Positions 1 to 64,000 of a stretch of 64,000 nucleotides of DNA are shown here, piece by piece. The position numbers were made by a program, and so were the translations under genes. The number at the start of each line of letters is the position of its first letter. Positions within the stretch are counted from its first letter, which is position 1. The notes under the pieces were generated by a model, which worked only from the letters and a program-made list of their open reading frames with translations, ran no database searches and was not told the origin of the DNA. Source of the stretch: Phycisphaerales bacterium (GTDB lineage Bacteria; Planctomycetota; Phycisphaerae; Phycisphaerales; JAGLTS01); the NCBI GenBank assembly GCA_023135165.1, contig JAGLTS010000045.1, forward strand, positions 1 through 64,000. Direction: 5' to 3'.

Positions 1-988
1 TCAAGCGCACCTCACCGTGGATCTGTACGTTCGGACAAAAGTAAGGCCCGGCGGCATGGATCACCGCGCGACTCAGTACGACCGGCGAAAGCGTCACATA
101 CGCGCCGCCGTCGAGGAGCACGTCAATGACCATCGCCTGGAGCATGCCTGCATCATCCACAGCCGTCCGATGATGGATGCGCGCCGGATGACGTTTCGTC
201 GTGACCGCGATGTCTTCGCTGCGGTCGTAGATGATCTTGACGGTGCGATTCGCCTTGACGGCAAGCAGCGCGGTGAGCAGCGCGATGACGGATGGGTAGT
301 CCTCTTTGCCGCCGAACGCACCGCCGGTGGGCGTCTGGATCACGCGGATGTCGTGCTCGCCGCGCCCCAGGCCAAGCATCAGTGCACTGTGCACGAAGTA
401 CGGGCATTGCATGCTGCCTCGCACCGTGACGACGCCCGCCTCGATCGACGCGATCATGCCCTGCGGTTCGAGGTAGATGTGCTCCTGCGCGCCGGTGCGG
501 TACTCGCCTTCGATGATGTGGGCAGCCGCGTCGAACACCGCCGCTGCATCACCCTTGACCACGTCGATGCGCTTGAACACGTTGTCATCGCCGTACTGGA
601 TCTGGCGCGGCGTCGAAGCCTGTGTGAAATCAAGCACCGGCTCGTCGGGATCAACAACGACCTCGACCGCCCGCACGGCCTGGCGAAGCGCATCACGCGA
701 CGGATGGGCGAGCAGCATCACCGGCTCGTGCACATGCCGAACGTAGCCGTCAGCCAGGATCGGTTGGTCGTGCTCGATGGCGGCAACGGCGTTGCTGCCC
801 GGGATGTCGCGCGCATCGACGATGACGAACTGTGACCAGTCGATCTCGCCGGCCATGCGGATGTCGCGGATTTGGCCGCGCGGTGACGGGCTGCGCACAA
901 CCATCCCCCAGAGGAAGTCGTCGAGCGGCAGATCATCGACGTACTGCTCCGCCCCGGTGAGCTTCGAGATGCCTTCACGGCGCTTCAT
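1..988 (-). CDS. Xanthine dehydrogenase-family molybdopterin-binding subunit, 3' end off the window
   Basis: Absent from the ORF track because it has no stop in the window; read by reverse-complementing the left edge. About 329 codons are visible, beginning MKRREGISKLTGAEQYVDDL, which matches the N-terminus of the large molybdenum-cofactor subunit of aldehyde oxidase/xanthine dehydrogenase enzymes. Further in, TGGAFGGKEDYP corresponds to the conserved GG.FGGKE segment near the cofactor. Family members hydroxylate purines or aldehydes together with FAD and 2Fe-2S subunits, which are not visible here. The ATG at 988 was chosen because the next upstream reading in this frame lacks family similarity. 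It lies about 110 bp downstream of pdxA on the same strand and could be co-transcribed. Substrate cannot be assigned. Confidence 0.85.
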   Translation of the reverse strand, partial: MKRREGISKLTGAEQYVDDLPLDDFLWGMVVRSPSPRGQIRDIRMAGEIDWSQFVIVDARDIPGSNAVAAIEHDQPILADGYVRHVHEPVMLLAHPSRDALRQAVRAVEVVVDPDEPVLDFTQASTPRQIQYGDDNVFKRIDVVKGDAAAVFDAAAHIIEGEYRTGAQEHIYLEPQGMIASIEAGVVTVRGSMQCPYFVHSALMLGLGRGEHDIRVIQTPTGGAFGGKEDYPSVIALLTALLAVKANRTVKIIYDRSEDIAVTTKRHPARIHHRTAVDDAGMLQAMVIDVLLDGGAYVTLSPVVLSRAVIHAAGPYFCPNVQIHGEVRL

Positions 989-1101
989 GCGGTGGGTCCA
1001 GGGGTCCGGGGGGATTCGGTCGAGCCGGACAGGATACCCGGAACCGCGGTCGCCCTTGGCGACCTTCGTTCCGGCGTGGGGGATTGGGGGGCGTGGAGGC
1101 G

Positions 1102-2127
1102 CTATCCGCCGCGCTGGCGCGCTGTTGCCAAGTCGATGGCGAGCTTGATCGCTGCGACCATCGAGCCGGGGTTGGCTTGCCCTGTTCCTGCGATATCGAA
1201 TGCGGTGCCGTGGTCGGGACTGGTGCGGACGACCGGCAGGCCAAGCGTCGTGTTGACCGCGCAGTCCCATGCGAGGAGCTTGACGGGGATCAGCCCTTGA
1301 TCGTGGTACATGGCAACGACGAGATCGTACTTGCCGGCGACGGCAGCACCGAAGATCGTGTCGGCGGGAAACGGCCCGACCGCGTCGATCCCGTGGTTCC
1401 GAGCCAACTCGATCGCCGGGCTGATTACGCGGTACTCCTCATCGCCGAACAGCCCGCCTTCCGATGCGTGCGGGTTCAGACCACACACGGCGATCCTCGG
1501 CCGCTTGATCCCCATGTCCACGCATGCCTGATGTCCCAGGTCGATCGGATCGAACACACGGCCGATCGTCAGGACGTTGCGGATGTCCATCAGCGGCATG
1601 TGGATCGTTGCGAGCACGACGCGCAGCTTCGGAGCAACAAACATCATCGCGCTGCGCTTGGCGCGGTAGCGCGCTGCGAGCAACTCGGTATGCCCGGGCC
1701 AATTCTTGTGGGCGAGTCGCCAGGATTCCTTGCAGATCGGGGCGGTGACGATCGCATCCACGTGCCTGGGATGGTCGGCAGGGAGGAGCGAGTCGGTGAT
1801 GGCATCTTCGACGAACTGGAAGGACACGGCGCCGGCATCGCGCGTCGCGCCGACGTGACCGGGGGAGGCGAGCTCGAGCGAACACTCGTCGTAGTCGAGC
1901 ACAAGGACACCTTCGCGCGGCCAAGCGTGGGATGGAGCGGCGTCGTGTTGGGCGCGCCACCAGAAAGGCTCGATCTCAGCGAGGTCCGCAGCGTAGGCGA
2001 GCTGCTCGTTCAGGCCGAAGATGACGAACCTCGCCGACTCGCGGACAGACCGGTCGGCCAGCGCCTTGACGACGATCTCAGGCCCGATGCCGTACGGATC
2101 GCCCATGGTGATCGCGATGGTCAGCAT
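1102..2127 (-). CDS. pdxA: 4-hydroxythreonine-4-phosphate dehydrogenase PdxA
   Basis: 341 aa. PdxA oxidises 4-phosphohydroxy-L-threonine in the deoxyxylulose-5-phosphate-dependent pathway of pyridoxal phosphate synthesis. The protein opens with MLTIAITMGDPYGIGPEI, the family hallmark. Metal-binding histidines are visible in the segments PGHTELLAAR, YHDQGLIPVKLL and SPDHGTAFDIAG. The ORF track starts 24 codons earlier, but ATG 2127 places the hallmark at residue 1, as in homologues. It is divergent from glyS, with about 200 bp between the starts. No pdxJ or other PLP gene is seen nearby. Confidence 0.95.
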   Translation of the reverse strand: MLTIAITMGDPYGIGPEIVVKALADRSVRESARFVIFGLNEQLAYAADLAEIEPFWWRAQHDAAPSHAWPREGVLVLDYDECSLELASPGHVGATRDAGAVSFQFVEDAITDSLLPADHPRHVDAIVTAPICKESWRLAHKNWPGHTELLAARYRAKRSAMMFVAPKLRVVLATIHMPLMDIRNVLTIGRVFDPIDLGHQACVDMGIKRPRIAVCGLNPHASEGGLFGDEEYRVISPAIELARNHGIDAVGPFPADTIFGAAVAGKYDLVVAMYHDQGLIPVKLLAWDCAVNTTLGLPVVRTSPDHGTAFDIAGTGQANPGSMVAAIKLAIDLATARQRGG

Positions 2128-2183
2128 GTGGGCAATCCTACGGGAAAGCGGGCGGGGTGGCTGTGCATTACTGGTGTTCGAGG

Positions 2184-2209
2184 GAACCCGGAGCGACACG
2201 CTCCGGCTC
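2184..2209 (+). repeat. REP-like hairpin, type 2, in the pdxA-glyS promoter gap
   Basis: Perfect 8-bp stem CCGGAGCG / CGCTCCGG with a 3-nt ACA loop, preceded by GGAAC and followed by CTC. The same head GGAACCCGG and tail CCGG(G)CTC recur around a different stem at 18799-18824. It sits about 60 bp upstream of pdxA and 115 bp upstream of glyS, so it could be a dispersed REP-like repeat rather than a regulator of either gene. Confidence 0.55.
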
Positions 2210-2324
2210 GCCGACTGGCCCGTGCCGAGTTGCGGGCACTTGGCGGATCAGCGGGTGATGCTTGAGTCGGTCGATGCCCGCCCGTACCATCGGCCGCCCA
2301 CCACGCATCGAAAGGATGCCCGCC

Positions 2325-3992
2325 ATGCCTGACAATGACGCCCCCAAGTCGATGGAAGACCTCGTCGCGCTCTGCAAACGGCGAGGTTTCATCTACCCCG
2401 CCAGCGAGATCTACGGCGGACTCAACGGCTTCTGGGACTACGGCCCGCTGGGTACGGAGCTGAAGAACAATCTCCGCGACGCCTGGTGGAACGACATGGT
2501 CAAGTCGCCTCCCGTCGGTCCCAACGGCGAGCCGCTTGTCATCCTCGGCCTGGATTCGTCGATCATCCAGCACCCCAAGGTCTGGGAAGCCTCCGGCCAC
2601 GTCGGCGGGTTCAACGATCTCATGGTCGAGGACTCTGAGACGAAGAAGCGGTTCAGAGCGGATCACTTGCAGGGGATTTATCTACTTGAGCCGGCGGGGG
2701 ACATGAAAGTAGGTGAGCCTTACCTTGTTACATCGCTGATGGAAAGGGCCCCGGACCACACCCTTGTGGCCTCATCGCCTGCCGAAGCTCTGTCTATTCT
2801 GATCGCTGAGAGGAAGATGCAGAAGCTCATGGGGATCCGGGCACTCAAATCGAATCCACTCTCTGGCCACTCACTTGGCAAACCGCCCTATGCGGCTGTT
2901 TGGGTGGACACAGACCACGGCTCTCGATACGTGTACGCCGAGAGCGTGCCGATTGATGTACTTCAGTCCCTCCCCGGGAGTATCCCTTCGCCTTTTACCG
3001 GCGATAAAGGCGCGCTCGCCCAACCACGTCAGTTCAACCTGATGTTCCAGACGTACTACGGTGCGGTCTTCGATGAAGATCACAAGACGTATCTCCGGCC
3101 GGAGACGGCGCAGGGGATCTTTCTCAACTTCAAGAACGTTGTGGACACGATGCGCGTCAAGGTGCCGTTCGGCATTGCACAGATCGGCAAGGCGTTCCGC
3201 AACGAAGTCACACCACGCAACTTCATCTTCCGCTCACGCGAGTTCGAGCAGATGGAGATCGAGTTCTTCTGTCACGGCGATGATGCGCCCATGTGGTACG
3301 AGTACTGGTGCGAAGTGCGGAAGAACTGGTGGCAATCCGTCGGCCTGACCGGCGACAACATCCAGATGCGCCAGCATGAGAACGAAGAACTCGCACACTA
3401 TGCCAAGGACGGGTGCGGCACGTTCGACATCGAGTACCGCTTCCCCTTCACGCATCCCGGCTTCGGCGAACTCGAAGGCGTCGCGCACCGCTCCGACTTC
3501 GACCTGCGCCAGCACCGGGAGCACTCCGGCGCGAAGCTCGAGTACTTCGATCAGGAACGAAACGAGCGATACCTGCCGCACGTCATCGAACCGTCGGGCG
3601 GGTTGTCGCGCGGCGTTCTTGCACTGCTTTGTGAGGCATTCACGCCGACGCCGGAGCGCAAGGGCAGCAAATATGTGATGTGCTTCCACCCGCGCATGGC
3701 TCCGGTGAAGGCAGCGATCTTCCCGCTGGTGAACAAGGAAGGGATGCCCGAGATCGCTCGCAAGCTCTACGACGATCTGCGCACGCGCTGGCCGGTGCAG
3801 TTCGATGTCAAGCAGAGCATCGGCAAGCGCTACGCGCGCATGGATGAAGCGGGGACGCCTTACTGTTTCACGATTGACGGCGAGACGTTGGAAGATCAAA
3901 CGGTCACCGTGCGCGAGCGCGACACCGCGGATCAGAAACGCATTGCAATTGATCAGGTGGCGCGATATGTCGCGGACGAAACCGGAGGGTGA
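2325..3992 (+). CDS. glyS: Glycyl-tRNA synthetase, dimeric class II type
   Basis: 555 aa; charges tRNA-Gly in the cytoplasm. The N-terminus carries GFWDYGPLGTELKNN (glycine pocket). Motif 2 is seen as FRNEVTPRNFIFRSREFEQ and motif 3 as EPSGGLSRGVLALLCEAF, followed by the anticodon-binding domain. The start at 2325 has AAAGGA about 8 nt upstream. Between RFRADHLQG and QPRQFNLMF, where many bacterial homologues have a short cysteine-rich zinc segment, there is a stretch of about 110 residues without the CxxC pairs. Its codons (GTA, CTT, CCT, TCT, GCT) look less GC-biased than the flanks. The frame stays open and all catalytic motifs are present, so the enzyme is probably functional. Confidence 0.95.
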   Translation: MPDNDAPKSMEDLVALCKRRGFIYPASEIYGGLNGFWDYGPLGTELKNNLRDAWWNDMVKSPPVGPNGEPLVILGLDSSIIQHPKVWEASGHVGGFNDLMVEDSETKKRFRADHLQGIYLLEPAGDMKVGEPYLVTSLMERAPDHTLVASSPAEALSILIAERKMQKLMGIRALKSNPLSGHSLGKPPYAAVWVDTDHGSRYVYAESVPIDVLQSLPGSIPSPFTGDKGALAQPRQFNLMFQTYYGAVFDEDHKTYLRPETAQGIFLNFKNVVDTMRVKVPFGIAQIGKAFRNEVTPRNFIFRSREFEQMEIEFFCHGDDAPMWYEYWCEVRKNWWQSVGLTGDNIQMRQHENEELAHYAKDGCGTFDIEYRFPFTHPGFGELEGVAHRSDFDLRQHREHSGAKLEYFDQERNERYLPHVIEPSGGLSRGVLALLCEAFTPTPERKGSKYVMCFHPRMAPVKAAIFPLVNKEGMPEIARKLYDDLRTRWPVQFDVKQSIGKRYARMDEAGTPYCFTIDGETLEDQTVTVRERDTADQKRIAIDQVARYVADETGG

Positions 3993-4004
3993 GAAGGGGG
4001 ATAC

Positions 4005-4031
4005 CCGGACTTGCGCTGCGCTTCAGTCCGG
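4005..4031 (+). terminator. Hairpin between convergent glyS and DUF444 genes
   Basis: Perfect 7-bp arms CCGGACT / AGTCCGG enclose a 13-nt GC-rich centre (TGCGCTGCGCTTC). It lies in the 47-bp gap between two converging stop codons, so a bidirectional terminator role is likely although there is no T-run. Its arms and flanks also resemble the REP-like hairpins elsewhere in the window. Confidence 0.5.
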
Positions 4032-4039
4032 CGTGGACG

Positions 4040-5146
4040 TCACTTGCCCGGCGAGAAGAACGTCTTGATCGAGTCGAGAATGTCTTCACGCGTGTTCACC
4101 CGGCTTGTGATGAGCCGATCGTCGCCTTCCTCGCCGTCGAAATGCTCGTGCAGGACGTTGATGAAGTTGCCCGAGCCGTACGCACTGGCGACCTGGCAGT
4201 AGCCGAATAGGTTGGCTGCTTCGAGCAGACGGCTCTTGAGCACCTCGACGCATTCTCGGTTGTCCATCTCCGATGAGTTGTCCCCATCAGAGAAGTGGAA
4301 CAGGTAGATGTTCCAATCGTTCGGATCGTAGTTCTGATCGAGCAGTTCAGAGCAGAGCTTGTAGGCGGAGCTGATGCGCGTGCCGCCATCCTCGCGCAGA
4401 TGAAAGAACGTGTCCCGGTCCACTTCGGCTGCGGATACATCATGGACGATGTAACGCGACTCGATACCCTCGTAGTTTCGGCGAAGCCATGCATCGATCC
4501 AGAACGCTTCGAGGCGGACGATCTCTTTCTGGTCCGACCCCATCGAGCCGGACACATCCATCATGTAGACGATGACGGCGTTGGATTGCGGGGCTTTGAC
4601 CTCGTTCCACGAACGGTAGCGCATGTCCCTGCGGATGGGCACGATGATCGGGTCATCGGGGTCGTAGATGCCCAATGCAATCTGCCTGCGAAGGGCTTCG
4701 CGGTAGGTGCGCTTGAAGTGGCGGAGCGTGTTCGGGCCGACGCGTCGGATGCCTGTGTAGCGATCCTTGACGGTGGTGATGCGGTGCTTGCCCTTGGGCT
4801 CGATGCGCGGCAATTCGAGTTCCTCGCCGAGGATGTCGGCAAGTTCATCGAGACTGACATCGACCTCCATGATGTGCTGCCCTTGCTCGGTGCCACCCTG
4901 GTTGTCGCCCTGGCCGTCCTGCGGTACGCCGTCGCCCGCTTCGCCTTCGCCCGAGCCGACGCCCGCGGAGTTGTCGCCGTAGCGGAAGGTGGGGATGTCG
5001 ATGTCGTGGATGGGGATGGAGACGTACCTGCCGCCCTCCTGGCCGATCATCTCGCCGCGCTGGAGGAACTTGCGGAGGTCCTTGCGGATTCGGCCTTTGA
5101 CGATTCCGCGGAAGCGTTGGTGATCCTGATCGATGCGACTGACCAT
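4040..5146 (-). CDS. DUF444 family protein (YeaH/YhbH-like, vWA fold)
   Basis: 368 aa. The N-terminal segment [20 protein letters not shown] and the C-terminal [14 protein letters not shown] (MIDAS-like DxSxS) followed by [19 protein letters not shown] are characteristic of DUF444. A Gly/Asp/Gln-rich linker lies at about residues 65-90. In many bacteria this family sits with PrkA kinase and SpoVR in a stress/stationary-phase operon; neither is present here. ATG 5146 was preferred over the GTG at 5185 because family similarity begins there and a GGGAAGG-like site precedes it. Molecular function is unknown. Confidence 0.85.
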
Positions 5147-5358
5147 GTCGATGCCGCCTTCCCTGCTGCCGGTGCGCTCCCCCACTGATTCATACGATCG
5201 GCAGGATGCACCAGTCGAGTCGATGTGGAAATCGGATGAGGATCGCGGAACTGAGCATCCATCCGTGCACCCATTCGCGGGTTATCGGACCTATTCAGTC
5301 GTGTTGCGGTGACCCGAACACGTGCCTACAGTGGATATTGGCGAGAGAGGATGGCTTC

Positions 5359-5670
5359 ATGCCACTGCTGCCCTTTATTCGACGGAAGAAACGACGCGAG
5401 GCCGAGATGGAGGCCGGTCGCAACCTTTATCGCATCAGCGGAATGGGCATGGAACTGACCGGGGCAATCGTTGGAATGACGCTGCTGGGCCTGCTGGCGG
5501 ACCATTGGCTGGACACGTCGCCTTGGCTGCTCATCACCGGGGCTGCGGTCGGGCTCGTCGGCGGGTTCTACAACTTCCTCAAGCAGGCTCTGCGCGAGAA
5601 TCGACGGGCACTCCGCGATGTGCGCAGCGGTGACAAGGACACGCACGACGATGCCGCAGCCCAACGCTGA
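5359..5670 (+). CDS. atpZ: AtpZ/AtpI-type small membrane protein of the ATP synthase operon
   Basis: 103 aa with two predicted membrane helices (ELTGAIVGMTLLGLLADHWL and PWLLITGAAVGLVGGFYNFL), the layout of the AtpZ family that precedes F0 genes and is linked to ATP synthase assembly or ion supply. The start at 5359 follows GAGAGAGG; the track's 5206 start adds unrelated sequence. Its 3' end overlaps the next gene by 20 bp, pointing to translational coupling. The C-terminus is charged and cytosolic. Confidence 0.75.
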   Translation: MPLLPFIRRKKRREAEMEAGRNLYRISGMGMELTGAIVGMTLLGLLADHWLDTSPWLLITGAAVGLVGGFYNFLKQALRENRRALRDVRSGDKDTHDDAAAQR

Positions 5671-6097
5671 CCAGCCGACGCTCCACGCTCCCGCAGCCCG
5701 GCTGGTCACGGGTGTGGTCATTACATCGGTTGCGGCCGGCGTGATTGCGTACATCGTCGCGCTCATCACCCAACCAGACGCCGCGATGGATGCATGGTGG
5801 GCTACCCTGGTTGTTCTGCTCAGCGCGCTGGCGGGCACGATCTTCCTCATGACGCGAGGCAGCCGAACGATCGTCGAGTGGTCGGCAGCGTGGCTTGCCG
5901 CGACGGGCATCCGCCTCGCCGGCACCGTCCTTCTGGCCATCGGTGCGTACTTCCTCGTTGATCCGGACCCACTCGTCGGCGCACTGAGTCTTACCGGTGG
6001 TTACATTGCAGTCTTGATCGTCGAAGCGACGATACTGACGCGCGCGCTGCGACGGGCATGGGACGCCCGCACATCGGCTGCGGATCGCGTGGAGTAA
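5651..6097 (+). CDS. ATP synthase protein I-like membrane protein
   Basis: 148 aa with four likely membrane helices (for example LVTGVVITSVAAGVIAYIVA and LAGTVLLAIGAYFLV). Position between atpZ and atpB plus size and topology fit the poorly conserved AtpI (subunit I) chaperone that helps c-ring assembly. ATG 5651 is favoured because it lies within the end of atpZ; the upstream ATG at 5618 would lengthen the overlap. There is no sequence motif strong enough to fix the family, so the call rests largely on context. Confidence 0.6.
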   Translation: MPQPNADQPTLHAPAARLVTGVVITSVAAGVIAYIVALITQPDAAMDAWWATLVVLLSALAGTIFLMTRGSRTIVEWSAAWLAATGIRLAGTVLLAIGAYFLVDPDPLVGALSLTGGYIAVLIVEATILTRALRRAWDARTSAADRVE

Positions 6098-6102
6098 CGC
6101 CC

Positions 6103-7041
6103 ATGGACACGGCTGCGATCTCACCATCGCTCTTCACACTGGCGACAGAGAACAACCCCCTCCTGCACGTGCTGGATCATCCCTTCTCATGGGGTGAATC
6201 TTCCGGCGTCTGGTACTGGTCCTCGCACGTCGGGATGATCGCTCTCACCGGCTTGGTCATGCTCATCCTGTTCCCGCTGGTCGCGCGGAAGATCGCCACC
6301 GGGTCTAAAGCACAGGGCACAGTCCGCTACGTGACGCAAGGCAGCTTCGCCCATCTCGTCGAGGTGATCTGCGTCTACCTGCGCGATCAGGTCGTCAAGC
6401 CGGTCCTCGGCGAACGCACCGATCGCTTCATGCCCTACCTCTGGACGCTGTTCTTCTTCATCCTGCTGAACAATCTGCTCGGCATGATCCCGATCATGGA
6501 CCTGCTGTTCCTGGTCAAACCGAGCTGGCGAGGAGCGCACATCGCCCCGATCGGAGGCACCGCCACCGCCAACATCTGGGTCACGGGCGGGCTGGCGCTC
6601 GTCGCGTTTCTGGTCATCAACATCTCGGGCATCCGGGAACTCGGCGTCGCTGCGTACTGCAAGCACTTTCTCGGGGGTGCCCCGGCCTACCTCGCGCCGC
6701 TGATGATCCCCGTCGAGATCCTCGGCATGCTCGTCAAGCCCTCCGCGCTCATGATTCGTTTGTTCGCGAACATGAACGCCGGCCACATCCTGCTCGCGAC
6801 GCTGCTCATGTTCGTGAAAATGTCGTTCGAGGGGCTGGGGGCGGGAGGCGGGCTGGCGATCTCGATCCCGTCGATGCTCTTCGCGTTCGCGATCTATTTC
6901 CTGGAGATCTTCGTCGCGTTCCTCCAGGCGTTCATCTTCATGTTCCTGACGACGATCTTCATCAGCCAGTTCTCGCATCACGGCGAAGAACAGCATGAGC
7001 ATGACGACCGCGCCCACGGTGAACCGGTGGCGGCGCATTGA
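6103..7041 (+). CDS. atpB: ATP synthase F0 subunit a
   Basis: 312 aa polytopic protein. The penultimate helix region KPSALMIRLFANMNAGHILL holds the essential arginine of subunit a that faces the c-ring carboxylate. Other family features are FFFILLNNLLGMIP and a final helix rich in F/I. It forms the two proton half-channels of F0. The start is 5 bp after the preceding stop, at ATG 6103 (MDTAAISPSLF). It belongs to the same operon as atpE, atpF and atpH. Confidence 0.95.
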   Translation: MDTAAISPSLFTLATENNPLLHVLDHPFSWGESSGVWYWSSHVGMIALTGLVMLILFPLVARKIATGSKAQGTVRYVTQGSFAHLVEVICVYLRDQVVKPVLGERTDRFMPYLWTLFFFILLNNLLGMIPIMDLLFLVKPSWRGAHIAPIGGTATANIWVTGGLALVAFLVINISGIRELGVAAYCKHFLGGAPAYLAPLMIPVEILGMLVKPSALMIRLFANMNAGHILLATLLMFVKMSFEGLGAGGGLAISIPSMLFAFAIYFLEIFVAFLQAFIFMFLTTIFISQFSHHGEEQHEHDDRAHGEPVAAH

Positions 7042-7152
7042 TCTGAGCGGAAAGGCCCCAGCCGGCGAGTGGAACGACCGGTCGTGCCCCATTGAGGGAA
7101 CGGGCCTCACCGACGCGATTCCACCGTGTCACGCAATCGAAAGAGGATTCTC

Positions 7153-7527
7153 ATGAGAAACATCATCTTCTTCGCCCTCACGGCATTCGCCGTGACGTGC
7201 CTCTTCGCCTCCTCCGCCGCACAGGCGCAGGAGGGACAAGAGATCACCAAAGAGCAGATCCAGATGGCCACGGCCGAGACCGTCACAACAGTCGGCATCA
7301 CCAACACGGCGGGCAAGGCCATCGGGGCCGGCCTGGGCGTGGGCCTCGCGCTCATCGGCGGCGGTCGAGGCATCGGCAACATCGGCGCGCGAGCCGTCGA
7401 AGCCATGGCGCGCCAGCCGGAAGTGGCCGGCCCGATCGGCACGAACATGATCATCTCCGCCGCGCTCATCGAAGGGGCGACGCTCTTCGCAGTCGTCGTC
7501 TCGCTCCTCATCATCATCTTGGCGTAG
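7153..7527 (+). CDS. atpE: ATP synthase F0 subunit c, with N-terminal signal-like extension
   Basis: 124 aa, longer than the usual 70-90. Residues 1-26 (MRNIIFFALTAFAVTCLFAS...AQAQ) look like a cleavable signal peptide, followed by a short polar stretch and then the two-helix hairpin: GAGLGVGLALIGGGRGIGNIG, polar loop ARQPE, and IISAALIEGATLFAVVVSLL with the proton-binding glutamate. The position and form of the carboxylate fit an H+-type ring, but the coupling ion is not proven. RBS AAAGAGG lies 6-7 nt before ATG 7153. A hairpin follows in the gap to atpF. Confidence 0.93.
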   Translation: MRNIIFFALTAFAVTCLFASSAAQAQEGQEITKEQIQMATAETVTTVGITNTAGKAIGAGLGVGLALIGGGRGIGNIGARAVEAMARQPEVAGPIGTNMIISAALIEGATLFAVVVSLLIIILA

Positions 7528-7540
7528 ACCAACACACACC

Positions 7541-7570
7541 GGCTCGGCGCTGAAGAAGCGCCGGGTCGGC
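7541..7570 (+). other. Intra-operon hairpin between atpE and atpF
   Basis: CGGCGCT / AGCGCCG arms (7 bp, extendable by wobble pairs) around GAAGA. There is no strong T-run. At this place it could protect the 3' end of an atpE-containing mRNA or partly terminate, giving more subunit c than b, which F0 stoichiometry requires. That role is inferred from position only. Confidence 0.4.
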
Positions 7571-7611
7571 TTTCCGATTCCAGCGTGCATCAAATCACGG
7601 AGATCGATCAG

Positions 7612-8313
7612 ATGCAACGGATTCCGCTCCTCCTCCTCACCGTCGTCGGACTGGTTCTGGCACTCGGTTCACCCACCCTGGCGCAGCATGACGTGCAGCC
7701 GCCCACTGCGACATCGCACGAAAGCGCCGCACCGACCGACGATGCAGCCCACATCAGCGAGACGCCTCACGAGCAGGCGGGCCACGCAACTCATGCCCCG
7801 GAGGGCGATGTTCTGCCTCCATGGTGGCAGGGCGCCGCGCCGCTTCTCGCCGCGTGGATCGTCTTCGGCGCGGTTTTCATCGTCCTCGGCAAAACGGTTT
7901 GGCCGAAGATCCTCAGCGGGCTCAACGACCGTGAGCAGAAGATCAAGCAGGAGATCGAGTCCGCCGAGGCAGCCCGTCGCCAAGCGAACGAAGCGTTGGA
8001 GCAGTATCAGGCGAATCTCGCCGAGGCGCGTGCCGAGGCTGCGGCGATGATCGAGAAGACGCGCGCCGCGCAGCGAGCATTGGCGGATGAACTTCACCTG
8101 CAGTCCGAGCGGGAGCTTGCGGACATGAAGCAGCGTGCCACACAAGACATCGAGGCTGCCAAGCGTGCGGCGATGAGCGAGATCTACACGCTGATGGCCA
8201 ACCTCGCGACCAGCGTGGCGGGCAGAATCCTCGAACGCGAGATCAAGCCCGAGGACCACAAAGCCCTTGTGGACGATGCACTCAGTGAACTCGGCAGCTT
8301 CGGTCGAAACTGA
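7612..8313 (+). CDS. atpF: ATP synthase F0 subunit b, with signal-like N-terminus and long exposed segment
   Basis: 233 aa. Residues 1-23 (MQRIPLLLLTVVGLVLALGS) resemble a signal peptide; about 50 polar His/Ala/Pro-rich residues follow before the membrane anchor PLLAAWIVFGAVFIVLGKTVW. The rest is the charged coiled coil typical of subunit b (EIESAEAARRQANEALEQ onwards) that forms the peripheral stalk and binds delta. GGAG precedes ATG 7612. Canonical b subunits start directly with the anchor helix, so this N-terminal arrangement is unusual. Confidence 0.9.
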   Translation: MQRIPLLLLTVVGLVLALGSPTLAQHDVQPPTATSHESAAPTDDAAHISETPHEQAGHATHAPEGDVLPPWWQGAAPLLAAWIVFGAVFIVLGKTVWPKILSGLNDREQKIKQEIESAEAARRQANEALEQYQANLAEARAEAAAMIEKTRAAQRALADELHLQSERELADMKQRATQDIEAAKRAAMSEIYTLMANLATSVAGRILEREIKPEDHKALVDDALSELGSFGRN

Positions 8314-8344
8314 CCACTGACTCCTCCGCACGATTGGGTGACGC

Positions 8345-8956
8345 ATGATGATGGATGGACAGATCGACGCACTCGCCAGGGTCTACGCACAGAGCCTGCT
8401 TAACCTCGCCGACGAGGCGGGCGGCAGGGATCTCGTCACCGACATCGGCGAGGAGCTTGCGGACATCGTCAACCTCACTCGGGAAGATGCAAAGTTCAAG
8501 GAGTTTCTCAGCTCCATCATCCTGCCCGTCAAAGCGCGTGCAGCATCGCTTCGCCGAATCTTCGAATCGCGCGCAAGTGATCTGACGCTCCGGTTCCTGC
8601 TTGTCCTCAATCGCAAGGGCCGGCTCAACCATCTGCCATCCATCGAGCGTGCGTATCGGCAGCTTCGTGAGGAGCTGTTCGGGTACATCGCCGTCGGCGT
8701 GACGACATCGACAAGCCTCGATGCTGAACAGGTCGCCCAGATCACCAACCGCCTCCGCAACGCCCTGGGCAAGGAGCCAGTCATCTCCATAGCCGTTGAT
8801 CCGGAACTGATCGGCGGCATGACGCTCCAGATCGGCGACAAGTTCATCGATGCCTCGGTGCAGGCCCGTCTCCGACGTCTCGCCGACCGGCTCAAGACGA
8901 CCGGCGCCCAGACGATCCGTGACCGGGCGGACGATTTGATCGAATCGACGGGGTAA
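8345..8956 (+). CDS. atpH: ATP synthase F1 subunit delta
   Basis: 203 aa, close to family size. The N-terminal six-helix domain (ALARVYAQSLLNLADEAGG) and the C-terminal IGGMTLQIGDKFIDASVQ.RL are hallmarks of the delta/OSCP family that joins the peripheral stalk to the top of alpha3beta3. Three ATGs in a row make the precise start uncertain by two residues. In canonical operons atpA follows directly; here the + strand series ends and atpA is found inverted 1.4 kb away. Confidence 0.93.
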   Translation: MMMDGQIDALARVYAQSLLNLADEAGGRDLVTDIGEELADIVNLTREDAKFKEFLSSIILPVKARAASLRRIFESRASDLTLRFLLVLNRKGRLNHLPSIERAYRQLREELFGYIAVGVTTSTSLDAEQVAQITNRLRNALGKEPVISIAVDPELIGGMTLQIGDKFIDASVQARLRRLADRLKTTGAQTIRDRADDLIESTG

Positions 8957-9099
8957 CGGGCGGTTCACGCTCCATGTCAACCGCGCATCGAAGAGGCCCA
9001 AAGCCCGTTGCCGGTGGAACTCGTGGTAGACTGAGGCGTCCAACCACGAAGCGGTGTATGTGCGCCGCGCGATATCAACCCGTGATCGGGAGTTTGACC

Positions 9100-9855
9100 A
9101 TGAACTGGCTCATTCACATGACGTGCTTCGCTGGACTGTTCGCCTTTGCCGTCAGCGCTGTCCCCGCGTTCGCGCAGATGCCGTGCGACCATCACGAGCC
9201 GGTTCCGATGCTCACCGTGACCGGGCAGGCGGAGTTGGAACGGCCGGCCGACCAACTTCAGATGAGCCTCGCTGTCATCACTGAAGACGAAGAGGCGAAG
9301 TCCGCGGTGAGCGAGAACTCGCGCACGATGCGGCGCGTCATCGAAGCGCTGGAGCGCGCCGGCCTCGAAGAAGATGAATACGAGACGGGGCGCTTCTCGA
9401 TTCAGCCCAAGTACAGCAGAAGGCCACACAACGCGGACCGGGACTGGACCGCGAAGATCGTCGGCTACCGCGTTGAGAACATGCTGATCATCAAGACCAA
9501 GAAGCTCGAACTCATCGGCGAACTGATCGAGCGAGGCGTCCAAGCCGGCGCGAACAACGTCGGCTCGATCAACTTCGGCCTGGCGGACCGGCGCATGCAC
9601 CGCGGCGAGGCGATCCTTGAGGCGACGACGAACGCCAGAGCGGATGCCGACGCGCTCGCCGAGGCGGCGGGCGTGAAACTCGTGCGTGTGCTGTCAGTGA
9701 ACCTCGACGGCGCCGCCGCACCGCCGATCCCGTACCGGGGCGAGAAGATGATGATGGCCACACGCGGCGGCGAGTCGGATACCCCGCCGATTCAGCCCGG
9801 CGACGTCACCGTGCGAGCACACGTCACGATCGTCTACGAGATCGCAGACAACTGA
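9100..9855 (+). CDS. SIMPL (DUF541) domain exported protein
   Basis: 251 aa with a signal peptide (WLIHMTCFAGLFAFAVSAVPAFAQ) then a SIMPL/DUF541 domain: LTVTGQAELERPADQLQMSL at the front, VGYRVENMLIIKTKKLELIG in the middle and VTVRAHVTIVYEI at the end. The family forms periplasmic or envelope oligomers, with some members linked to oxidative stress or kinase-associated signalling; no specific role can be given. ATG 9100 is preceded by CGGGAG; the track start at 8974 lies before it without signal-peptide character. Confidence 0.85.
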   Translation: MNWLIHMTCFAGLFAFAVSAVPAFAQMPCDHHEPVPMLTVTGQAELERPADQLQMSLAVITEDEEAKSAVSENSRTMRRVIEALERAGLEEDEYETGRFSIQPKYSRRPHNADRDWTAKIVGYRVENMLIIKTKKLELIGELIERGVQAGANNVGSINFGLADRRMHRGEAILEATTNARADADALAEAAGVKLVRVLSVNLDGAAAPPIPYRGEKMMMATRGGESDTPPIQPGDVTVRAHVTIVYEIADN

Positions 9856-9860
9856 CCGGA

Positions 9861-9885
9861 CCTGCGTTGCGTAGCAACGCGGCTA
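9861..9885 (+). repeat. REP hairpin, type 1, left of the RAYT gene
   Basis: Stem GCGTTGC / GCAACGC (7 bp, perfect), loop GTA, tail GGCTA, head CCT. The same architecture recurs inverted at 10371-10395 and direct at 39546-39570, with compensatory changes in the stem, which supports a real structured repeat. Confidence 0.75.
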
Positions 9886-9893
9886 TTGCGCCG

Positions 9894-10373
9894 ATGCCCT
9901 GCTACCTCTTCACTTTCCATGCCTACGGCACGTGGATGCCGGATCGCCCGCAAGGCTATGTGCATCACACCAGCGGGTTGCAGCCGCGTGATCCGGCAAT
10001 GGCGGAGCGATATCGCGCCAAACAAGCTGCGCAGATGGTGAACTTCACCCATCAGATGCAGCAGTGCTTGGTGGATGCAGCGATTCAGGCACAGACACAC
10101 GTGCAGACCACGGTGCATGCGGTTGCGACTGATCCGACGCACGTTCACGTTCTTGTGAGTTGGAATCACGCTCGCACGTGGGAGTCGATTCGGCGCAGCT
10201 TGCGCCACTCGTTCTCACGTGCGCTGAATGGGCAATTCACGAAACGCGCGTGGTTTGCAGCACAAGGTTCACGCAAGCGCATACGCGACCACGCGCACTT
10301 CGATCACTTGACGAACGTCTATCTCCCGGACCATCGCGGAGTCGTGTCGATCAACTCACGAAGCGAACCATAG
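9894..10373 (+). CDS. REP-associated tyrosine transposase (RAYT, IS200-like Y1 HUH)
   Basis: 159 aa. MPCYLFTFHAYGTWMPD opens the protein, DPTHVHVLVSW carries the HUH metal-binding histidine pair, and the C-terminal HFDHLTNVYLPDH contains the candidate nucleophilic tyrosine. Such single-domain enzymes nick and rejoin single-stranded REP hairpins and are usually domesticated single-copy genes. Here the gene is bracketed by two REP elements in inverted orientation, and its TAG stop is the first three bases of the right-hand one. ATG 9894 is preferred over TTG 9867, which would fall inside the left REP. It sits exactly at the break between the F0/delta genes and inverted atpA. Confidence 0.85.
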   Translation: MPCYLFTFHAYGTWMPDRPQGYVHHTSGLQPRDPAMAERYRAKQAAQMVNFTHQMQQCLVDAAIQAQTHVQTTVHAVATDPTHVHVLVSWNHARTWESIRRSLRHSFSRALNGQFTKRAWFAAQGSRKRIRDHAHFDHLTNVYLPDHRGVVSINSRSEP

Positions 10374-10395
10374 CCGGGCTGCTACGCAGCCCAGG
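10371..10395 (-). repeat. REP hairpin, type 1, right of the RAYT gene (inverted)
   Basis: Read on the minus strand: head CCT, stem GGGCTGC / GCAGCCC, loop GTA, tail GGCTA. Head, loop and tail are identical to the left copy while the stems differ with pairing kept. It fills most of the gap between the converging RAYT and atpA stops and may also act as their terminator. Confidence 0.78.
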
Positions 10396-10401
10396 AGTCG
10401 G

Positions 10402-11958
10402 TCAGCCTGTCGGCGACCATGTCTCTTTGAACTCGCGGACCGCCTTGGTGATCTTCTCACGCAGATCGTCGGTCAGCTCGCGCGCCTCATTGAGCTCATC
10501 CCAGAGCGGTTTGCACGGACCGTGCATGTACTCGCGCATCGCCTTCTCAAAGTCAAGCACTTTGTCCGCCTTCACATCGTCGAGCAGTCCCTGTGTGCCG
10601 GCGAAGATCGAGATGACCTGATCGATCACGTGGTAAGGCACGTATTGCGGCTGCAACAGCAGTTGCACCATGCGTTCGCCGCGGTCGAGTTGGGCTTGCG
10701 TCGCCTTGTCAAGCTCCGTGCCGAGCTGGGCGAAGGCTTCAAGCTCACGGTATGCAGCGAGATCCAGTCGCAACGTACCGGCGATCTGCTTCATCGCCTT
10801 GACCTGCGCGTTGGAGCCGACGCGCGAGACGGAGATGCCGACGTTCACCGCGGGGCGGATGCCGGCGAAGAAGAGATCCGGTTCGAGGTAGATCTGCCCG
10901 TCCGTGATGGAGATGACGTTGGTGGGGATGTACGCGGAGACATCGCCTTCCTGCGTTTCGATGATGGGCAGCGCCGTGAGGCTGCCGGCGCCGTGCTCGT
11001 CGGAGAGCTTGGTGGCGCGTTCGAGGAGTCTGCTGTGAAGGTAGAAGACGTCGCCGGGGTAGGCCTCGCGCCCGGGCGGACGACGGAGCAGCAGCGAGAG
11101 TTGGCGGTAGGCCGTCGCCTGCTTGGAAAGGTCATCGTAGATGCACAGGACGTGCTTGGGCGTCTTGCCTTCCTTGCCGAGCCACATGAAGTACTCGCCC
11201 ATCGCGCAGCCGGAGTACGGGGCGATGTACTGGAGCGGGGCGGGATCGGCAGCCGACGCGTTGACGATGATCGTGTAGTCCATCGCGCCGTGCTTGCGAA
11301 GCGTCTGGACGACACCCGCGACTGTGGATTCCTTCTGACCGATCGCAACGTAGATGCAGACGACAGCATCATCGGTGCCCCACCATTCCTTTTGGTTGAT
11401 GATGGCGTCGATGGCGATGGCCGTCTTTCCCGTCTTGCGGTCGCCGATGATGAGTTCGCGCTGCCCACGCCCGATGGGGATCATCGAGTCGATGGCCTTA
11501 AGCCCGGTCTGGAGCGGCTCCTTCACCGGCTGACGCGCCGCAATGCCGGGTGCGATGACATCGACCTTTCGGCTGGCGGTCGCCTCGATCGCAGGCCCGC
11601 CGTCGATCGGCTCGCCGAGCGGGTTGACGACGCGCCCCAGCAGCGCCTCGCCGACGGGCACTTCGAGGAGCCTGCCGGTCGACTTGACCGTGTCTCCTTC
11701 TTCGACCGCGAGATAATCGCCGTAGATCACCGCACCGACGGTGTCGAGTTCCAGGTTGAAGACTTGCCCCATCACCGTGCCGTGGTCCGTCTCGAATGCG
11801 AGCAGTTCGCCCGCCATCGCTTCGGACAGGCCGTAGATCCTCGCGATTCCGTCGCCGACCTCGACGACTCGCCCGATTTCCGAGACCTCCAACTCATCCC
11901 GGTAGTTGGCGATCTCGCCTTGGATGATCGTCCCGATTTCGTCAGTTCTGATCTTCAC
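10402..11958 (-). CDS. atpA: ATP synthase F1 subunit alpha, isolated and inverted
   Basis: 518 aa. Walker [16 protein letters not shown], the alpha-type [11 protein letters not shown], and [10 protein letters not shown] all identify the non-catalytic alpha subunit. The start is GTG 11958 ([16 protein letters not shown]) with GAGGA upstream; the track's extra 75 residues are unrelated. It is transcribed towards the rest of the ATP synthase genes, separated by a SIMPL gene and a RAYT/REP unit. No atpG, atpD or atpC follows, since its 3' side is the RAYT. Those subunits must be encoded elsewhere if the enzyme is functional. Confidence 0.96.
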
Positions 11959-12234
11959 AGCACAGTTCCTCGGTTGCGGTCTGAGCCGGGTCATGGAGCG
12001 CATCATGGTCGCGTCCATCGAAGCTGCTAGCGTAGCGTTTCGCCGCACAACTGTCGCCCCGGCACCGCGCCAAACGGGTATCGGCATCGGCAACATGACC
12101 GAAATGCCCAAGTTTGGGACACATGCTACCGCTGCGGGTGTGCTACATTTTGATGTGGACTTGGCTTCAGTGGAAGCTAACACGAGAGCGTCCGGTCGCA
12201 GCCGGCCGCCGACAACATCGTTGGGAGGATCGAC

Positions 12235-12741
12235 ATGACGTTACTTCATCAGCGGTCAGAGGAAGTGGTGCAGCGTGAACGGGCTATCGCGGCGCAGCGA
12301 GCGCGATGGGAGTACTACAAGCCGGCCATTCTCATCGGCATCGCAGGCGTCATCTGGCTGCTGGCTACGGCGGTGACCGGCACATGGGAGTCGGCGCTCG
12401 CCTACCTGATCGCGTGGGGAATCACGGCCGTCATCGCGCTGTTCGTCTACTGGTTGTGCACCATGTGCTGGCTGGGAGTGGATGCCCCGTTGGGCTTGAT
12501 GACCGTGCGTCTGGCTGGGATCACCTCGGTCGTGATGCTGGCGAGCGCCGCAATGGACGCGATCGGCTTCAGCTTCGTCGGGTTGGCTTGGGTCTTCAAG
12601 ATCCCGGTGCTCGTCGGACTGTATTCGCTGTTGCTGGTCATCTTCTTTGACCTGGAGCTGCGCGACGCGATCGGCGTGTCGATCCTGCTGCTGGTCGTAC
12701 CGACAGCGCTGTGGATATTGTTGATCGTGCTCGCCTTCTAG
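12235..12741 (+). CDS. Hypothetical four-helix membrane protein
   Basis: 168 aa, unknown function. A charged N-terminus (about 30 residues) precedes about four membrane helices. The segment [16 protein letters not shown] and the end [14 protein letters not shown] match IGMDAPLHLTALRLTA and DLDVRDAVGLAI in the next gene, so the two are tandem paralogues. GGGAGG lies 6 nt before the ATG. It is divergent from atpA, with about 275 bp between starts. Confidence 0.75.
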
Positions 12742-12799
12742 TTTCTCTCGTAGCACGCTCCCGCCTGTAGGCGAGGGGCATCTGCTGGATGCTCATGCC

Positions 12800-13402
12800 A
12801 TGGCGCACTGTCCACGCTGCCACTCGACGATCCCATCCGACGAGACCACCTGCCGAATCTGCGGCTTTGACATGGTCACTGGCGAGATGACCACGCCGGT
12901 GACCGCCGAGCGCGCCCGACGCCTCGACCGATCGCGTCAGCGTAACGCTGAGTGGTCGCGCCGGCGCATGCGATGGACGTACCGCAAACCGCTGCTCATG
13001 ATCCTCATCGCAGGCGGGATCTTGCTGACGATCATCGGCGTCATGCACGATCCAGTGGCCGCGGTCGTCACGGCGATCTTCTACCTGATCGTCGAGCTAC
13101 CGATCGGCCTGCTGGTCTTCTGGTCGTGCAGCACCCTCTGGATCGGCATGGATGCGCCGCTGCATCTCACAGCGCTGCGCCTCACAGCGGTGTACGCGGT
13201 GGCGAACCTTGTCGGGTTTGTGCTCGGTCTCACGCCCATTCCGTTTCTCGGAGGGCTGTTCATGTTGTTCGTGTATGTCGGGCTGCTCATGGACCTGCTC
13301 GATCTTGACGTGCGTGACGCGGTCGGCCTGGCGATTGCCACATTCCTCGTCAAGTTCGCCATCATCAGTGTGATCTACGCCGCCGTAATGGGGCTATTCT
13401 GA
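12800..13402 (+). CDS. Hypothetical membrane protein with N-terminal zinc ribbon
   Basis: 200 aa. Residues 4-22 (CPRCHSTIPSDETTCRICG) form a CxxC...CxxC zinc ribbon, followed by a basic linker and about four membrane helices similar to those of the preceding gene. The preceding paralogue lacks the ribbon, so the ribbon was gained or lost after duplication. Function unknown; a ribbon tethered to the membrane suggests protein-protein or nucleic-acid contact at the inner face. Confidence 0.75.
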   Translation: MAHCPRCHSTIPSDETTCRICGFDMVTGEMTTPVTAERARRLDRSRQRNAEWSRRRMRWTYRKPLLMILIAGGILLTIIGVMHDPVAAVVTAIFYLIVELPIGLLVFWSCSTLWIGMDAPLHLTALRLTAVYAVANLVGFVLGLTPIPFLGGLFMLFVYVGLLMDLLDLDVRDAVGLAIATFLVKFAIISVIYAAVMGLF

Positions 13403-13426
13403 TATGACGCTTATCGAGGCCTGACC

Positions 13427-14287
13427 ATGCATATCCGAATCGTCTTTCTCTGGTCGATGATCATCTCACTGTCGCTCGCCGCGCTCATGGGCATTTTCGC
13501 GCTTGTGTTCGGGGGCGACAGTTGGTTCGCACAGCGCATCCTCATCACGGCGCTGCTCGTCGGCGGGTTCAGCATTGTCGCGCTGATGGCGGCGGTCGTG
13601 ATCGAACGGAAGCGACTTGTCCCGCTCATGTGGTGCGGCATCGGCTGCGCGGGCGCGGCTCTGCTCGGCTGGCTGATCCTGCTCTGGGGTGATGGCGTCA
13701 TGGACTGGGAGATCGAGGAGCTGATCCTCAAGTCATCGATGACCGCCGCGCTCGCAGCGATCGGATTGACCCATGCCGGGCTGATGTTCTTGCCGAAGCT
13801 CTACGCGCGTTGGCGTCAGGCCGTGCGGACCGGCGCGATCGTCGCCACGGGCATCACACTGGGACTGATCATCCCCTTCATGTGGTTCGAAGACATGATC
13901 CCATACGACGCGGAATGGACCATATGGCGCACGATCGGCGTGTTCGCGATCCTCGGCTCGGCAGGGACGATCGTCACGCCGGTCCTGTGGAAGCTCCAGT
14001 CGATACAGGTCCACGCCTCAGCCGAATCCATCCCACATCGCGTGCTCGTGGGGATCACATGCCCGCGCTGTCAGACCGAGGCGATGCTCAAGACCGGCGG
14101 GGCGAAGTGCAGCGCGTGTGGGCTGAAGATCACGATCGACGTTGAGGAACCCCGCTGCGTGTGCGGGTACCTGCTCTATCAACTCCAAGGCGACCGCTGC
14201 CCCGAGTGCGGCCGAACGATCGCCGACCGAGATCGCTGGGCAGCCCGGACGCCGAGCAACGAGCCGACGCCTCCGCCGGTCTGCTGA
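13427..14287 (+). CDS. Hypothetical membrane protein with C-terminal double zinc ribbon
   Basis: 286 aa. Six or so membrane helices in the first 190 residues are followed by CPRCQTEAMLKTGGAKCSAC and then CVCGYLLYQLQGDRCPECG. The latter is the 'CGY.L..L....CPECG' ribbon seen repeatedly in Phycisphaerae proteins. GAGG precedes ATG 13427. It lies 24 bp after the two paralogues and is probably co-transcribed with them. No enzymatic motif is visible. Confidence 0.75.
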   Translation: MHIRIVFLWSMIISLSLAALMGIFALVFGGDSWFAQRILITALLVGGFSIVALMAAVVIERKRLVPLMWCGIGCAGAALLGWLILLWGDGVMDWEIEELILKSSMTAALAAIGLTHAGLMFLPKLYARWRQAVRTGAIVATGITLGLIIPFMWFEDMIPYDAEWTIWRTIGVFAILGSAGTIVTPVLWKLQSIQVHASAESIPHRVLVGITCPRCQTEAMLKTGGAKCSACGLKITIDVEEPRCVCGYLLYQLQGDRCPECGRTIADRDRWAARTPSNEPTPPPVC

Positions 14288-14339
14288 GACTGACACTTGC
14301 GCAATGATGCACGCCGGCGCAGCCGATCGCGCCGCCGCG

Positions 14340-15953
14340 CTACGGACACGGAATGTCGTAGTTCGCGAGCAGAATCCCCAAGTCGAACTGATCGACATCG
14401 CCGTCGCCGTCGAGGTCTGCCCGCGCATCGTAGTACTGGTCTTCAGGCGGTAGGTTGTACGAGGCGAGCAGGATAGCCAGGTCCAGTTGGCCCCGCGAGC
14501 CGTCACCGTCGATGTCGCCCACACAGGCAGGCGACAGATCGACCTGCACCTCGAAGCTGAACGGGTGCAATTCGCCGAACGTGTGGGCGGCTGTGGACGT
14601 GCCGGTCACCGTCAGCAATGTACCGGTCGTCACCGTGAATCGCCCGATCGTGTACGTCCCATTGCCCGTGTTCAGCGTGTCGAACCACACGGCGCTCATC
14701 GAGTCGGTGGTGACGGTCGGCCCTTCGACGAAGGCCGGAGCCTCAAAATCGCGGGCGCTGAAGACGCTGTCGAACTCCAACGATGGAAAGAGAGACCACC
14801 AGCCGCTCTGTGGCGTGTCGGCGTCAAACGTCGGGTGCTGATACAGCGTGCCGTCGATGCCGATCGTCGCGCTCGTCGAAGTCCAGTCGTCATCTTCGGT
14901 CATCACAACCTGCAGGTCGAACGTCCTGGCGCCGTCCAGCACCGGATCGTCAGCAATAGCCTCAGGCGTGATCGGCACCTCGATGAGTTGGTGGTCGATG
15001 CCCGACGGAGGCGGCGGAACGTACGCGACATACTGCGCCCAACTCCCGACGCTCGAACAGCCGTACTCGATGTACATGTAGCCGCGCTCGCCCCACATGA
15101 TGCCCCAGGAATTGCGAAGGATCCACACACCCGCCGTGCCCATCGTGTCATCCCACCCGACGAGGATGACCGCATGATTGCACGCACCCGACCCACAACC
15201 GTTGAACACACCGCTGGAGTACGCCCCGAACGCGGAATTCGCATACACACCGCATGAGACCGGGCCGTGGTCGAAGATGGCCTGCTTGATCTGGCTGACG
15301 CTCGGGGTGCCGCCGATACCGATGTTCCGCCATAAATCGAGATGGTACGGATGGTCGTACGGGCACTCGCAGGCGACATTGGCAGCCCGATAGCGGAAGT
15401 CCTCCTCAAGGACCGCGCCGCTGTCGCCACACAGGTCGGTTCGATCATGGTCGACGAGGTGGCGATACGAGAGGCTGACCGAGCCGCCCGAGCAGCTTCC
15501 GGCGGATGTGCAACTGATCAGCCACTGCTCGGAGAGATTCACGCTTTCCTCGGTCTCGATGAGGATGGCGCACTCCGTCGTCCCGATCGCGGCGAAGGCC
15601 CAGCAACTCCCGCAACCACCCTGATTGCGGATCGGCGTGCAGCCGTCGTAGTCACGCCAATCGAACGCATCGGGCAAGTCGCCACGCGTTTGGCAGGGAT
15701 CCCACGGGCCGTCATCCCAATCCGTAGGCGGGATAAAGCCGCACAGCTCGTGCAGGGGACGCTCCGTCGCCTCGTTGCGATCAATGGTGAACGTCCACCC
15801 TTCCTCCTCGCCCTGCTTGCGAAGCGCGTCGATGTCATCATCGGTGAGCTGAGCTGTGGCCACACCAGCCGTCAGCCACGCTGTCACCAACGCTGCGGGA
15901 AGGACAAAACGACGAAACGGGGACCATAGACGCTGCTGCATCAATGATGGCAT
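14340..15953 (-). CDS. Secreted papain-family (C1) cysteine protease with dockerin-like repeats
   Basis: 537 aa with a signal peptide (to about residue 34, ending GVATAQ). The mature enzyme shows GGCGSCWAF (catalytic Cys), CNHAVILVGW (His) and LRNSWGIMWGERGY (Asn), preceded by IRNQG of the oxyanion Gln. Only about 55 residues separate the signal from the catalytic start, so the pro-region is short. A beta-rich region of about 190 residues follows. The C-terminus has two calcium-type repeats, GDIDGDGSRGQLDLAILL and ADLDGDGDVDQFDLGILL, resembling type I dockerin. In Planctomycetes such C-termini occur on many surface proteins without cellulosomes. Confidence 0.9.
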   Translation of the reverse strand: MPSLMQQRLWSPFRRFVLPAALVTAWLTAGVATAQLTDDDIDALRKQGEEEGWTFTIDRNEATERPLHELCGFIPPTDWDDGPWDPCQTRGDLPDAFDWRDYDGCTPIRNQGGCGSCWAFAAIGTTECAILIETEESVNLSEQWLISCTSAGSCSGGSVSLSYRHLVDHDRTDLCGDSGAVLEEDFRYRAANVACECPYDHPYHLDLWRNIGIGGTPSVSQIKQAIFDHGPVSCGVYANSAFGAYSSGVFNGCGSGACNHAVILVGWDDTMGTAGVWILRNSWGIMWGERGYMYIEYGCSSVGSWAQYVAYVPPPPSGIDHQLIEVPITPEAIADDPVLDGARTFDLQVVMTEDDDWTSTSATIGIDGTLYQHPTFDADTPQSGWWSLFPSLEFDSVFSARDFEAPAFVEGPTVTTDSMSAVWFDTLNTGNGTYTIGRFTVTTGTLLTVTGTSTAAHTFGELHPFSFEVQVDLSPACVGDIDGDGSRGQLDLAILLASYNLPPEDQYYDARADLDGDGDVDQFDLGILLANYDIPCP

Positions 15954-16218
15954 GCTCGAATCCTTCTGATTGATTATTCAAACGACAAGGCGATCGCCAG
16001 AAGAGGCGCAGACCCGCAGATGCCCGCTGATCGGCGGATTATCTGCATCCATGTGAGTCTACGACGTTCTTGCCCGGAATGCAACGAATTCCCTCGGATT
16101 GATTCAGTGCTCGCCTGTCCACACACCTGCGATGCACCGTTGTGCGCCTCCCCCGTTGTGGTGGTTCACGTCAAATCCGTGCGCACGGAATCGCGGAAAA
16201 CGTGTTATCGGACTAGAG

Positions 16219-16295
16219 TTTTGAGCGAGTTTCGGCCGGTTTTGGATCGTTTCGGCGCGTTTTCGATCAGTTTCAGCCCGTTTTGGGTCGGTTTT
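16219..16295 (+). repeat. Helically phased T-tract array (period about 10.4 bp)
   Basis: Runs of TTTT or TTT begin at 16219, 16230, 16240, 16250, 16260, 16271, 16281 and 16292, a mean spacing of 10.4 bp, close to one turn of B-DNA. The spacers are GC-rich and related (for example CGGCCGG, CGGCGCG, CAGCCCG). An AAAA run at 16197 and AAAAA at 16302 flank it. Phased T-tracts are known to curve DNA. Confidence 0.75.
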
Positions 16296-16433
16296 GAGCG
16301 GAAAAACAGGCCCCGCCCGGGACCGCGCGCGCACCGGGAAGGATGCGTGCGAAGAGCCGCAATGACCGCAGCAGTGCGCATGCCGCGTGCGATGCGGAGC
16401 GGCGTGGGGGTGGCGATGATCGCCGATGGAACT

Positions 16434-16470
16434 GTGGGGGTTGTGGGTCGTGGGGGTCGTGGGGGTCGCG
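16434..16470 (+). repeat. G-rich minisatellite, about 9-bp unit
   Basis: About four units of GTCGTGGGG-like sequence in non-coding DNA. The same unit occurs in the minus strand of the FGE-like gene at 38951-38986, and related ones occur at 47535-47553 and 60532-60594. Confidence 0.65.
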
Positions 16471-16659
16471 GTCATTCACAACATCTCCCCACAGAAAACT
16501 GCGACCGCTGGTTGCGCTCCGCGTCGCCAGCCGGTGGCCGCGATGTGCCCGTGCGTACAATACCGGCATGCCGAGGACGGTCCTCGCCCAGACAACCGCC
16601 GAAACAGTGCGCCATAACGTCGTCTGACCCCATTTCCGCGCCCAGCGTCAGCCAATGTC

Positions 16660-17340
16660 ATGAACAAGACACATTTGCTACGGGTTGTCGCCCTCACCGC
16701 AATAGGCATTTGCCTGACGCTTGTAACGTCTCTAGGCCCGGCTTTCGTGATATTGGAATCTGAGGATTCTATCTCAACCAGACTGATTACACGTTCATCG
16801 GGTCCAGCGTGGTATGCCGACAAGCGGCATCGCATTGGAGCAGACGTATGGGGCGCCTTGGGCGTGGACGACTTACCACACCACACCTATTTCTATCGCG
16901 TAGCTGAACTCGCCGAGAATGGCATCGCGGCTCTTCCGGAGACCAGGATACCGCCGACGCCAAGCGAAGTCTTGTACAGGAGATATGTGCGGTACGACTT
17001 CGGAGTGCCGTTTCGGGCTCTGTATTGTAGCGGATCTGGTACTTATGATCTCAAGACATACCGAGTGCAGATAGAGGAGGTGCACAACGGGCTTCTGCTC
17101 ACCACTCGGCCCAATACCGCACGACATCCCTGGGACACACGAGTCCTGCCTGTCGGGGTATCCTGGATGCCATTTGTCGCTAATGTCATGTTGTATATGG
17201 GCATGGTCGGGTTGCCCTGGTGTGCTTTCCGATGGATACGCCGAAGGACGCGAGCTGCGCAGGGACGTTGCGTGCACTGCGGGTACATCGTGGCGCACTC
17301 GCCTGGCGAACGGTGTCCGGAGTGTGGTCGACCACGGTGA
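16660..17340 (+). CDS. Hypothetical membrane protein with C-terminal CGY-CPECG zinc ribbon
   Basis: 226 aa. There is an N-terminal membrane helix (LLRVVALTAIGICLTLVTSL), an exposed region of about 140 residues with no recognised fold, a second helix near residue 175 (VANVMLYMGMVGLPWC), and the ribbon CVHCGYIVAHSPGERCPECG at the very end. The same ribbon closes the 13427-14287 product. Its base composition is somewhat lower in GC than its neighbours. Function unknown. Confidence 0.7.
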   Translation: MNKTHLLRVVALTAIGICLTLVTSLGPAFVILESEDSISTRLITRSSGPAWYADKRHRIGADVWGALGVDDLPHHTYFYRVAELAENGIAALPETRIPPTPSEVLYRRYVRYDFGVPFRALYCSGSGTYDLKTYRVQIEEVHNGLLLTTRPNTARHPWDTRVLPVGVSWMPFVANVMLYMGMVGLPWCAFRWIRRRTRAAQGRCVHCGYIVAHSPGERCPECGRPR

Positions 17341-17556
17341 GCGCCACCGGGTCGGCCGGAACGACTACCGGCTCGGGAACACATCAGCGGATAAATACAT
17401 GGTTGACCCCCATCTGTCGGGTGGCTTGCGTTGCCGGCAAGGGTGCGGTCCCGTTTCGACAGAGGGCTTGACGAGGACGGGGAGGGCGGGCGGAGAAACG
17501 TGTCGGATACCGTTTCTTGGCTCCTCCCACATTCCCGCATCTTTTCCCCATCCGCG

Positions 17557-18333
17557 CTACACCGCCTGGTTCATGTCAACAGGGAGGCCCGCTGCCTTGA
17601 GTTCGCGCGCGAGCCGAAGGCGCCATTCTGCCTGCAATGGTACAAAGAGTACTCCCTGGTAGTCGGATGGGATGTCTACGCCTTCCTCATAGAGCGCGCA
17701 TACTCTATCGCGGCCTAGTCTTCCAAGGAAGTAGCCAAGTTCGAGAATGACGTTCTGTCGTGCTCGCGGCTCGAGCCGGTCGTGAGGTGCGCCCTTCGCG
17801 CTACCAACGTCATCCGCAGTGAGCAGAACAACCGCAAACGAGACGTCGGCATTGTCAGTGAACTTCTCGATGATCGTGCGTCCTTTGTCAGGTCGCTCGT
17901 GAAGAATCACTGGTTCCAGATTCAGCCTCTCCAGGAAACGAGCTACAGCCTCCCGCCTAGCCTCATCATGTCCGTGAACGACGAAGACGCGGCTGCCTGG
18001 GAGCACCGGCTTGCGCGAGGCGACGGCCTGCTTACGCTTGGCAGTAGTCGCAAACCTCGCCAACCAGCCCAACCGGAACCGAACTGAGCGGCGAGTCTGG
18101 GACCAAGCATTCGCGTCTTCGTAGTAGTGTCCACCCACCACAAGAACGGAGTCGGGTTGTGAGCTCCACTCTGCGGATGCGCCAGTTCCCGGGTACTGCT
18201 CATCTAGCCAAACAGCGACGTTCCGGTCCCAGTTGACGAATTCCCTATGGGCACACGTCACATCGCGTGCGTCGAGCAGACGGCGCCCCTGATCGACAAG
18301 TTCCTCGTAGGTAAACTCCTTGCGTTCGTTCAT
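17557..18333 (-). CDS. TIR-like nucleotide-binding protein (CAP12/Pycsar-effector type)
   Basis: 258 aa. The C-terminal half carries SRVFVVHGHDEARREAV, then DVSFAVVLLTADDVG, then RARQNVILELGYFLGRLGR, the pattern of the TIR-like family PF10137, whose members degrade NAD+ or respond to cyclic nucleotides in antiphage systems. The glutamate in VILELGYF is the likely catalytic residue. The N-terminal 115 residues are an unrecognised sensor or scaffold. No nucleotide cyclase lies next to it, so it may act alone or with a distant partner. ATG 18333 (MNERKEFTYEEL) is preferred over the track's 18369. It lies 8 bp after a GTTAGGC site and next to an integron-type integrase remnant. Confidence 0.8.
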   Translation of the reverse strand: MNERKEFTYEELVDQGRRLLDARDVTCAHREFVNWDRNVAVWLDEQYPGTGASAEWSSQPDSVLVVGGHYYEDANAWSQTRRSVRFRLGWLARFATTAKRKQAVASRKPVLPGSRVFVVHGHDEARREAVARFLERLNLEPVILHERPDKGRTIIEKFTDNADVSFAVVLLTADDVGSAKGAPHDRLEPRARQNVILELGYFLGRLGRDRVCALYEEGVDIPSDYQGVLFVPLQAEWRLRLARELKAAGLPVDMNQAV

Positions 18334-18341
18334 CCTAGTCC

Positions 18342-18348
18342 GCCTAAC
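18342..18348 (-). other. Candidate integron recombination core site GTTAGGC
   Basis: On the minus strand GTTAGGC fits the GTTRRRY core at which integron cassettes join. It lies 8 bp upstream of the TIR-like gene start, where a cassette boundary is expected, and about 100 bp beyond the inferred end of the integrase remnant. The 7-mer is short and could be chance; no complete attC was found on the other side of the gene. Confidence 0.35.
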
Positions 18349-18447
18349 AACAACCAGAGTGACCCACATAAGATGCAGATGCCGTGTTCCTTATCTGTAC
18401 AAGATGCCTTCAAATGGCCTGACGAAGGCACGACGAAGTCTGGTCCC

Positions 18448-18787
18448 TCAGTGATGATCTGCTCGACTAGGTAGTTGTCCCGGTATGTCATGCGGATCAG
18501 CATGAGAGCCTTCCTCACAGAGTCTCACTGCGGGGCTGCGAACGCCCGACGGGCCACGATCCAGGACATAGGTAGATCATCGTTGTCTTGACGTCCTTAT
18601 GTCTCAGGAGTTCCTGAACCGTTCGGATATCGTAACCGCCTTCGAGCAAGTGCGCTGCAAAGGAATGCCGGAACGTGTGGCGGGCGGCGCGTTTCGTCAA
18701 ACCCGCCTTGGTGACGGCGGCCCTGACGGCTTTCTGAACCGGCGAGTCGTCACTGTGGTGGGTGGATGCACGGTGCACGCGGCGGTT
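18448..18787 (-). pseudogene. Integron-type tyrosine integrase remnant, C-terminal part, frameshifted
   Basis: The C-terminal catalytic domain only: [20 protein letters not shown], then [12 protein letters not shown] (HxxR), [14 protein letters not shown] and TTMIY (nucleophile Tyr). '[20 protein letters not shown]' is the pattern of integron integrases. An in-frame TGA at about 18788 cuts off everything upstream. After TTMIY the frame reads nonsense (LCPGSWPVG), but the +1 frame continues [17 protein letters not shown], which matches the expected 'THVLNRGP.GVRSP'. The sequence is explained by loss of two bases in TAC(AC)CTAT. The shifted frame stops near 18448. Confidence 0.75.
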
Positions 18788-18798
18788 TCACGACTGGG

Positions 18799-18824
18799 GG
18801 AACCCGGCCAAGATGGCCGGGCTC
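18799..18824 (+). repeat. REP-like hairpin, type 2, at the broken end of the integrase remnant
   Basis: 8-bp perfect stem CCCGGCCA / TGGCCGGG with loop AGA, head GGAA, tail CTC. Head and tail match the element at 2184-2209, with a different but still paired stem. It lies immediately beyond the point where integrase similarity stops. Confidence 0.5.
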
Positions 18825-19049
18825 TGTGGGGAGCTGTGCGGATGTGGGTTGCTCGTCTGTGCGCGGCGAGGACGGGGAAGCAGCACCGCCCAAGCGATCT
18901 TCACATCCCAATACGGCCGGTCCGGACGCGGCACAGATTCCCCAGGGGAAACCGAGCCGGGGAGAACCGCGACCGCTATCCTTGCGGAGAAGTTGACACG
19001 CTGCGACCATCCGGCTCGCATCTTGCTTGAACCCAACAGGAGACCTCCG

Positions 19050-20135
19050 ATGCTTCGCCGCACCGCCTTCACCTTTGCACTGCTGCTCGCCTCGACCACA
19101 TTCGGTCAAACGGATGCGTTCAAGTCGCTCACCATCGGCGACCCCGCACCGTCCATCGACATCGCACACTGGGTCACAGGCGAACCCGTCAAGGAGTTGG
19201 AGAGCGGCCGTGTTTATATCATCGAGTTCTGGTCGACGCGGTGTGGCCCGTGCCTGCGGAGCATGCCGCACATCAGCGAAGTCCAGCAGCACTACGGAGA
19301 CAAGGTCACCGTCATCAGCGTGAGCGATGAGGATCTCGCGACCGTCACGGGATTCCTGGCAAAAGACCATCCGGATGGCGGACTGTGGGCGGACATCATC
19401 AAGTACCGGCTCACCACCGACCCGGACCAGTCGGTGAAGAACGACTACTTCCGCGCAGCCGGCCAGCGCGGCATTCCCACCGCGTTCATCGTCGGCAAGG
19501 ACACGCGGATCGAGTGGATCGGCCACCCGATGAGGATGGAGGAACCGCTCGAGGCGGTCGTCACCGACCAGTGGGATCGCAAGGCGTTCACTGCTGAGTG
19601 GGAGAAGAAAGCTGTTCTCGACCGTGAGATGGCGCGCATCGATCGCGTGATCCGGAAGGCCTACGGGGAACAGGATTGGGAAACCGTCATCAAGACGTTC
19701 GACGAACTCATCGTGCTCGATGAGGAGCAGTTCGGCCGATACAGAATCGACAAGATGATGCTCTTCGTGAAGCAACTGGGCGATCCGCAGCGCGCATGGG
19801 CGGTCGGCCGAGAGGCGATGGAACTGAACTGGGATGATGCGCAGATGCTCAACGGTCTGGCGTGGTCGCTCGTTGACGACACAGGGATCACCGATCCTGA
19901 TCTGCTCGCCCTGGCGATGGAAGCTGGACGACGAGCCAGCGACTTGACTGACGATGCCGATGCCTCAACGCTCGACACCGTCGCGCGCGTCTTCCTTGAG
20001 CAGGGCGCCGTCTGTACCGCGATCGTCTGGCAGGAAAGAGCTGTCAAGCACGCGCAGACCGAGCGGGAGCGCGATGCGCTCGGCGCAACGCTCAAAAAGT
20101 ACCAGGACGCTGCGGATGAACGATCTGATACCTGA
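19050..20135 (+). CDS. Exported TlpA-like thioredoxin-fold protein with helical C-terminal domain
   Basis: 361 aa with a signal peptide (LRRTAFTFALLLASTTFGQ). A TlpA/AhpC-type domain follows: LTIGDPAPSIDIAHWV, the redox motif WSTRCGPCLRSMP (CGPC), and the cis-Pro loop RGIPTAFIVGKD. From about residue 185 the protein is alpha-helical and TPR-like (WETVIKTFDELIVLDEEQ). It probably reduces disulfides in the periplasm. AGGAGA precedes ATG 19050; the track start at 18762 reads through the integrase fragment region and is wrong. Confidence 0.85.
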   Translation: MLRRTAFTFALLLASTTFGQTDAFKSLTIGDPAPSIDIAHWVTGEPVKELESGRVYIIEFWSTRCGPCLRSMPHISEVQQHYGDKVTVISVSDEDLATVTGFLAKDHPDGGLWADIIKYRLTTDPDQSVKNDYFRAAGQRGIPTAFIVGKDTRIEWIGHPMRMEEPLEAVVTDQWDRKAFTAEWEKKAVLDREMARIDRVIRKAYGEQDWETVIKTFDELIVLDEEQFGRYRIDKMMLFVKQLGDPQRAWAVGREAMELNWDDAQMLNGLAWSLVDDTGITDPDLLALAMEAGRRASDLTDDADASTLDTVARVFLEQGAVCTAIVWQERAVKHAQTERERDALGATLKKYQDAADERSDT

Positions 20136-20141
20136 CATTTC

Positions 20142-20170
20142 AGATTTGAGATTTGAGATCTCAGATCATC
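20142..20170 (+). terminator. Palindromic AT-rich terminator between convergent genes
   Basis: TGAGATCTCA is a perfect 10-bp palindrome extended by near-matches (GATT/GATC), and is preceded by GATTTGA repeated in tandem. It lies between the stops of the TlpA-like gene and asnB, overlapping the asnB stop, and is much more AT-rich than its surroundings. Confidence 0.4.
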
Positions 20171-22082
20171 TCTTACCGAGGATGAATTCCAGTTCAGGCT
20201 GAAGCTGCGCTAGTCCTGCGCGATCGCCGCAGCGCTCCAGAAGCCCGACCTGCGCGAGTCGCCAGCACTGGTTGAAGTTCAGTTCGTCAAAGCCTGCTTC
20301 AAGGGCGGGGAAGAGCCTGCGCAACATCGGCGATTCAAACGCCAGCTTCCGCGCCAGCGGTCGCAGCCATCGGTACTTGGACTGATCGGTGTTCCAGAAC
20401 CCCCGCTTGCGCGTCGTCCAGCGCACCTCATCCGGCACGTGTGGAATCATCACACGGAAGGGGTACTTGAGATACCCATCTCGAATGAGTAGCTCCGGCG
20501 ACAACCTGGATACATAGTCGATCAGAACGCGATCGACATAGGGTACGCGACACTCCAAGCCGAACCACATGCCGAGTCGGTCTTCTTGACGGAGCAGGTA
20601 CTGCATCTCAGCGCGGAAGTACTCGCGCTGCCGGAACAGCCGCCAGTCACCGCCGCCGAACAGGTAATACCGTACTTCCGGGAGCGCCTTGATCTCGTCC
20701 GTCGGGACGCCGAGGAAACCGACGCCGCCGGACACCGCATCAACCCAATCGTCGAGATCGTGGAATCGGCGATCGAACATCGCAGCGAGTTCAGGCTTGA
20801 AGGGCAGGCGTTCCGCACGCAGGCGCGTGAGCCGATCGACATCCAACCCTCGCCTGGCCAACTCACGGATCAGCACCGGCCAATACCACGTGTAACCCGA
20901 GAGCAGCTCATCACCACCCTGCCCGTCGAGGACCACCGTCGCCCCGCTCGCCGTGATGTGTCGAAGCAACAGGTACTGATTGATCGGCCCGATGGCGTGG
21001 TTTGGCTCTTCGTATGCGACCGCCATCTCCAAAACATCGAATGGGTCGATCGTGTCGCTACATTCGAAGACGTGATGCGGCAGCTTCGCCTTTTCAGCGA
21101 CGAGCGCCGCCAGGCCGATCTCCGAATCGGGCGCCTCGGCACTGCACATCGTGAACGTCGAGAACTCCTGACCGGCCAGATCGAGGTTCTCGCCGATCAG
21201 CCAGGCGAGATTCGTCGAGTCAAGCCCGCCACTCAGGCATGTGGCGATTCGCCTGCTCGACCGCAGATGAAGTTGCACGCTCGCCTCAACTTCCGCGCGG
21301 AGATCGTGGATCGCGACGTCGCCATCCAGGTCGCCGATCGGGTCGGGCAACTCATAATAAGACCGGATCTCGATGCCGGTCGGGCTCGCCTTGAGGATCG
21401 TACCGGGTGGGAGCGCATGCACATCCTCGTAGAACGTCTCGGTCGGGCCGAACTTGTTAACCGCAGCGGCGACGGAGGCGAGCACTGATGTCTCGCGCAG
21501 TCGGCGGGGAACGCCCGCTGCATGCAAGGCGCGTATCTCGGATGTAATCATCAAGCTCGCGCCGTGCTCCGCCCAGTACACCGGTTTGATGCCGAACGGA
21601 TCACGCACCGCCCATAGCGTTCGTCTCGCAGTGTCGATGATGACGAACGCGAACATGCCGCGGAGCATGTGAACGCAGTCCGGGCCGTCGCGCTTCCACA
21701 GTTCCAGCAGAACCTCTGTGTCGGACTTGGAACGAAAGACCGTGCCCTGGGCTTCCAGTTCAAGGCGAAGTTCGATGAAGTTGTATATCTCGCCGTTGAA
21801 GACCAGACCGAGCGTGCCCGCGATCATCGGCTGTCTGGCGGATTCGCTCGTGTCCTGGATGGCAAGCCAGTTGTGCCCCAACGCAGCCGCCGACACGTCA
21901 CGCTGCGCTACGCTGAGCGAATCAACATTCGCCGCATAGCTCGGCCGCCACTGCCCGTCGCCGTCACATAGCGCGATGCCGACACCGTCCGGCCCGCGAT
22001 GGGCTTGCGCATGCAGCATGCGCCGAACCCGGTCCGCTGGATCGGTCAGGTGCTCGCCGAAAAGGACTGCAATGCCGCACAC
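20166..22082 (-). CDS. asnB: Asparagine synthetase (glutamine-hydrolysing)
   Basis: 638 aa. The N-terminal MCGIAVLFG exposes the class II amidotransferase Cys2 nucleophile; LVFNGEIYNFIELR and RGMFAFVIID are glutaminase landmarks. The synthetase half carries the PP-loop CLSGGLDST and DGQGGDELLSGYTWYW. It converts aspartate and glutamine to asparagine with ATP, although AsnB paralogues in polysaccharide loci also amidate sugars or peptides. It starts 3 bp after the stop of an upstream methyltransferase gene, so the two are co-transcribed, which favours a surface-glycan role over housekeeping. Confidence 0.9.
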   Translation of the reverse strand: MCGIAVLFGEHLTDPADRVRRMLHAQAHRGPDGVGIALCDGDGQWRPSYAANVDSLSVAQRDVSAAALGHNWLAIQDTSESARQPMIAGTLGLVFNGEIYNFIELRLELEAQGTVFRSKSDTEVLLELWKRDGPDCVHMLRGMFAFVIIDTARRTLWAVRDPFGIKPVYWAEHGASLMITSEIRALHAAGVPRRLRETSVLASVAAAVNKFGPTETFYEDVHALPPGTILKASPTGIEIRSYYELPDPIGDLDGDVAIHDLRAEVEASVQLHLRSSRRIATCLSGGLDSTNLAWLIGENLDLAGQEFSTFTMCSAEAPDSEIGLAALVAEKAKLPHHVFECSDTIDPFDVLEMAVAYEEPNHAIGPINQYLLLRHITASGATVVLDGQGGDELLSGYTWYWPVLIRELARRGLDVDRLTRLRAERLPFKPELAAMFDRRFHDLDDWVDAVSGGVGFLGVPTDEIKALPEVRYYLFGGGDWRLFRQREYFRAEMQYLLRQEDRLGMWFGLECRVPYVDRVLIDYVSRLSPELLIRDGYLKYPFRVMIPHVPDEVRWTTRKRGFWNTDQSKYRWLRPLARKLAFESPMLRRLFPALEAGFDELNFNQCWRLAQVGLLERCGDRAGLAQLQPELEFILGKR

Positions 22083-22085
22083 AAC

Positions 22086-22916
22086 CTACTCATCCTGTTG
22101 ATGTGTCTCACTGGCCGCCGTCTCGCGCTTCCGCAGGATGTAGAAGCGATGCCCCAGCACTTTCGGATCAGAGGTAACGATCTCAAACCCAGCCGATACG
22201 ATGACATCTTCGATCATCCGCCGGCTGAACAGGTACAGGTGGTATAGCTTCCACATCATTCCCACCGTGTACTTGTAAGGCTCCGCGGGATCGTCGTGTA
22301 CCGGGGCCTTGAGCAGCAGAATGCCGCCCTGGCGCAACAGACGCACATGCTCTCGCAGGAATGCAACCGGATCGTGCGTGTGTTCGAGCACGTCGATCGA
22401 GATCATCGCGTCGAATGAAGCGTCATCGAAGAGATCACTGTCGCCCTGGATCAGTTTGACATCCGTGAGGCGGCGCATGCGCTCGATCACGCCGATGTCG
22501 AACTCCGTTCCGACAACATCGTGGCCTCGCGTCTTCAGTTCGTGCAGCAAACGCGCGTTGCCGCAACCCAGCTCGCAGATTGTGCTTGGTTCCTTGAGAA
22601 ACGGCTCGAGCGCCTTGATGAACGACGGCACGCGGTCCTTCGCATCGGCTTCGAATCGCTGCTCCAACGGCGGGCAGCCCGCCAACTCCTGCGTCGTCGT
22701 CCAGTATGTCTCGCCATATACAATGTGAAGTGATTCGCGCGTCGGGCGCTTCGTGTTCACCCATGTCCCACATGTAGGACAAATGCCCCAGCCCCAGATC
22801 GGGCCGTCGCGCAGCTCGCCGCCACAGAGACATCGCGTCACGATCTCGAAGTGAAGCCGGGGATCAACGTTTGGGTCCATTGCCATTGCGTGCACCGATG
22901 CGGCAGCAGTCATCAT
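22086..22916 (-). CDS. Class I SAM methyltransferase with N-terminal zinc ribbon
   Basis: 276 aa. An N-terminal CLCGG...CPTCG ribbon is followed by the SAM-binding motif ICELGCGNARLLHELK, acidic loop GTEFDIGVI, and DAMISIDVLEHTHDP, ending with a C-terminal helical region. This architecture is common in sugar or glycan-locus methyltransferases. It is followed by asnB after 3 bp. The start could be at 22916 or at one of the internal ATGs (22886, 22880). Substrate unknown. Confidence 0.8.
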   Translation of the reverse strand: MMTAAASVHAMAMDPNVDPRLHFEIVTRCLCGGELRDGPIWGWGICPTCGTWVNTKRPTRESLHIVYGETYWTTTQELAGCPPLEQRFEADAKDRVPSFIKALEPFLKEPSTICELGCGNARLLHELKTRGHDVVGTEFDIGVIERMRRLTDVKLIQGDSDLFDDASFDAMISIDVLEHTHDPVAFLREHVRLLRQGGILLLKAPVHDDPAEPYKYTVGMMWKLYHLYLFSRRMIEDVIVSAGFEIVTSDPKVLGHRFYILRKRETAASETHQQDE

Positions 22917-23030
22917 TCACTCGCGCCGCATTCTACACGACTGGGCTGCACGCGCCCGCGCGGGATACATATGCCGCACGAATCCGGCCAGCCGCGGCGT
23001 CTTCCTCAGCGCAGCCACATCAACGAACTG

Positions 23031-26000
23031 TCAACGATCGACAGGCCGATGCACAGGAAGCGACCTTTTCGGGAACGCCGGCCGATCCATCGGCTCGATC
23101 GGGTCCTCCTCGATTCTCCGGAGCAATTCGTCGATGGCGCGGTCGAGCTGCGGGTCGCGCCCGGCTGCGGAGTCGGCGGGGAGAATGTCCACTTCGACAT
23201 CAGGCACGACGCCTGTGTTCTCAAGACCCCAGCCTCGCACCGGCTCCCACCACGCGAACTCAGGTTGGCTGCACATTCCGCCGTCGATGAACGCCTTGTC
23301 CGCGCGCATGCCGCAGACGCCACCCCATGTCCGTGTCCCAATCACCGGGCCGAGTTTCCTAATCTTGAAACTCTCCGGGAAGATGTCGCCGTCGGAACCC
23401 GCGAAGTAGTTGATGAGGACCGCCTTGTGCCCGCGATGAACACGCTCCGGATAGGTGAAGCCTTGGCCCCGGCGAACATGGTCGGATGCCCACAGTGTGC
23501 GTGCGAGCCTTTCAATGATCATCCCAGAGACGAAGCCGCCTCCGTTGTAACGAACGTCAATGATGAGGCCGTCCTTGTTAATCTGCGGGTAGTAGCCCTT
23601 GACGAACGCGATGAGACCGTCACTGTCCATGTCCGGCAAGTGGATGTAGCCGATCTTTCCATCCGATCGCGCATCGACCCACTCACGCCGCTGCCTGCAC
23701 CAGTCTCGGTAGCGGAGTTGTCGTTCACTCACCAGCGCTTCAATCTGGATGTCACGGGCGTCGGACCGGTCCGGCATGGAGCCGATGGTGAGCAACACCT
23801 GCGCGCCTGCCAGATCCGCGAGACGTTCGTATACATTGTCAACGGCGCTCAAGGCATGACCGTTGATCGCGAAGAGGTAGTCGCCGTCGCTCACGCGCGT
23901 GTGCGACACCGTCAGCGGCGCGGGCGTATCGGTTTCCCATACCTCCGGCTGAAGGATGCGAGTGAAACGATATGCATCCGCATCAGGCGCGGGTTCGAGA
24001 TCCGCGCCGAGCAGGCCGACGCCGATGGAGTCCGCGTCTTCCGTATCACCACCCCAGATGTATGTGTGCGATGTACCAAGCTCGCCGATGACTTGGCCGA
24101 CGAGATCGTTCAGTTCGCTGCGCGTACTGATGCGTGGTAGCAGCGGCGCGTACTGATCCCGCACGTGCTTCCAGTCGAGTCCCGCCATGTTCGGCGCCCA
24201 GTAGAAGTCACGCTCCAGCCGCCACGCTTCATGGAAGATCTGCGACCACTCCTGTTGCGGATTGACCGCCACACGCAGTTGAGTCGGGTCGATCGTTTCG
24301 TCCGGTTCATCGGGCGAGGCATCGGTGGATGCGATTTCGATCTCGTCGCCGATCCGATACGCAATGGTCGAGCCGTCGCCGCTGATCGTATAGTCGCGGA
24401 TCATGTCGAGAAAGACGGTTTCCTCTCGCTCAGCGAAATCATAGACGTGCAGCGTTGTGCGCGGTTCGATGTCTTCTTCACCCCACACCTCGTCGAGCAT
24501 GCCTTCAATCGGCCGGCTGCCGTAGAAGATGCGCCCGTCCACAGCCGACAACGTGCGGTAGTTCCCAGGCTCGACGGGAAGCTCAACGACGCGCCGCTCG
24601 ATGCCGTCAAAGTCGATGACGACTTCCGGGATCTCATCACCATCCATCTCGAACTCATCTTCGACATACTCGTTCGACGCTCGGTCATCACGCTCACGCA
24701 CCTCATCGGGCAAGAGCGGCGACAGCCCGTCGGCACGCAATATGACGACGCATGGCACGATCGAGCGCGTCACGATGTGCTCGAAATCCAAGTCGCATAG
24801 GATCGGGTTGTACGAGCGGCTTGACAGGAAGTACAGATACTCGCCCGCGGGATCCCAGACCGGATCACTGTCACCCGTGTAGCGAGTCGTGATTGCGTGC
24901 GACTCGCCCATCGCGATGTCATAGATGAAGATCGACTTGTCCATCGACCATGCTTTGTAAGGCACGGTGTACGCGAGGTATCGGCTGTCCGGCGAGAAGC
25001 TGTACTGTTCGATCTCCCAACCGGCGTCGGTGTCAATCACAGTCGTCTCGCCCGACTCGACATCGACGATGCGCAGCGTGAACTCAAGATCGCTATATGC
25101 GATCATCGACCCATCAGGCGACCAGATCGGATCAAAGGTCCAGCCCTTGTTCTCGTGCGTGAGGATGCGATGCGGCTCGTGCCCCGCGCTGCCAAAGATC
25201 GCGATCTCCTGCTCGCCCGTTTCGTCGGTGATGCACGCGATGCGTTCGCCGTCAGGTGAAAAGACGGGTGATCGTTCGCGCACACCGGACGACTCGGTCA
25301 GGGCGATCGTGCGCCCGCCCGCGACGGGAAGCGTCCACATCTCTCCGCGCGATGAAACGGCGAGACGGGACCCATCCTCGTTGAGGGCGTAGACAACGGG
25401 TGTTTCTGTAGCATCCTCGAAACGCAGCCGGCGATGGACACGGTCCGTCGGCAATGTGATGTCGATGCGCTCATCCACGCCGGTCCGCACATCAAGAAGA
25501 CGTAGATCCCCTGCGTACATGTACACGATGCGCCCGTCGTGCATGTCCGGCCAGCGAGCATCATATTCGCTATGAAACGTGTGCTGTGCGGCGTCCGAGC
25601 CATCCGGTCCAATCGAGTGGATGTTGAGTCGCCCATCGCGATCGGAGAGGAAGTACACACGGCCGTCGAACCACATTGGAAAGCGGTCCGTGCCGTCGAA
25701 GTCGGTCAGCCTAGTGAACGAATGCTGTTCGAGGTCGCCGATCCAGATGTCCTGGGCGGTCCCGCCGCGATAGCGCTTCCAGGTATTGAACTCGCGCGAC
25801 AGCCGATTGAATGCGATGTATCGGCCGTCGGGTGAGAAGGATGCGAGCGACGCCAGACCGACCTCGATGATGTGTGGATACCCGCCGGTCACGGGCACCT
25901 CGAAGAGGCGGCGTTCGGCGCGCTGGCCGGATGATCGGCGCGACCGGAAAACGATGCTGCGACCACTCGGCCGCCAGGCGACCACCTCGTCGCGCCCGGG

Positions 26001-26309
26001 GTGGAACGTCAATCGTTGCGGCTCCCCGCCGGTCGCGGGCATGACATAGACATCAACATTGCCGCCGTACTCACCGGAGAAGGCGAGCCATCTTCCATCC
26101 GGACTGAACTTGGGGAACGCTTCATTCCCATCGTGCGTTGTGAGCCGCATCGCCGACCCGCCGGTGATCGGCACGCGCCACAGATCACCTTCCGCGGCAA
26201 AAACCACCGTGTCGCCGTGTATGGCTGGGAAACGGTAGTAACCGACGACATCAGCCCGGACGGGAGAGACAAGAAGGAGCGCAAGGAATACAAGACGCAT
26301 CATGGGCAT
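23031..26309 (-). CDS. Exported tricorn-like protease, S41 family
   Basis: 1092 aa with a signal peptide (MMRLVFLALLLVSPVRA). Residues 18-600 are tandem beta-propeller repeats with many 'SPDG.R/WLAF' blades (FSPDGRWLAFSGEYGG). A C1 helical domain and a PDZ-like segment follow, then the S41 core: GELGTSHTYIWGGD (His region) and FAGSDGDIFPESFKI, where GSDG bears the nucleophilic serine. Tricorn degrades oligopeptides; the bacterial exported form presumably processes peptides in the periplasm. The start at 26309 has GAGG 6 nt upstream. It is the last gene of the minus-strand block from 38.4 kb downwards. Confidence 0.92.
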   Translation of the reverse strand: MPMMRLVFLALLLVSPVRADVVGYYRFPAIHGDTVVFAAEGDLWRVPITGGSAMRLTTHDGNEAFPKFSPDGRWLAFSGEYGGNVDVYVMPATGGEPQRLTFHPGRDEVVAWRPSGRSIVFRSRRSSGQRAERRLFEVPVTGGYPHIIEVGLASLASFSPDGRYIAFNRLSREFNTWKRYRGGTAQDIWIGDLEQHSFTRLTDFDGTDRFPMWFDGRVYFLSDRDGRLNIHSIGPDGSDAAQHTFHSEYDARWPDMHDGRIVYMYAGDLRLLDVRTGVDERIDITLPTDRVHRRLRFEDATETPVVYALNEDGSRLAVSSRGEMWTLPVAGGRTIALTESSGVRERSPVFSPDGERIACITDETGEQEIAIFGSAGHEPHRILTHENKGWTFDPIWSPDGSMIAYSDLEFTLRIVDVESGETTVIDTDAGWEIEQYSFSPDSRYLAYTVPYKAWSMDKSIFIYDIAMGESHAITTRYTGDSDPVWDPAGEYLYFLSSRSYNPILCDLDFEHIVTRSIVPCVVILRADGLSPLLPDEVRERDDRASNEYVEDEFEMDGDEIPEVVIDFDGIERRVVELPVEPGNYRTLSAVDGRIFYGSRPIEGMLDEVWGEEDIEPRTTLHVYDFAEREETVFLDMIRDYTISGDGSTIAYRIGDEIEIASTDASPDEPDETIDPTQLRVAVNPQQEWSQIFHEAWRLERDFYWAPNMAGLDWKHVRDQYAPLLPRISTRSELNDLVGQVIGELGTSHTYIWGGDTEDADSIGVGLLGADLEPAPDADAYRFTRILQPEVWETDTPAPLTVSHTRVSDGDYLFAINGHALSAVDNVYERLADLAGAQVLLTIGSMPDRSDARDIQIEALVSERQLRYRDWCRQRREWVDARSDGKIGYIHLPDMDSDGLIAFVKGYYPQINKDGLIIDVRYNGGGFVSGMIIERLARTLWASDHVRRGQGFTYPERVHRGHKAVLINYFAGSDGDIFPESFKIRKLGPVIGTRTWGGVCGMRADKAFIDGGMCSQPEFAWWEPVRGWGLENTGVVPDVEVDILPADSAAGRDPQLDRAIDELLRRIEEDPIEPMDRPAFPKRSLPVHRPVDR

Positions 26310-26407
26310 GGGACACCTCGGTTTCACAGTAACCACAACAGTGTACCGGCGAACAATGGCATGGTGTGCATCTCGCTCCGCTGCGCATCGCGGCGAAACG
26401 GCGACGG

Positions 26408-28387
26408 TCAGTGCGTGTATGCCAGATAGAGGCTGCCTGGAGCGCGCAGTGCGTTGATCGCTTCCCGGACAACCGGGTAATCCGTCGCCGAAATGCGATC
26501 GATCACATTGATATCGCGGACGATGTGAATCGTGGAACCGTCGCGCATCACGGTTTGGGCGATGCTTCCCCATGATCCGGTCACTTCGGGAAGTGATGCG
26601 GGAACGATCGTCGCCACCGCGCCTTCCGGGAGCACGATCGTCAGGTCGATGTGCTCAGCGAATCGGCCGGCGAGCTCGACATCGGTGCGACGATGTGGTC
26701 GGTCGAGCGGCAGCGGGAACTCCGTCAGGAACACAGGCCCATCGCCGAGCTTGAGCATGTGCTGCGCGCCGACCTCATCCAAGTCGTCAGAACGAACACT
26801 GATCGTCGCAGCAAACGCATCGTCGGACAGCGTCGTCAGCGCGTGCTTGTCCACATCAAACCCGGGCAGCAGACGATTGACAATCGCCTTGCTCCTCGCC
26901 TGCTGGGCATCGGTCGTGTCGAGCGCCTCCGGATCGTAGAACGCGCCCGTCAGGCTCACTCGCAGATCAGCCTCGGCGGCACCGTCGGCTTCAAGGTGCA
27001 GCACGCCGGTGATCTCGACGGTGCTCTCTTGCTCATCGCCGCGTCCAACGATGTTCATCCTCTGCAACCCGCCGTCTTGATCGAGCGTCAGGAGTGTGTG
27101 GCTACCCCAATCGCCTGGGTTCGTGAACGTGCCGTGCTGCGGGCGAACGTACATCGGCCCGTCATCGGTTTCGATCGCAATCACGACATCGACGAAGGCC
27201 GAGTCGGTCGGCACATCCTCGCGCCACGTCCGCGTATCCACCGCCGCCATCGGCTCCGCTTCAATGCCGAGCGACCTATACGCCGCGAGCAGCAGTGCAG
27301 CGGATTCCAGCGGGTTGCCATAGTTATCCACCAACACATCCCCAGCCGGTCGGCATCGGAATGACCGCATTGACTTCGGTGAAGTCACGAAGTTGAACGT
27401 ATCGCGCAGCTTCTTCGACACCGCCTCGATGCGCAGACGAAGATCCTGCTCATCGCCGACGGCATCGCGCGCCAGGGCTTCGATGCGTTCGGTCGGCGCC
27501 GCTGCGTTCTCGACCGCGCCAAGCACCGTGCCGACCCACGCTTCGGCGCTCGGGCATGTCGTGAACATGAACCGGCCGCCGCGCTCTTGCCAAGGCGGCG
27601 CCTGCGGTTCATCCGTATCGGCTGCAAGCATGTCGAACGTCCAACGTGGTGCGCGCCACCCGCTGCTCGACACGAAGCCCTCCGGCTCATATGGGCCTGG
27701 CATTCCGGTCACCTGGGCATGGAGCAACACACCTCCCTCGACCTGGAACGACACAATGCGCTGGACCGTCGGGTCGTCAAGGTGCAGACGCAGATCTGCG
27801 GAGACCCAGGGCATCACACCGGGCTGCGTGATGACTTCATAGTCGAACTCGAGCACACAGCCGTTCTCGATGCCGCTGAACGAGATGATCCGCTGCTGCC
27901 ACTCGATGTACGCGGGCCAACCCGAGAGATCGTTCGGCGACGCGATGTTATAGGAATAGTCAGGCACGGGGAGGATCGTGCCATCCGGCAAGTATGTCCT
28001 GGCAGAATGGATGATGACCTTGTCGGTTCCATCACTGAAGTTGATTCGCGGGTCGGCGTAGCGTCCGATCGCGCGCCGGTCGAGCAGCTTCACCCACCGA
28101 TGCTCGCGACGATGAACCGTTCCATCGCGCTTGATCGTCCAGTGCTGTTCGAGCCGAAGGATCACCGCATCCGCATCTGGGAACTGCTCAACTCCGGCGG
28201 ACAGATCAACCAACCCATCAGCGGGCGCATCAGGCGCAGCGCTGACCGGCGGGTTCGCCGCGTGACATGCGGGCGCGATGAGCAAGAGGGCGATCGAGGC
28301 GAGCAACCGGGTCCAGCCGTGATCGCGCGCTCGGCGAAGCGTCTCGCTTGCAGAAGATCGGACCGCGTCATTCTGTCGTGTATTCAT
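26408..28387 (-). CDS. Exported DUF3857/transglutaminase-like protein, catalytic Cys missing
   Basis: 659 aa with an N-terminal signal region (WTRLLASIALLLIAPACHA). A DUF3857 beta domain precedes a transglutaminase-fold region beginning LRLRIEAVSKKLRDTFNFV. At the place of the usual GDCKDK nucleophile the sequence reads VDNYGNPLESAALLLAAYRSLGIEA, so the catalytic cysteine is lost while the surrounding helix is kept. It is probably a non-enzymatic paralogue of the next upstream gene (28425-30431) and is 37 bp downstream of it. Confidence 0.8.
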   Translation of the reverse strand: MNTRQNDAVRSSASETLRRARDHGWTRLLASIALLLIAPACHAANPPVSAAPDAPADGLVDLSAGVEQFPDADAVILRLEQHWTIKRDGTVHRREHRWVKLLDRRAIGRYADPRINFSDGTDKVIIHSARTYLPDGTILPVPDYSYNIASPNDLSGWPAYIEWQQRIISFSGIENGCVLEFDYEVITQPGVMPWVSADLRLHLDDPTVQRIVSFQVEGGVLLHAQVTGMPGPYEPEGFVSSSGWRAPRWTFDMLAADTDEPQAPPWQERGGRFMFTTCPSAEAWVGTVLGAVENAAAPTERIEALARDAVGDEQDLRLRIEAVSKKLRDTFNFVTSPKSMRSFRCRPAGDVLVDNYGNPLESAALLLAAYRSLGIEAEPMAAVDTRTWREDVPTDSAFVDVVIAIETDDGPMYVRPQHGTFTNPGDWGSHTLLTLDQDGGLQRMNIVGRGDEQESTVEITGVLHLEADGAAEADLRVSLTGAFYDPEALDTTDAQQARSKAIVNRLLPGFDVDKHALTTLSDDAFAATISVRSDDLDEVGAQHMLKLGDGPVFLTEFPLPLDRPHRRTDVELAGRFAEHIDLTIVLPEGAVATIVPASLPEVTGSWGSIAQTVMRDGSTIHIVRDINVIDRISATDYPVVREAINALRAPGSLYLAYTH

Positions 28388-28424
28388 CTTGAACCGTTCC
28401 TCAAACGTGAGGCGGGAATGTGTA

Positions 28425-30431
28425 TCAGTCGGTATCGCAAATCACCCATTCATCCGCGATGTCGAGCATCATGTCAACAGCCTTCTTGAAGCCGACATAG
28501 TTCTCCGGCGCGATCCTGTCATCCTTCAGGATGAACTCAAACATATAGGACAGCTCTCCATCGCCGGGCACGATCTCGAATGATATGGATGCGGATGGGG
28601 ACTCAAACGACCGCGCCTCGGGAGCGGATTCGACCCGCCAGCCGTCCGGCAGGTCGATCGTCTCTTCGTAGCGGATCAGCCGAGTCGCCCGCAGTCGCAG
28701 ATTGAACTCCCGCTCATCAGCGCTGAAACCGTAGAAGAGATCGCGAATGAAGATGCGGCGCAGCGGGTGACGCATCAGGGGCAGGCGGAACATCATCCGA
28801 TCATCACCACAGACCGCATAGCGCGGAGCCGAGACGGTCATGTCGAACCAAGCGTTTTGTGAGTAGTCGCGCGGGTCGATGAAGTCGAGCTTGTCAATCC
28901 GAGCGCTCGGCCCCATGTTCAGATAACGTGCGATGCGGGCGCCGTATTCGAACTTGCGGTCCGCGTTTGTATAGCGCCGCAGGTACGTGCCGGGATAACC
29001 GCACAACTCGCCGTGGATATCCGTCGTGAGCGTGCCCGCGGAATCAATCATGCTGCGGCGTGCATGAAGTTGCAACATATTCTCTTCGGGTGAGAAATAC
29101 GGTGAAAGCGTCTGATCCTGTCCCTCCGGCGTGCCGTAGACAAGCCCCTGGAGCGCCTCGCGACTGGACCATAGCTCCCTGCTCACGGGCGACCACGTCG
29201 GGTCGAGCACGCGGAACGAGCCGTCCGGGTTTCGCACCACGGTGACGGTGTGATTGAACTGGTCGGCGGGGATTCGCTCCACACGCGAGCCCGCCATCGT
29301 GAGCGATGGATACGTCTCGTGGCCGAGCACGCGGAGCATCGTGATGAGCATGCCCGCGATATCCTTGCATACGCCGCCCTTGTCTTGGAACGTCTCGATG
29401 CTGTGGTGCAGCGTGAAGCCCTCGCGCGGCCCTCGGCTCGTGCCGTAGTACCGGATGTTGTCGGCGACCCAGTGCAGGCACGCCTGGATTTGCGCCTCTT
29501 CATCAAGGCCGGCGGTGATCTCCGCCACCTTCGCGCGGATGGCGTCGTCAGCATCGAACTGTGATTCATTCGCATTGAAGAACCACCGCGACTTCATCTC
29601 CCAATCGGGCACCGTGGCGATGACGAGCTTCGGCAAGCAGTCATCCCGCGCGACCATGTGCGGCTCACCGCTCACCGGCTGGATGTTTTCCGCGCTGAAC
29701 GTGTGGACGTGCGTATCGCCCGCGAACCACAGCGACGACTTTACCTCGCCGTTGTACACTTCGTACTGAATCGGCATATCGGCGGGCATGTGCACGGTAT
29801 AGCGTTTGTGAATGATCGGATGGCTGGTGTAGAACGGCGTGACCTCGTACCAGTGCCCGGGCATGGGCGGTTCCAGACCGGAAGCGTCAAGCTGCGACGC
29901 CGACCCATCCGCGAGGTAGGCGATGTTGAAACCGATCTTGCTCGTACGAATCTCCAAGGCGTCACCGATCGCCAGCCTTGGGATGGAGAGCAGGTACTGA
30001 TCGCCGCCCCAGTAGATCGCATTCTGCCGCGTCGGCTGCATGACGATGCCGCTGAGCGGCACATCTTCCACGACACCATCCGCGCGGTGGATCTTGACCG
30101 ATCGAACGGCGATGCGGTTCGTGTCGGGATCGCACGTCTGCCGAAAGACCGATTGCGACCGGATGCCCGCATCGGTGAGGATCTTGATGACCTGACAGCT
30201 CTCGGTCGTCGCCAGCCCGCTGTGCTGCACGTACACATCCGCTTCGTCGAGCACGTAGACGAGCGATGCGCCATCGTAGGCATCCGCATCGCCGGCAAGG
30301 GCCAGCATCTCACGGATCTTATCGTCGTCGACCGGCTGCGGCGGCTCCGCGATCGCAGGCGCTGTCAGCACGAACACGACAGTCAGCAATTGCGCGAGCA
30401 GGTCACGGGCCGCGTTGTTGGTCTTCCTCAT
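28425..30431 (-). CDS. Exported DUF3857/transglutaminase-like protein with intact triad
   Basis: 668 aa with a signal peptide (LLTVVFVLTAPAIA). DUF3857 (about residues 60-240) is followed by a transglutaminase core: FQDKGGVCKDIAGMLITML (Cys), DQFNHTVTVV (His) and FRVLDPTWSP (Asp). The C-terminus is beta-rich. Related proteins act as envelope peptidases or crosslinkers; no substrate can be named. It pairs with the degenerate paralogue downstream, suggesting a heteromeric complex or subfunctionalisation. Confidence 0.85.
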   Translation of the reverse strand: MRKTNNAARDLLAQLLTVVFVLTAPAIAEPPQPVDDDKIREMLALAGDADAYDGASLVYVLDEADVYVQHSGLATTESCQVIKILTDAGIRSQSVFRQTCDPDTNRIAVRSVKIHRADGVVEDVPLSGIVMQPTRQNAIYWGGDQYLLSIPRLAIGDALEIRTSKIGFNIAYLADGSASQLDASGLEPPMPGHWYEVTPFYTSHPIIHKRYTVHMPADMPIQYEVYNGEVKSSLWFAGDTHVHTFSAENIQPVSGEPHMVARDDCLPKLVIATVPDWEMKSRWFFNANESQFDADDAIRAKVAEITAGLDEEAQIQACLHWVADNIRYYGTSRGPREGFTLHHSIETFQDKGGVCKDIAGMLITMLRVLGHETYPSLTMAGSRVERIPADQFNHTVTVVRNPDGSFRVLDPTWSPVSRELWSSREALQGLVYGTPEGQDQTLSPYFSPEENMLQLHARRSMIDSAGTLTTDIHGELCGYPGTYLRRYTNADRKFEYGARIARYLNMGPSARIDKLDFIDPRDYSQNAWFDMTVSAPRYAVCGDDRMMFRLPLMRHPLRRIFIRDLFYGFSADEREFNLRLRATRLIRYEETIDLPDGWRVESAPEARSFESPSASISFEIVPGDGELSYMFEFILKDDRIAPENYVGFKKAVDMMLDIADEWVICDTD

Positions 30432-30607
30432 GCCGTATCCTTTCGCAATGCATGAGCACGCGCTGCGCGGATCGCGCGGTGCGTCGAATGGTCCAGCCCC
30501 GGAACGAGGCCAAGATGGTAGCGTAGCCCGTCCGATCCGGCGCGCGGCCCACTGTACGGCGGGCGGTCATCGAGCAGCCGGCGCCTGGCTCGCCGCGCGA
30601 TACGGCA

Positions 30608-31495
30608 TCAGTCCGCAGGCTGCGAGACGGGCTGCTCGGGCATTTCGCGGTAGTCCAGTTCCGAACCGAGCACGCTGTGGGGGATCAGATAGACGGCGAA
30701 CATGAGCAGTGCGGCGAGGATGATCGGGGTGTGGCGCGGTTTCCCCTTGATGTTGAAGATGCACGCCGCGATCCAGCCGAGCATGATGATGAGCGTCTTG
30801 TTATCGGTCAGATCCCAGCCGAACGGCACGCCGGTCCACAACTCACCGAAGGCGTATTTCTGGACCAACGGCCCGCAGATCATCCCACCGGCGAGCAGCA
30901 GCAGTGTTGTGAGCAGCATGTACAGTTTCGCGCGCCGGCGACGCAGCAGCGCCTCCAGGAATGCCCGGTTCGACAGCAGCATGGCGGCGAAGATGAGCAC
31001 GATGTGCGGGATCAAAACCCCGGCAGGCACGCTGCCCTTGAAGCGCAGGACGATCGGCCCTTGGTCCGTCGGCGAGAACTCCTCGTCGCCGTTGGTCAGA
31101 TGCACTTCGTAGAGGTACTTCCCCGCCGATTCGAGCTGCGGGAGATACGCCAACAAGTCGTCGCCATCGCGCGCAAGCGGAGCCGGCGTCCATTCGTCGA
31201 ACGAGTTGAGCCGTTTGTAGCGGATGTGCCCGGTCACAGCGACATCCGGCGCGTGGAGCTTGACTTCCACATCGTTTCCAACCGTCCAACTTCGCGGCAA
31301 CTTGTACGGCTTCTTGTTGTACGACACTTCCGCGCCGCCGACGGATGCGGTACCTCGCACGGGATAGGTCGGCCCGGTCTGTCGCTGGTACACCACCGAG
31401 GCGAGCGTGACGACGACCGCGACGATCCACAACGCGGTCGGGAGAAGCACGCTTCGGGTCTTGCCTGTCTTCTCTGCCATATTCTGTCGCTGCAT
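30608..31495 (-). CDS. Hypothetical multi-pass membrane protein with exposed beta domain
   Basis: 295 aa. One N-terminal helix (LLPTALWIVAVVVTLASVVY), an exposed domain of about 130 residues with alternating polar strands (VGNDVEVKLHAPDVAVTGHI), then four helices including IPHIVLIFAAMLL and IIMLGWIAACIFNI. No family recognised. ATG 31495 was chosen; ATG 31480 is possible. It follows thi4 by 49 bp on the same strand and may be the last gene of that operon. Confidence 0.75.
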   Translation of the reverse strand: MQRQNMAEKTGKTRSVLLPTALWIVAVVVTLASVVYQRQTGPTYPVRGTASVGGAEVSYNKKPYKLPRSWTVGNDVEVKLHAPDVAVTGHIRYKRLNSFDEWTPAPLARDGDDLLAYLPQLESAGKYLYEVHLTNGDEEFSPTDQGPIVLRFKGSVPAGVLIPHIVLIFAAMLLSNRAFLEALLRRRRAKLYMLLTTLLLLAGGMICGPLVQKYAFGELWTGVPFGWDLTDNKTLIIMLGWIAACIFNIKGKPRHTPIILAALLMFAVYLIPHSVLGSELDYREMPEQPVSQPAD

Positions 31496-31544
31496 CTTGT
31501 TTCGTGATGAACAGACGGCGGGAAACGCCGTGCTGCGGGTCGAG

Positions 31545-32312
31545 CTATGCCTTGGCGATAAGCGACGCCACGCGCCGGCCGGAGAGGAGCATCCCGCCGA
31601 AGATCGGCCCCATCCGAGGCCCGCCGAACGTCGCGCACACCGCCATGCCGCAGACCCACAGGCCGGGGTACACCTCCGATACGCGATCGACGACGAACTT
31701 CTCACCCTCGACAGCGTTCATCGGCCCGTCGCCGAGCCTGTCCGCCACCGGCAGGCCTTCGAGCAGCCCACGACGTTTGAGCATCTCGATGAGCATCGTC
31801 TCATGCCCCGTGCCGTCGATCACCGCGTCAGCCATCAGCGTCAGCGGGTCGATCGGAAGCGGCGTCGTGCCGAACGTGCGATTAATGACCACACCGCGGA
31901 CCGTCCCGTCATGAATGCATAGATCCTCGACGGTCGTCATGTTGAGGATGACCGCGCCGGCCTGAACCGCCTTGAGAATCAGGGCGGCTGCCAGCTCGAT
32001 CGAATCCGCGGTGTACAGGCCATCCTCGACGTTCCGTGTGCGGACGTTCAGCTCGCGCAGGATGGGCATGGCCTCCTCCTGGATGACGACCTCGTTCATC
32101 GCCATCGCGCCGCCCCACACGCCGCCGCCGGGGGTGAGCCGTTTCTCGAGGATGACGACCTTAAGCCCCTTGGCCGCGAGATCGGCTGCGGCGACCAGGC
32201 CCGAAGGCCCCGCGCCGACGATGATCACATCACTGACGATGTGCTCGGCGAGCTTGCCGTGGTAGGCGCCCAGGATTGCCTTGGATATCCGTGCCTCATC
32301 AAACTGTGTCAT
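31545..32312 (-). CDS. thi4: Thiazole synthase Thi4 family, without Cys/His donor residue
   Basis: 255 aa. Dinucleotide fold DVIIVGAGPSGLVAAADLA, then KRLTPGGGVWGGAMAMNEVV and the C-terminal MAVCATFGGPRMGPIFGGMLLSG are diagnostic of Thi4, which makes the thiazole part of thiamin from NAD and glycine. Suicidal Thi4s use a cysteine as sulfur donor and archaeal catalytic ones usually have histidine at that place (LHVDP). Here the same position reads PLPIDPL, a proline, and the loop seems one residue shorter. Sulfur must come from outside (sulfide) or the protein has a different role. It is the fourth gene of a tight operon with DUF89, DUF1847 and MBL genes. Confidence 0.85.
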   Translation of the reverse strand: MTQFDEARISKAILGAYHGKLAEHIVSDVIIVGAGPSGLVAAADLAAKGLKVVILEKRLTPGGGVWGGAMAMNEVVIQEEAMPILRELNVRTRNVEDGLYTADSIELAAALILKAVQAGAVILNMTTVEDLCIHDGTVRGVVINRTFGTTPLPIDPLTLMADAVIDGTGHETMLIEMLKRRGLLEGLPVADRLGDGPMNAVEGEKFVVDRVSEVYPGLWVCGMAVCATFGGPRMGPIFGGMLLSGRRVASLIAKA

Positions 32313-32350
32313 CTGCGTCGTTTCCTTATCCGTACCAACCGATCCTCATC

Positions 32351-33190
32351 TCACCGGAATGTGAACCGCGTGCCCACGTTGCACGGAGCACATCGGCCTT
32401 CAAAGCACGACCGCAGCAAGGCGGTCGGCTTGGCGCCCGTGCAGTGCGCCGGGGCGAGGAGTCGAACATCGTAGGATGCCAGTGCGTTGACTGTCGCGTC
32501 CAGTCGCCGTTTTGTCGCCGAATGCAGGTGCATCCCGCCGATCACGCCATGAATCCGTTCGACGCCCGTCAGTTCACAAACGTAGCGTAACGTGTTGATG
32601 ACGCCCGCGTGTGCGCAGCCGAGCAGCACGACCACGCCCTCGCTGCACGTAAAGTAGATCGCCTGATCGTCGATGAGCGGGTCCGGCTGCGTGCATGCCT
32701 CATCGAGGAAGAACGGCCCGCCCGTGTCCTCGAAATCGTTGTCGCGCGGGATTGGGCCTGTCACGAATACACCCTCAGCCACCTCCGTGGGACAGTCCGT
32801 CAACGTGAGTGAACCGGCACGCTGCCGAACCGCCGCTTCGCACAGCTTGGGAATGCCCGCATCAGCGCCCGTGCCGTCGCTGCGCCTGCTGAACTTGCGG
32901 TCGAGCCCAGCCGTGTGCATGAAGATGCGCACCTCCGGCGCGATGGCAAGCACATCAGCCAACCCGCCGGTGTGATCGTAGTGCCCGTGCGACAGGACGA
33001 CAGCGGTGGCGGTTGCGAGGTCGGCGCCCAGCGCCTCGGCGTTGCGAACTGCGATGCCCGTCTGGCCCGTGTCGAAAAGGATGCGCGCATCCGCGGTTTC
33101 GATCCACATCGACAGGCCGTGCTCTGCCAGCAATCCCCGCTCCGAAGCTGTGTTTTCAACAAGGATGGTGATACGAACAGGCTCGGTCAT
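32351..33190 (-). CDS. Metallo-beta-lactamase-fold hydrolase, DHPPR-synthase-like
   Basis: 279 aa. The MBL zinc signature SHGHYDHTGG, later histidines in LLGCAHAGVINT and GGMHLHSATKRR, and the closing PAHCTG agree with the subgroup annotated as dihydropteridine/ribofuranosyl-aminobenzene-phosphate synthase-like. Such assignments are weak: the group contains diverse phosphate-ester and cofactor enzymes. It is transcribed between DUF1847 (21-bp gap) and thi4 (38-bp gap), suggesting a shared metabolic step. Confidence 0.8.
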   Translation of the reverse strand: MTEPVRITILVENTASERGLLAEHGLSMWIETADARILFDTGQTGIAVRNAEALGADLATATAVVLSHGHYDHTGGLADVLAIAPEVRIFMHTAGLDRKFSRRSDGTGADAGIPKLCEAAVRQRAGSLTLTDCPTEVAEGVFVTGPIPRDNDFEDTGGPFFLDEACTQPDPLIDDQAIYFTCSEGVVVLLGCAHAGVINTLRYVCELTGVERIHGVIGGMHLHSATKRRLDATVNALASYDVRLLAPAHCTGAKPTALLRSCFEGRCAPCNVGTRFTFR

Positions 33191-33211
33191 ATCGCTACTC
33201 CCGCAATGCGC

Positions 33212-33847
33212 TTACGAATCCGATGATGTCTCGTCGTCGCTCTGCTCGGTCTCGCCAAAGAATCGACGCCGAATGTACTGGCAGTAGATCGCACCGATCG
33301 GGTTGTGGGCGAGCACACGGTCCTTAGCGATCAGCGTCGTCAGCGGCGCGTGTGAGACAAGCGAGAACACCGCGTCATGCCCGACGCACAGGCCGCAGAT
33401 GATGTTCAGCTCCGTCCCCGCGCGGTTGAGCATCTCCGCTTGACCCGCCGGGTTGCACATTACTTCCTGCTCGTTGGCAGGCCGAATCTGCTCCAACCCC
33501 AGCAGGGGTTTCACGATGCCCGAGACCTTGCAGCAGACGGAGACGACTTCGAACGTGCGCGAGAGGATCTCTTCGATGACTTCCGCCTCGTCCGCCAGCC
33601 CGATGCAGAACGCCAACCCGAGCTTGCGGAAGCCCATCTCCTGGGCGAAGAGGATGATCTCTTCGAGCCGGGTCGCCTCGCAGTAATGGCGGGCCTCGAT
33701 CGCCGAGCCTGCCCGATGCAGACGTTCGATCCGCTCATCTTCGTACAGCGGCAAATGGTCGTGCGCTGCATCGAAGCAGTCTTTCGCGTCGCTGTGGCAG
33801 CGTTTGGTGTGACACGACGCGCAGTGTGGTTCTTTTGCGCGAGCCAT
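33212..33847 (-). CDS. DUF1847 cysteine-rich metal-binding protein
   Basis: 211 aa. An N-terminal cluster HCASCHTKRCHSDAKDC and later cysteines in VSVCCKVSGIVKPL, VMCNPAGQAEMLN and NIICGLCVGHDAVF are the DUF1847 pattern; the metal (zinc or iron-sulfur) is not known. Its start overlaps the stop of the DUF89 gene (TGATG), showing tight coupling. In the family this protein is of unknown function; here context links it to Thi4. Confidence 0.8.
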   Translation of the reverse strand: MARAKEPHCASCHTKRCHSDAKDCFDAAHDHLPLYEDERIERLHRAGSAIEARHYCEATRLEEIILFAQEMGFRKLGLAFCIGLADEAEVIEEILSRTFEVVSVCCKVSGIVKPLLGLEQIRPANEQEVMCNPAGQAEMLNRAGTELNIICGLCVGHDAVFSLVSHAPLTTLIAKDRVLAHNPIGAIYCQYIRRRFFGETEQSDDETSSDS

Positions 33848-34731
33848 CAGCAGTCCTCGCTCTCTTCTTGGATCTTCTCACGCCCGCAACGGATGACATA
33901 GGTTCCCAGATCGCAGCCCAGATCCCGCGCCACGATCGGGCACTTCGCGATGAGCAGGAACACGATCGGCGCACCGTCCATTCCACTCAGCGTTTCGTAG
34001 TTGCCCATCCCTTTGGCGATGATGAGATCAGCCCGCGCGAACCGATCCCGAAACACAGGCGAGCAATCCTCCAGGATCGTTCCCGGCACGTCCGACCCAT
34101 TGTCGATCACATCGACCAGTTCGGTCAGGCCGACCGCCTCAGCATCAGCGAGCGTGGCGTCGTTGAGCACAGGTCGCCCGCGCACCGCGAACGTGATTCG
34201 CTCGCGCGGTAACTGCTCGATGAGCAGCCGATCGAAGACGATCTCGCCCGCGTTGTCGCCGAGGTAGAGGATATTCCCGCTGCGGTTGATCGCATCGCGC
34301 AGCTCGTCAATCGAGCCGGTGATCGGCTTGTGTGATGCATCTTCAATGATCCCCGTCACCGCCGACGCCGTCATGCCGCTGTACGCAGCGAGGTCGATGC
34401 TGTTGCCCGCGATCGCGAGCCGAACCGCCGTCTCGAACGGATCGTCGGATGCTTCGATGCGCTGCACAAGTGACGGATACAGTTCGAGCGCGACGCGATT
34501 GAACTGGCCCTTGATGACGCGGTACGGGTCCACATCGCCGGTGAGTTCGCGGATCTTCCGGTGAATCCGCTGCCCCATCTGAGGCGGCGTCTCTCGCAGA
34601 TCCATGTCTCGCACGACGGTCAGCAGTTCGCGCATCAGCCGTTCATGGGCTGCCGGATCTGGGTCCGCCTGACGAACCGCCTCCAACGCCTGACGAAAGA
34701 AGCATGGAATGCAATCGAGATGCGTCTTCAT
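33847..34731 (-). CDS. DUF89/ARMT1-like metal-dependent phosphatase
   Basis: 294 aa. MKTHLDCIPCFFRQALEA carries the N-terminal CxxC of the prokaryotic DUF89 subgroup; ILYLGDNAGEIVFDRLLIE and VLNDATLADAE hold metal-binding Asp/Asn residues, and ADLIIAKGMGNYETLSG is the C-terminal signature. DUF89 proteins are described as damage-control phosphatases that remove phosphate from harmful sugar phosphates or modified cofactors. It is the first gene of the DUF89-DUF1847-MBL-thi4 operon. ATG 34731 places the hallmark at residue 1. Confidence 0.88.
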   Translation of the reverse strand: MKTHLDCIPCFFRQALEAVRQADPDPAAHERLMRELLTVVRDMDLRETPPQMGQRIHRKIRELTGDVDPYRVIKGQFNRVALELYPSLVQRIEASDDPFETAVRLAIAGNSIDLAAYSGMTASAVTGIIEDASHKPITGSIDELRDAINRSGNILYLGDNAGEIVFDRLLIEQLPRERITFAVRGRPVLNDATLADAEAVGLTELVDVIDNGSDVPGTILEDCSPVFRDRFARADLIIAKGMGNYETLSGMDGAPIVFLLIAKCPIVARDLGCDLGTYVIRCGREKIQEESEDC

Positions 34732-34827
34732 ATCTGTGCAGCGTACCAACCACGACAGCCGTTGCCCGACGGCGGATGTGATTCCTGCGTGTTCCGAGCA
34801 GCCCGGGCCTTCTCGTGCCGTTCACTG

Positions 34828-36456
34828 TCACTCCGACTCGTCGCTCTCATCCGCGGGCAGGCGGAACTGATCGGGGCGCGCATCGAGCACGCTGCGGAGC
34901 CACGGCTGCGGGTAGTCGACGGCTTCAGCGCTACCCGGCTCGATCTGTACATACCCGTCGTTGTACTTGCGGATCAGGTACTCACCGAGGTCGCGCCATC
35001 GCTTCACGACCATCTCGCCGTGCGACACGCTGTAGTCCGTGAGGTAGCGCTTCATCAACTCCGGATCGGTTTTCGCCAAGTGCAGGGCTGTCCGTTCAAC
35101 CGCCGGCTGCAGCGCCAGGAACGTACCTTCAAGATCCTGTTGCACCGCCTGGATGTCATCGCGCATGTACGAATACTTGAGATTCGCGAAGTTGGCGACG
35201 AAGTTGAAGACCCACCATGCGGAGTCCCAACTGAATCGCTCGATCCCGCCGACGGTGAACGACTCGGGAAGCGCATCAATACAGCAGTACAGCGGGATGT
35301 AGCATGTGAAGTACGTGTCATCGACGCCGTACCAGAAGACGCCGCCGATCGGGTCGGGCAGATGCGCGCGTGACTGTGACACGAATGAGAAACCGGTCTG
35401 TTGTGTCGAGATCGGCCGTTCCCATACATACTCCTCGTCATCGACGGTCCATGTCATCGGTCGCCAACGATTGGGCGTTCCGAACGGCCCGGCGTCGACG
35501 CCTTGGGTCATGTCGAACTCGGTCCCCTCATAGTGATCGCGCATGAGCGAGAAGACATCGCCCACGGACAGCTTCTCATCGGGCTTGATCCAGAGCGGAT
35601 AAGGGTCGGCGTTGGGAACCGCCCGGTGATAGTCCGGCGACAGCTCCAGCGACGGCGCTGCGCGACGGAAGATGCTCCATACGCGCGCGCCTGCATAACG
35701 CTGATTCCTCGGTGTCGCCGGGCAATACGCATCACAGAACCGGAACGGCTCACCCGACTCCGGATCGTAGTACCCTCGCTCAATCGCGAAGGCAATCACG
35801 TTGTCGGAATAGAGGCAGTTCTCCGGATCATCGAGCGGGAATTCGCCGATGCGCGCCTTGTTCGCGTGCGCGGAGATGTATCCATCCGGCACGCGCAGCG
35901 CGACCCATTGGGCGCCATGCCCGCCGGGGCCCGGCCCGATCATCTCCATGATCCACGCCTCGTTCGTGTCGGCGATGGAGAACGACTCGCCCGTCGATCG
36001 GTAGCCATGTTCATCGACAAGCTGCGTCATAACGGTGATCGCTTCGCGGGCTGTAGCCGCACGTTGCAGGGCGAACCGCATCATGTCCCAGTAGTGCAAC
36101 ATACCGTCCGGGTTGTGCAGTTCATCGCGTCCGCCGAATGTCGTCTCGCCGATCGCGAGCTGGTGCTCGTTCATCATGCCGACGACGGCATGGGTGTGCT
36201 CGACCTGTTTGATCGTCCCGCGCACGTTGCCGTGCCAGTCCGTGATGTCGAGCGTCGCGTCCGGCTCATAGTCCGCAGCCGGCGTGTAGTGCAGGTGCGG
36301 ATGGAACTCGCCATCGCATGTATAGGTAATAATGACCGAGCCGTCCGCGGATGCGCCCTTTGTGACGAGCATGTTCGTGCAGGCCGGGGCATTCGCGATC
36401 GCCTGCAGCAACACCGCGCAGGCAACAATCGCTTGGAGGAACAGGCGTGCGTTCAT
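34828..36456 (-). CDS. Exported C69-family dipeptidase (Ntn hydrolase)
   Basis: 542 aa. After a signal sequence of about 25 residues (IVACAVLLQAIANAPA) comes Cys26 in ACTNMLVTKGASADGSV, the expected N-terminal nucleophile exposed by cleavage in peptidase C69. Further landmarks are MNEHQLAIGETTFGGR and EAWIMEMIGPGPGGHGAQWVAL. The family cleaves dipeptides or acyl bonds outside the cytoplasm. Four bp separate it from the upstream subtilase, so the two are one operon. Confidence 0.9.
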   Translation of the reverse strand: MNARLFLQAIVACAVLLQAIANAPACTNMLVTKGASADGSVIITYTCDGEFHPHLHYTPAADYEPDATLDITDWHGNVRGTIKQVEHTHAVVGMMNEHQLAIGETTFGGRDELHNPDGMLHYWDMMRFALQRAATAREAITVMTQLVDEHGYRSTGESFSIADTNEAWIMEMIGPGPGGHGAQWVALRVPDGYISAHANKARIGEFPLDDPENCLYSDNVIAFAIERGYYDPESGEPFRFCDAYCPATPRNQRYAGARVWSIFRRAAPSLELSPDYHRAVPNADPYPLWIKPDEKLSVGDVFSLMRDHYEGTEFDMTQGVDAGPFGTPNRWRPMTWTVDDEEYVWERPISTQQTGFSFVSQSRAHLPDPIGGVFWYGVDDTYFTCYIPLYCCIDALPESFTVGGIERFSWDSAWWVFNFVANFANLKYSYMRDDIQAVQQDLEGTFLALQPAVERTALHLAKTDPELMKRYLTDYSVSHGEMVVKRWRDLGEYLIRKYNDGYVQIEPGSAEAVDYPQPWLRSVLDARPDQFRLPADESDESE

Positions 36457-36460
36457 TCGA

Positions 36461-38368
36461 TCAGTCCCTTGGTGTGAGCGGTGCATCCTCGACAAGCTTG
36501 AGCGTTCGCTTCGGATTGATAAGGAGCATCGGGTGGTCGCCTTCGGTGCGATCCGCGCCCTTCTCGATCAGCTCGATGATCCGCGTCGGCGTGAGCGTCG
36601 GGTCGATGGCGAGCATCTTGGCGGCGAGGTTGACGACGTTGGGCGACGCCTGGGATGTGCCGGACAGCTTCATGCGCGTGCCGCCCGGGATATAGCTTTC
36701 GACCTCGAAGCCGTTGGCGTAGACATCGACCGTGCTGCCGAAGCTCGTGAAGCTCGTCGGGTCGCCCGCCTGATCGACCGCGCCGACGACGAGCAGGTTT
36801 GGCAAGTCGAAGCCGGATGGGATCATCTCGTCGAACTCAACATCGCTGTCCGCGTTGCCCGCCGATGTGACAAAAAGGATATCCGGCGCGCTCGCCATGG
36901 CGTCATACAGCGCATCTCGCCAGATTCGGAAGATCTTTCGGGCAAGCTCGGCTCGCTGCTCCGGCGTACCACCCGCACCGTTGGCTTCAAGCGCTGCTTC
37001 GATGCCCTGGCGATTCCCGCCCCAACTCATGTTAACGATGCGCGTGTCGTGCTCGGCGAAGTATTCGATCGTGTCATACGTGGCTGCCGCGTCCGTGTGC
37101 GCGCCAGAAAGCGTCGGCGTCTCGGGAAGCATCTTGTAGCTGAGCGTGAGGCGGCAAGTGAGAATGCGAATGAACGGGTTGCCTTCCGCCGCGATGCCCG
37201 CGACGTGCGTGCCGTGCGCGTAGTTGCCGAAGAGCCCGAAATCCTCGATGAACGACCGCACCTGCTCCGGTTCGATACCGCCCATGAACTGCATTACCTC
37301 AGCGGCCTCCTTGCTGTTGACCGCCGCCTGAAGATCCGAGAAGCCCTTCATGTGCCCAGCGACGATTTCGACATCGGCATCCATGTCGTCAAGCGGGTGC
37401 AGCAGATCGGAGATCCGGTGGGAGTGTAGATCGAAAGCTATGCCGTGCACATCGTCGACAAAGCCGTTGTCGTCGGTGTCCGTTCCATCAAGCGTTTCAT
37501 CCGGATTGATGAAGAGCACGCCTGGGAAGAGGTCGGCGTCGATGCCGGAGTCCCAGATGGCGACGACGACGGGCGTGAGATCGCGCCCAGCCGAAAGCGT
37601 GACGGACCGCGCCTGCCAGATGTCCTGCTTCTCGACGCGATTGCGATCAACGACCGCCTGGTACACAGCGATCTGCTCATCACGAAGCGGCAGGTGGATC
37701 TCGAGCATCGCCCTCATGCCGACGAGACCGCGAGCAAGGTCGGCGCCGAGTTCACCGCCTGTCTGCTCGACGATCGGGTCGATTCGGTTCAGCACGATGC
37801 CGAGAATCAGGTTCTCCGTGCGGATCCGCGCGCCGCCGAGGCGTTCCTCGACGCTGTCGCCGACGATATCCCAGGGCAGGGCGCCGACCCTCGCGAAGAG
37901 CAGCGCAGCAAATATCTGGCGATAGCGCGCATCATCACCGCCCGCCTGAGCGTGCGCCTCCGCGATCGACTCGGTCACAAGGCCGGTCATCAGCTTCGCC
38001 GCCTGCTTGTCCTCCAAATCGCGCATCAGCGGAACATACGCAAGCGCCTCGTCGAATCGGCCATCGAGCATGTCAAGGCTCATCAGCACGCCGTAGAAGC
38101 CTTGCAGCGTCGAGGCGTCCCGGATGTCGTACTTCTCCAGGTCGGCCTTGATATCCGCCCGGACCTGAAACGCGAGGGCAGCGAACTGCTCATCGGATGC
38201 GAGCAGTTCCGATGCGGTCCCAGGAATCGTGTACGTGTGGCGGGGCAGATCATCCAGGCTGTTGACCGGGATCTTGTCCTGTGCGGTCGCCGACGAAGCG
38301 GTGAGCATGATGGCGCACGCAAGCGTGAGCATCGCGGAAGCGCGAGGCAGCCGTCTCGTAGATCGCAT
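36461..38368 (-). CDS. Exported subtilase (S8 family serine protease)
   Basis: 635 aa with a signal peptide (AMLTLACAIMLTASSATAQ). A helical N-terminal region of about 230 residues is not typical of the I9 propeptide. The triad is intact: VVVAIWDSGID (Asp), YAHGTHVAGIAAEG (His) and LSGTSQASPNVVNLAAK (Ser), with oxyanion Asn in VTSAGNADSD. A long insertion between Asp and His holds a possible calcium segment (DTDDNGFVDD). It is co-transcribed with the C69 dipeptidase, consistent with extracellular peptide use. Confidence 0.92.
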   Translation of the reverse strand: MRSTRRLPRASAMLTLACAIMLTASSATAQDKIPVNSLDDLPRHTYTIPGTASELLASDEQFAALAFQVRADIKADLEKYDIRDASTLQGFYGVLMSLDMLDGRFDEALAYVPLMRDLEDKQAAKLMTGLVTESIAEAHAQAGGDDARYRQIFAALLFARVGALPWDIVGDSVEERLGGARIRTENLILGIVLNRIDPIVEQTGGELGADLARGLVGMRAMLEIHLPLRDEQIAVYQAVVDRNRVEKQDIWQARSVTLSAGRDLTPVVVAIWDSGIDADLFPGVLFINPDETLDGTDTDDNGFVDDVHGIAFDLHSHRISDLLHPLDDMDADVEIVAGHMKGFSDLQAAVNSKEAAEVMQFMGGIEPEQVRSFIEDFGLFGNYAHGTHVAGIAAEGNPFIRILTCRLTLSYKMLPETPTLSGAHTDAAATYDTIEYFAEHDTRIVNMSWGGNRQGIEAALEANGAGGTPEQRAELARKIFRIWRDALYDAMASAPDILFVTSAGNADSDVEFDEMIPSGFDLPNLLVVGAVDQAGDPTSFTSFGSTVDVYANGFEVESYIPGGTRMKLSGTSQASPNVVNLAAKMLAIDPTLTPTRIIELIEKGADRTEGDHPMLLINPKRTLKLVEDAPLTPRD

Positions 38369-38439
38369 CGTTCCGTTCCTCCAGGCCCCGCGAGCCGTCT
38401 GTTGGGTGATTCGTGGCTCGGCATGGTACCGAAGTCACC

Positions 38440-39240
38440 TCATACCGTCGCAGGCGAATCCGGATGCATCGCATCGAGGGCGATACGGAAACCGACCGTG
38501 CGGTCGCGGTAGACGGGTGTGTTTCGGCTGCGATGGGCGGATCGGCAGCAGACCGGCCCGTCATGCCAGGAGCCGCCTCGGAGCACGCACGATGAGCCGA
38601 ACACCGGGCCTTGCGGGTCGGTCAGTGGAGCGCCTGCCGGGTCGTATGGTCGAGCAAAATCCTGGCACCACTCCCACACGTGGCCGTGCATGTCGAAGAG
38701 CCCCCATGCGTTCGGCTTCTTGAGCGCGACCGGATGTGGCGATCGTCGAGCGTTTCCCTTGAACCACGCGTACTCATCCAGCCTCGCCCGATCGTCGCCG
38801 AAGCAGTACGCGGTGGTGCTGCCCGCGCGACATGCGTACTCCCATTCCGCTTCGGTCGGCAGGCCATACGACCGGCCCTCGCGCTCTGACAAAACGGCGC
38901 AGAACGTGACCGCCTCGTTCCACGACACGCAGGTGACGGGATAGTCCTCGCCACCCCCACGACCGCCCCGACCCCCACGACCGCCTTGACGACCCAGGCT
39001 GAGCAGTCGCGCCCAACGTGTCATGCTCGCCGATGGGTCGCCGCCCATGACCGCCCGCCACTGCCCCGCCGTCACGGGCGTTTCGGCCAGATGAAACCCC
39101 TTCGTGAACGTCACTTCGCGCTGCGTTTCATCCGCATCACGCCCCGCTTCACCCTCCAGGCTGCCCATCACAAACGTGCCCGGCTGCACGCGGACAAATG
39201 TCATGCCCAGATTGTTCGTGAAGCGGTTGCACATACACAT
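38440..39240 (-). CDS. Formylglycine-generating-enzyme (SUMF1) fold protein
   Basis: 266 aa. FVRVQPGTFVMGS, LAETPVTAGQWRAVMG, YPVTCVSWNEAVTFC, LPTEAEWEYACRAG and the closing CCRSAHRSRNTPVYRDRTVGFR are the FGE/sulfatase-modifying-factor pattern. Many members are not true formylglycine generators, so activity on sulfatases is uncertain. A Gly-Arg run (RQGGRGGRGG) encoded by the 9-bp G-rich repeat lies in the loop before YPVTC. The start at 39240 is uncertain because there is no clear RBS. Confidence 0.85.
   Translation of the reverse strand: MCMCNRFTNNLGMTFVRVQPGTFVMGSLEGEAGRDADETQREVTFTKGFHLAETPVTAGQWRAVMGGDPSASMTRWARLLSLGRQGGRGGRGGRGGGEDYPVTCVSWNEAVTFCAVLSEREGRSYGLPTEAEWEYACRAGSTTAYCFGDDRARLDEYAWFKGNARRSPHPVALKKPNAWGLFDMHGHVWEWCQDFARPYDPAGAPLTDPQGPVFGSSCVLRGGSWHDGPVCCRSAHRSRNTPVYRDRTVGFRIALDAMHPDSPATV
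38951..38986 (-). repeat. G-rich 9-bp repeat expanded in frame inside the FGE-like gene
   Basis: On the minus strand units of GTCGTGGGG-like sequence give a GGR repeat in the protein. The unit matches the intergenic one at 16434-16470. A 9-bp period adds three residues per unit and keeps the frame. Confidence 0.65.
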
Positions 39241-39384
39241 CCGGGCACCACCAGCCGTGATGCTGCTCTCCAACGCTCAGCGGATTCAAGTCCGAAGTCC
39301 AGCGCCTACGACAAAAGCGACGCCGCAAAATGGTTCGCCGGCTTGGTGCTGTTCCGCATCGACTCACCTCACCGAGACCGTGCG

Positions 39385-39522
39385 ATGTCCTGTCACGATC
39401 TTGCCGAGCAGGAACGCTACCACATCGATCATCTGCTCGCCATCGGATTCGCGTCACACCGGATCGCGCGAGCACCGGACCGTCGCAGCGCGCGGCGCAG
39501 TCGACGATTGGCTGCGGATTGA
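39385..39522 (+). pseudogene. Possible IS30-family transposase N-terminal remnant
   Basis: The segment MSCHDLAEQERYHIDHLLAI, followed by GFASHRIARA, resembles the N-terminal helix-turn-helix of IS30 transposases ('LT.EERY.I..L...G.S...IA..L.R..STISRE'). Similarity ends after IARA, the following residues are out of frame and the ORF stops after 45 residues. No catalytic DDE part or terminal repeats were seen. It fills most of the 327-bp gap between the FGE-like gene and the sigma factor. Confidence 0.4.
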
Positions 39523-39545
39523 TCCCTGGACATTAGTCTGGTGGT

Positions 39546-39570
39546 TCTGGGCTGCGCAGCAGCCCGGCTA
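39546..39570 (+). repeat. REP hairpin, type 1, at the 3' end of the sigma factor gene
   Basis: Head TCT, stem GGGCTGC / GCAGCCC, loop GCA, tail GGCTA. It differs from the copy right of the RAYT gene at only two positions (head and loop), 29 kb away. Its terminal CTA is the TAG stop codon of the sigma factor on the minus strand. Confidence 0.8.
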
Positions 39571-40488
39571 GCCGGCAGCGGCGCGGCGCTTGTTGCGCCC
39601 ACGACGGATCGGGCCCGGTTCGCCCTGGTCGCCGCGGTTCTCACGGAAGAATCGGCTGGGCCACTCATCCGTGATCTGTGCGTTGAGCTTGCGTAGCGCC
39701 TCGGCTTCGATCTGACGGACGCGCTCGCGCGTCAGGCCGATCTCCTTGCCGATCTGCTTGAGCGTGAGCGGCTGCTGTCCATCCAGGCCGAAGCGAAGGC
39801 GCAACACGCGGGCTTCCCGCACGTCGATGGCGTCGAGCAGCTTCTTGATCGTGCGCATCTCGTCGGCGTCGTAAACGACCTGGTCCGGCTGATCGCCGTT
39901 CGTGTCGGCGAAGAGGTCGCCGAGGTTCATGACCTCGCCATCCTCGCCCATCGGCGCCTGCGTGGGCGAGTAGAACGCGCGCACCGCACGCCGAATCACG
40001 CGGATCTTCTTGACCGACACGTTCATGTGCTCAGCCAACTCCTGCATCGTCGGCGCCCGACCGAGCATGTCCTCGAGCTCCCGGCTCATCTGCTTCCACT
40101 TCGCGATCAGCTCGATCATGTACGCGGGGATGTGGATGGGCTGCACAGCGTTGATGAGCGCTCGCTTGATCGCTTGCTTGATCCACCACGAGGCGTAGGT
40201 GGAGAAACGAGCGCCTTGCGCGGGGTCAAAGCCCTCGACCGCACGGATCAGGCCGACGTTGCCTTCTTCGATGAGATCGGTGAGCGTGAGACCGCGATTG
40301 ACGTAGTTCTTGGCGATGGACACGACCAGGCGCAGGTTCGCGCTCACCATCTGTTCGCGCGCTTCGGCATCCCCGTCGTTGATGATCCGCCAGCCGAGAT
40401 GCTTCTCCTCCTCGGCTGTCAGCAACGGCGTGATGTTAATCCGCCTCAGGTAAAGCTGCAGGTCCGACTGCAGCCCGGATTTGGCCAT
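39568..40488 (-). CDS. RNA polymerase sigma-70 factor, RpoD/SigA-like
   Basis: 306 aa. Region 1.2 (LQLYLRRINITPLLT), region 2 (NLRLVVSIAKNYVNRGLTL, ARFSTYASWWIKQAI), region 3 and region 4.2 (LTLKQIGKEIGLTRERVRQI) are all present. The long acidic region 1.1 of housekeeping sigma factors is absent, and the basic tail (RRGRNKRRAAAG) is unusual. It could be the primary sigma of a short type or a group 2 paralogue. It ends inside a REP hairpin. Confidence 0.9.
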   Translation of the reverse strand: MAKSGLQSDLQLYLRRINITPLLTAEEEKHLGWRIINDGDAEAREQMVSANLRLVVSIAKNYVNRGLTLTDLIEEGNVGLIRAVEGFDPAQGARFSTYASWWIKQAIKRALINAVQPIHIPAYMIELIAKWKQMSRELEDMLGRAPTMQELAEHMNVSVKKIRVIRRAVRAFYSPTQAPMGEDGEVMNLGDLFADTNGDQPDQVVYDADEMRTIKKLLDAIDVREARVLRLRFGLDGQQPLTLKQIGKEIGLTRERVRQIEAEALRKLNAQITDEWPSRFFRENRGDQGEPGPIRRGRNKRRAAAG

Positions 40489-40974
40489 TACTATGTCCGT
40501 CGAGTGATTTTCCTACCTGCTCTTACGAATCCCACCGAACATCACTATACCCGTGGGATCAAGCCCAGCCAACACACGGAGGGGCATGGTTGTGTCGGTC
40601 CAATATCGACGGGGCTTGAGCCTCAATGCCCTATCGCACGGTGCGTGAACCTGCGGTGACAGCCGTGCGATCGGCGGCTCAGGACACATCCCCGCACCTC
40701 CATGTTCCGATTCGCTGAGAACGGCCGGTCAGTTGCATTATCAGCATGATGATTCGCTTATTCGCATCCCCTCGCGGGTGATTATCGGACAACCCTGCGA
40801 GACGACCCTGTGCGCCGGGGCGCCGTCGCGGAACGTCCGACAATAAAACTGACAAAATCCGGAGAAAGCGCGTTGCGCAACCGCGCGCCAGGCGACTAGT
40901 GGGGGAGCGGACATACTTCCTCCAATACCACCCCGCGACGGGGCGCTGCGCATAACCTGACACGGCCATCTAGA
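40489..40974 (+). other. 486-bp divergent promoter gap between sigma factor and ECF genes
   Basis: No convincing ORF. It must hold the promoters of both sigma-factor genes. A near-perfect inverted repeat GCGCGTTGC / GCAACCGCGC (one bulge, no loop) lies at 40868-40886, about 90 bp before the ECF start, and could be an operator or a decayed REP. No clear -35/-10 pair was identified. Confidence 0.45.
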
Positions 40975-41625
40975 ATGGGCGACGTGTTTGGGGCCGCAGC
41001 GCTGACAGACCGAATCGTGCACGCCGCCATCGACGGTTCGCAGGAGGATCTCGACCGCGTGCTCAAGGTGATCGAACCGCAGGTTCGGTTGATGGTGGTC
41101 GCGCGCCTCACACCGACGACGGCTCAGTTCCATGCGGCTGAGGATGTCACCCAGCGCGTGATGGTCTCACTGGCGATGGGTGTTCGGCGGCTCGATGGGC
41201 GGACCGTTGAGGGTCTCAAGGCGTTTGTCTCGGGCATCGTGAGCAAGAAGGTCGCCGACCTGCTCAATGATCGAGACAATCGCGCCGTACCGGCTGCACG
41301 CTCGCTTGACTCGACGATCCACAGCTTGTCCGATGCCCGACCGGTCTGGCAGCTTCTCTCCGCCACCGGTACATCCCCGCCGAGCGCTGCGGAGCGCGCG
41401 GAGCAGACCGACCGGCTCATGGCTGAGCTTGGCCATCTCAAGTCCGAGCACCGCGACATCATCACGTTCGCGTTCTTCGACCAACTGCCGATGAACGAGA
41501 TCGCGGATCGGATACGTCTCTCGAGGCCGGCGGCGTCGATGCTTCTTGTTCGGGCGGTTCGCGCGCTGCGGTGCGGCATGACCGATTCAAGCGGAGTGGG
41601 AGAGGACAGTGCAACCCCCGTCTGA
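40975..41625 (+). CDS. ECF-type RNA polymerase sigma factor
   Basis: 216 aa. Region 2 is seen in AAEDVTQRVMVSLAMGVRRL and region 4 in ITFAFFDQLPMNEIADRIRL followed by SRPAASMLLVRAVRALR. There is no anti-sigma gene; instead the next ORF is a membrane Ser/Thr kinase whose GTG start lies 17 bp inside this gene. This matches planctomycete ECF groups that work with protein kinases. Phosphorylation of the sigma factor by the kinase is a reasonable hypothesis, not shown. Confidence 0.85.
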   Translation: MGDVFGAAALTDRIVHAAIDGSQEDLDRVLKVIEPQVRLMVVARLTPTTAQFHAAEDVTQRVMVSLAMGVRRLDGRTVEGLKAFVSGIVSKKVADLLNDRDNRAVPAARSLDSTIHSLSDARPVWQLLSATGTSPPSAAERAEQTDRLMAELGHLKSEHRDIITFAFFDQLPMNEIADRIRLSRPAASMLLVRAVRALRCGMTDSSGVGEDSATPV

Positions 41626-44071
41626 CGACACACCGACGCCTGAGTTCGCCGACCAGGTGGATGACGCCCTGGAGGCGATGTGGCACGGCGATAGCGCTGA
41701 GATGAACCGACTGGTCGAATCCGATGAGGATGGCGCCGGCGCTCCGGGCATCGGCACGCTCTTCGGTTCAGTGATCGGTCTGCCGGCCGGGCTCGCCGAG
41801 GGTGCGGTGATCGGCGGCTATGCCGTCGAGCGCCTCATCGCGCACGGCGGGATGGGGTCCGTCTACCTTGCCATGCAGCACAACCCACGACGAACCGTCG
41901 CACTCAAGGTGATGAAAGCGGGAATCGCATCACGTTCCGCCTTGCGCCGGTTCGAGCACGAATCACAGATCCTCGCGCGCCTGCGCCATCCCAACATCGC
42001 CCAGGTCTATGAAGCCGGAACGCACCACATCAGCCAGGACGGCGCGGAACCCGGCGTGCCTTTCTTCGCGATGGAGTACATCCCGGGCGCAGCCGCGATC
42101 ACCGACTACGCTGTCTCAAACAAGCTCAGCACGCGCGAGCGACTCGAATTGCTCGCCAAGGTCTGCGACGCCGTCCACCACGGCCACGAACAGGGCATCA
42201 TTCACCGTGATCTCAAGCCGGGCAACATACTCGTCGATTCAACCGGCGAACCGAAGATCATCGACTTCGGCGTGGCGCGCGCGACCGACTCGGACATCGC
42301 TGTCACCACGCTGCGCACGGATGTCGGCCAACTCATCGGCACACTGCAATACATGAGCCCGGAGCAGTGCGACGCAGACGCCGGCTCGCTTGATGCGCGC
42401 AGCGATGTCTACGCGCTGGGCGTCGTCATGTACGAACTGCTCTGCGGGCGGTTGCCTTACGATCTGAAACGGACGGCGTTGTACGACGCGGCTCGTGTGA
42501 TACGCGATCAGTCACCGATTCGGCTCAGCGAGATCAACCGCATGCTGCGAGGCGATGTCGAGACCATCGTGCTCAAGGCTCTTGAAAAGGACCGCAATCG
42601 GCGGTATCTGTCCGCAGCCGACCTGCGCGATGACATCAGACGCTATCTCAGCGATCAGCCGATCCTCGCCCGGTCGTCGAGCGCGTTCTACCGCCTGCGC
42701 AAGAAAGCAGCTCGGCACCGATCCTGGGTTGTTCTTGCAGTCGTGCTCGTCTCACTGGTCGCCCTCGCTGCCGTGCGAACGGTGTGGGTCGGACAGCGGG
42801 ACTTTCAGTCAGCCCGACACGACGCGCTCGTCGCGCAGTGCGAGTTGGACATCGGCCTCGCTGAGAACTGTCTCGACAGCGCCGGTTCAGTGCTCACCCG
42901 CTATCCCGATCTCACCGAAGCGATCCTCGCATCGGCGCACGCTCGATTCCAGCTCGCGTTGGATACGAGCGATGAAGAACTCATGGGAACCGTCACCACC
43001 ACGCTCAGGAGCAGGATCGACAACGATCCGCAGGCGAACTGGGCGTGCAGCGCGTTGCTTACTGAGATGTACCGTGCAGCTGGCGAAGAAGGTCTCGCGG
43101 AGCACTACGAGGATCAGGTGCGACGCTTCGCGCCAGAGACGGCGCAAGCGTGGTATGTCCGTTCATTCGCAACGCTCGACAAGAAGCAGGCCATCTACTG
43201 CGCCGAACAGGCGGCGCACCTCGGGCCCGGCAGGCGCCTGGCACCGCTGATTTGGAAGCGCCTCTCGCAACTGTACCTGCACACGAGGGACTACGAAGGT
43301 GCGATGGAGGCTGTGCGAATGCTCAATGTGTTGGGTGGGGATCGACTCCACACCATGCGGACCCAAGCATCGATCCTCATCAGGCAAGGTCGATACAACG
43401 AGGCGATCCCGCTCTGTGACCGCGTGATCGAACTTGATCAGCCCCATCCGCATCGCCATCGCGCCCGCGCCATCGCACGACTCTGCTTGAAGCAATACGA
43501 CAAGTCGATCGAGGACTACTCGACCGCGGTCGAGTTGGCTGGGCCTCAGGACACGTGGGAACGCCATCACCGCGCGACGCCCCTGTGGATCGTCGGGCGG
43601 CACGAGGAGGCAGCCGACGATTACCGGGAAGTCCGCAGAATACGCGGGCACGCCCATTGGGCGGGCGCTCGTCTTTTCCTCGTGCTTCACGACCAGGCTG
43701 ACCATCTGGAGCGGCAGGGGTTCGAGACGGAGGCTGCTTCGCTCCGGGCCGAGGCTGACCTTGTGCTCGAACAGGCGAGCAGGATCATCCTTCGCGGGAG
43801 CTGGCTCGAAAAAGCACTTGCATGTTTGGCAGGCGACCTGACACCCGCCGAGCTTTTCGCCGCTGCCGACCCCGACAACGATCAGCAGGTGTGTGAAGCC
43901 TGCTACTACGCCGGCGAAGCCTCACTGCTCCAAGGTCGGCCGAATGACGCCCGACAGTGGTTTCAGCGCTGTGCTGACACGGGACTCGCTCTCGATCCCG
44001 ACCTCGACGCCCTGAACCCGATGAACGAGTACCACCTCGCGCTGTGGCGACTTGATTCCCTCACGCAGTAG
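41609..44071 (+). CDS. Membrane Ser/Thr protein kinase with TPR sensor domain
   Basis: 820 aa, GTG start with GAGAGG upstream. The kinase domain (about 65-350) has glycine loop HGGMGSVYLA, VALKVMKAG (Lys), IIHRDLKPGNIL (catalytic Asp), IIDFGVARA (DFG) and LQYMSPEQC. One membrane helix (WVVLAVVLVSLVALAAVRTV) follows, then about 430 residues of helical repeats, probably TPRs (RQGRYNEAIPLCDRVIELD). The kinase is cytosolic and the repeats exported. It overlaps the ECF sigma gene and is presumably its regulator. Confidence 0.93.
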   Translation: MQPPSDDTPTPEFADQVDDALEAMWHGDSAEMNRLVESDEDGAGAPGIGTLFGSVIGLPAGLAEGAVIGGYAVERLIAHGGMGSVYLAMQHNPRRTVALKVMKAGIASRSALRRFEHESQILARLRHPNIAQVYEAGTHHISQDGAEPGVPFFAMEYIPGAAAITDYAVSNKLSTRERLELLAKVCDAVHHGHEQGIIHRDLKPGNILVDSTGEPKIIDFGVARATDSDIAVTTLRTDVGQLIGTLQYMSPEQCDADAGSLDARSDVYALGVVMYELLCGRLPYDLKRTALYDAARVIRDQSPIRLSEINRMLRGDVETIVLKALEKDRNRRYLSAADLRDDIRRYLSDQPILARSSSAFYRLRKKAARHRSWVVLAVVLVSLVALAAVRTVWVGQRDFQSARHDALVAQCELDIGLAENCLDSAGSVLTRYPDLTEAILASAHARFQLALDTSDEELMGTVTTTLRSRIDNDPQANWACSALLTEMYRAAGEEGLAEHYEDQVRRFAPETAQAWYVRSFATLDKKQAIYCAEQAAHLGPGRRLAPLIWKRLSQLYLHTRDYEGAMEAVRMLNVLGGDRLHTMRTQASILIRQGRYNEAIPLCDRVIELDQPHPHRHRARAIARLCLKQYDKSIEDYSTAVELAGPQDTWERHHRATPLWIVGRHEEAADDYREVRRIRGHAHWAGARLFLVLHDQADHLERQGFETEAASLRAEADLVLEQASRIILRGSWLEKALACLAGDLTPAELFAAADPDNDQQVCEACYYAGEASLLQGRPNDARQWFQRCADTGLALDPDLDALNPMNEYHLALWRLDSLTQ

Positions 44072-44097
44072 CCGCGAAGCGTGGCAGCGAGGGGCGG

Positions 44098-44991
44098 TTA
44101 CAGGTCACAGGCTGTGGTGAAGTCGTATTGGCCCACGGCACCGTCGGCGAAGCGGATGTCATGGTAGATCCGCGCAAACGACCGGCCGAGCGCATCGCAG
44201 GCAGCGAGGGCGGGGTCTGTGAGATTGGCGCAGAGGATGCCGCAGCCAGCGAGGGAGATGTCGGGCAACTGTGATGCGGTCACGCCCGGCATCGAGATTT
44301 CGCCTGCCCAGAGGTTGTGGGTGGATCGGCTGAGATCGTGTGCTGCGGATGTGCTGCGGAAGAGATCCCACACGTCAGTCCGGCGCGGCGTGGGTGAGTC
44401 GAATGCGTACCAGAGCATGACCTGAGCGCCGCGCTTCGTCGCTTCGCAGAAGAGCTCGACGGAGTTCATGCCCTGCTCACCCGCAGCGTGGAGCAGGAAG
44501 GGATCGATGTGGATGAACGTGCGTGCAGCTTCTTCGTCGTTCAGCTTTTCGAGTTGCTCGAAGATTGAGGCAATGCCATCCGCTGCAACACACCGGACGC
44601 AGTCGCGAGGCACGTGCAGGTCATCCGCAGCACGCTGGATGTCATCAAGACTTGAACCGTCGATATCACAGAAGATGAACATCGCGCCTCGCTCTTGAAG
44701 ACATCGCATGGCGAGGTGGGGCGAGCCTGGGTAGACGGCGGGTTCTGCCGCGCGCTTGGGCATCTCACTCAGAAGCGCGCGGTAGCGCGAAGCCGCGAGC
44801 GGCTCTTCGCCCGGCGCGGCGCGGAGGAAGCGGTAGATGCCGTGGTCCCGCCCCGGTGTGTGGGAAAGGTCGTAGCACGCTGAACCCGCGTGGGTCTCCC
44901 AGTATCGAGCGGGCTGCACGATCGCGAGGATTTCACAGAGAGGCAGGTGCTTCCAGATGTCACCGATGTTGCCGAAGTGATGGTTCGCCAT
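44098..44991 (-). CDS. RlmJ-like methyltransferase-fold protein with altered motif IV
   Basis: 297 aa. NHHFGNIGDIWKHLPLCEIL, WETHAGSACYDLS and YPGSPHLAMRCLQ correspond to RlmJ (23S rRNA adenine-2030 N6-methyltransferase) landmarks 'HAGN.ADVLKH', 'DTHAG' and 'YPGSP'. The expected DPPY motif that positions the adenine reads HIDPFLLHAA, so activity on adenine is doubtful. It could be a paralogue with another substrate. ATG 44991 starts at the conserved N-terminus. Confidence 0.7.
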   Translation of the reverse strand: MANHHFGNIGDIWKHLPLCEILAIVQPARYWETHAGSACYDLSHTPGRDHGIYRFLRAAPGEEPLAASRYRALLSEMPKRAAEPAVYPGSPHLAMRCLQERGAMFIFCDIDGSSLDDIQRAADDLHVPRDCVRCVAADGIASIFEQLEKLNDEEAARTFIHIDPFLLHAAGEQGMNSVELFCEATKRGAQVMLWYAFDSPTPRRTDVWDLFRSTSAAHDLSRSTHNLWAGEISMPGVTASQLPDISLAGCGILCANLTDPALAACDALGRSFARIYHDIRFADGAVGQYDFTTACDL

Positions 44992-45004
44992 GGTTATCCA
45001 AATG

Positions 45005-45706
45005 CTACCGCGCACCGCTGCTGTCTGGAACAGATGATCGTCGGGTCCTGTCGGCGAGCAGGCGTATGAAGTGCGCCGGTTGCAGATCGGTCAGCGCATC
45101 GACGATCAGATCGGCCTCGGCCAACTCGTCGCACGTTCGTCCGGTGGAACAGAGCGCGACGCACGACATGCCGGCTGCGTGCGCTGCTGCGATTCCCGCC
45201 GGTGCATCCTCGACGACGACACAGTGCCGCGGTTCGATGCCCAGCCGCTGTGCCGCGAGCAAAAACACCTGCGGATCGGGCTTGCCTCGCGTGACATCCA
45301 TGCCGTGCACGACCGCGCCGAGAAGCCCCTCCAATGCGAGGCGGTCGATGACAAGCTGCACGTTCTCCGGCGGGCCGGATGATCCGACGGCAATCCGGCA
45401 GCCGGCGTCCCGCAAGGCGCCGATCAGGTCCGCCGCGCCGGGCATCGCGGGGAAGTTGTCCGAGACGATGTCTCGGTAGAACGCCTCCTTGCGTTCGTCC
45501 ATGCGTTTGATGTCATCATCCGGCAGATCACCCCAGAAGCACGCGATGATGTCCCGGCCCGTTCTGCCGAATGTCTGGGCGAACTGAGTCTTCGTGAGCG
45601 TGATGCCCGCTTCGCACGCGAGCGATCGCCAACTCTGGAAGTGCGCTTCGTAGGAATCGACGAGCACGCCGTCGATGTCGAAAATGACCGCGATGGATTG
45701 GTTCAT
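45005..45706 (-). CDS. HAD-superfamily phosphatase, beta-phosphoglucomutase-like
   Basis: 233 aa. AVIFDIDGVLVDSYEAHFQSW gives the DxDG nucleophile motif, VGSSGPPENVQLV the second, and GKPDPQVFLLAAQRLGIEPR with VVVEDAPAGIAAAHAAGM the third and fourth. The helical cap type fits phosphoglycolate phosphatase or beta-phosphoglucomutase; specificity cannot be read. ATG 45706 matches family starts. It is 13 bp upstream of the RlmJ-like gene and divergent from the ABC operon. Confidence 0.88.
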   Translation of the reverse strand: MNQSIAVIFDIDGVLVDSYEAHFQSWRSLACEAGITLTKTQFAQTFGRTGRDIIACFWGDLPDDDIKRMDERKEAFYRDIVSDNFPAMPGAADLIGALRDAGCRIAVGSSGPPENVQLVIDRLALEGLLGAVVHGMDVTRGKPDPQVFLLAAQRLGIEPRHCVVVEDAPAGIAAAHAAGMSCVALCSTGRTCDELAEADLIVDALTDLQPAHFIRLLADRTRRSSVPDSSGAR

Positions 45707-45757
45707 GGGGCGCAGGATAGCGGGGATGCACATCGCAACGGTAGAATCGGCGCCATC

Positions 45758-46648
45758 GTGAGCATCATCACGCTCGACAACATGACGCGGTGCTACGGCA
45801 GCAATGTCGCGGTGAACTCGCTGAGCCTTGACGTACCCGAAGGTTCGCTCTTCGGCTTCCTCGGCCCGAACGGTGGGGGCAAGACGACGACGATTCGCGT
45901 GCTGCTCGGCCTGCTCCGGGCCACGTCAGGCGCCGCATCCATTTTCGGGCTGAACGTCTGGAAGCACTCGCCTCGCATCAAGGCGGATGTCGGCTACCTG
46001 CCCGGTGATCTTCGACTGTATCCCTGGCTCACGGGGCATCAGGCGATTCGGATGGTCGCCGGAATCCGCGGCATGACGCTGGAGAAGCCCGGCAGATCGC
46101 TGGCGGAACGGTACGCGCTGGACCTCTCCATCCCGGTGCGCCGGATGTCGCGCGGAATGCGGCAGAAACTCGGGATCATCCTCGCCCTGGCCCATGATCC
46201 GAAGCTGGTCATTCTCGATGAGCCGACGAGCGGGCTTGACCCGCTGATGCAGGCGGCGCTCATCACGCATTTGCGATCGCTCGCGATGGAAGGACGAACG
46301 GTGTTCTTCTCAAGCCACAGCCTCAGCGAGGTCGAGCAGCTTTGCCACCACGTCGCGATTCTGCGCCGGGGCACGCTTGTGGCATGCGAGGCATTGTCGG
46401 ACTTGCGTACCCGCGCGGCGCGCGAGGTGATGCTCACGTGGAAACCGGGCGTATCACCCCCAGCCGATGCGCCGCCCTTCCTGCGCGTTCACACGCGCGA
46501 AGACCGAACGTGGCGGTGCAGCATGATGGGGTCCGCTGTCGAACTGGTGCGGTGGGCGGGCGCGCAGGATCTCGAAGATCTGTCGATCGGCGAGCCGGAT
46601 CTGGAGGTTCTCTTCCGACGCTACTACGACGAAGGGGAAACGCCGTGA
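45758..46648 (+). CDS. ABC transporter ATP-binding protein
   Basis: 296 aa, GTG start (VSIITLDNMTRCYG). Walker A LGPNGGGKTTTIRVLLG, signature MSRGMRQKLGI, Walker B KLVILDEPTSGLDPLMQAAL and switch His FFSSHSLSEVEQL. This is the ABC-2/DrrA-like export type with a C-terminal domain of about 70 residues. Its TGA overlaps the ATG of the permease. Substrate unknown. Confidence 0.92.
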   Translation: MSIITLDNMTRCYGSNVAVNSLSLDVPEGSLFGFLGPNGGGKTTTIRVLLGLLRATSGAASIFGLNVWKHSPRIKADVGYLPGDLRLYPWLTGHQAIRMVAGIRGMTLEKPGRSLAERYALDLSIPVRRMSRGMRQKLGIILALAHDPKLVILDEPTSGLDPLMQAALITHLRSLAMEGRTVFFSSHSLSEVEQLCHHVAILRRGTLVACEALSDLRTRAAREVMLTWKPGVSPPADAPPFLRVHTREDRTWRCSMMGSAVELVRWAGAQDLEDLSIGEPDLEVLFRRYYDEGETP

Positions 46649-47460
46649 TGCGGGGCCTGCTCGTCAAATCGATTCGCGAGACGTGGCTGGCGACACTGCT
46701 CTTCGGCGCGGCGTTGTTTCTCTTCGAGTCGATCATCGGGTATGTGATGCCAACGTTCCTGAACGAGGAGGCGGCGCGGTGGCTCGAAGTCGAGTTCGTG
46801 CAGATGATGCTCAAGGCCATACTCGGATCGGAAGTGGCGGGCGGGCTTGTGACTGATGCAGCCGGCGCAATCGCGTGGGTGCACCCCATGGTGCTGTATC
46901 TGCTCTTCGCGCATCTGATGGTGATCTGCACGCGCGTCCCGGTAGGCGAGATCGACCGAGGCACGATCGACATCCTGCTCGGGCTGCCCGTCTCGCGCGT
47001 CGCCCTGCATGTCAGCGAGCTGCTGGTCTGCCTCGCGTCCGGCATCGTGCTCCTGGCGATGGGCTGCGCCGGGAACATGGTCGGCCAGTTGTTCGTCGGG
47101 CCGGCTGCTGGTACCGATCCGGGAGGTCTCGCAGCGGTGCTGGTCAACCTCTACGCCCTCTACATCGCGGTGGCAGGCGTGGCGATGCTGATCTCAGCGC
47201 TGACGACCCGCAGGCTGTACGCCGTGCTCCTGATCTTCATCGTCGTCGAGGCGTGGTTCCTGCTCAGTTATCTCGCTCCGTTCTGGAAGCCCGCTGAGAT
47301 GGTCGCGTTCCTCAGCGCGATGCGCTACTACCAGCCGTTCGTGATCCTGCGCAGCGAGGGTTGGCCGATCGGCGATATCGCGGTCTTGACTGTTTTTGGT
47401 GCAGTCATGTCGGGGATCGGAGCAGTCGTCTTCGCTCGGCGGGACCTGAGCGCCGTCTAA
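46648..47460 (+). CDS. ABC-2 type transporter permease
   Basis: 270 aa with six likely membrane helices (for example WLATLLFGAALFLFESIIGYV and AVLLIFIVVEAWFLLSYLAP). The 'GEIDRGTIDILLGLPVSR' segment between helices 2 and 3 is the coupling region seen in ABC-2 permeases. It overlaps the ATPase gene by one base, and the two together form a probable exporter dimer. Confidence 0.88.
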   Translation: MRGLLVKSIRETWLATLLFGAALFLFESIIGYVMPTFLNEEAARWLEVEFVQMMLKAILGSEVAGGLVTDAAGAIAWVHPMVLYLLFAHLMVICTRVPVGEIDRGTIDILLGLPVSRVALHVSELLVCLASGIVLLAMGCAGNMVGQLFVGPAAGTDPGGLAAVLVNLYALYIAVAGVAMLISALTTRRLYAVLLIFIVVEAWFLLSYLAPFWKPAEMVAFLSAMRYYQPFVILRSEGWPIGDIAVLTVFGAVMSGIGAVVFARRDLSAV

Positions 47461-47534
47461 ACCCCATATCAGCGAGCCGCGGCGTCCTCGCCAGCAGTAC
47501 GTTCGTCGTGCAGCAGTCTCGCGCCTGCGCAGAC

Positions 47535-47553
47535 CGTGGGGGTTCGTGGGGGT
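47535..47553 (+). repeat. G-rich repeat in the gap before moxR
   Basis: Two GTGGGGGT-type units in the 252-bp gap between the ABC permease and moxR; related to the 9-bp repeat elsewhere. The rest of this gap shows an inverted repeat CCGCGT/ACGCGG shortly before moxR but no gene. Confidence 0.5.
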
Positions 47554-47712
47554 CCGCTCGCGGGGACGCGGCGGCTCGCAAGATCGACCCGCAACGCTCA
47601 TTCCTCGCCTCGTGTAAAATGCGGTGATTCCGCCCTGTGCAAACCGAGGGTGATTTCGTGACGGAACTCGTCGTTTCCCGCGTCCTTACACGCGGGGTTG
47701 GAGCATTTCGCC

Positions 47713-48702
47713 ATGCCTGTTGATGTGGAACAGATCAGTGCGCTCGTCGAGAAGCGAAACAGGCCTGTCCAGACGCTGATCGACGAGATCGAGCGCACGA
47801 TCGTCGGCCAACGCTACATGATCGAGCGCCTGCTCATCGGCCTGCTGACCAGCGGGCACGTGCTCATCGAGGGTGTGCCCGGACTCGCCAAGTCGCTCGC
47901 CGTCGACACATTGGCGCAAGCGGTTCGACTCAGCTTTCATCGAATCCAGTTCACGCCCGACCTGCTGCCCGCCGACCTGATCGGGACGCTGATCTACAAC
48001 CCGCGCGAGGGCACGTTCGCACCTCGTAAGGGGCCGATCTTCGCCAACGTGATCCTCGCTGATGAGATCAACCGCGCCCCCGCGAAGGTCCAGAGCGCGC
48101 TGCTCGAAGCGATGCAGGAACGCCACGTGACGATCGGCGACGAAACCTACCCGCTCGATGATCCGTTCATCGTGCTCGCCACGCAGAACCCGATCGAACA
48201 GCAAGGCACGTACCCGCTGCCCGAAGCCCAGGTCGATCGCTTCATGCTCAAGCTCCGCGTGACGTACCCCACCAAGCATGAGGAACGCAAAATCCTCGAC
48301 CGCATGGCGACAACGCGGGAACTCCGCCGCGTCGAACCGGTGATCGGCGTTGATGACATCCTCGGAGCCCGCGAGGCTGTCGATTCGATCTACATCGATG
48401 ACAAGATCAAGGACTACATCGTCGATGTCGTGCATGCGACGCGCGAGCCGGACGCCTACAACCTCAACATCGGTCGGCTGATCGAATACGGCGCATCGCC
48501 GCGCGCAACGATCGGCCTCACACTCGCGGCAAAAGCGTGGGCGTTCCTCCAGGGACGAGGCTACGTCACGCCGCAGGATGTCAAGTCCATCGGCCCGGAT
48601 GTGTTGCGCCATCGCATCATCGTCAGCTACGAGGCGGAAGCGGAAGAGATGACCAGCGATGACATCGTGACGCAGGTGTTCGATCACGTTCCCGTACCCT
48701 GA
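47713..48702 (+). CDS. moxR: MoxR-family AAA+ ATPase
   Basis: 329 aa. Walker A EGVPGLAKSLAVDTLA, Walker B NVILADEINRAPAKVQSALL, sensor 1 VLATQNPIEQQGTYPLPEAQ and a C-terminal lid. MoxR ATPases act as chaperones for vWA-domain partners. It opens the DUF58-Bat operon and presumably remodels BatA/BatB complexes. ATG 47713 is about 9 nt after GGAG. The gap upstream (252 bp) likely holds the operon promoter. Confidence 0.95.
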   Translation: MPVDVEQISALVEKRNRPVQTLIDEIERTIVGQRYMIERLLIGLLTSGHVLIEGVPGLAKSLAVDTLAQAVRLSFHRIQFTPDLLPADLIGTLIYNPREGTFAPRKGPIFANVILADEINRAPAKVQSALLEAMQERHVTIGDETYPLDDPFIVLATQNPIEQQGTYPLPEAQVDRFMLKLRVTYPTKHEERKILDRMATTRELRRVEPVIGVDDILGAREAVDSIYIDDKIKDYIVDVVHATREPDAYNLNIGRLIEYGASPRATIGLTLAAKAWAFLQGRGYVTPQDVKSIGPDVLRHRIIVSYEAEAEEMTSDDIVTQVFDHVPVP

Positions 48703-48733
48703 GCGACGCGGCCCCCCGGCAGGATGACCTGTG

Positions 48734-49609
48734 ATGCTGACTGAAGAACTCATGGCCGAGGTCCGCAGGCTGCAAATCGCCACGCGGTCGATCATCAGCG
48801 AGGTCTTCGCCGGTGAATACGAGAGCGCGTTCAAGGGGCGAGGCCTCGAGTTCGCTGAAGTGCGCGAGTATCAGCCGGGCGATGACATCCGCATGATCGA
48901 CTGGAATGTCACCGCGCGCACCGGGTCGCCTCACATCAAGGAGTGTGTCGAGGAGCGTGAGCTGACCGTCATGCTTGCCGTCGATCTCAGTTCATCCGGC
49001 CGGTTCGGCTCGGTCGATCGATTCAAGAACGACCTCGCGGCGGAGTTGTGCGCCGTCCTCGGAATGGTTGCGGCGAAGGGTAACGACAAGGTCGGCCTGC
49101 TCATCTTCACCGACCACGTCGAACTGTTCATCCCTGCCAAGAAGGGGTCTCGGCACGTGCTGCGCGTCGTGCGCGAGGTGCTGAGCTTCCAGCCGACGCG
49201 CACCGGCACGAACATCGCGCTCGCCATCGACCACCTCGCTCGAATCCTCAAACGCAGGGCGGTCGTCTTCCTCGTCTCCGACTTCCTCGATGACGGATTC
49301 ATCGAACCGCTCAAACTGCTGGCGCGCAGGCACGACGTCGTGGCGCTGAGCATTCGCGACCCGCGCGAACGAACCGTGCCTCGCTGTGGTCTTGTCGAAC
49401 TGGAGGATGCGGAGACCGGCAAGACGATGCTGACCGACACGAGCAGCAGGTCGTTTCGCAAGCGTTTCGCCGAGCGAATGGCTCGGGATGAGGAAGCGCT
49501 GCGATTCGAGCTGCGCCGCATCGGTGTGGATCACGCGAACATCACGACAGGCGAGCCGTATGGCCGAACGTTGATCGATCTGTTTCGCAGGCGCGAAGGA
49601 TGGCGGTAG
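48734..49609 (+). CDS. DUF58 protein (MoxR partner, vWA-like)
   Basis: 291 aa. YQPGDDIRMIDWNVTARTG is the DUF58 signature, and TVMLAVDLSSSGRFG carries a vWA MIDAS-like DxSxS. There is no membrane helix, unlike many DUF58 proteins, so it is cytosolic. It follows moxR by 31 bp in the standard order of such clusters. Function is probably in complex assembly with MoxR. Confidence 0.9.
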   Translation: MLTEELMAEVRRLQIATRSIISEVFAGEYESAFKGRGLEFAEVREYQPGDDIRMIDWNVTARTGSPHIKECVEERELTVMLAVDLSSSGRFGSVDRFKNDLAAELCAVLGMVAAKGNDKVGLLIFTDHVELFIPAKKGSRHVLRVVREVLSFQPTRTGTNIALAIDHLARILKRRAVVFLVSDFLDDGFIEPLKLLARRHDVVALSIRDPRERTVPRCGLVELEDAETGKTMLTDTSSRSFRKRFAERMARDEEALRFELRRIGVDHANITTGEPYGRTLIDLFRRREGWR

Positions 49610-49623
49610 ATGCAGGGAACGGC

Positions 49624-50625
49624 ATGACGCGGAGACGGTTGACAACGTGCGTGCTCCTGATCGCGTCTGTGATCGCAGCGCCGTCGCGCGGACAGGATGA
49701 AAAAGAACCGGCTGCGCAAAGTGGACAGGCTGAGTACAGCGTCGAGCAGGGGCCGATCCGGGTGGTTCTCGCCGTCAACACGACACGCGTGACCGTGACG
49801 GACCGGATCGACCTTGTGATTCAAGTCGCAGCCGACCCGGACATCGTCGTGACATGGCCTGACATCGGCGAGCGGTTGGGCGGGCTGACCGTCATATCAC
49901 AGGCTGAGCAAACCCCACTACTCGACGCCGATGATCGCATGGTCCGCCGAACATATATCACGCTCGAACCCTTCCTGCCGGGGGAGTTCGAGATCCCGCC
50001 GCTGACGTTTCGTTACACATCCGGAACTGGCGCAGACGACGCAGGCGAACTTGTGACGCTCCCGATCCCGATCACCGTGGTCTCGCTGCTCGATGATGCG
50101 CAGGCGACAACCCTGGGCGATATCCACAACATCATCCGCCCGACATCGCTCGACCGACGATTGCTCTGGTTCGGCATCCCCATCGCCGTCGCGGTTGCGC
50201 TCGGCATGTGCGTAATGATCCGTCTCATGCGAACCCGAAACGGCGCAGCGGTTCCCCTCGACGCGAGAATCCTCGCCAAACTCGCAGCGCTTGACGAGGC
50301 GCAGCTCACGAGCGAGGGCGAGTTCGATCGCTTCTTCACCGAGTTGTCGAACATCCTCCGCTGGTACGTCGAGCAGCGATTCGATCTCAACGCGCCGGAT
50401 CGAACAACCGAGGAGTTTCTCACTCAGGCGAAGACGTGCGAGGCCTTGCGCGAGTGTGATGTGGCGACGCTCGATGAGTTCCTGTCTCGCTGCGATCTGG
50501 TGAAGTTCGCCCAAGCGGGCGCGGGGGAATCGCAGGCGAGAACCGCGATGGAAATGGTGCGCCGATTCGTCTCATCCACCGCACACGCACCCGAGACCGA
50601 TGCGCGCACAAGGGGGGCGTTGTGA
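49624..50625 (+). CDS. DUF4381/BatD-like exported protein with one membrane helix
   Basis: 333 aa with a signal peptide (LTTCVLLIASVIAAPSRG), an Ig-like beta domain (residues 40-175, similar in layout to BatD), a membrane helix (LLWFGIPIAVAVALGMCVMI) and a cytosolic helical tail ending RWYVEQRFDLNAPDRTTEEF. That tail is the pattern of DUF4381-like proteins found between DUF58 and BatA. AGGGA precedes ATG 49624. It overlaps the batA start by one base. Confidence 0.75.
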   Translation: MTRRRLTTCVLLIASVIAAPSRGQDEKEPAAQSGQAEYSVEQGPIRVVLAVNTTRVTVTDRIDLVIQVAADPDIVVTWPDIGERLGGLTVISQAEQTPLLDADDRMVRRTYITLEPFLPGEFEIPPLTFRYTSGTGADDAGELVTLPIPITVVSLLDDAQATTLGDIHNIIRPTSLDRRLLWFGIPIAVAVALGMCVMIRLMRTRNGAAVPLDARILAKLAALDEAQLTSEGEFDRFFTELSNILRWYVEQRFDLNAPDRTTEEFLTQAKTCEALRECDVATLDEFLSRCDLVKFAQAGAGESQARTAMEMVRRFVSSTAHAPETDARTRGAL

Positions 50626-51680
50626 TGCACCTTGCCAACCCCGGCGCGCTGCTCCTTGTGCTCCTGCTCCCAGTGGTGATCGCGCTGGTGCTTCGACGTC
50701 GGCGAACCGCTGCGGTGCAGTACTCGTCACTCGATGTGATGCGCGGCTTCGGCCCATCCTGGCGCGTCGTGCTCCGCCCCACTACGCTGCTGCTGCGCAC
50801 AGCCTGCCTGGTTCTTCTTGTCATCGCGCTCGCCAGACCGCAGCACGCCCTCAGCGAGATCCGCACATCCACCGAGGGCATCGCCGTCATGCTGGTCGTC
50901 GACCGATCCAGCAGCATGTCAGAGACGATGAACCTCGACGGTCAACGACTCACCCGCCTGGATGTCGTCAAGCGAGTCCTCGCGGAGTTCGTCGAAGGTA
51001 ACAAGCGCGACTTGCCCGGCCGACCCGACGACCTGATCGGCATGGTCTCTTTCGCACGATACGCCGACACCATCTGCCCGCTTGTCCGAGCGCATGATGT
51101 ACTCGTCGGCCTGGCTGAGCAAACCAAACTCGTAGAGCTCCGCGACGAGGACGGAACAGCCATCGGCGACGCCATCGCACTCGCAGCGGCTCGGCTGAGA
51201 ACCGTCGAAGAAGAACTGGAGCGGCGAGCGGACGATACGGGCGACGCGCCCCATCCCGGCGATGACTACACCATCAAGGGCAAGGTCATCATCGTCCTCA
51301 CCGACGGGATGAACAACGCGGGTCAGCGCAGCCCGATGCAGGCAGCACGAATCGCAGCCGACTGGGGCATCCGCATCTACACGATCGGCATCGGCGAATC
51401 CGGAACGCGGTCGATCTTCGATTTCACACTGCGCAACCAGGTCGACGAGCAAACGCTGCGGGCAGTGGCGAACGCAACGGGCGGCATGTATCGGCTGGCG
51501 ACGGATGCGGATTCGCTTCGCGCGATTTACAAGGAAATCAATCAACTCGAAAAGACGGAGATTCAGTCCGTCGAATACGCGCAGTACGACGAGGCGTTCG
51601 CGCCGTGGGCCGAGGCGGCGCTCGCGGTGCTGCTTGTCGAAATGCTGCTCACGACGCTCCTCATGCGGAGGATGCCGTGA
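50625..51680 (+). CDS. batA: BatA-type vWA membrane protein
   Basis: 351 aa. Two N-terminal helices (LLLVLLLPVVIALVLRR; LLLRTACLVLLVIALARPQ) anchor an exported or cytosolic vWA domain with MIDAS VVDRSSSMSETM, later TAIGDAIALAAARL and VIIVLTDGMNNAG, and a final helix. An insertion of about 15 residues (GNKRDLPGRP region) precedes IGMVSF. Start and stop overlap neighbours by one base, showing translational coupling. Confidence 0.92.
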   Translation: MHLANPGALLLVLLLPVVIALVLRRRRTAAVQYSSLDVMRGFGPSWRVVLRPTTLLLRTACLVLLVIALARPQHALSEIRTSTEGIAVMLVVDRSSSMSETMNLDGQRLTRLDVVKRVLAEFVEGNKRDLPGRPDDLIGMVSFARYADTICPLVRAHDVLVGLAEQTKLVELRDEDGTAIGDAIALAAARLRTVEEELERRADDTGDAPHPGDDYTIKGKVIIVLTDGMNNAGQRSPMQAARIAADWGIRIYTIGIGESGTRSIFDFTLRNQVDEQTLRAVANATGGMYRLATDADSLRAIYKEINQLEKTEIQSVEYAQYDEAFAPWAEAALAVLLVEMLLTTLLMRRMP

Positions 51681-52693
51681 TGCGATGGATGGAGGCGGGC
51701 AACTTGCACGCTTTGTGGCTGGTGCCGGCAGCCGTGGCGCTGTACATCCTGGCGCATCAGCGCAACCGCACCGCACTGCGCCGTTTCGTCGGATCATCGC
51801 TGGGGCCGGCGCTGTCCCACAGCTTCAACACAAGGCGATGGATGGGCAAGGCGGCGCTTGTCGTCGTCTCAGTCGGGCTGATCGTCACCGCGCTGGCCCG
51901 ACCGGCGTGGAACCCGCACCCGCAACAAACTCTGCGCCGTGGACGCGACATCGTCTTCGTCGTCGATGTCTCGCGCAGCATGCTCGCTGAGGATCTTCGG
52001 CCGAATCGTCTGGAGCGCGCCAAGCTCGCCATCAAGGATCTGCTCGGTTCGCTGCAAGGCGATCGCGTCGGACTGATCGCATTCGCGGGGACGGCGGTCG
52101 TGAAATGCCCGCTCACGACGGATTACGGATTCCTGCGAATCGCGCTCGATGATCTAAATCCGGAGTACATCTCGCGCGGCGGCTCGCTCATCGGCGACGC
52201 CATCCGCACCGCGCTCAATGATGTCTTCGATGAGAAGAGCGCCGCGTACCAGGATCTCATCCTCATCAGCGACGGCGAGGACCACGGCAGCTTCCCCGTC
52301 GAGGCGGCAGCCCAGGCGGGCGATCTCGGCATCCGGATCATTGCCGTCGGACTCGGCGACGACCGAACGGGCAGCGTGATCCCGAGTATCGACTCGCAAG
52401 GGAGGTCAGTCCCCATGACCTACGCCGGCGAGGTCGTCCATACGACACTCTGCGGCGATGTGCTGCGCGAGATCGCGCTCGCTTCGCGCGATGGCCGATA
52501 CCTGCACGTGGCGACAGGCAACATCGAACTCGATCACGTGTACAAGGCGTTCGTGCGTCAGGCCGAACGACGCGAACTGGAAGAAACGCAGGTCACGCGG
52601 TATGACGAGAAGTACCAACTCTTCCTGGCAGCGGCGGTGGTGCTGCTCGCGGTCGAGATGTGTCTCAGCGAACGACGGAGGCGGACAACCTGA
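51680..52693 (+). CDS. batB: BatB-type vWA membrane protein
   Basis: 337 aa. Same architecture as BatA: helices at the N-terminus, MIDAS FVVDVSRSMLAEDL, GDRVGLIAFAGTAVVKCPLT, GDAIRTALNDVF, LILISDGEDHGSF, and a C-terminal helix. BatA and BatB are paralogues that form the vWA core of the Bat complex, linked in other bacteria to oxidative stress and envelope integrity. Confidence 0.92.
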   Translation: MRWMEAGNLHALWLVPAAVALYILAHQRNRTALRRFVGSSLGPALSHSFNTRRWMGKAALVVVSVGLIVTALARPAWNPHPQQTLRRGRDIVFVVDVSRSMLAEDLRPNRLERAKLAIKDLLGSLQGDRVGLIAFAGTAVVKCPLTTDYGFLRIALDDLNPEYISRGGSLIGDAIRTALNDVFDEKSAAYQDLILISDGEDHGSFPVEAAAQAGDLGIRIIAVGLGDDRTGSVIPSIDSQGRSVPMTYAGEVVHTTLCGDVLREIALASRDGRYLHVATGNIELDHVYKAFVRQAERRELEETQVTRYDEKYQLFLAAAVVLLAVEMCLSERRRRTT

Positions 52694-52694
52694 C

Positions 52695-53873
52695 ATGATT
52701 CGCCGACGGCGCACATCACGGATGATCCGGGTGCTTGCAGCAGCATCACTGATGCTGAGCGCTGCTGCGCACGGCGCATCATCGCACGATCTTCTGCGCG
52801 AGGGCAACACGCTCTACGACGCCGGCCGATATGACGAAGCGATCGAGCGCTACGAGCAGATCGAACGGGACGCCCCCGATCGGCTCGCTGCGCTCTTCAA
52901 TCAGGCGTGCGCGCTGTATGAACTGGAGCACTACGACGAGGCGGCGTCGCTCTTTGAAGAGATCGACATCGCCGGGGCGGATGATGCGCTGCGCGCCGCG
53001 GCCCGGTTCAACCTCGGCCACACCCACCACAGCCGAGCAATGCAGCAGATGACCGACGATCCACAGAGATCGCTGACATCGCTTGAAAAGAGCGAGCGAG
53101 CGTTCCGTGAAGCGATCGACCTGGGGCGGGGCGATCTCGAAGCCGGGCGAAACATCGAGCGAGTTCGGCAACTCATCGAGACGCTGCGCTCGCACATGCA
53201 GCCGCAGCAGGACGAATCGCAACAAGACCAGTCGCAACAGGATCAGTCCCAGCAGGGCGAATCCTCACAAGAACAATCCGGACAGGAGCCGCAAGACAGC
53301 ACGGATGGCCAAGCTGGCGAAACCGATCAGACATCCGCGCAGCAGCAGGATCTCGCCCAGGCGCTTGATGATTTGGCGCAAGCGCAGCAGCAGGCAGCAC
53401 AACTCAGCGATGCGGTCGATCAAGCGCAAGACCAAATGACCGATGAGCAAACCTCGCACTGGCAAGACCAACTCAGCGCACAGCAGGAACAGCTCTCGAA
53501 TCAAACGAATGATCTCGCTGAGCAAATGGATGGCGCACTCGACGATGCGCAACAGGAGCAACAGGCAGCACGGGAAGCGATCGAAGGGGGACGATTCGAC
53601 GAAGCGGCTGAGCACCAGCGCAAGGCAGCCGACGCCATCAAGCAGGCCGGCGAACAGGGCGATGAGCAACCCCAGTCGCAACCCGATGAGCAAGAGGTAG
53701 CCGACGCGGGCGACGAGCAGCCCGAGCAGGCCGACTCAGATGAGCTTGGTGAGCCTGACGAGCGAGATGCGCTGGCGGCGGAGATACTGGACAAGGAACG
53801 ACGCGATCACGAAGCGAGGGAGTCAGCCCGGCGCGATCGCAGCCGAGCGAAGCAAGTCGAGAAGGACTGGTAG
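52695..53873 (+). CDS. batC: BatC-type TPR protein with long Gln/Asp/Glu-rich region
   Basis: 392 aa with a signal-like N-terminus and TPR repeats (LLREGNTLYDAGRYDEAIER onwards) up to about residue 155. The remaining 230 residues are Gln-rich and acidic, with runs such as QQDQSQQDQSQQ and a middle helical segment QAQQQAAQLSDAVDQAQ, probably disordered or coiled-coil. The extension is long compared with BatC of Bacteroidetes. It is likely periplasmic. Confidence 0.85.
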   Translation: MIRRRRTSRMIRVLAAASLMLSAAAHGASSHDLLREGNTLYDAGRYDEAIERYEQIERDAPDRLAALFNQACALYELEHYDEAASLFEEIDIAGADDALRAAARFNLGHTHHSRAMQQMTDDPQRSLTSLEKSERAFREAIDLGRGDLEAGRNIERVRQLIETLRSHMQPQQDESQQDQSQQDQSQQGESSQEQSGQEPQDSTDGQAGETDQTSAQQQDLAQALDDLAQAQQQAAQLSDAVDQAQDQMTDEQTSHWQDQLSAQQEQLSNQTNDLAEQMDGALDDAQQEQQAAREAIEGGRFDEAAEHQRKAADAIKQAGEQGDEQPQSQPDEQEVADAGDEQPEQADSDELGEPDERDALAAEILDKERRDHEARESARRDRSRAKQVEKDW

Positions 53874-53883
53874 AGCAGAGAAC

Positions 53884-55737
53884 ATGAACGGCGCTCGAAT
53901 CGGCATGATCGTATTCACACTTCTCCTCGCGGCGCAATCCGCAGCGGCGCAGGGCGTGTCGGTCGTTGCGCAGACCGTGAGCGAAGCCTATGCGGGTGAT
54001 GTGATCCCCTACGAAGTCGTCGTGCGAGGCGGCGAGTTGGATACGGACCCTGATATCTCTGCGATCACTGAGTTTCCGATTCGTTCCGTCGGCCCGCCGA
54101 GCAGAAGCAGCCAGAAGTTCAGCCAGACGATCGGCGGCAAGCGAACCGATTGGGAATACGTGCAGTACACGTACCGGTACGAGATCGTCGCGCCAAGCAG
54201 CGCGGGCGCGTACACGATCCCGCCCGTCATCGTTCATATCGAAGGACAACCATACTCGACGAAGCAACTTCGTTTCCGCATCAAGGAGCCGTCGCAGACG
54301 GATGAGTTTCCCGTGCGGTTGACGCTGGCCAAGCGGGATCTGTACGTCGGCGAACCGGTCACGGCGCACCTGGAGTGGTATTGCATCGTGGATTTCGTGC
54401 GCAGGCCGATCTCCATGCGGTTGGCGCTCGATTCATCGGATTTCGAAGTATTCAACGCACCGCAGTTACCCCTCACGCGCGATGATCTGCAATCCGGCCG
54501 ATTCGTCGAGATCACGTTCAACGGCCGAGCTGCGTACGCCACGATCTCGCAGCGCCGCGTCAATGACCGCATGATGAGCGTGATCGCATTCGACACGATC
54601 CTCCAGCCGAGGCGCGCAGGCTCACTCAGCACGGGCAAGGCGGCGGTGACGTTCGAGGGCGTCGTCGGACGGGACGACTCGGGCGGGTTCTTCGCCGACC
54701 CGTTTCGTGATCGCGTCAGAACGCAGCGTTTCATTACGCGCGCCGAGGCTGTGACGCTCAACGTCAAGCCCCTTCCGAACCAAGGCCGGCCTGCGAACTT
54801 CACCGGTCTGGTGGGTGAGTACGACATCCAGGCGTTCGCCGATCCGACGGATGTGAACGTCGGCGATCCGATCACACTGACGTTGCGATTCACCGGCCCC
54901 GCGCCTTTGGATCGCGTGAAACCGCCCGCGCTGGAAGACGATCGCGCGTTCACCGATGCGTTCCGCGTCTCATCGGAGCCGCCGACCATCACTGTGGATG
55001 GCGCGAGCAAGACGCTTGTGCGGACCGTCCGCGTCCGCCGTGATGATGTCACACAAATCCCGGCGATTGAGCTGCCTTACTTCGACACGAGAACCGGCGC
55101 ATACGGCGTCGCGCGAAGCAGGCCGATCCCGCTCATCGTACACGCGACACGGCAAGTCACGGCTGCGGATGCGGTCGGTGGCGATGGTGCGACGCCCGGC
55201 AACGAACTCGAAGAACAAACAGGCGGAATCGCAGCGAACATCGAATCGCCCGAAGCGCTGACGAACATGAAGACGGACCTGCGTTCGCGCCTGCTCGACC
55301 CGATCTGGATGATCGTGATGGGCATACCAGCGGCGGCGTACGCAGCGGTCGGCACGGTTGTGCTCGTTCGGCGTCAAGCGGCGCGTGATCCGGCAGCGAG
55401 ACGCAGACGCCGTGCGCTCGGGAGGGCCAAGGCTCGGCTGCGGCGCGCCGGCAAGAGCGACAGCGCGGACGTTCCAACCGCAGTAAGCGACGCTGTGCGG
55501 CAGTATGTCGCGGATCGTTTCGATGAGCCTGCCGCCGGCCTGACGACTATGGATTGCACACGCATCCTCGCTGTACATCGTGTGAACGGCGCAGATGAAG
55601 CCGAAGCGCTGTTGCGCCGTTGTGATGCAGCCAGATTCGCCGGCGCCGGCAGCGACACCGAGAACGCGGATGACTTGCCCAAACGAGCGCTGAGCGTCGT
55701 GATGACGATCGAAGCTTCCATGCGGGGGGAGGTCTGA
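53884..55737 (+). CDS. batD: BatD-type oxygen-tolerance protein
   Basis: 617 aa with a signal peptide (GMIVFTLLLAAQSAAAQ), several Ig-like domains (VGEPVTAHLEWYCIVDFVRR; VNVGDPITLTLRFTGPAPLD), a membrane helix near residue 480 (WMIVMGIPAAAYAAVGTVVLV) and a basic cytosolic tail. It is the large exported scaffold of the Bat complex. It follows batC by 10 bp and overlaps batE by 3 bp. Confidence 0.88.
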   Translation: MNGARIGMIVFTLLLAAQSAAAQGVSVVAQTVSEAYAGDVIPYEVVVRGGELDTDPDISAITEFPIRSVGPPSRSSQKFSQTIGGKRTDWEYVQYTYRYEIVAPSSAGAYTIPPVIVHIEGQPYSTKQLRFRIKEPSQTDEFPVRLTLAKRDLYVGEPVTAHLEWYCIVDFVRRPISMRLALDSSDFEVFNAPQLPLTRDDLQSGRFVEITFNGRAAYATISQRRVNDRMMSVIAFDTILQPRRAGSLSTGKAAVTFEGVVGRDDSGGFFADPFRDRVRTQRFITRAEAVTLNVKPLPNQGRPANFTGLVGEYDIQAFADPTDVNVGDPITLTLRFTGPAPLDRVKPPALEDDRAFTDAFRVSSEPPTITVDGASKTLVRTVRVRRDDVTQIPAIELPYFDTRTGAYGVARSRPIPLIVHATRQVTAADAVGGDGATPGNELEEQTGGIAANIESPEALTNMKTDLRSRLLDPIWMIVMGIPAAAYAAVGTVVLVRRQAARDPAARRRRRALGRAKARLRRAGKSDSADVPTAVSDAVRQYVADRFDEPAAGLTTMDCTRILAVHRVNGADEAEALLRRCDAARFAGAGSDTENADDLPKRALSVVMTIEASMRGEV

Positions 55738-56567
55738 TGCTGCGAATCGCGATACAACTCGTTGCGGCGATGCTCCTCATCATGGGCGCACATCACACGG
55801 TCTGCGCCGACGATGCGGTATTGACCCACACCGACATGCAACGGCTGTTCGACGATGCAAACCGCGTGTTCGATGATGCTGCGAAGATGAACGCGGATAA
55901 CCCCGAGTCGGCTGCTCCGCTCTTTCAGCGTGCCATCGCCGGCTACGAGACAATCCTGCGCAACGGACGAATCGAGAACGGCACGCTGCGGTACAACATC
56001 GGCAACGCGCACCTGCTGCTCGGCGACGTCGGTCGGGCGATCGTGAGCTACCGACGTGCGGAACGGACGATGCGCGGTGATGCGAACCTGCAGCGCAACC
56101 TCGCAGCAGCCCGGGCGCGCGTTGTGGATCGAATCGAAGACCAACAGCAAAACGGCGGGACGGCGCTGCTCACATGGCACACCGACATCCCGGCCGGCGT
56201 ACGATTCGTCGTTGGCGCCTGCGCATTCAGCACGATGTGGCTGGTCATGCTCAGCAGGCTCGTCGGCATCCTGCGGTTCCGTGTGCGGGGGATTGCGATC
56301 ACACTCCTGATCGCATGGACGGCATGTTTCACATCGCTCACCGTCGAGCAGCAGCAGCATGTGCGAACGACCGAAGCGGTCATCGTGGCTGACGAAGTGA
56401 TCGGACGAAAAGGTCCTGATGCATCCGGCTACGAGCCGAGCTTCACACGGGCGCTGCACGGCGGGGTTGAGGTGCGCATCATCGAGAAGCGGACCGGCTG
56501 GCTGCGCGTCGAGCTGCAAGACGGCCGAGAAACATGGCTGCCCATTAGCGCCGTTGAAGCGATCTGA
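55737..56567 (+). CDS. batE: BatE-type TPR protein with SH3-like C-terminus
   Basis: 276 aa: signal peptide, TPR pair (LRYNIGNAHLLLGDVGRAIVSYRRA), two membrane helices (FVVGACAFSTMWLVMLSRLV; AITLLIAWTACFTSL) and a C-terminal SH3b-like domain (EVRIIEKRTGWLRVELQDGR). This domain order is the BatE pattern. It is the last gene of the eight-gene operon. Confidence 0.87.
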   Translation: MLRIAIQLVAAMLLIMGAHHTVCADDAVLTHTDMQRLFDDANRVFDDAAKMNADNPESAAPLFQRAIAGYETILRNGRIENGTLRYNIGNAHLLLGDVGRAIVSYRRAERTMRGDANLQRNLAAARARVVDRIEDQQQNGGTALLTWHTDIPAGVRFVVGACAFSTMWLVMLSRLVGILRFRVRGIAITLLIAWTACFTSLTVEQQQHVRTTEAVIVADEVIGRKGPDASGYEPSFTRALHGGVEVRIIEKRTGWLRVELQDGRETWLPISAVEAI

Positions 56568-56873
56568 CGAGACGCCGTCTGCGGCTGCCCCGTCACCGGC
56601 ACGCACTGCTCGGTTGCGCCCGTAATCTGAAGTCTAATCAGGTAAGAAGGCGCCTTCCTCGTCAACATGCGCCCGGAGTGGGCCGATATCCTGTATTGCA
56701 CTGGCCAATCGCCAGAGAACCTGGTGCTCTGGGCGCATTGTCCGATAACAAGCCGGCCCATGTTGCCCGACTTTGAGAAGCACACTTGACCGGGACCGGC
56801 CTGACGGCACACTTCCAGATAGGCAATCAACACACTGACACACAGAAAAACCAGACATGATGAGGAGACAACC
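56568..56873 (+). other. 306-bp gap after batE, promoter of the triple-repeat protein
   Basis: No gene seen. It contains the palindrome GAAGGCGCCTTC at 56646-56657 and a short hairpin CTGGC-CAATC-GCCAG near 56700. A strong AGGAG lies just upstream of ATG 56874. Confidence 0.5.
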
Positions 56874-58757
56874 ATGAGAACGCATCTACGTGCGACACTT
56901 GCAGCCGTTGCTGCTGCCGGCTCGCTCTTGCTCGGGTCGGCGGTCGCCTCAGCCCAGCCCGGCACCCCCGGCGCGTTTGTCTACGACACCACGGCGGGCA
57001 CCATCGACACATACGTCGGCGATCTCACCGGCGGAACGCTGACGATCATGGACATCCCAGCCGTCTCATACCGGGTCCAGCGCATCGGCGGGGCGGTTGA
57101 CCTGGGCTTCTTCGGCATCGGCCAATCGTCACTCACCGTGACCGCGGATCTGATCGAGTTCGTGGACAACACGCCGAGCGGCAGCGGCCACGGCGATATC
57201 GCGCGATTCAGCGGCGGCGGCATGGATCTCGTGATCGTTGATGAATACGGCAATACGTTGACCGGGACGATCGACCTGTTCGAGTTGGTGGACCGCAGCA
57301 ACGCCATGATGCCGGGTATCGAGGGTCAGGCCAGGTTCACAGCCGTCTCATTCAGCGGGCCGACCCTGCAGAACGTACCCACCGACCAGTTGGCGACGAT
57401 CAGCACGGTCTACATGTACGGCTACGCCAGTCAGACGCTCGAAGAGTACCTCGCATCCGGCGGATCGGGCGGTGCCGAGTTACAGCTTGAGACATTCGAG
57501 CTGCGGATCGAAGCCGAGCCGTTCACACCGAAGTCCTGCTGCGAATGGGGCAAGCTGCGCATCCTGACGATGCAATACACGGGCGATGACTGCACCGCGA
57601 GCAACCACCAGCAGGAGCCCGGCAAGGTCTTCTGTGATGGTGATCCGCAATCCGCGCCACAGGTCTACATCATCTCGTGCGACAAGGACGATCCCACACA
57701 CCACAAGGCGAAGATCTGGTTCGAGGGGCTCGTGGATCTGGGCGGGACATATGACATCGACGCGACCAATGCGGGTCAGTCGAGACTCAAGGGGGACACC
57801 TTCATTCACATCTTCGATACGTCGGGCCTTCCGCTCCAGACGCTCAGATTCCACACATCCTGCTCGCAGCCGATCGACACGGGCGACCAGTTCGGAAGCG
57901 CGCTCATCGTTGATTGTGTGGGCGAGGAGGAGCCGGTCCCGGGCGATTGCTGCGCGGATGGCGATCTGGTGTCGCTCACCTTGCAGTACACCGGTGATGA
58001 CTGCTCCGCCACGCATCATGCCCAGGATCCGCGGAAGGTGTCGTGCGACGGCGACCCGATGTTCCTGCCGCAGGCATACATCCGCGCGAGCGACAAGGAG
58101 GACCCGGATAACCCTCGGGCGAAGGTGTGGTTCGAGGATGTCGTGAACCTCGGCGCAACGTACGAACTCGTCGCAGCGAACGGAGGCGCGGCGACGCTCA
58201 AGGCTGCGACATTCATCCACGTCTTCGATCTCGACCAGAACCTGTTGCAGACGATCAAGTTCCACACGTCATGCTCGCAGATGTTGGTGGAGGGCGATCA
58301 GTTCGGAAGCGCCCTGGTGGTCGGATGCGTTGGTGAAGACCGGCCGGTCAAGGGCGATCTGTGCAACCACGGCGCCAAACCGCAGCGGCTCACGATGAAG
58401 TACGCGGGCGGCGACTGCTCGGCCACGAGTCACTTCCAGCATCCGCGGAAGGTATCGTGCGACGGCGATCCGATGGATGCGCCCGTCGTGTGGATCCTCG
58501 CGACGGACAAATCGAATCCAGACCGCGCAAACGCCAAGATCTGGTTCTCCGGTTCCGTACCATTGGGCGGGCTCTTCGACATCGACGCAACGAAGGCCAG
58601 CCAGACGAGGCTGCGGTCCAACACCTACCTGCATATCTTCGATGCCACGGGCGAGACACTGCTGCAAACCGTCAAGTTCCACACGAGTTGCTCGCAGCCG
58701 CTCGTGCTCGGCGATCAGTACGGTGCAGCGCAGCTCATCGAGTTCGTCACGGAGTGA
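56874..58757 (+). CDS. Secreted protein with three tandem cysteine-containing repeats
   Basis: 627 aa with a signal peptide (AAVAAAGSLLLGSAVASAQ). Residues 28-215 form a beta-rich N-terminal domain. Three repeats of about 115-125 residues follow, each with L(T/Q)MQYTGDDC or a variant, RKVSCDGDP, KIWFEG/S, a strand T(F/Y)IHIFD, and a closing (K/R)FHTSCSQ. Four cysteines per repeat suggest disulfides. Repeats 2 and 3 share RKVSCDGDPM exactly. It may correspond to a domain of unknown function found on surface proteins; no enzyme motif. A terminator follows. Confidence 0.85.
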   Translation: MRTHLRATLAAVAAAGSLLLGSAVASAQPGTPGAFVYDTTAGTIDTYVGDLTGGTLTIMDIPAVSYRVQRIGGAVDLGFFGIGQSSLTVTADLIEFVDNTPSGSGHGDIARFSGGGMDLVIVDEYGNTLTGTIDLFELVDRSNAMMPGIEGQARFTAVSFSGPTLQNVPTDQLATISTVYMYGYASQTLEEYLASGGSGGAELQLETFELRIEAEPFTPKSCCEWGKLRILTMQYTGDDCTASNHQQEPGKVFCDGDPQSAPQVYIISCDKDDPTHHKAKIWFEGLVDLGGTYDIDATNAGQSRLKGDTFIHIFDTSGLPLQTLRFHTSCSQPIDTGDQFGSALIVDCVGEEEPVPGDCCADGDLVSLTLQYTGDDCSATHHAQDPRKVSCDGDPMFLPQAYIRASDKEDPDNPRAKVWFEDVVNLGATYELVAANGGAATLKAATFIHVFDLDQNLLQTIKFHTSCSQMLVEGDQFGSALVVGCVGEDRPVKGDLCNHGAKPQRLTMKYAGGDCSATSHFQHPRKVSCDGDPMDAPVVWILATDKSNPDRANAKIWFSGSVPLGGLFDIDATKASQTRLRSNTYLHIFDATGETLLQTVKFHTSCSQPLVLGDQYGAAQLIEFVTE

Positions 58758-58807
58758 TCGTGACCGAATCGACCCCGTGAACGGCGACGGACCTTCCAGA
58801 ACTACAC

Positions 58808-58854
58808 GTGCCCGTTGAACTGCTCCAAGCGGTTCAGCGGGCACGGTCCTTTTG
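58808..58854 (+). terminator. Strong hairpin terminator after the triple-repeat gene
   Basis: Arms of 16 bp (GTGCCCGTTGAACTGC with GCGGTTCAGCGGGCAC, two G-T pairs) around TCCAA, followed by GGTCCTTTT. Located about 50 bp after the stop and just before the convergent nuoD stop at 58869. Confidence 0.75.
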
Positions 58855-58868
58855 CAGCAGCGGTGGGA

Positions 58869-60128
58869 CTACCTGTCCACCTGACCCATGACCACGTCGA
58901 TCGAGCCGACGATCGCGGGAACGTCGGCGAGCATCACATTCCTGCACAACTCGCCGAGCACGGAGAGGTTGCAAAACGTCCCGGCACGCGCCTTGACGCG
59001 ATACGGCTGGGCGGCGCCCTGCGACTCGACGTAGAACCCGAGCACGCCGCGGGGATTCTCCGTCTCGACGTAGACCTCGCCCGCCTTGGGCTTGAAGTTG
59101 CGCTTGACTTTCGCGCGATGTGCGCCGCCCGTCGCGGGGTCGTCCGATGCGTCCGGAATCATCTCGACGCACTGGCGGATGATCCTGCAACACTGCTCCA
59201 TCTCGCGCATGCGGATCATGTACCGGTCCCATGAGTCGCCGAGCGTGCCCCGTTCGCCCGTGCCGACGACCACGTCGAAGTCAAGCTCCGGATACACGGA
59301 GAACGGCTTGTCACGGCGCAAATCGTACGGCAACCCCGTTGCACGCATCACCGGGCCCGTCACCGCGTAGGCGATCGCCAACTCTTTGGAGAGCGGCCCG
59401 ACGTTGGCGGTGCGCTTCACGAAGATGTGGTTGAACGAGAGCAGACCGTTGTACTCAGCGATCTTCGGCTCGAAGAAGTCGACAAACTCGATCACCTTCT
59501 CAAGCCAACCCGTCGGCAGGTCGTGCGTCACGCCGCCGATCGTGAAGTACGAGTACGTCAGCCGAGCGCCGCAGAGCATCTCGAAGAGATCGAGCACGTA
59601 CTCCCGCTCGCGGAAGGCGTAGAGGAACGGCGTGAACGCGCCGATGTCCAAGCCGTACGTCCCGAACGTGACGAGGTGCGATGCGATGCGCTGCATTTCG
59701 CCCACGATGACGCGGATGAACTCAGCCCGGCGGGGAACCTCGACATCACCGAGTTGTTCAACCGCCCGGCAGAAGGCCCAGTTCTCGTTCATCCCGGCGA
59801 CGTAGTCCAGCCGGTCGGTGTAGGGGATGAACTGGAAGTAGGCGATGTTCTCACCGATCTTCTCCGCACAGCGGTGCAGATAGCCCAGGTGTGGGATCGC
59901 TTCGAGGATCATCTCGCCGTCCGTGCGGAGGACGATGCGCAGCACACCATGCGTCGCGGGATGCTGCGGCCCCATGCTGACGAGCATCTCTTCGGTACGG
60001 ACATCCTCCAGTTCGATGCCCGATGCCGCCTCCTGGCGGACGACGTGGTCGCCGTTCGGCCCGGCGGGGACATCCGCAAGCCCTTCCGCGGGGACAATGA
60101 GGTTGATCTCTCGCTCGGTGGTGGTCAT
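58869..60128 (-). CDS. nuoD: NADH-quinone oxidoreductase subunit D, isolated
   Basis: 419 aa. MLVSMGPQHPATHGVLRIVL, EAIPHLGYLHRCAEKIGEN and the C-terminal SVLGELCRNVMLADVPAIVG are the NuoD (49-kDa) signature. It forms the quinone-binding cavity of complex I with NuoB. No other nuo gene is in the window, although nuoD is normally in nuoABCD. ATG 60128 (MTTTEREINLI) is chosen, and upstream sequence in the track is a dockerin gene remnant read in another frame. Confidence 0.95.
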   Translation of the reverse strand: MTTTEREINLIVPAEGLADVPAGPNGDHVVRQEAASGIELEDVRTEEMLVSMGPQHPATHGVLRIVLRTDGEMILEAIPHLGYLHRCAEKIGENIAYFQFIPYTDRLDYVAGMNENWAFCRAVEQLGDVEVPRRAEFIRVIVGEMQRIASHLVTFGTYGLDIGAFTPFLYAFREREYVLDLFEMLCGARLTYSYFTIGGVTHDLPTGWLEKVIEFVDFFEPKIAEYNGLLSFNHIFVKRTANVGPLSKELAIAYAVTGPVMRATGLPYDLRRDKPFSVYPELDFDVVVGTGERGTLGDSWDRYMIRMREMEQCCRIIRQCVEMIPDASDDPATGGAHRAKVKRNFKPKAGEVYVETENPRGVLGFYVESQGAAQPYRVKARAGTFCNLSVLGELCRNVMLADVPAIVGSIDVVMGQVDR

Positions 60129-60237
60129 GGGTGCGGCGCCTCCAGGGATGCAGCTTTGCGGGCCGACCATCGTAGGGAGTCCCAGCCCGCGAGGCGACCC
60201 GGGCCGATACCGCCCACACGTCGGTCGGGGCAGCCGG

Positions 60238-60390
60238 TCAGCGAGGCTCGCAGGGTTGACCGTAGTAGCCCAGCAGGATGCCGAGATCCTCCGCATCGGT
60301 GTCGCCGTCGCCGTCAATGTCGCCCCAGCGGTCCCTGCCGTACCACGCGAGCAGGATGCCCAGATCGTACTGATCGACGTGCCGATGCGT
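60238..60390 (-). pseudogene. Dockerin-like C-terminus without its parent gene
   Basis: In one minus frame, DQYDLGILLAWYGRDRWGDI and then DGDGDTDAEDLGILLGYYGQ match the two calcium repeats that end many Phycisphaerae surface proteins (compare the papain-like protein). Upstream the similarity stops at THRHVDQYD without a start codon context or signal peptide. It is probably the tail of a secreted protein truncated by rearrangement between nuoD and the next gene. Confidence 0.65.
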
Positions 60391-60489
60391 GCGAAGCTGC
60401 TGATCGGCGGCGTGGGCGGTGCTCGTCTGATGCAGCCCGCGCGAGGTGGGACGGAAGTGGTAGGATCGGCGCAGCAAACGAGGTGTGCT

Positions 60490-61590
60490 ATGGATGCGAC
60501 AGACAGCGGTGTGGCGACGAAACGGTCGGCTGGGGGCGGTGGGGGCGGTGGGGGTGATGGGGGTGATGGGGGTGATGGGGGTGATGGGGGTGATGGCGCG
60601 CCGGGGCGGGTCGGCAAGGCGGTTCGCAAGGACTTGGATGAACTGCGGGCGGTGCTCAGCAGGCTCGACCAGGCGGGCGCTCACAATGAGACGGCCTGGA
60701 TCATCGCTGATGCGCTGTTCCGAGCGAAGCAGACACGCACCGCGTTTCTCCACAATGGATGGGATGTCACCAGGACACATTTCTATTCGCCGACGCCCGA
60801 CCTGCGCGAGTTGCCCGACTCACTGTGGACCGATGGAATCGACATCACCAACCTGAGATGGGATGCCGACGCTCAGCTTGCGTGGGTCGATGATGTGACC
60901 GGTCAATACGGCGAAGAGCTGGATTGGCCAACGGCGCCGCCGCAGAACGAGCCGACCGCATACCACCTGGACAACCAGGCGTACCGCACCGGCGACGCTG
61001 AGCCGTGCTATCTGATGATGCGTTCGGTCAAACCCAAGCGCGTGATCGAGCTGGGCAGCGGGATGTCATCGAAGCTGATCGCTCAGGCGCTTGAGCGCAA
61101 CCGTGCGGAGGGTCATCCCGTGCGGTACGACGTGTACGACCTGTACCCGGAGGATCACATCGGTGAACAGCAAGTGCCCGGCGTTGACGAACTGCACAAG
61201 ACGAGCGTGCAGACGATTCCACTGTCAACGTTCGACGCGCTGCAGGCTGGAGATGTGCTGTTCATCGACACATCACACGTGCTGCGCGTCGGCAGCGATG
61301 TTCGGCGCGAGTATTGCGAGATTCTGCCACGTCTCAAGCCCGGCGTGATCGTCCACATCCACGATGTGTTTCTTCCACTTGAGTATCCCAAAGCGTGGAT
61401 CTTCGAGAACAACTGGTGCTGGAACGAGCAGTACCTCATCCATGCGCTTCTCGCGAACGGTTCGACATACGAGACGATCTACGCCGCTGCATTCATGTGG
61501 AAGACCAAAGGCGATGCGCTGGCAAAGCGCTGGCGGCATTTCGACCCCAAGACGTGCTTGCCCGCCGGGCTGTGGTTGCGCAAGAAGTAG
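60490..61590 (+). CDS. Class I SAM methyltransferase-like protein with Gly-Asp repeat N-terminus
   Basis: 366 aa. RVIELGSGMSSKLIAQALER is the SAM-binding motif, followed by VRYDVYDLYPEDH (acidic loop) and DVLFIDTSHVLRVGSDV. The fold suits the Methyltransf_24 type. The N-terminus contains GGDGGDGGDGG encoded by a 9-bp minisatellite. GAGGTG precedes ATG 60490. Substrate unknown; it is convergent with the membrane glycosyltransferase-like gene. Confidence 0.8.
   Translation: MDATDSGVATKRSAGGGGGGGGDGGDGGDGGDGGDGAPGRVGKAVRKDLDELRAVLSRLDQAGAHNETAWIIADALFRAKQTRTAFLHNGWDVTRTHFYSPTPDLRELPDSLWTDGIDITNLRWDADAQLAWVDDVTGQYGEELDWPTAPPQNEPTAYHLDNQAYRTGDAEPCYLMMRSVKPKRVIELGSGMSSKLIAQALERNRAEGHPVRYDVYDLYPEDHIGEQQVPGVDELHKTSVQTIPLSTFDALQAGDVLFIDTSHVLRVGSDVRREYCEILPRLKPGVIVHIHDVFLPLEYPKAWIFENNWCWNEQYLIHALLANGSTYETIYAAAFMWKTKGDALAKRWRHFDPKTCLPAGLWLRKK
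60532..60594 (+). repeat. 9-bp G-rich minisatellite inside the methyltransferase gene
   Basis: About seven units: two GGGGGCGGT then five GGGGGTGAT, nearly perfect. It codes (GGD)n or (GGG)n. Perfect units suggest recent expansion. Confidence 0.85.
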
Positions 61591-61604
61591 GTCGGCCCCC
61601 GCTG

Positions 61605-63665
61605 CTACTTCAACTGAAACAGCACGGTGGAGCCGTTCACAACGATGGGTGTGCCCTGATCGCGCATAAGACGCTCCACGCGCGCTGGTGTGACGTCGGC
61701 GTCATACCAGCCGTCGGACTGCAACCGCGCAAGCTCAGAGAAGTTGACGAGCACGTGGGTCACGCCCCGGTCCGCAAGCCCGGTTGACCATGCAACGGGG
61801 TTGTCAGGGTACGCGCGAAGTAGCTCGCCCAGCGGTGAATGGTCCCACGTCGTGTGGTACAGGACTGGGCGGATGCAATACAGCGGTGTCGCATCGCCGA
61901 GCATGTAGACGAGCGCATCGGGCGGCAGGGCGAAGTTGATGACGGTTCTCGGCGGCGGTTGATCGGCACCGATCGCCCGGAGTCGATCCACGAACGCAGC
62001 GCCGGTCGCTGAGTCGAACGCATCGGCGGACACGTTCCAGCCTGGGTCGCCGCTCCAGTGCGCTCGATACGCTTGATAGGTCGCTGCTAAGGGCGGGATT
62101 GTGATGAGGCAGCATCCGATGAGCACGAAGCGCCGCACGACCGAGTTCGAGATGCCGCTGACAAGACTCACCGCACATGCGATCAGGATGCCGGCGGGGA
62201 TGATGACCGGGATCAAGAAACGGGCCTGCACGTGTGTGAAAGACGCCCAGCAAACAAGTTGAAGGATCAGCACGGCCGACCAGATGATCCCCATGCGCCG
62301 CGTCGATCGGGCGATGATGGAGATCACAGCAGCGACGAGCACGACGGCGAAAAAGATCGACCACTGCGGGTGGGCGACACCGCGCTCCCACATCGCGACC
62401 AACCGTTGTGAGAACGAACCGTCGAAATGATGCGCGCCGGACCAACGGGCGGCCTGCTCGGCAGTCCAATGCGCTCGGCCGAGCATGTTCGAGGCAAAGG
62501 GGAAGAGCGGATTGCCCGCATCGAGCATGTTCCTCATCAGCGCAGGCCCGAGCGCGAGCAGTGCGCCAACAACACCGAGCGGCACGGCGCGAACCAGCAG
62601 CCTGATCGGGATGTACGCAAGGAGCAGCACCGCGACGGGCAGGCCGACCATGAAAAGCGATGTGAGTTTCGCACCGCACGCGACACCGACGAGAACGCCG
62701 ACGAGCGAGAGCTTTCGATATGCGGGGAGTTCCGCATCGCATGAAACGATCACCGCCGCGACAAAGAGCGCCGTGACCGCCATCTCGTTGTACGCCATGG
62801 ATGCGACAACGATGACCCACGGCGTAAGCATGAGAAACGCAGCACCAAGCCCTGCTGAGAGACCGGCTGTGACTCGTCCTCGTTGCGGCGCCAGCTCGCC
62901 AGTGATGAACCGCCCGAGCATCATGACCGTTGCGATGGCGAGGCCCGCGTGCAGGAACTGTGCGGCGCGGAGGATCAAGCCCTTGCCTGCGAACATCGAA
63001 CCCCACAACGAGCCGAGGTGCAGGTAGGCAGCCTCGACGTAGCTCGGGAAGAAACTGTAGACGTTGTGCTCCATCCCCGAGATTCGACCCGCCCGGAGCC
63101 ACTCCGCGGGAAGCTGCAAGTGGTACTCCAGAACATCGTACCCGTGCGCCTCGGAGGGCCAGAGCCAGCCGGGCAGTGAGGCGCAAGCGACCAGCAACAT
63201 GGCGAGCGCCGGGATCACGAGCAGCACGGTGGGCGGCAGCGATGACCACTGCTCCGGCCGATGGTCAGCCTTGCGGAGTTGGTCGAGCAGCAAAGTCAAA
63301 CCACAGGCGAGGATGAGCCAGGCGACCCACTGATTCGTAAGCAGACCCACCCAACCAAGCGTGTGATCGAGCCAGAGCGCCGTCGCCAGACCCAGGCCGA
63401 ACTGCGCGGACCACGGATGAGCGGCGCGACGGATCATCGGCCGCCAGAACCGCCCCAGGCCGAGCGCCGCGACGAGGTAGACAGCAGCGATGACGCCGGA
63501 GCTGAGCAGTGCCTCGAACACAAAGGCGAACCGCACAAGTGCGACGGCGTGTGAGTCTGCCCCAACACGGGCGATGCCGAACACGCAGGCGAGTAGCGCC
63601 AGGAGCGCCACGGCAGGCAACGCCCAGCGACCCAGCGGCGAGGTTGGTCCGACAATCGGTGCCAC
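61605..63665 (-). CDS. Polytopic glycosyltransferase-like membrane protein
   Basis: 686 aa with about 11-13 membrane helices and a C-terminal soluble domain of about 150 residues. The exposed loop between helices contains HGYDVLEYHLQLPAEWLRAG and later AYNEMAVTALFVAA, the acidic loop arrangement of GT-C (PMT/ArnT-like, GT39/GT83) enzymes that use lipid-linked sugars. GTG 63665 start; no clear RBS. No partner genes are in the window. Confidence 0.75.
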   Translation of the reverse strand: MAPIVGPTSPLGRWALPAVALLALLACVFGIARVGADSHAVALVRFAFVFEALLSSGVIAAVYLVAALGLGRFWRPMIRRAAHPWSAQFGLGLATALWLDHTLGWVGLLTNQWVAWLILACGLTLLLDQLRKADHRPEQWSSLPPTVLLVIPALAMLLVACASLPGWLWPSEAHGYDVLEYHLQLPAEWLRAGRISGMEHNVYSFFPSYVEAAYLHLGSLWGSMFAGKGLILRAAQFLHAGLAIATVMMLGRFITGELAPQRGRVTAGLSAGLGAAFLMLTPWVIVVASMAYNEMAVTALFVAAVIVSCDAELPAYRKLSLVGVLVGVACGAKLTSLFMVGLPVAVLLLAYIPIRLLVRAVPLGVVGALLALGPALMRNMLDAGNPLFPFASNMLGRAHWTAEQAARWSGAHHFDGSFSQRLVAMWERGVAHPQWSIFFAVVLVAAVISIIARSTRRMGIIWSAVLILQLVCWASFTHVQARFLIPVIIPAGILIACAVSLVSGISNSVVRRFVLIGCCLITIPPLAATYQAYRAHWSGDPGWNVSADAFDSATGAAFVDRLRAIGADQPPPRTVINFALPPDALVYMLGDATPLYCIRPVLYHTTWDHSPLGELLRAYPDNPVAWSTGLADRGVTHVLVNFSELARLQSDGWYDADVTPARVERLMRDQGTPIVVNGSTVLFQLK

Positions 63666-63756
63666 AGCCGGATTGTAGGGTACGCGGACACCCGCACCAT
63701 GGGTCGAAGCACCCCTCGGGTCGATCAGGCATCACAACCTGCCGATAGGGCGAGAG

Positions 63757-64000
63757 ATGACAAGCACGATCAACGGCAATCCGGGGCATGCACAGGCTGA
63801 GGCCGGCGTTATCGGTAGCGTCGGCCAAGATGATGGGCAGTCGCCAATGGGTTCACCGCTTGATGAGTCGCATCTGCGCGAGTTGGCGGATGCGAGAGCA
63901 CAGCTCAAGCCGATCCGTCGGGCGTCCATCGGCGCGATCTGTAGCGCGGTGACGCTCCTCATCTGCGCGTTCTTCAGTCTGCTGATCGGGATCTTCGACA
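63757..64000 (+). CDS. Hypothetical membrane protein, N-terminus only
   Basis: Absent from the ORF track because it runs off the edge. 81 codons are visible: MTSTINGNPGHAQAEAGVIG, a polar stretch, a helix LDESHLRELADARAQLK and then a likely membrane segment (ICSAVTLLICAFFSLLIGIF). GGGCGAGAG precedes the ATG. No family can be assigned from this part. Confidence 0.6.
   Translation, partial: MTSTINGNPGHAQAEAGVIGSVGQDDGQSPMGSPLDESHLRELADARAQLKPIRRASIGAICSAVTLLICAFFSLLIGIFD

Follow-up and report, generated by a model that had tools for sequence, protein, structure and literature searches.

In the window, i.e., the whole stretch of 64,000 nucleotides analysed here, a compact unit of 535 bp is placed between two convergent genes and consists of two 25-nt elements with different, perfect 7-bp stems that are inverted around an open reading frame. 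The features of this unit and a third element of the same kind are the following:

9861-9885, left REP; plus strand as CCT-GCGTTGC-GTA-GCAACGC-GGCTA, minus strand in the tag orientation as A-TAG-CC-GCGTTGC-TAC-GCAACGC-A-GG; tag faces the gene
9894-10373, plus strand, RAYT-like TnpA-Y1 gene of 159 aa with H83-x-H85 (THVH), W90, Y143 and H147 (Y+4)
10371-10395, right REP; minus strand as CCT-GGGCTGC-GTA-GCAGCCC-GGCTA, plus strand in the tag orientation as A-TAG-CC-GGGCTGC-TAC-GCAGCCC-A-GG; tag faces the gene and overlaps the RAYT stop codon
39546-39570, minus strand, third REP of the window, slightly degenerate, TCTGGGCTGCGCAGCAGCCCGGCTA on the plus strand

The reading frame starts with the ATG at 9894, 8 nt behind the left hairpin, and its stop codon (TAG, 10371-10373) is at the same time the TAG of the right REP tag, so that the gene terminates within a hairpin. 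The unit begins 6 nt past the end (9855) of an apparently SIMPL-like gene and ends 7 nt short of the end of atpA (10402, minus strand), recognised by eye from the sequence. The ATP synthase cluster (6058-12183) is seemingly split, with apparent atpB/E/F/H on the plus strand, the SIMPL-like gene, the RAYT and atpA on the minus strand (gene names by sequence inspection). A first-pass annotation had described two elements with a shared CCT, GTA and GGCTA and with different, perfectly paired 7-bp stems, inverted around a Y1 HUH transposase gene; both have been recovered at exactly the positions given above, their stems differ by compensatory changes, and the protein encoded between them is predicted to adopt the Y1 fold.

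The same annotation had read CCT as a head and GGCTA as a tail, of which the letters hold but not the plain head-tail reading, as the conserved bases that stay unpaired are (R)TAG and CC may pair with GG. On the opposite strand, each element takes the form 5'-(R)TAG-CC-stem-TAC-stem-N-GG-3', in which the CC/GG foot can pair if one base is bulged out; a pairing of C2 with G22, which leaves a mismatch, fits as well. It is at the 5' foot of the hairpin that (A/G)TAG stays unpaired, which is where published REPs have their GTAG guide, and consequently the GGCTA tail is the guide tag seen from behind. Among the copies of the source genome the TAG is conserved, with A or G as the first tag base in most of them. 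TnpA-REP of E. coli and Stenotrophomonas has been reported to cut at C|T, and the last two tag bases to matter most for the Stenotrophomonas enzyme (PMC8266576); by analogy, a tag that keeps TAG and is loose in its first base agrees with a guide of this kind. The TAG of the tag forms the RAYT stop codon in 10 of 46 homologues (including L152, L156, L158, L055, L056, L065-L067 and L076). It also forms the stop codon of unrelated neighbouring predicted genes, namely at L004, at L036 and at the third window REP, at which a gene predicted on the minus strand (39568-40488, stop codon 39568-39570) ends.

Further copies in the source genome (3.9 Mb, 119 contigs, 92% complete) have been counted by pattern and covariance searches. 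The pattern CCT-N7-GTA-N7-GGCTA has 10 matches, nine of them perfectly palindromic, versus 4 for the reversed control pattern, the family pattern has 19 versus 2, and the covariance model recovers 28 REP copies at E<0.002; by these counts and controls, chance hairpins have been ruled out. The first-pass annotation had proposed a genome-wide count of copies and REPIN pairs and had named a restriction to these few copies as the outcome that would speak against it, and the count has yielded about 28 copies together with REPIN dimers. The prevailing stems are of two types, A (GCGTCGC/GCGTTGC) and B (GGGCTGC), which form A-B head-to-head dimers (REPINs) with outward tags on contigs C9, C25 and C51 with a spacer of 1 nt and on C28 with one of 2 nt, while several further B copies have a decayed A half in front and degenerate dimers occur elsewhere. 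With ~80% of the DNA being coding, 21 of 26 REP sites are intergenic according to a simple codon-usage caller, and the remaining five may partly reflect over-extended ORF starts. Since only ~30 copies are present, some of them degenerate, the REP family may be decaying in this genome; movement was not seen, as no close relative of the source genome, and hence no pair of empty and filled REP sites, turned up. Past the A-type tag, the copies L001, L006, L002 and L039 share ~20-30 nt, e.g., CTTGAGATCCCGAGGACTTGTGTATAAACC, as an extension of the repeat.

The AF2 model of the 159-aa protein has a pLDDT of 94, and a fold search against solved structures gives as the best match 4er8, a RAYT structure with a bound REP hairpin (E=2.8e-6, 13% identity), with the Y1 fold being common to the RAYT-like protein and IS608/ISDra2. 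A sequence search of solved structures yields only marginal IS608 matches. The scores of the window protein for Pfam Y1_Tnp (19.4, cut-off 23) and NCBIfam REP_Tyr_transpos (16.2, cut-off 80) are such that the current cut-offs overlook it, and a Y1_Tnp match at E<=1 is obtained for 24 of 29 family members. Residues H9, W14, G21, H83, H85, W90, Y143 and H147 are invariant in 29 homologues, and by inspection a His occupies Tyr+4 in 45 of 46 homologue translations, the exception (L070) having an insertion; the protein signature is THuH with Y-L-P-x-H (Y---H). In published Y1 enzymes the third metal ligand at the Y+4 place is a Gln, as with Q131 of IS608, or an Asn, as with N119 of the E. coli enzyme (PMC6006769), and His147 is by its position a putative third metal ligand; the invariant His would offer a direct test of the tolerance of HUH enzymes for a changed metal ligand.

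When 301 genomes of the order were searched with the protein, matches were obtained in 50, at E<1e-24 in 27, and 46 homologues have been examined, i.e., 29 and 17 further, mostly paralogous loci. In the flanks of the 29 homologues, counted with the most divergent one (L073) left out, there are 90 perfect hairpins at a distance of up to 250 nt from the gene, of which 58 are TAG-tagged, versus 5 of 52 beyond 500 nt, and these 58 gene-flanking tags are ATAG in 46, GTAG in 6, TTAG in 4 and CTAG in 2 cases. At the 17 held-out loci, unused in motif finding, the hairpins are TAG-tagged in 25 of 60 cases near the gene versus 1 of 17 far from it, and such hairpins occur at 13 of the 17 loci. TAG-tagged hairpins are thus found next to most of the 46 genes. 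The flanking stems are unrelated among homologues and vary freely, the paralogues of one genome each have their own hairpin type (L052, L156 and L157 in G024), and one relative (G030) harbours symmetric REPINs of ~78 bp with unrelated cores. Features by which RAYTs are generally recognised are seen here: an HUH motif and a single catalytic Tyr in a predicted Y1 fold, flanking REPs that are also dispersed and occur as inverted dimers, and a low copy number with low identity between copies within a genome. One homologue match (L074, G123:C52) is interrupted by seven in-frame stops and is apparently a decaying RAYT; REP copies are few in its genome.

Two REP patterns, one per loop class (3-nt and 4-nt), have been counted across the same 301 genomes. 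At least three copies of either pattern are found in 19 genomes with the gene (of 29 at E<1e-12) and in 5 without it (Fisher p ~1e-18), an association that is partly built in because the patterns derive from gene-flanking REPs, although this circularity partly affects the small counts, and the large ones, with 149 copies in G093 and 97 in G024 at the top, are free of it. The genomes with at least three copies of the second REP type and without a detected gene are G033, G108, G132, G159 and G296, several of these assemblies being incomplete. Among them, G132 (2.4 Mb, 90% complete) contains 28 copies of the 4-nt-loop REP and no detected RAYT of this family; the gene may have been lost, its contig may be missing, or another enzyme may supply the activity. 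On the transposase tree, the distribution of 3-nt and 4-nt loops takes one change compared with a shuffled mean of 8.2, and two compared with 12.0 when the paralogues are added. Loop size follows the transposase tree, and REP copy number follows gene presence. The alignment of 13 3-nt-loop REPs, with one L053-type hairpin left out and the C2-G22 pairing counted, shows compensatory changes in 22 cells and one-sided G-U changes in none (score 0.631 versus 0.197 shuffled), a result that is inflated by the choice of perfect stems.

With E. coli TnpA-REP/RAYT (class 2; 4ER8) the locus has in common the HUH-Y1 fold, the single gene between inverted REPs, the dispersed REPIN dimers and, at the foot of the hairpin, a 5' tag that ends with TAG. 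However, the E. coli protein is characterised by Y---NP and [ND]HuH and the planctomycete protein by Y-L-P-x-H and THuH, and the first base of the class 2 tag, 5' GT[AG]G, is replaced here mostly by A. The GTAG REP superfamily (Di Nocera 2013, PMC3733652) is alike in that its hairpin is short and has, at one foot, an unpaired tag with TAG as its last bases, in its HH dimers, in its intergenic location and in being known from Planctomycetes; it has an unpaired GTAG at one stem end, whereas gene-flanking copies are ATAG in 46/58 and GTAG in 6/58 cases here, and the window subfamily has a C-C/G-G foot with a bulged base.

Taken together, we consider it highly probable that the locus is a REPtron, in which a single-copy domesticated HUH-Y1 nuclease uses single-stranded DNA hairpins with a 5' (A/G)TAG foot guide as substrates. 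The REP/RAYT interpretation of the first-pass annotation gains support from the many copies, the REPIN dimers, the Y1 fold nearest to E. coli TnpA-REP and the co-evolution of gene and repeats. In the proposed working, a dimer would bind the TAG-tagged hairpin when it is single-stranded, e.g., on the lagging-strand template, and the TAG guide would set a nearby C|T-like site. Tyr143 would cleave there, with the metal held by His83, His85 and, unusually, His147, to yield a 5'-phosphotyrosine, and the freed 3' end would be rejoined elsewhere. REPs would be copied or moved in trans, largely as head-to-head REPINs with outward tags, into intergenic sites, and the gene with its two flanking REPs would remain in place and be kept singly.

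An insertion sequence of the IS200/IS605 type, whose hairpins are the ends of a 535-bp unit that moves as a whole and leaves the scattered hairpins as remnants of ends, would be in line with the very compact unit, with the catalytic fold and presumed ssDNA chemistry shared with IS608 and ISDra2, and with the REP copy L005, which has GGCTATTGCGCC in common with the left flank of the unit. Class 1 elements of this type, however, carry Y---Q and occur in many near-identical copies, whereas Y---Q is absent here and no multicopy unit exists: the source genome contains a single copy, and whole-unit IS-like mobility has been rejected as no second intact 535-bp unit was found in it. Paralogues in the relatives have unequal identities of 33-55% to the query and are not near-identical among themselves, and this divergence together with their different flanking REPs is unlike copies of an active IS. 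Moreover, both ends belong to one hairpin family, as inverted copies, and its dispersed copies form REPIN dimers, and plasmids and viral contigs contain no homologue, for which reason carriage by phage or plasmid has also been rejected. We regard the insertion sequence as the least probable of the readings considered here.

Nearly as improbable is that the repeats serve as hairpins of mRNA 3' ends or of terminators, or as binding sites of a protein, with a Y1 gene that is a relic or stands next to them by coincidence. The REPs indeed sit between genes, often next to stop codons, and their tag supplies such a codon to homologues and other genes as described above, but across the order the architecture of tag and loop goes with the phylogeny of the transposase and with the presence of the gene, and the 13 aligned repeats, although selected for perfect stems, show two-sided pair changes only and no G-U cells, which fits selection at the DNA level. 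No match was obtained in Rfam, and a known RNA family has been rejected on this ground. An ordinary class 3 TnpA-Y1 REPtron as in Quentin et al. 2018 comes closer and is nevertheless unlikely. Class 3, with 24 members (PMC6006769), is also found in Planctomycetes with REP-like flanks, and hhalign against class-3-like planctomycete proteins, which have NHVH and mostly Y----Q, gives 99.8% probability over 138 columns, including a shared N-terminal extension. Against this stand the published class definition (NHVH, Y----Q and CnGA-tagged hairpins versus THuH, Y---H and NTAG here) and the class-3-like control loci, at which only 2 of 25 hairpins near the gene and 3 of 60 far from it are TAG-tagged.

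Among the 12 published TnpA-Y1 subclasses (PMC6006769), class 3 is nearest to the protein, and by its sequence signature it fits none of them, because theirs are Y---Q, Y---NP or Y----Q. No description of this subclass was found in the open-licence main texts covered, which represent the original RAYT-group work through citing papers, and both the catalytic signature and the ATAG/NTAG-tagged REPs appear undescribed in this literature. The supposition of the first-pass annotation that a planctomycete family with a GGCTA tail may be new gains support in this respect; the phylum is not the novelty, as earlier work has described GTAG REPs and RAYT-like Y1 genes from Planctomycetes (PMC3733652, PMC6006769), and GGCTA complements the (A/G)TAGCC 5' tag, which makes the repeats a variant of the GTAG type and not wholly foreign. 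Evenly balanced, in our estimate, is the wider proposal of an order-wide distinct class of domesticated Y1 transposases in which a third His replaces the Gln/Asn ligand, the guide has changed from GTAG to ATAG/NTAG and the hairpin families co-diversify. The locus and its homologues extend REP/RAYT biology to a deep lineage outside the Proteobacteria, in which enzymes and hairpins are naturally paired dozens of times, and from the co-variation of these pairs the recognition rules (loop of 3 versus 4 nt, first tag base, bulged foot) could be read and tested by swapping. The source genome also encodes distant Y1 proteins, L024 (C57:49872), L025 (C41:51990) and L026 (C51:1473), of which L024 is class-3-like (NHIH, YIEQQ) and L026 combines THTH with YIEQH.
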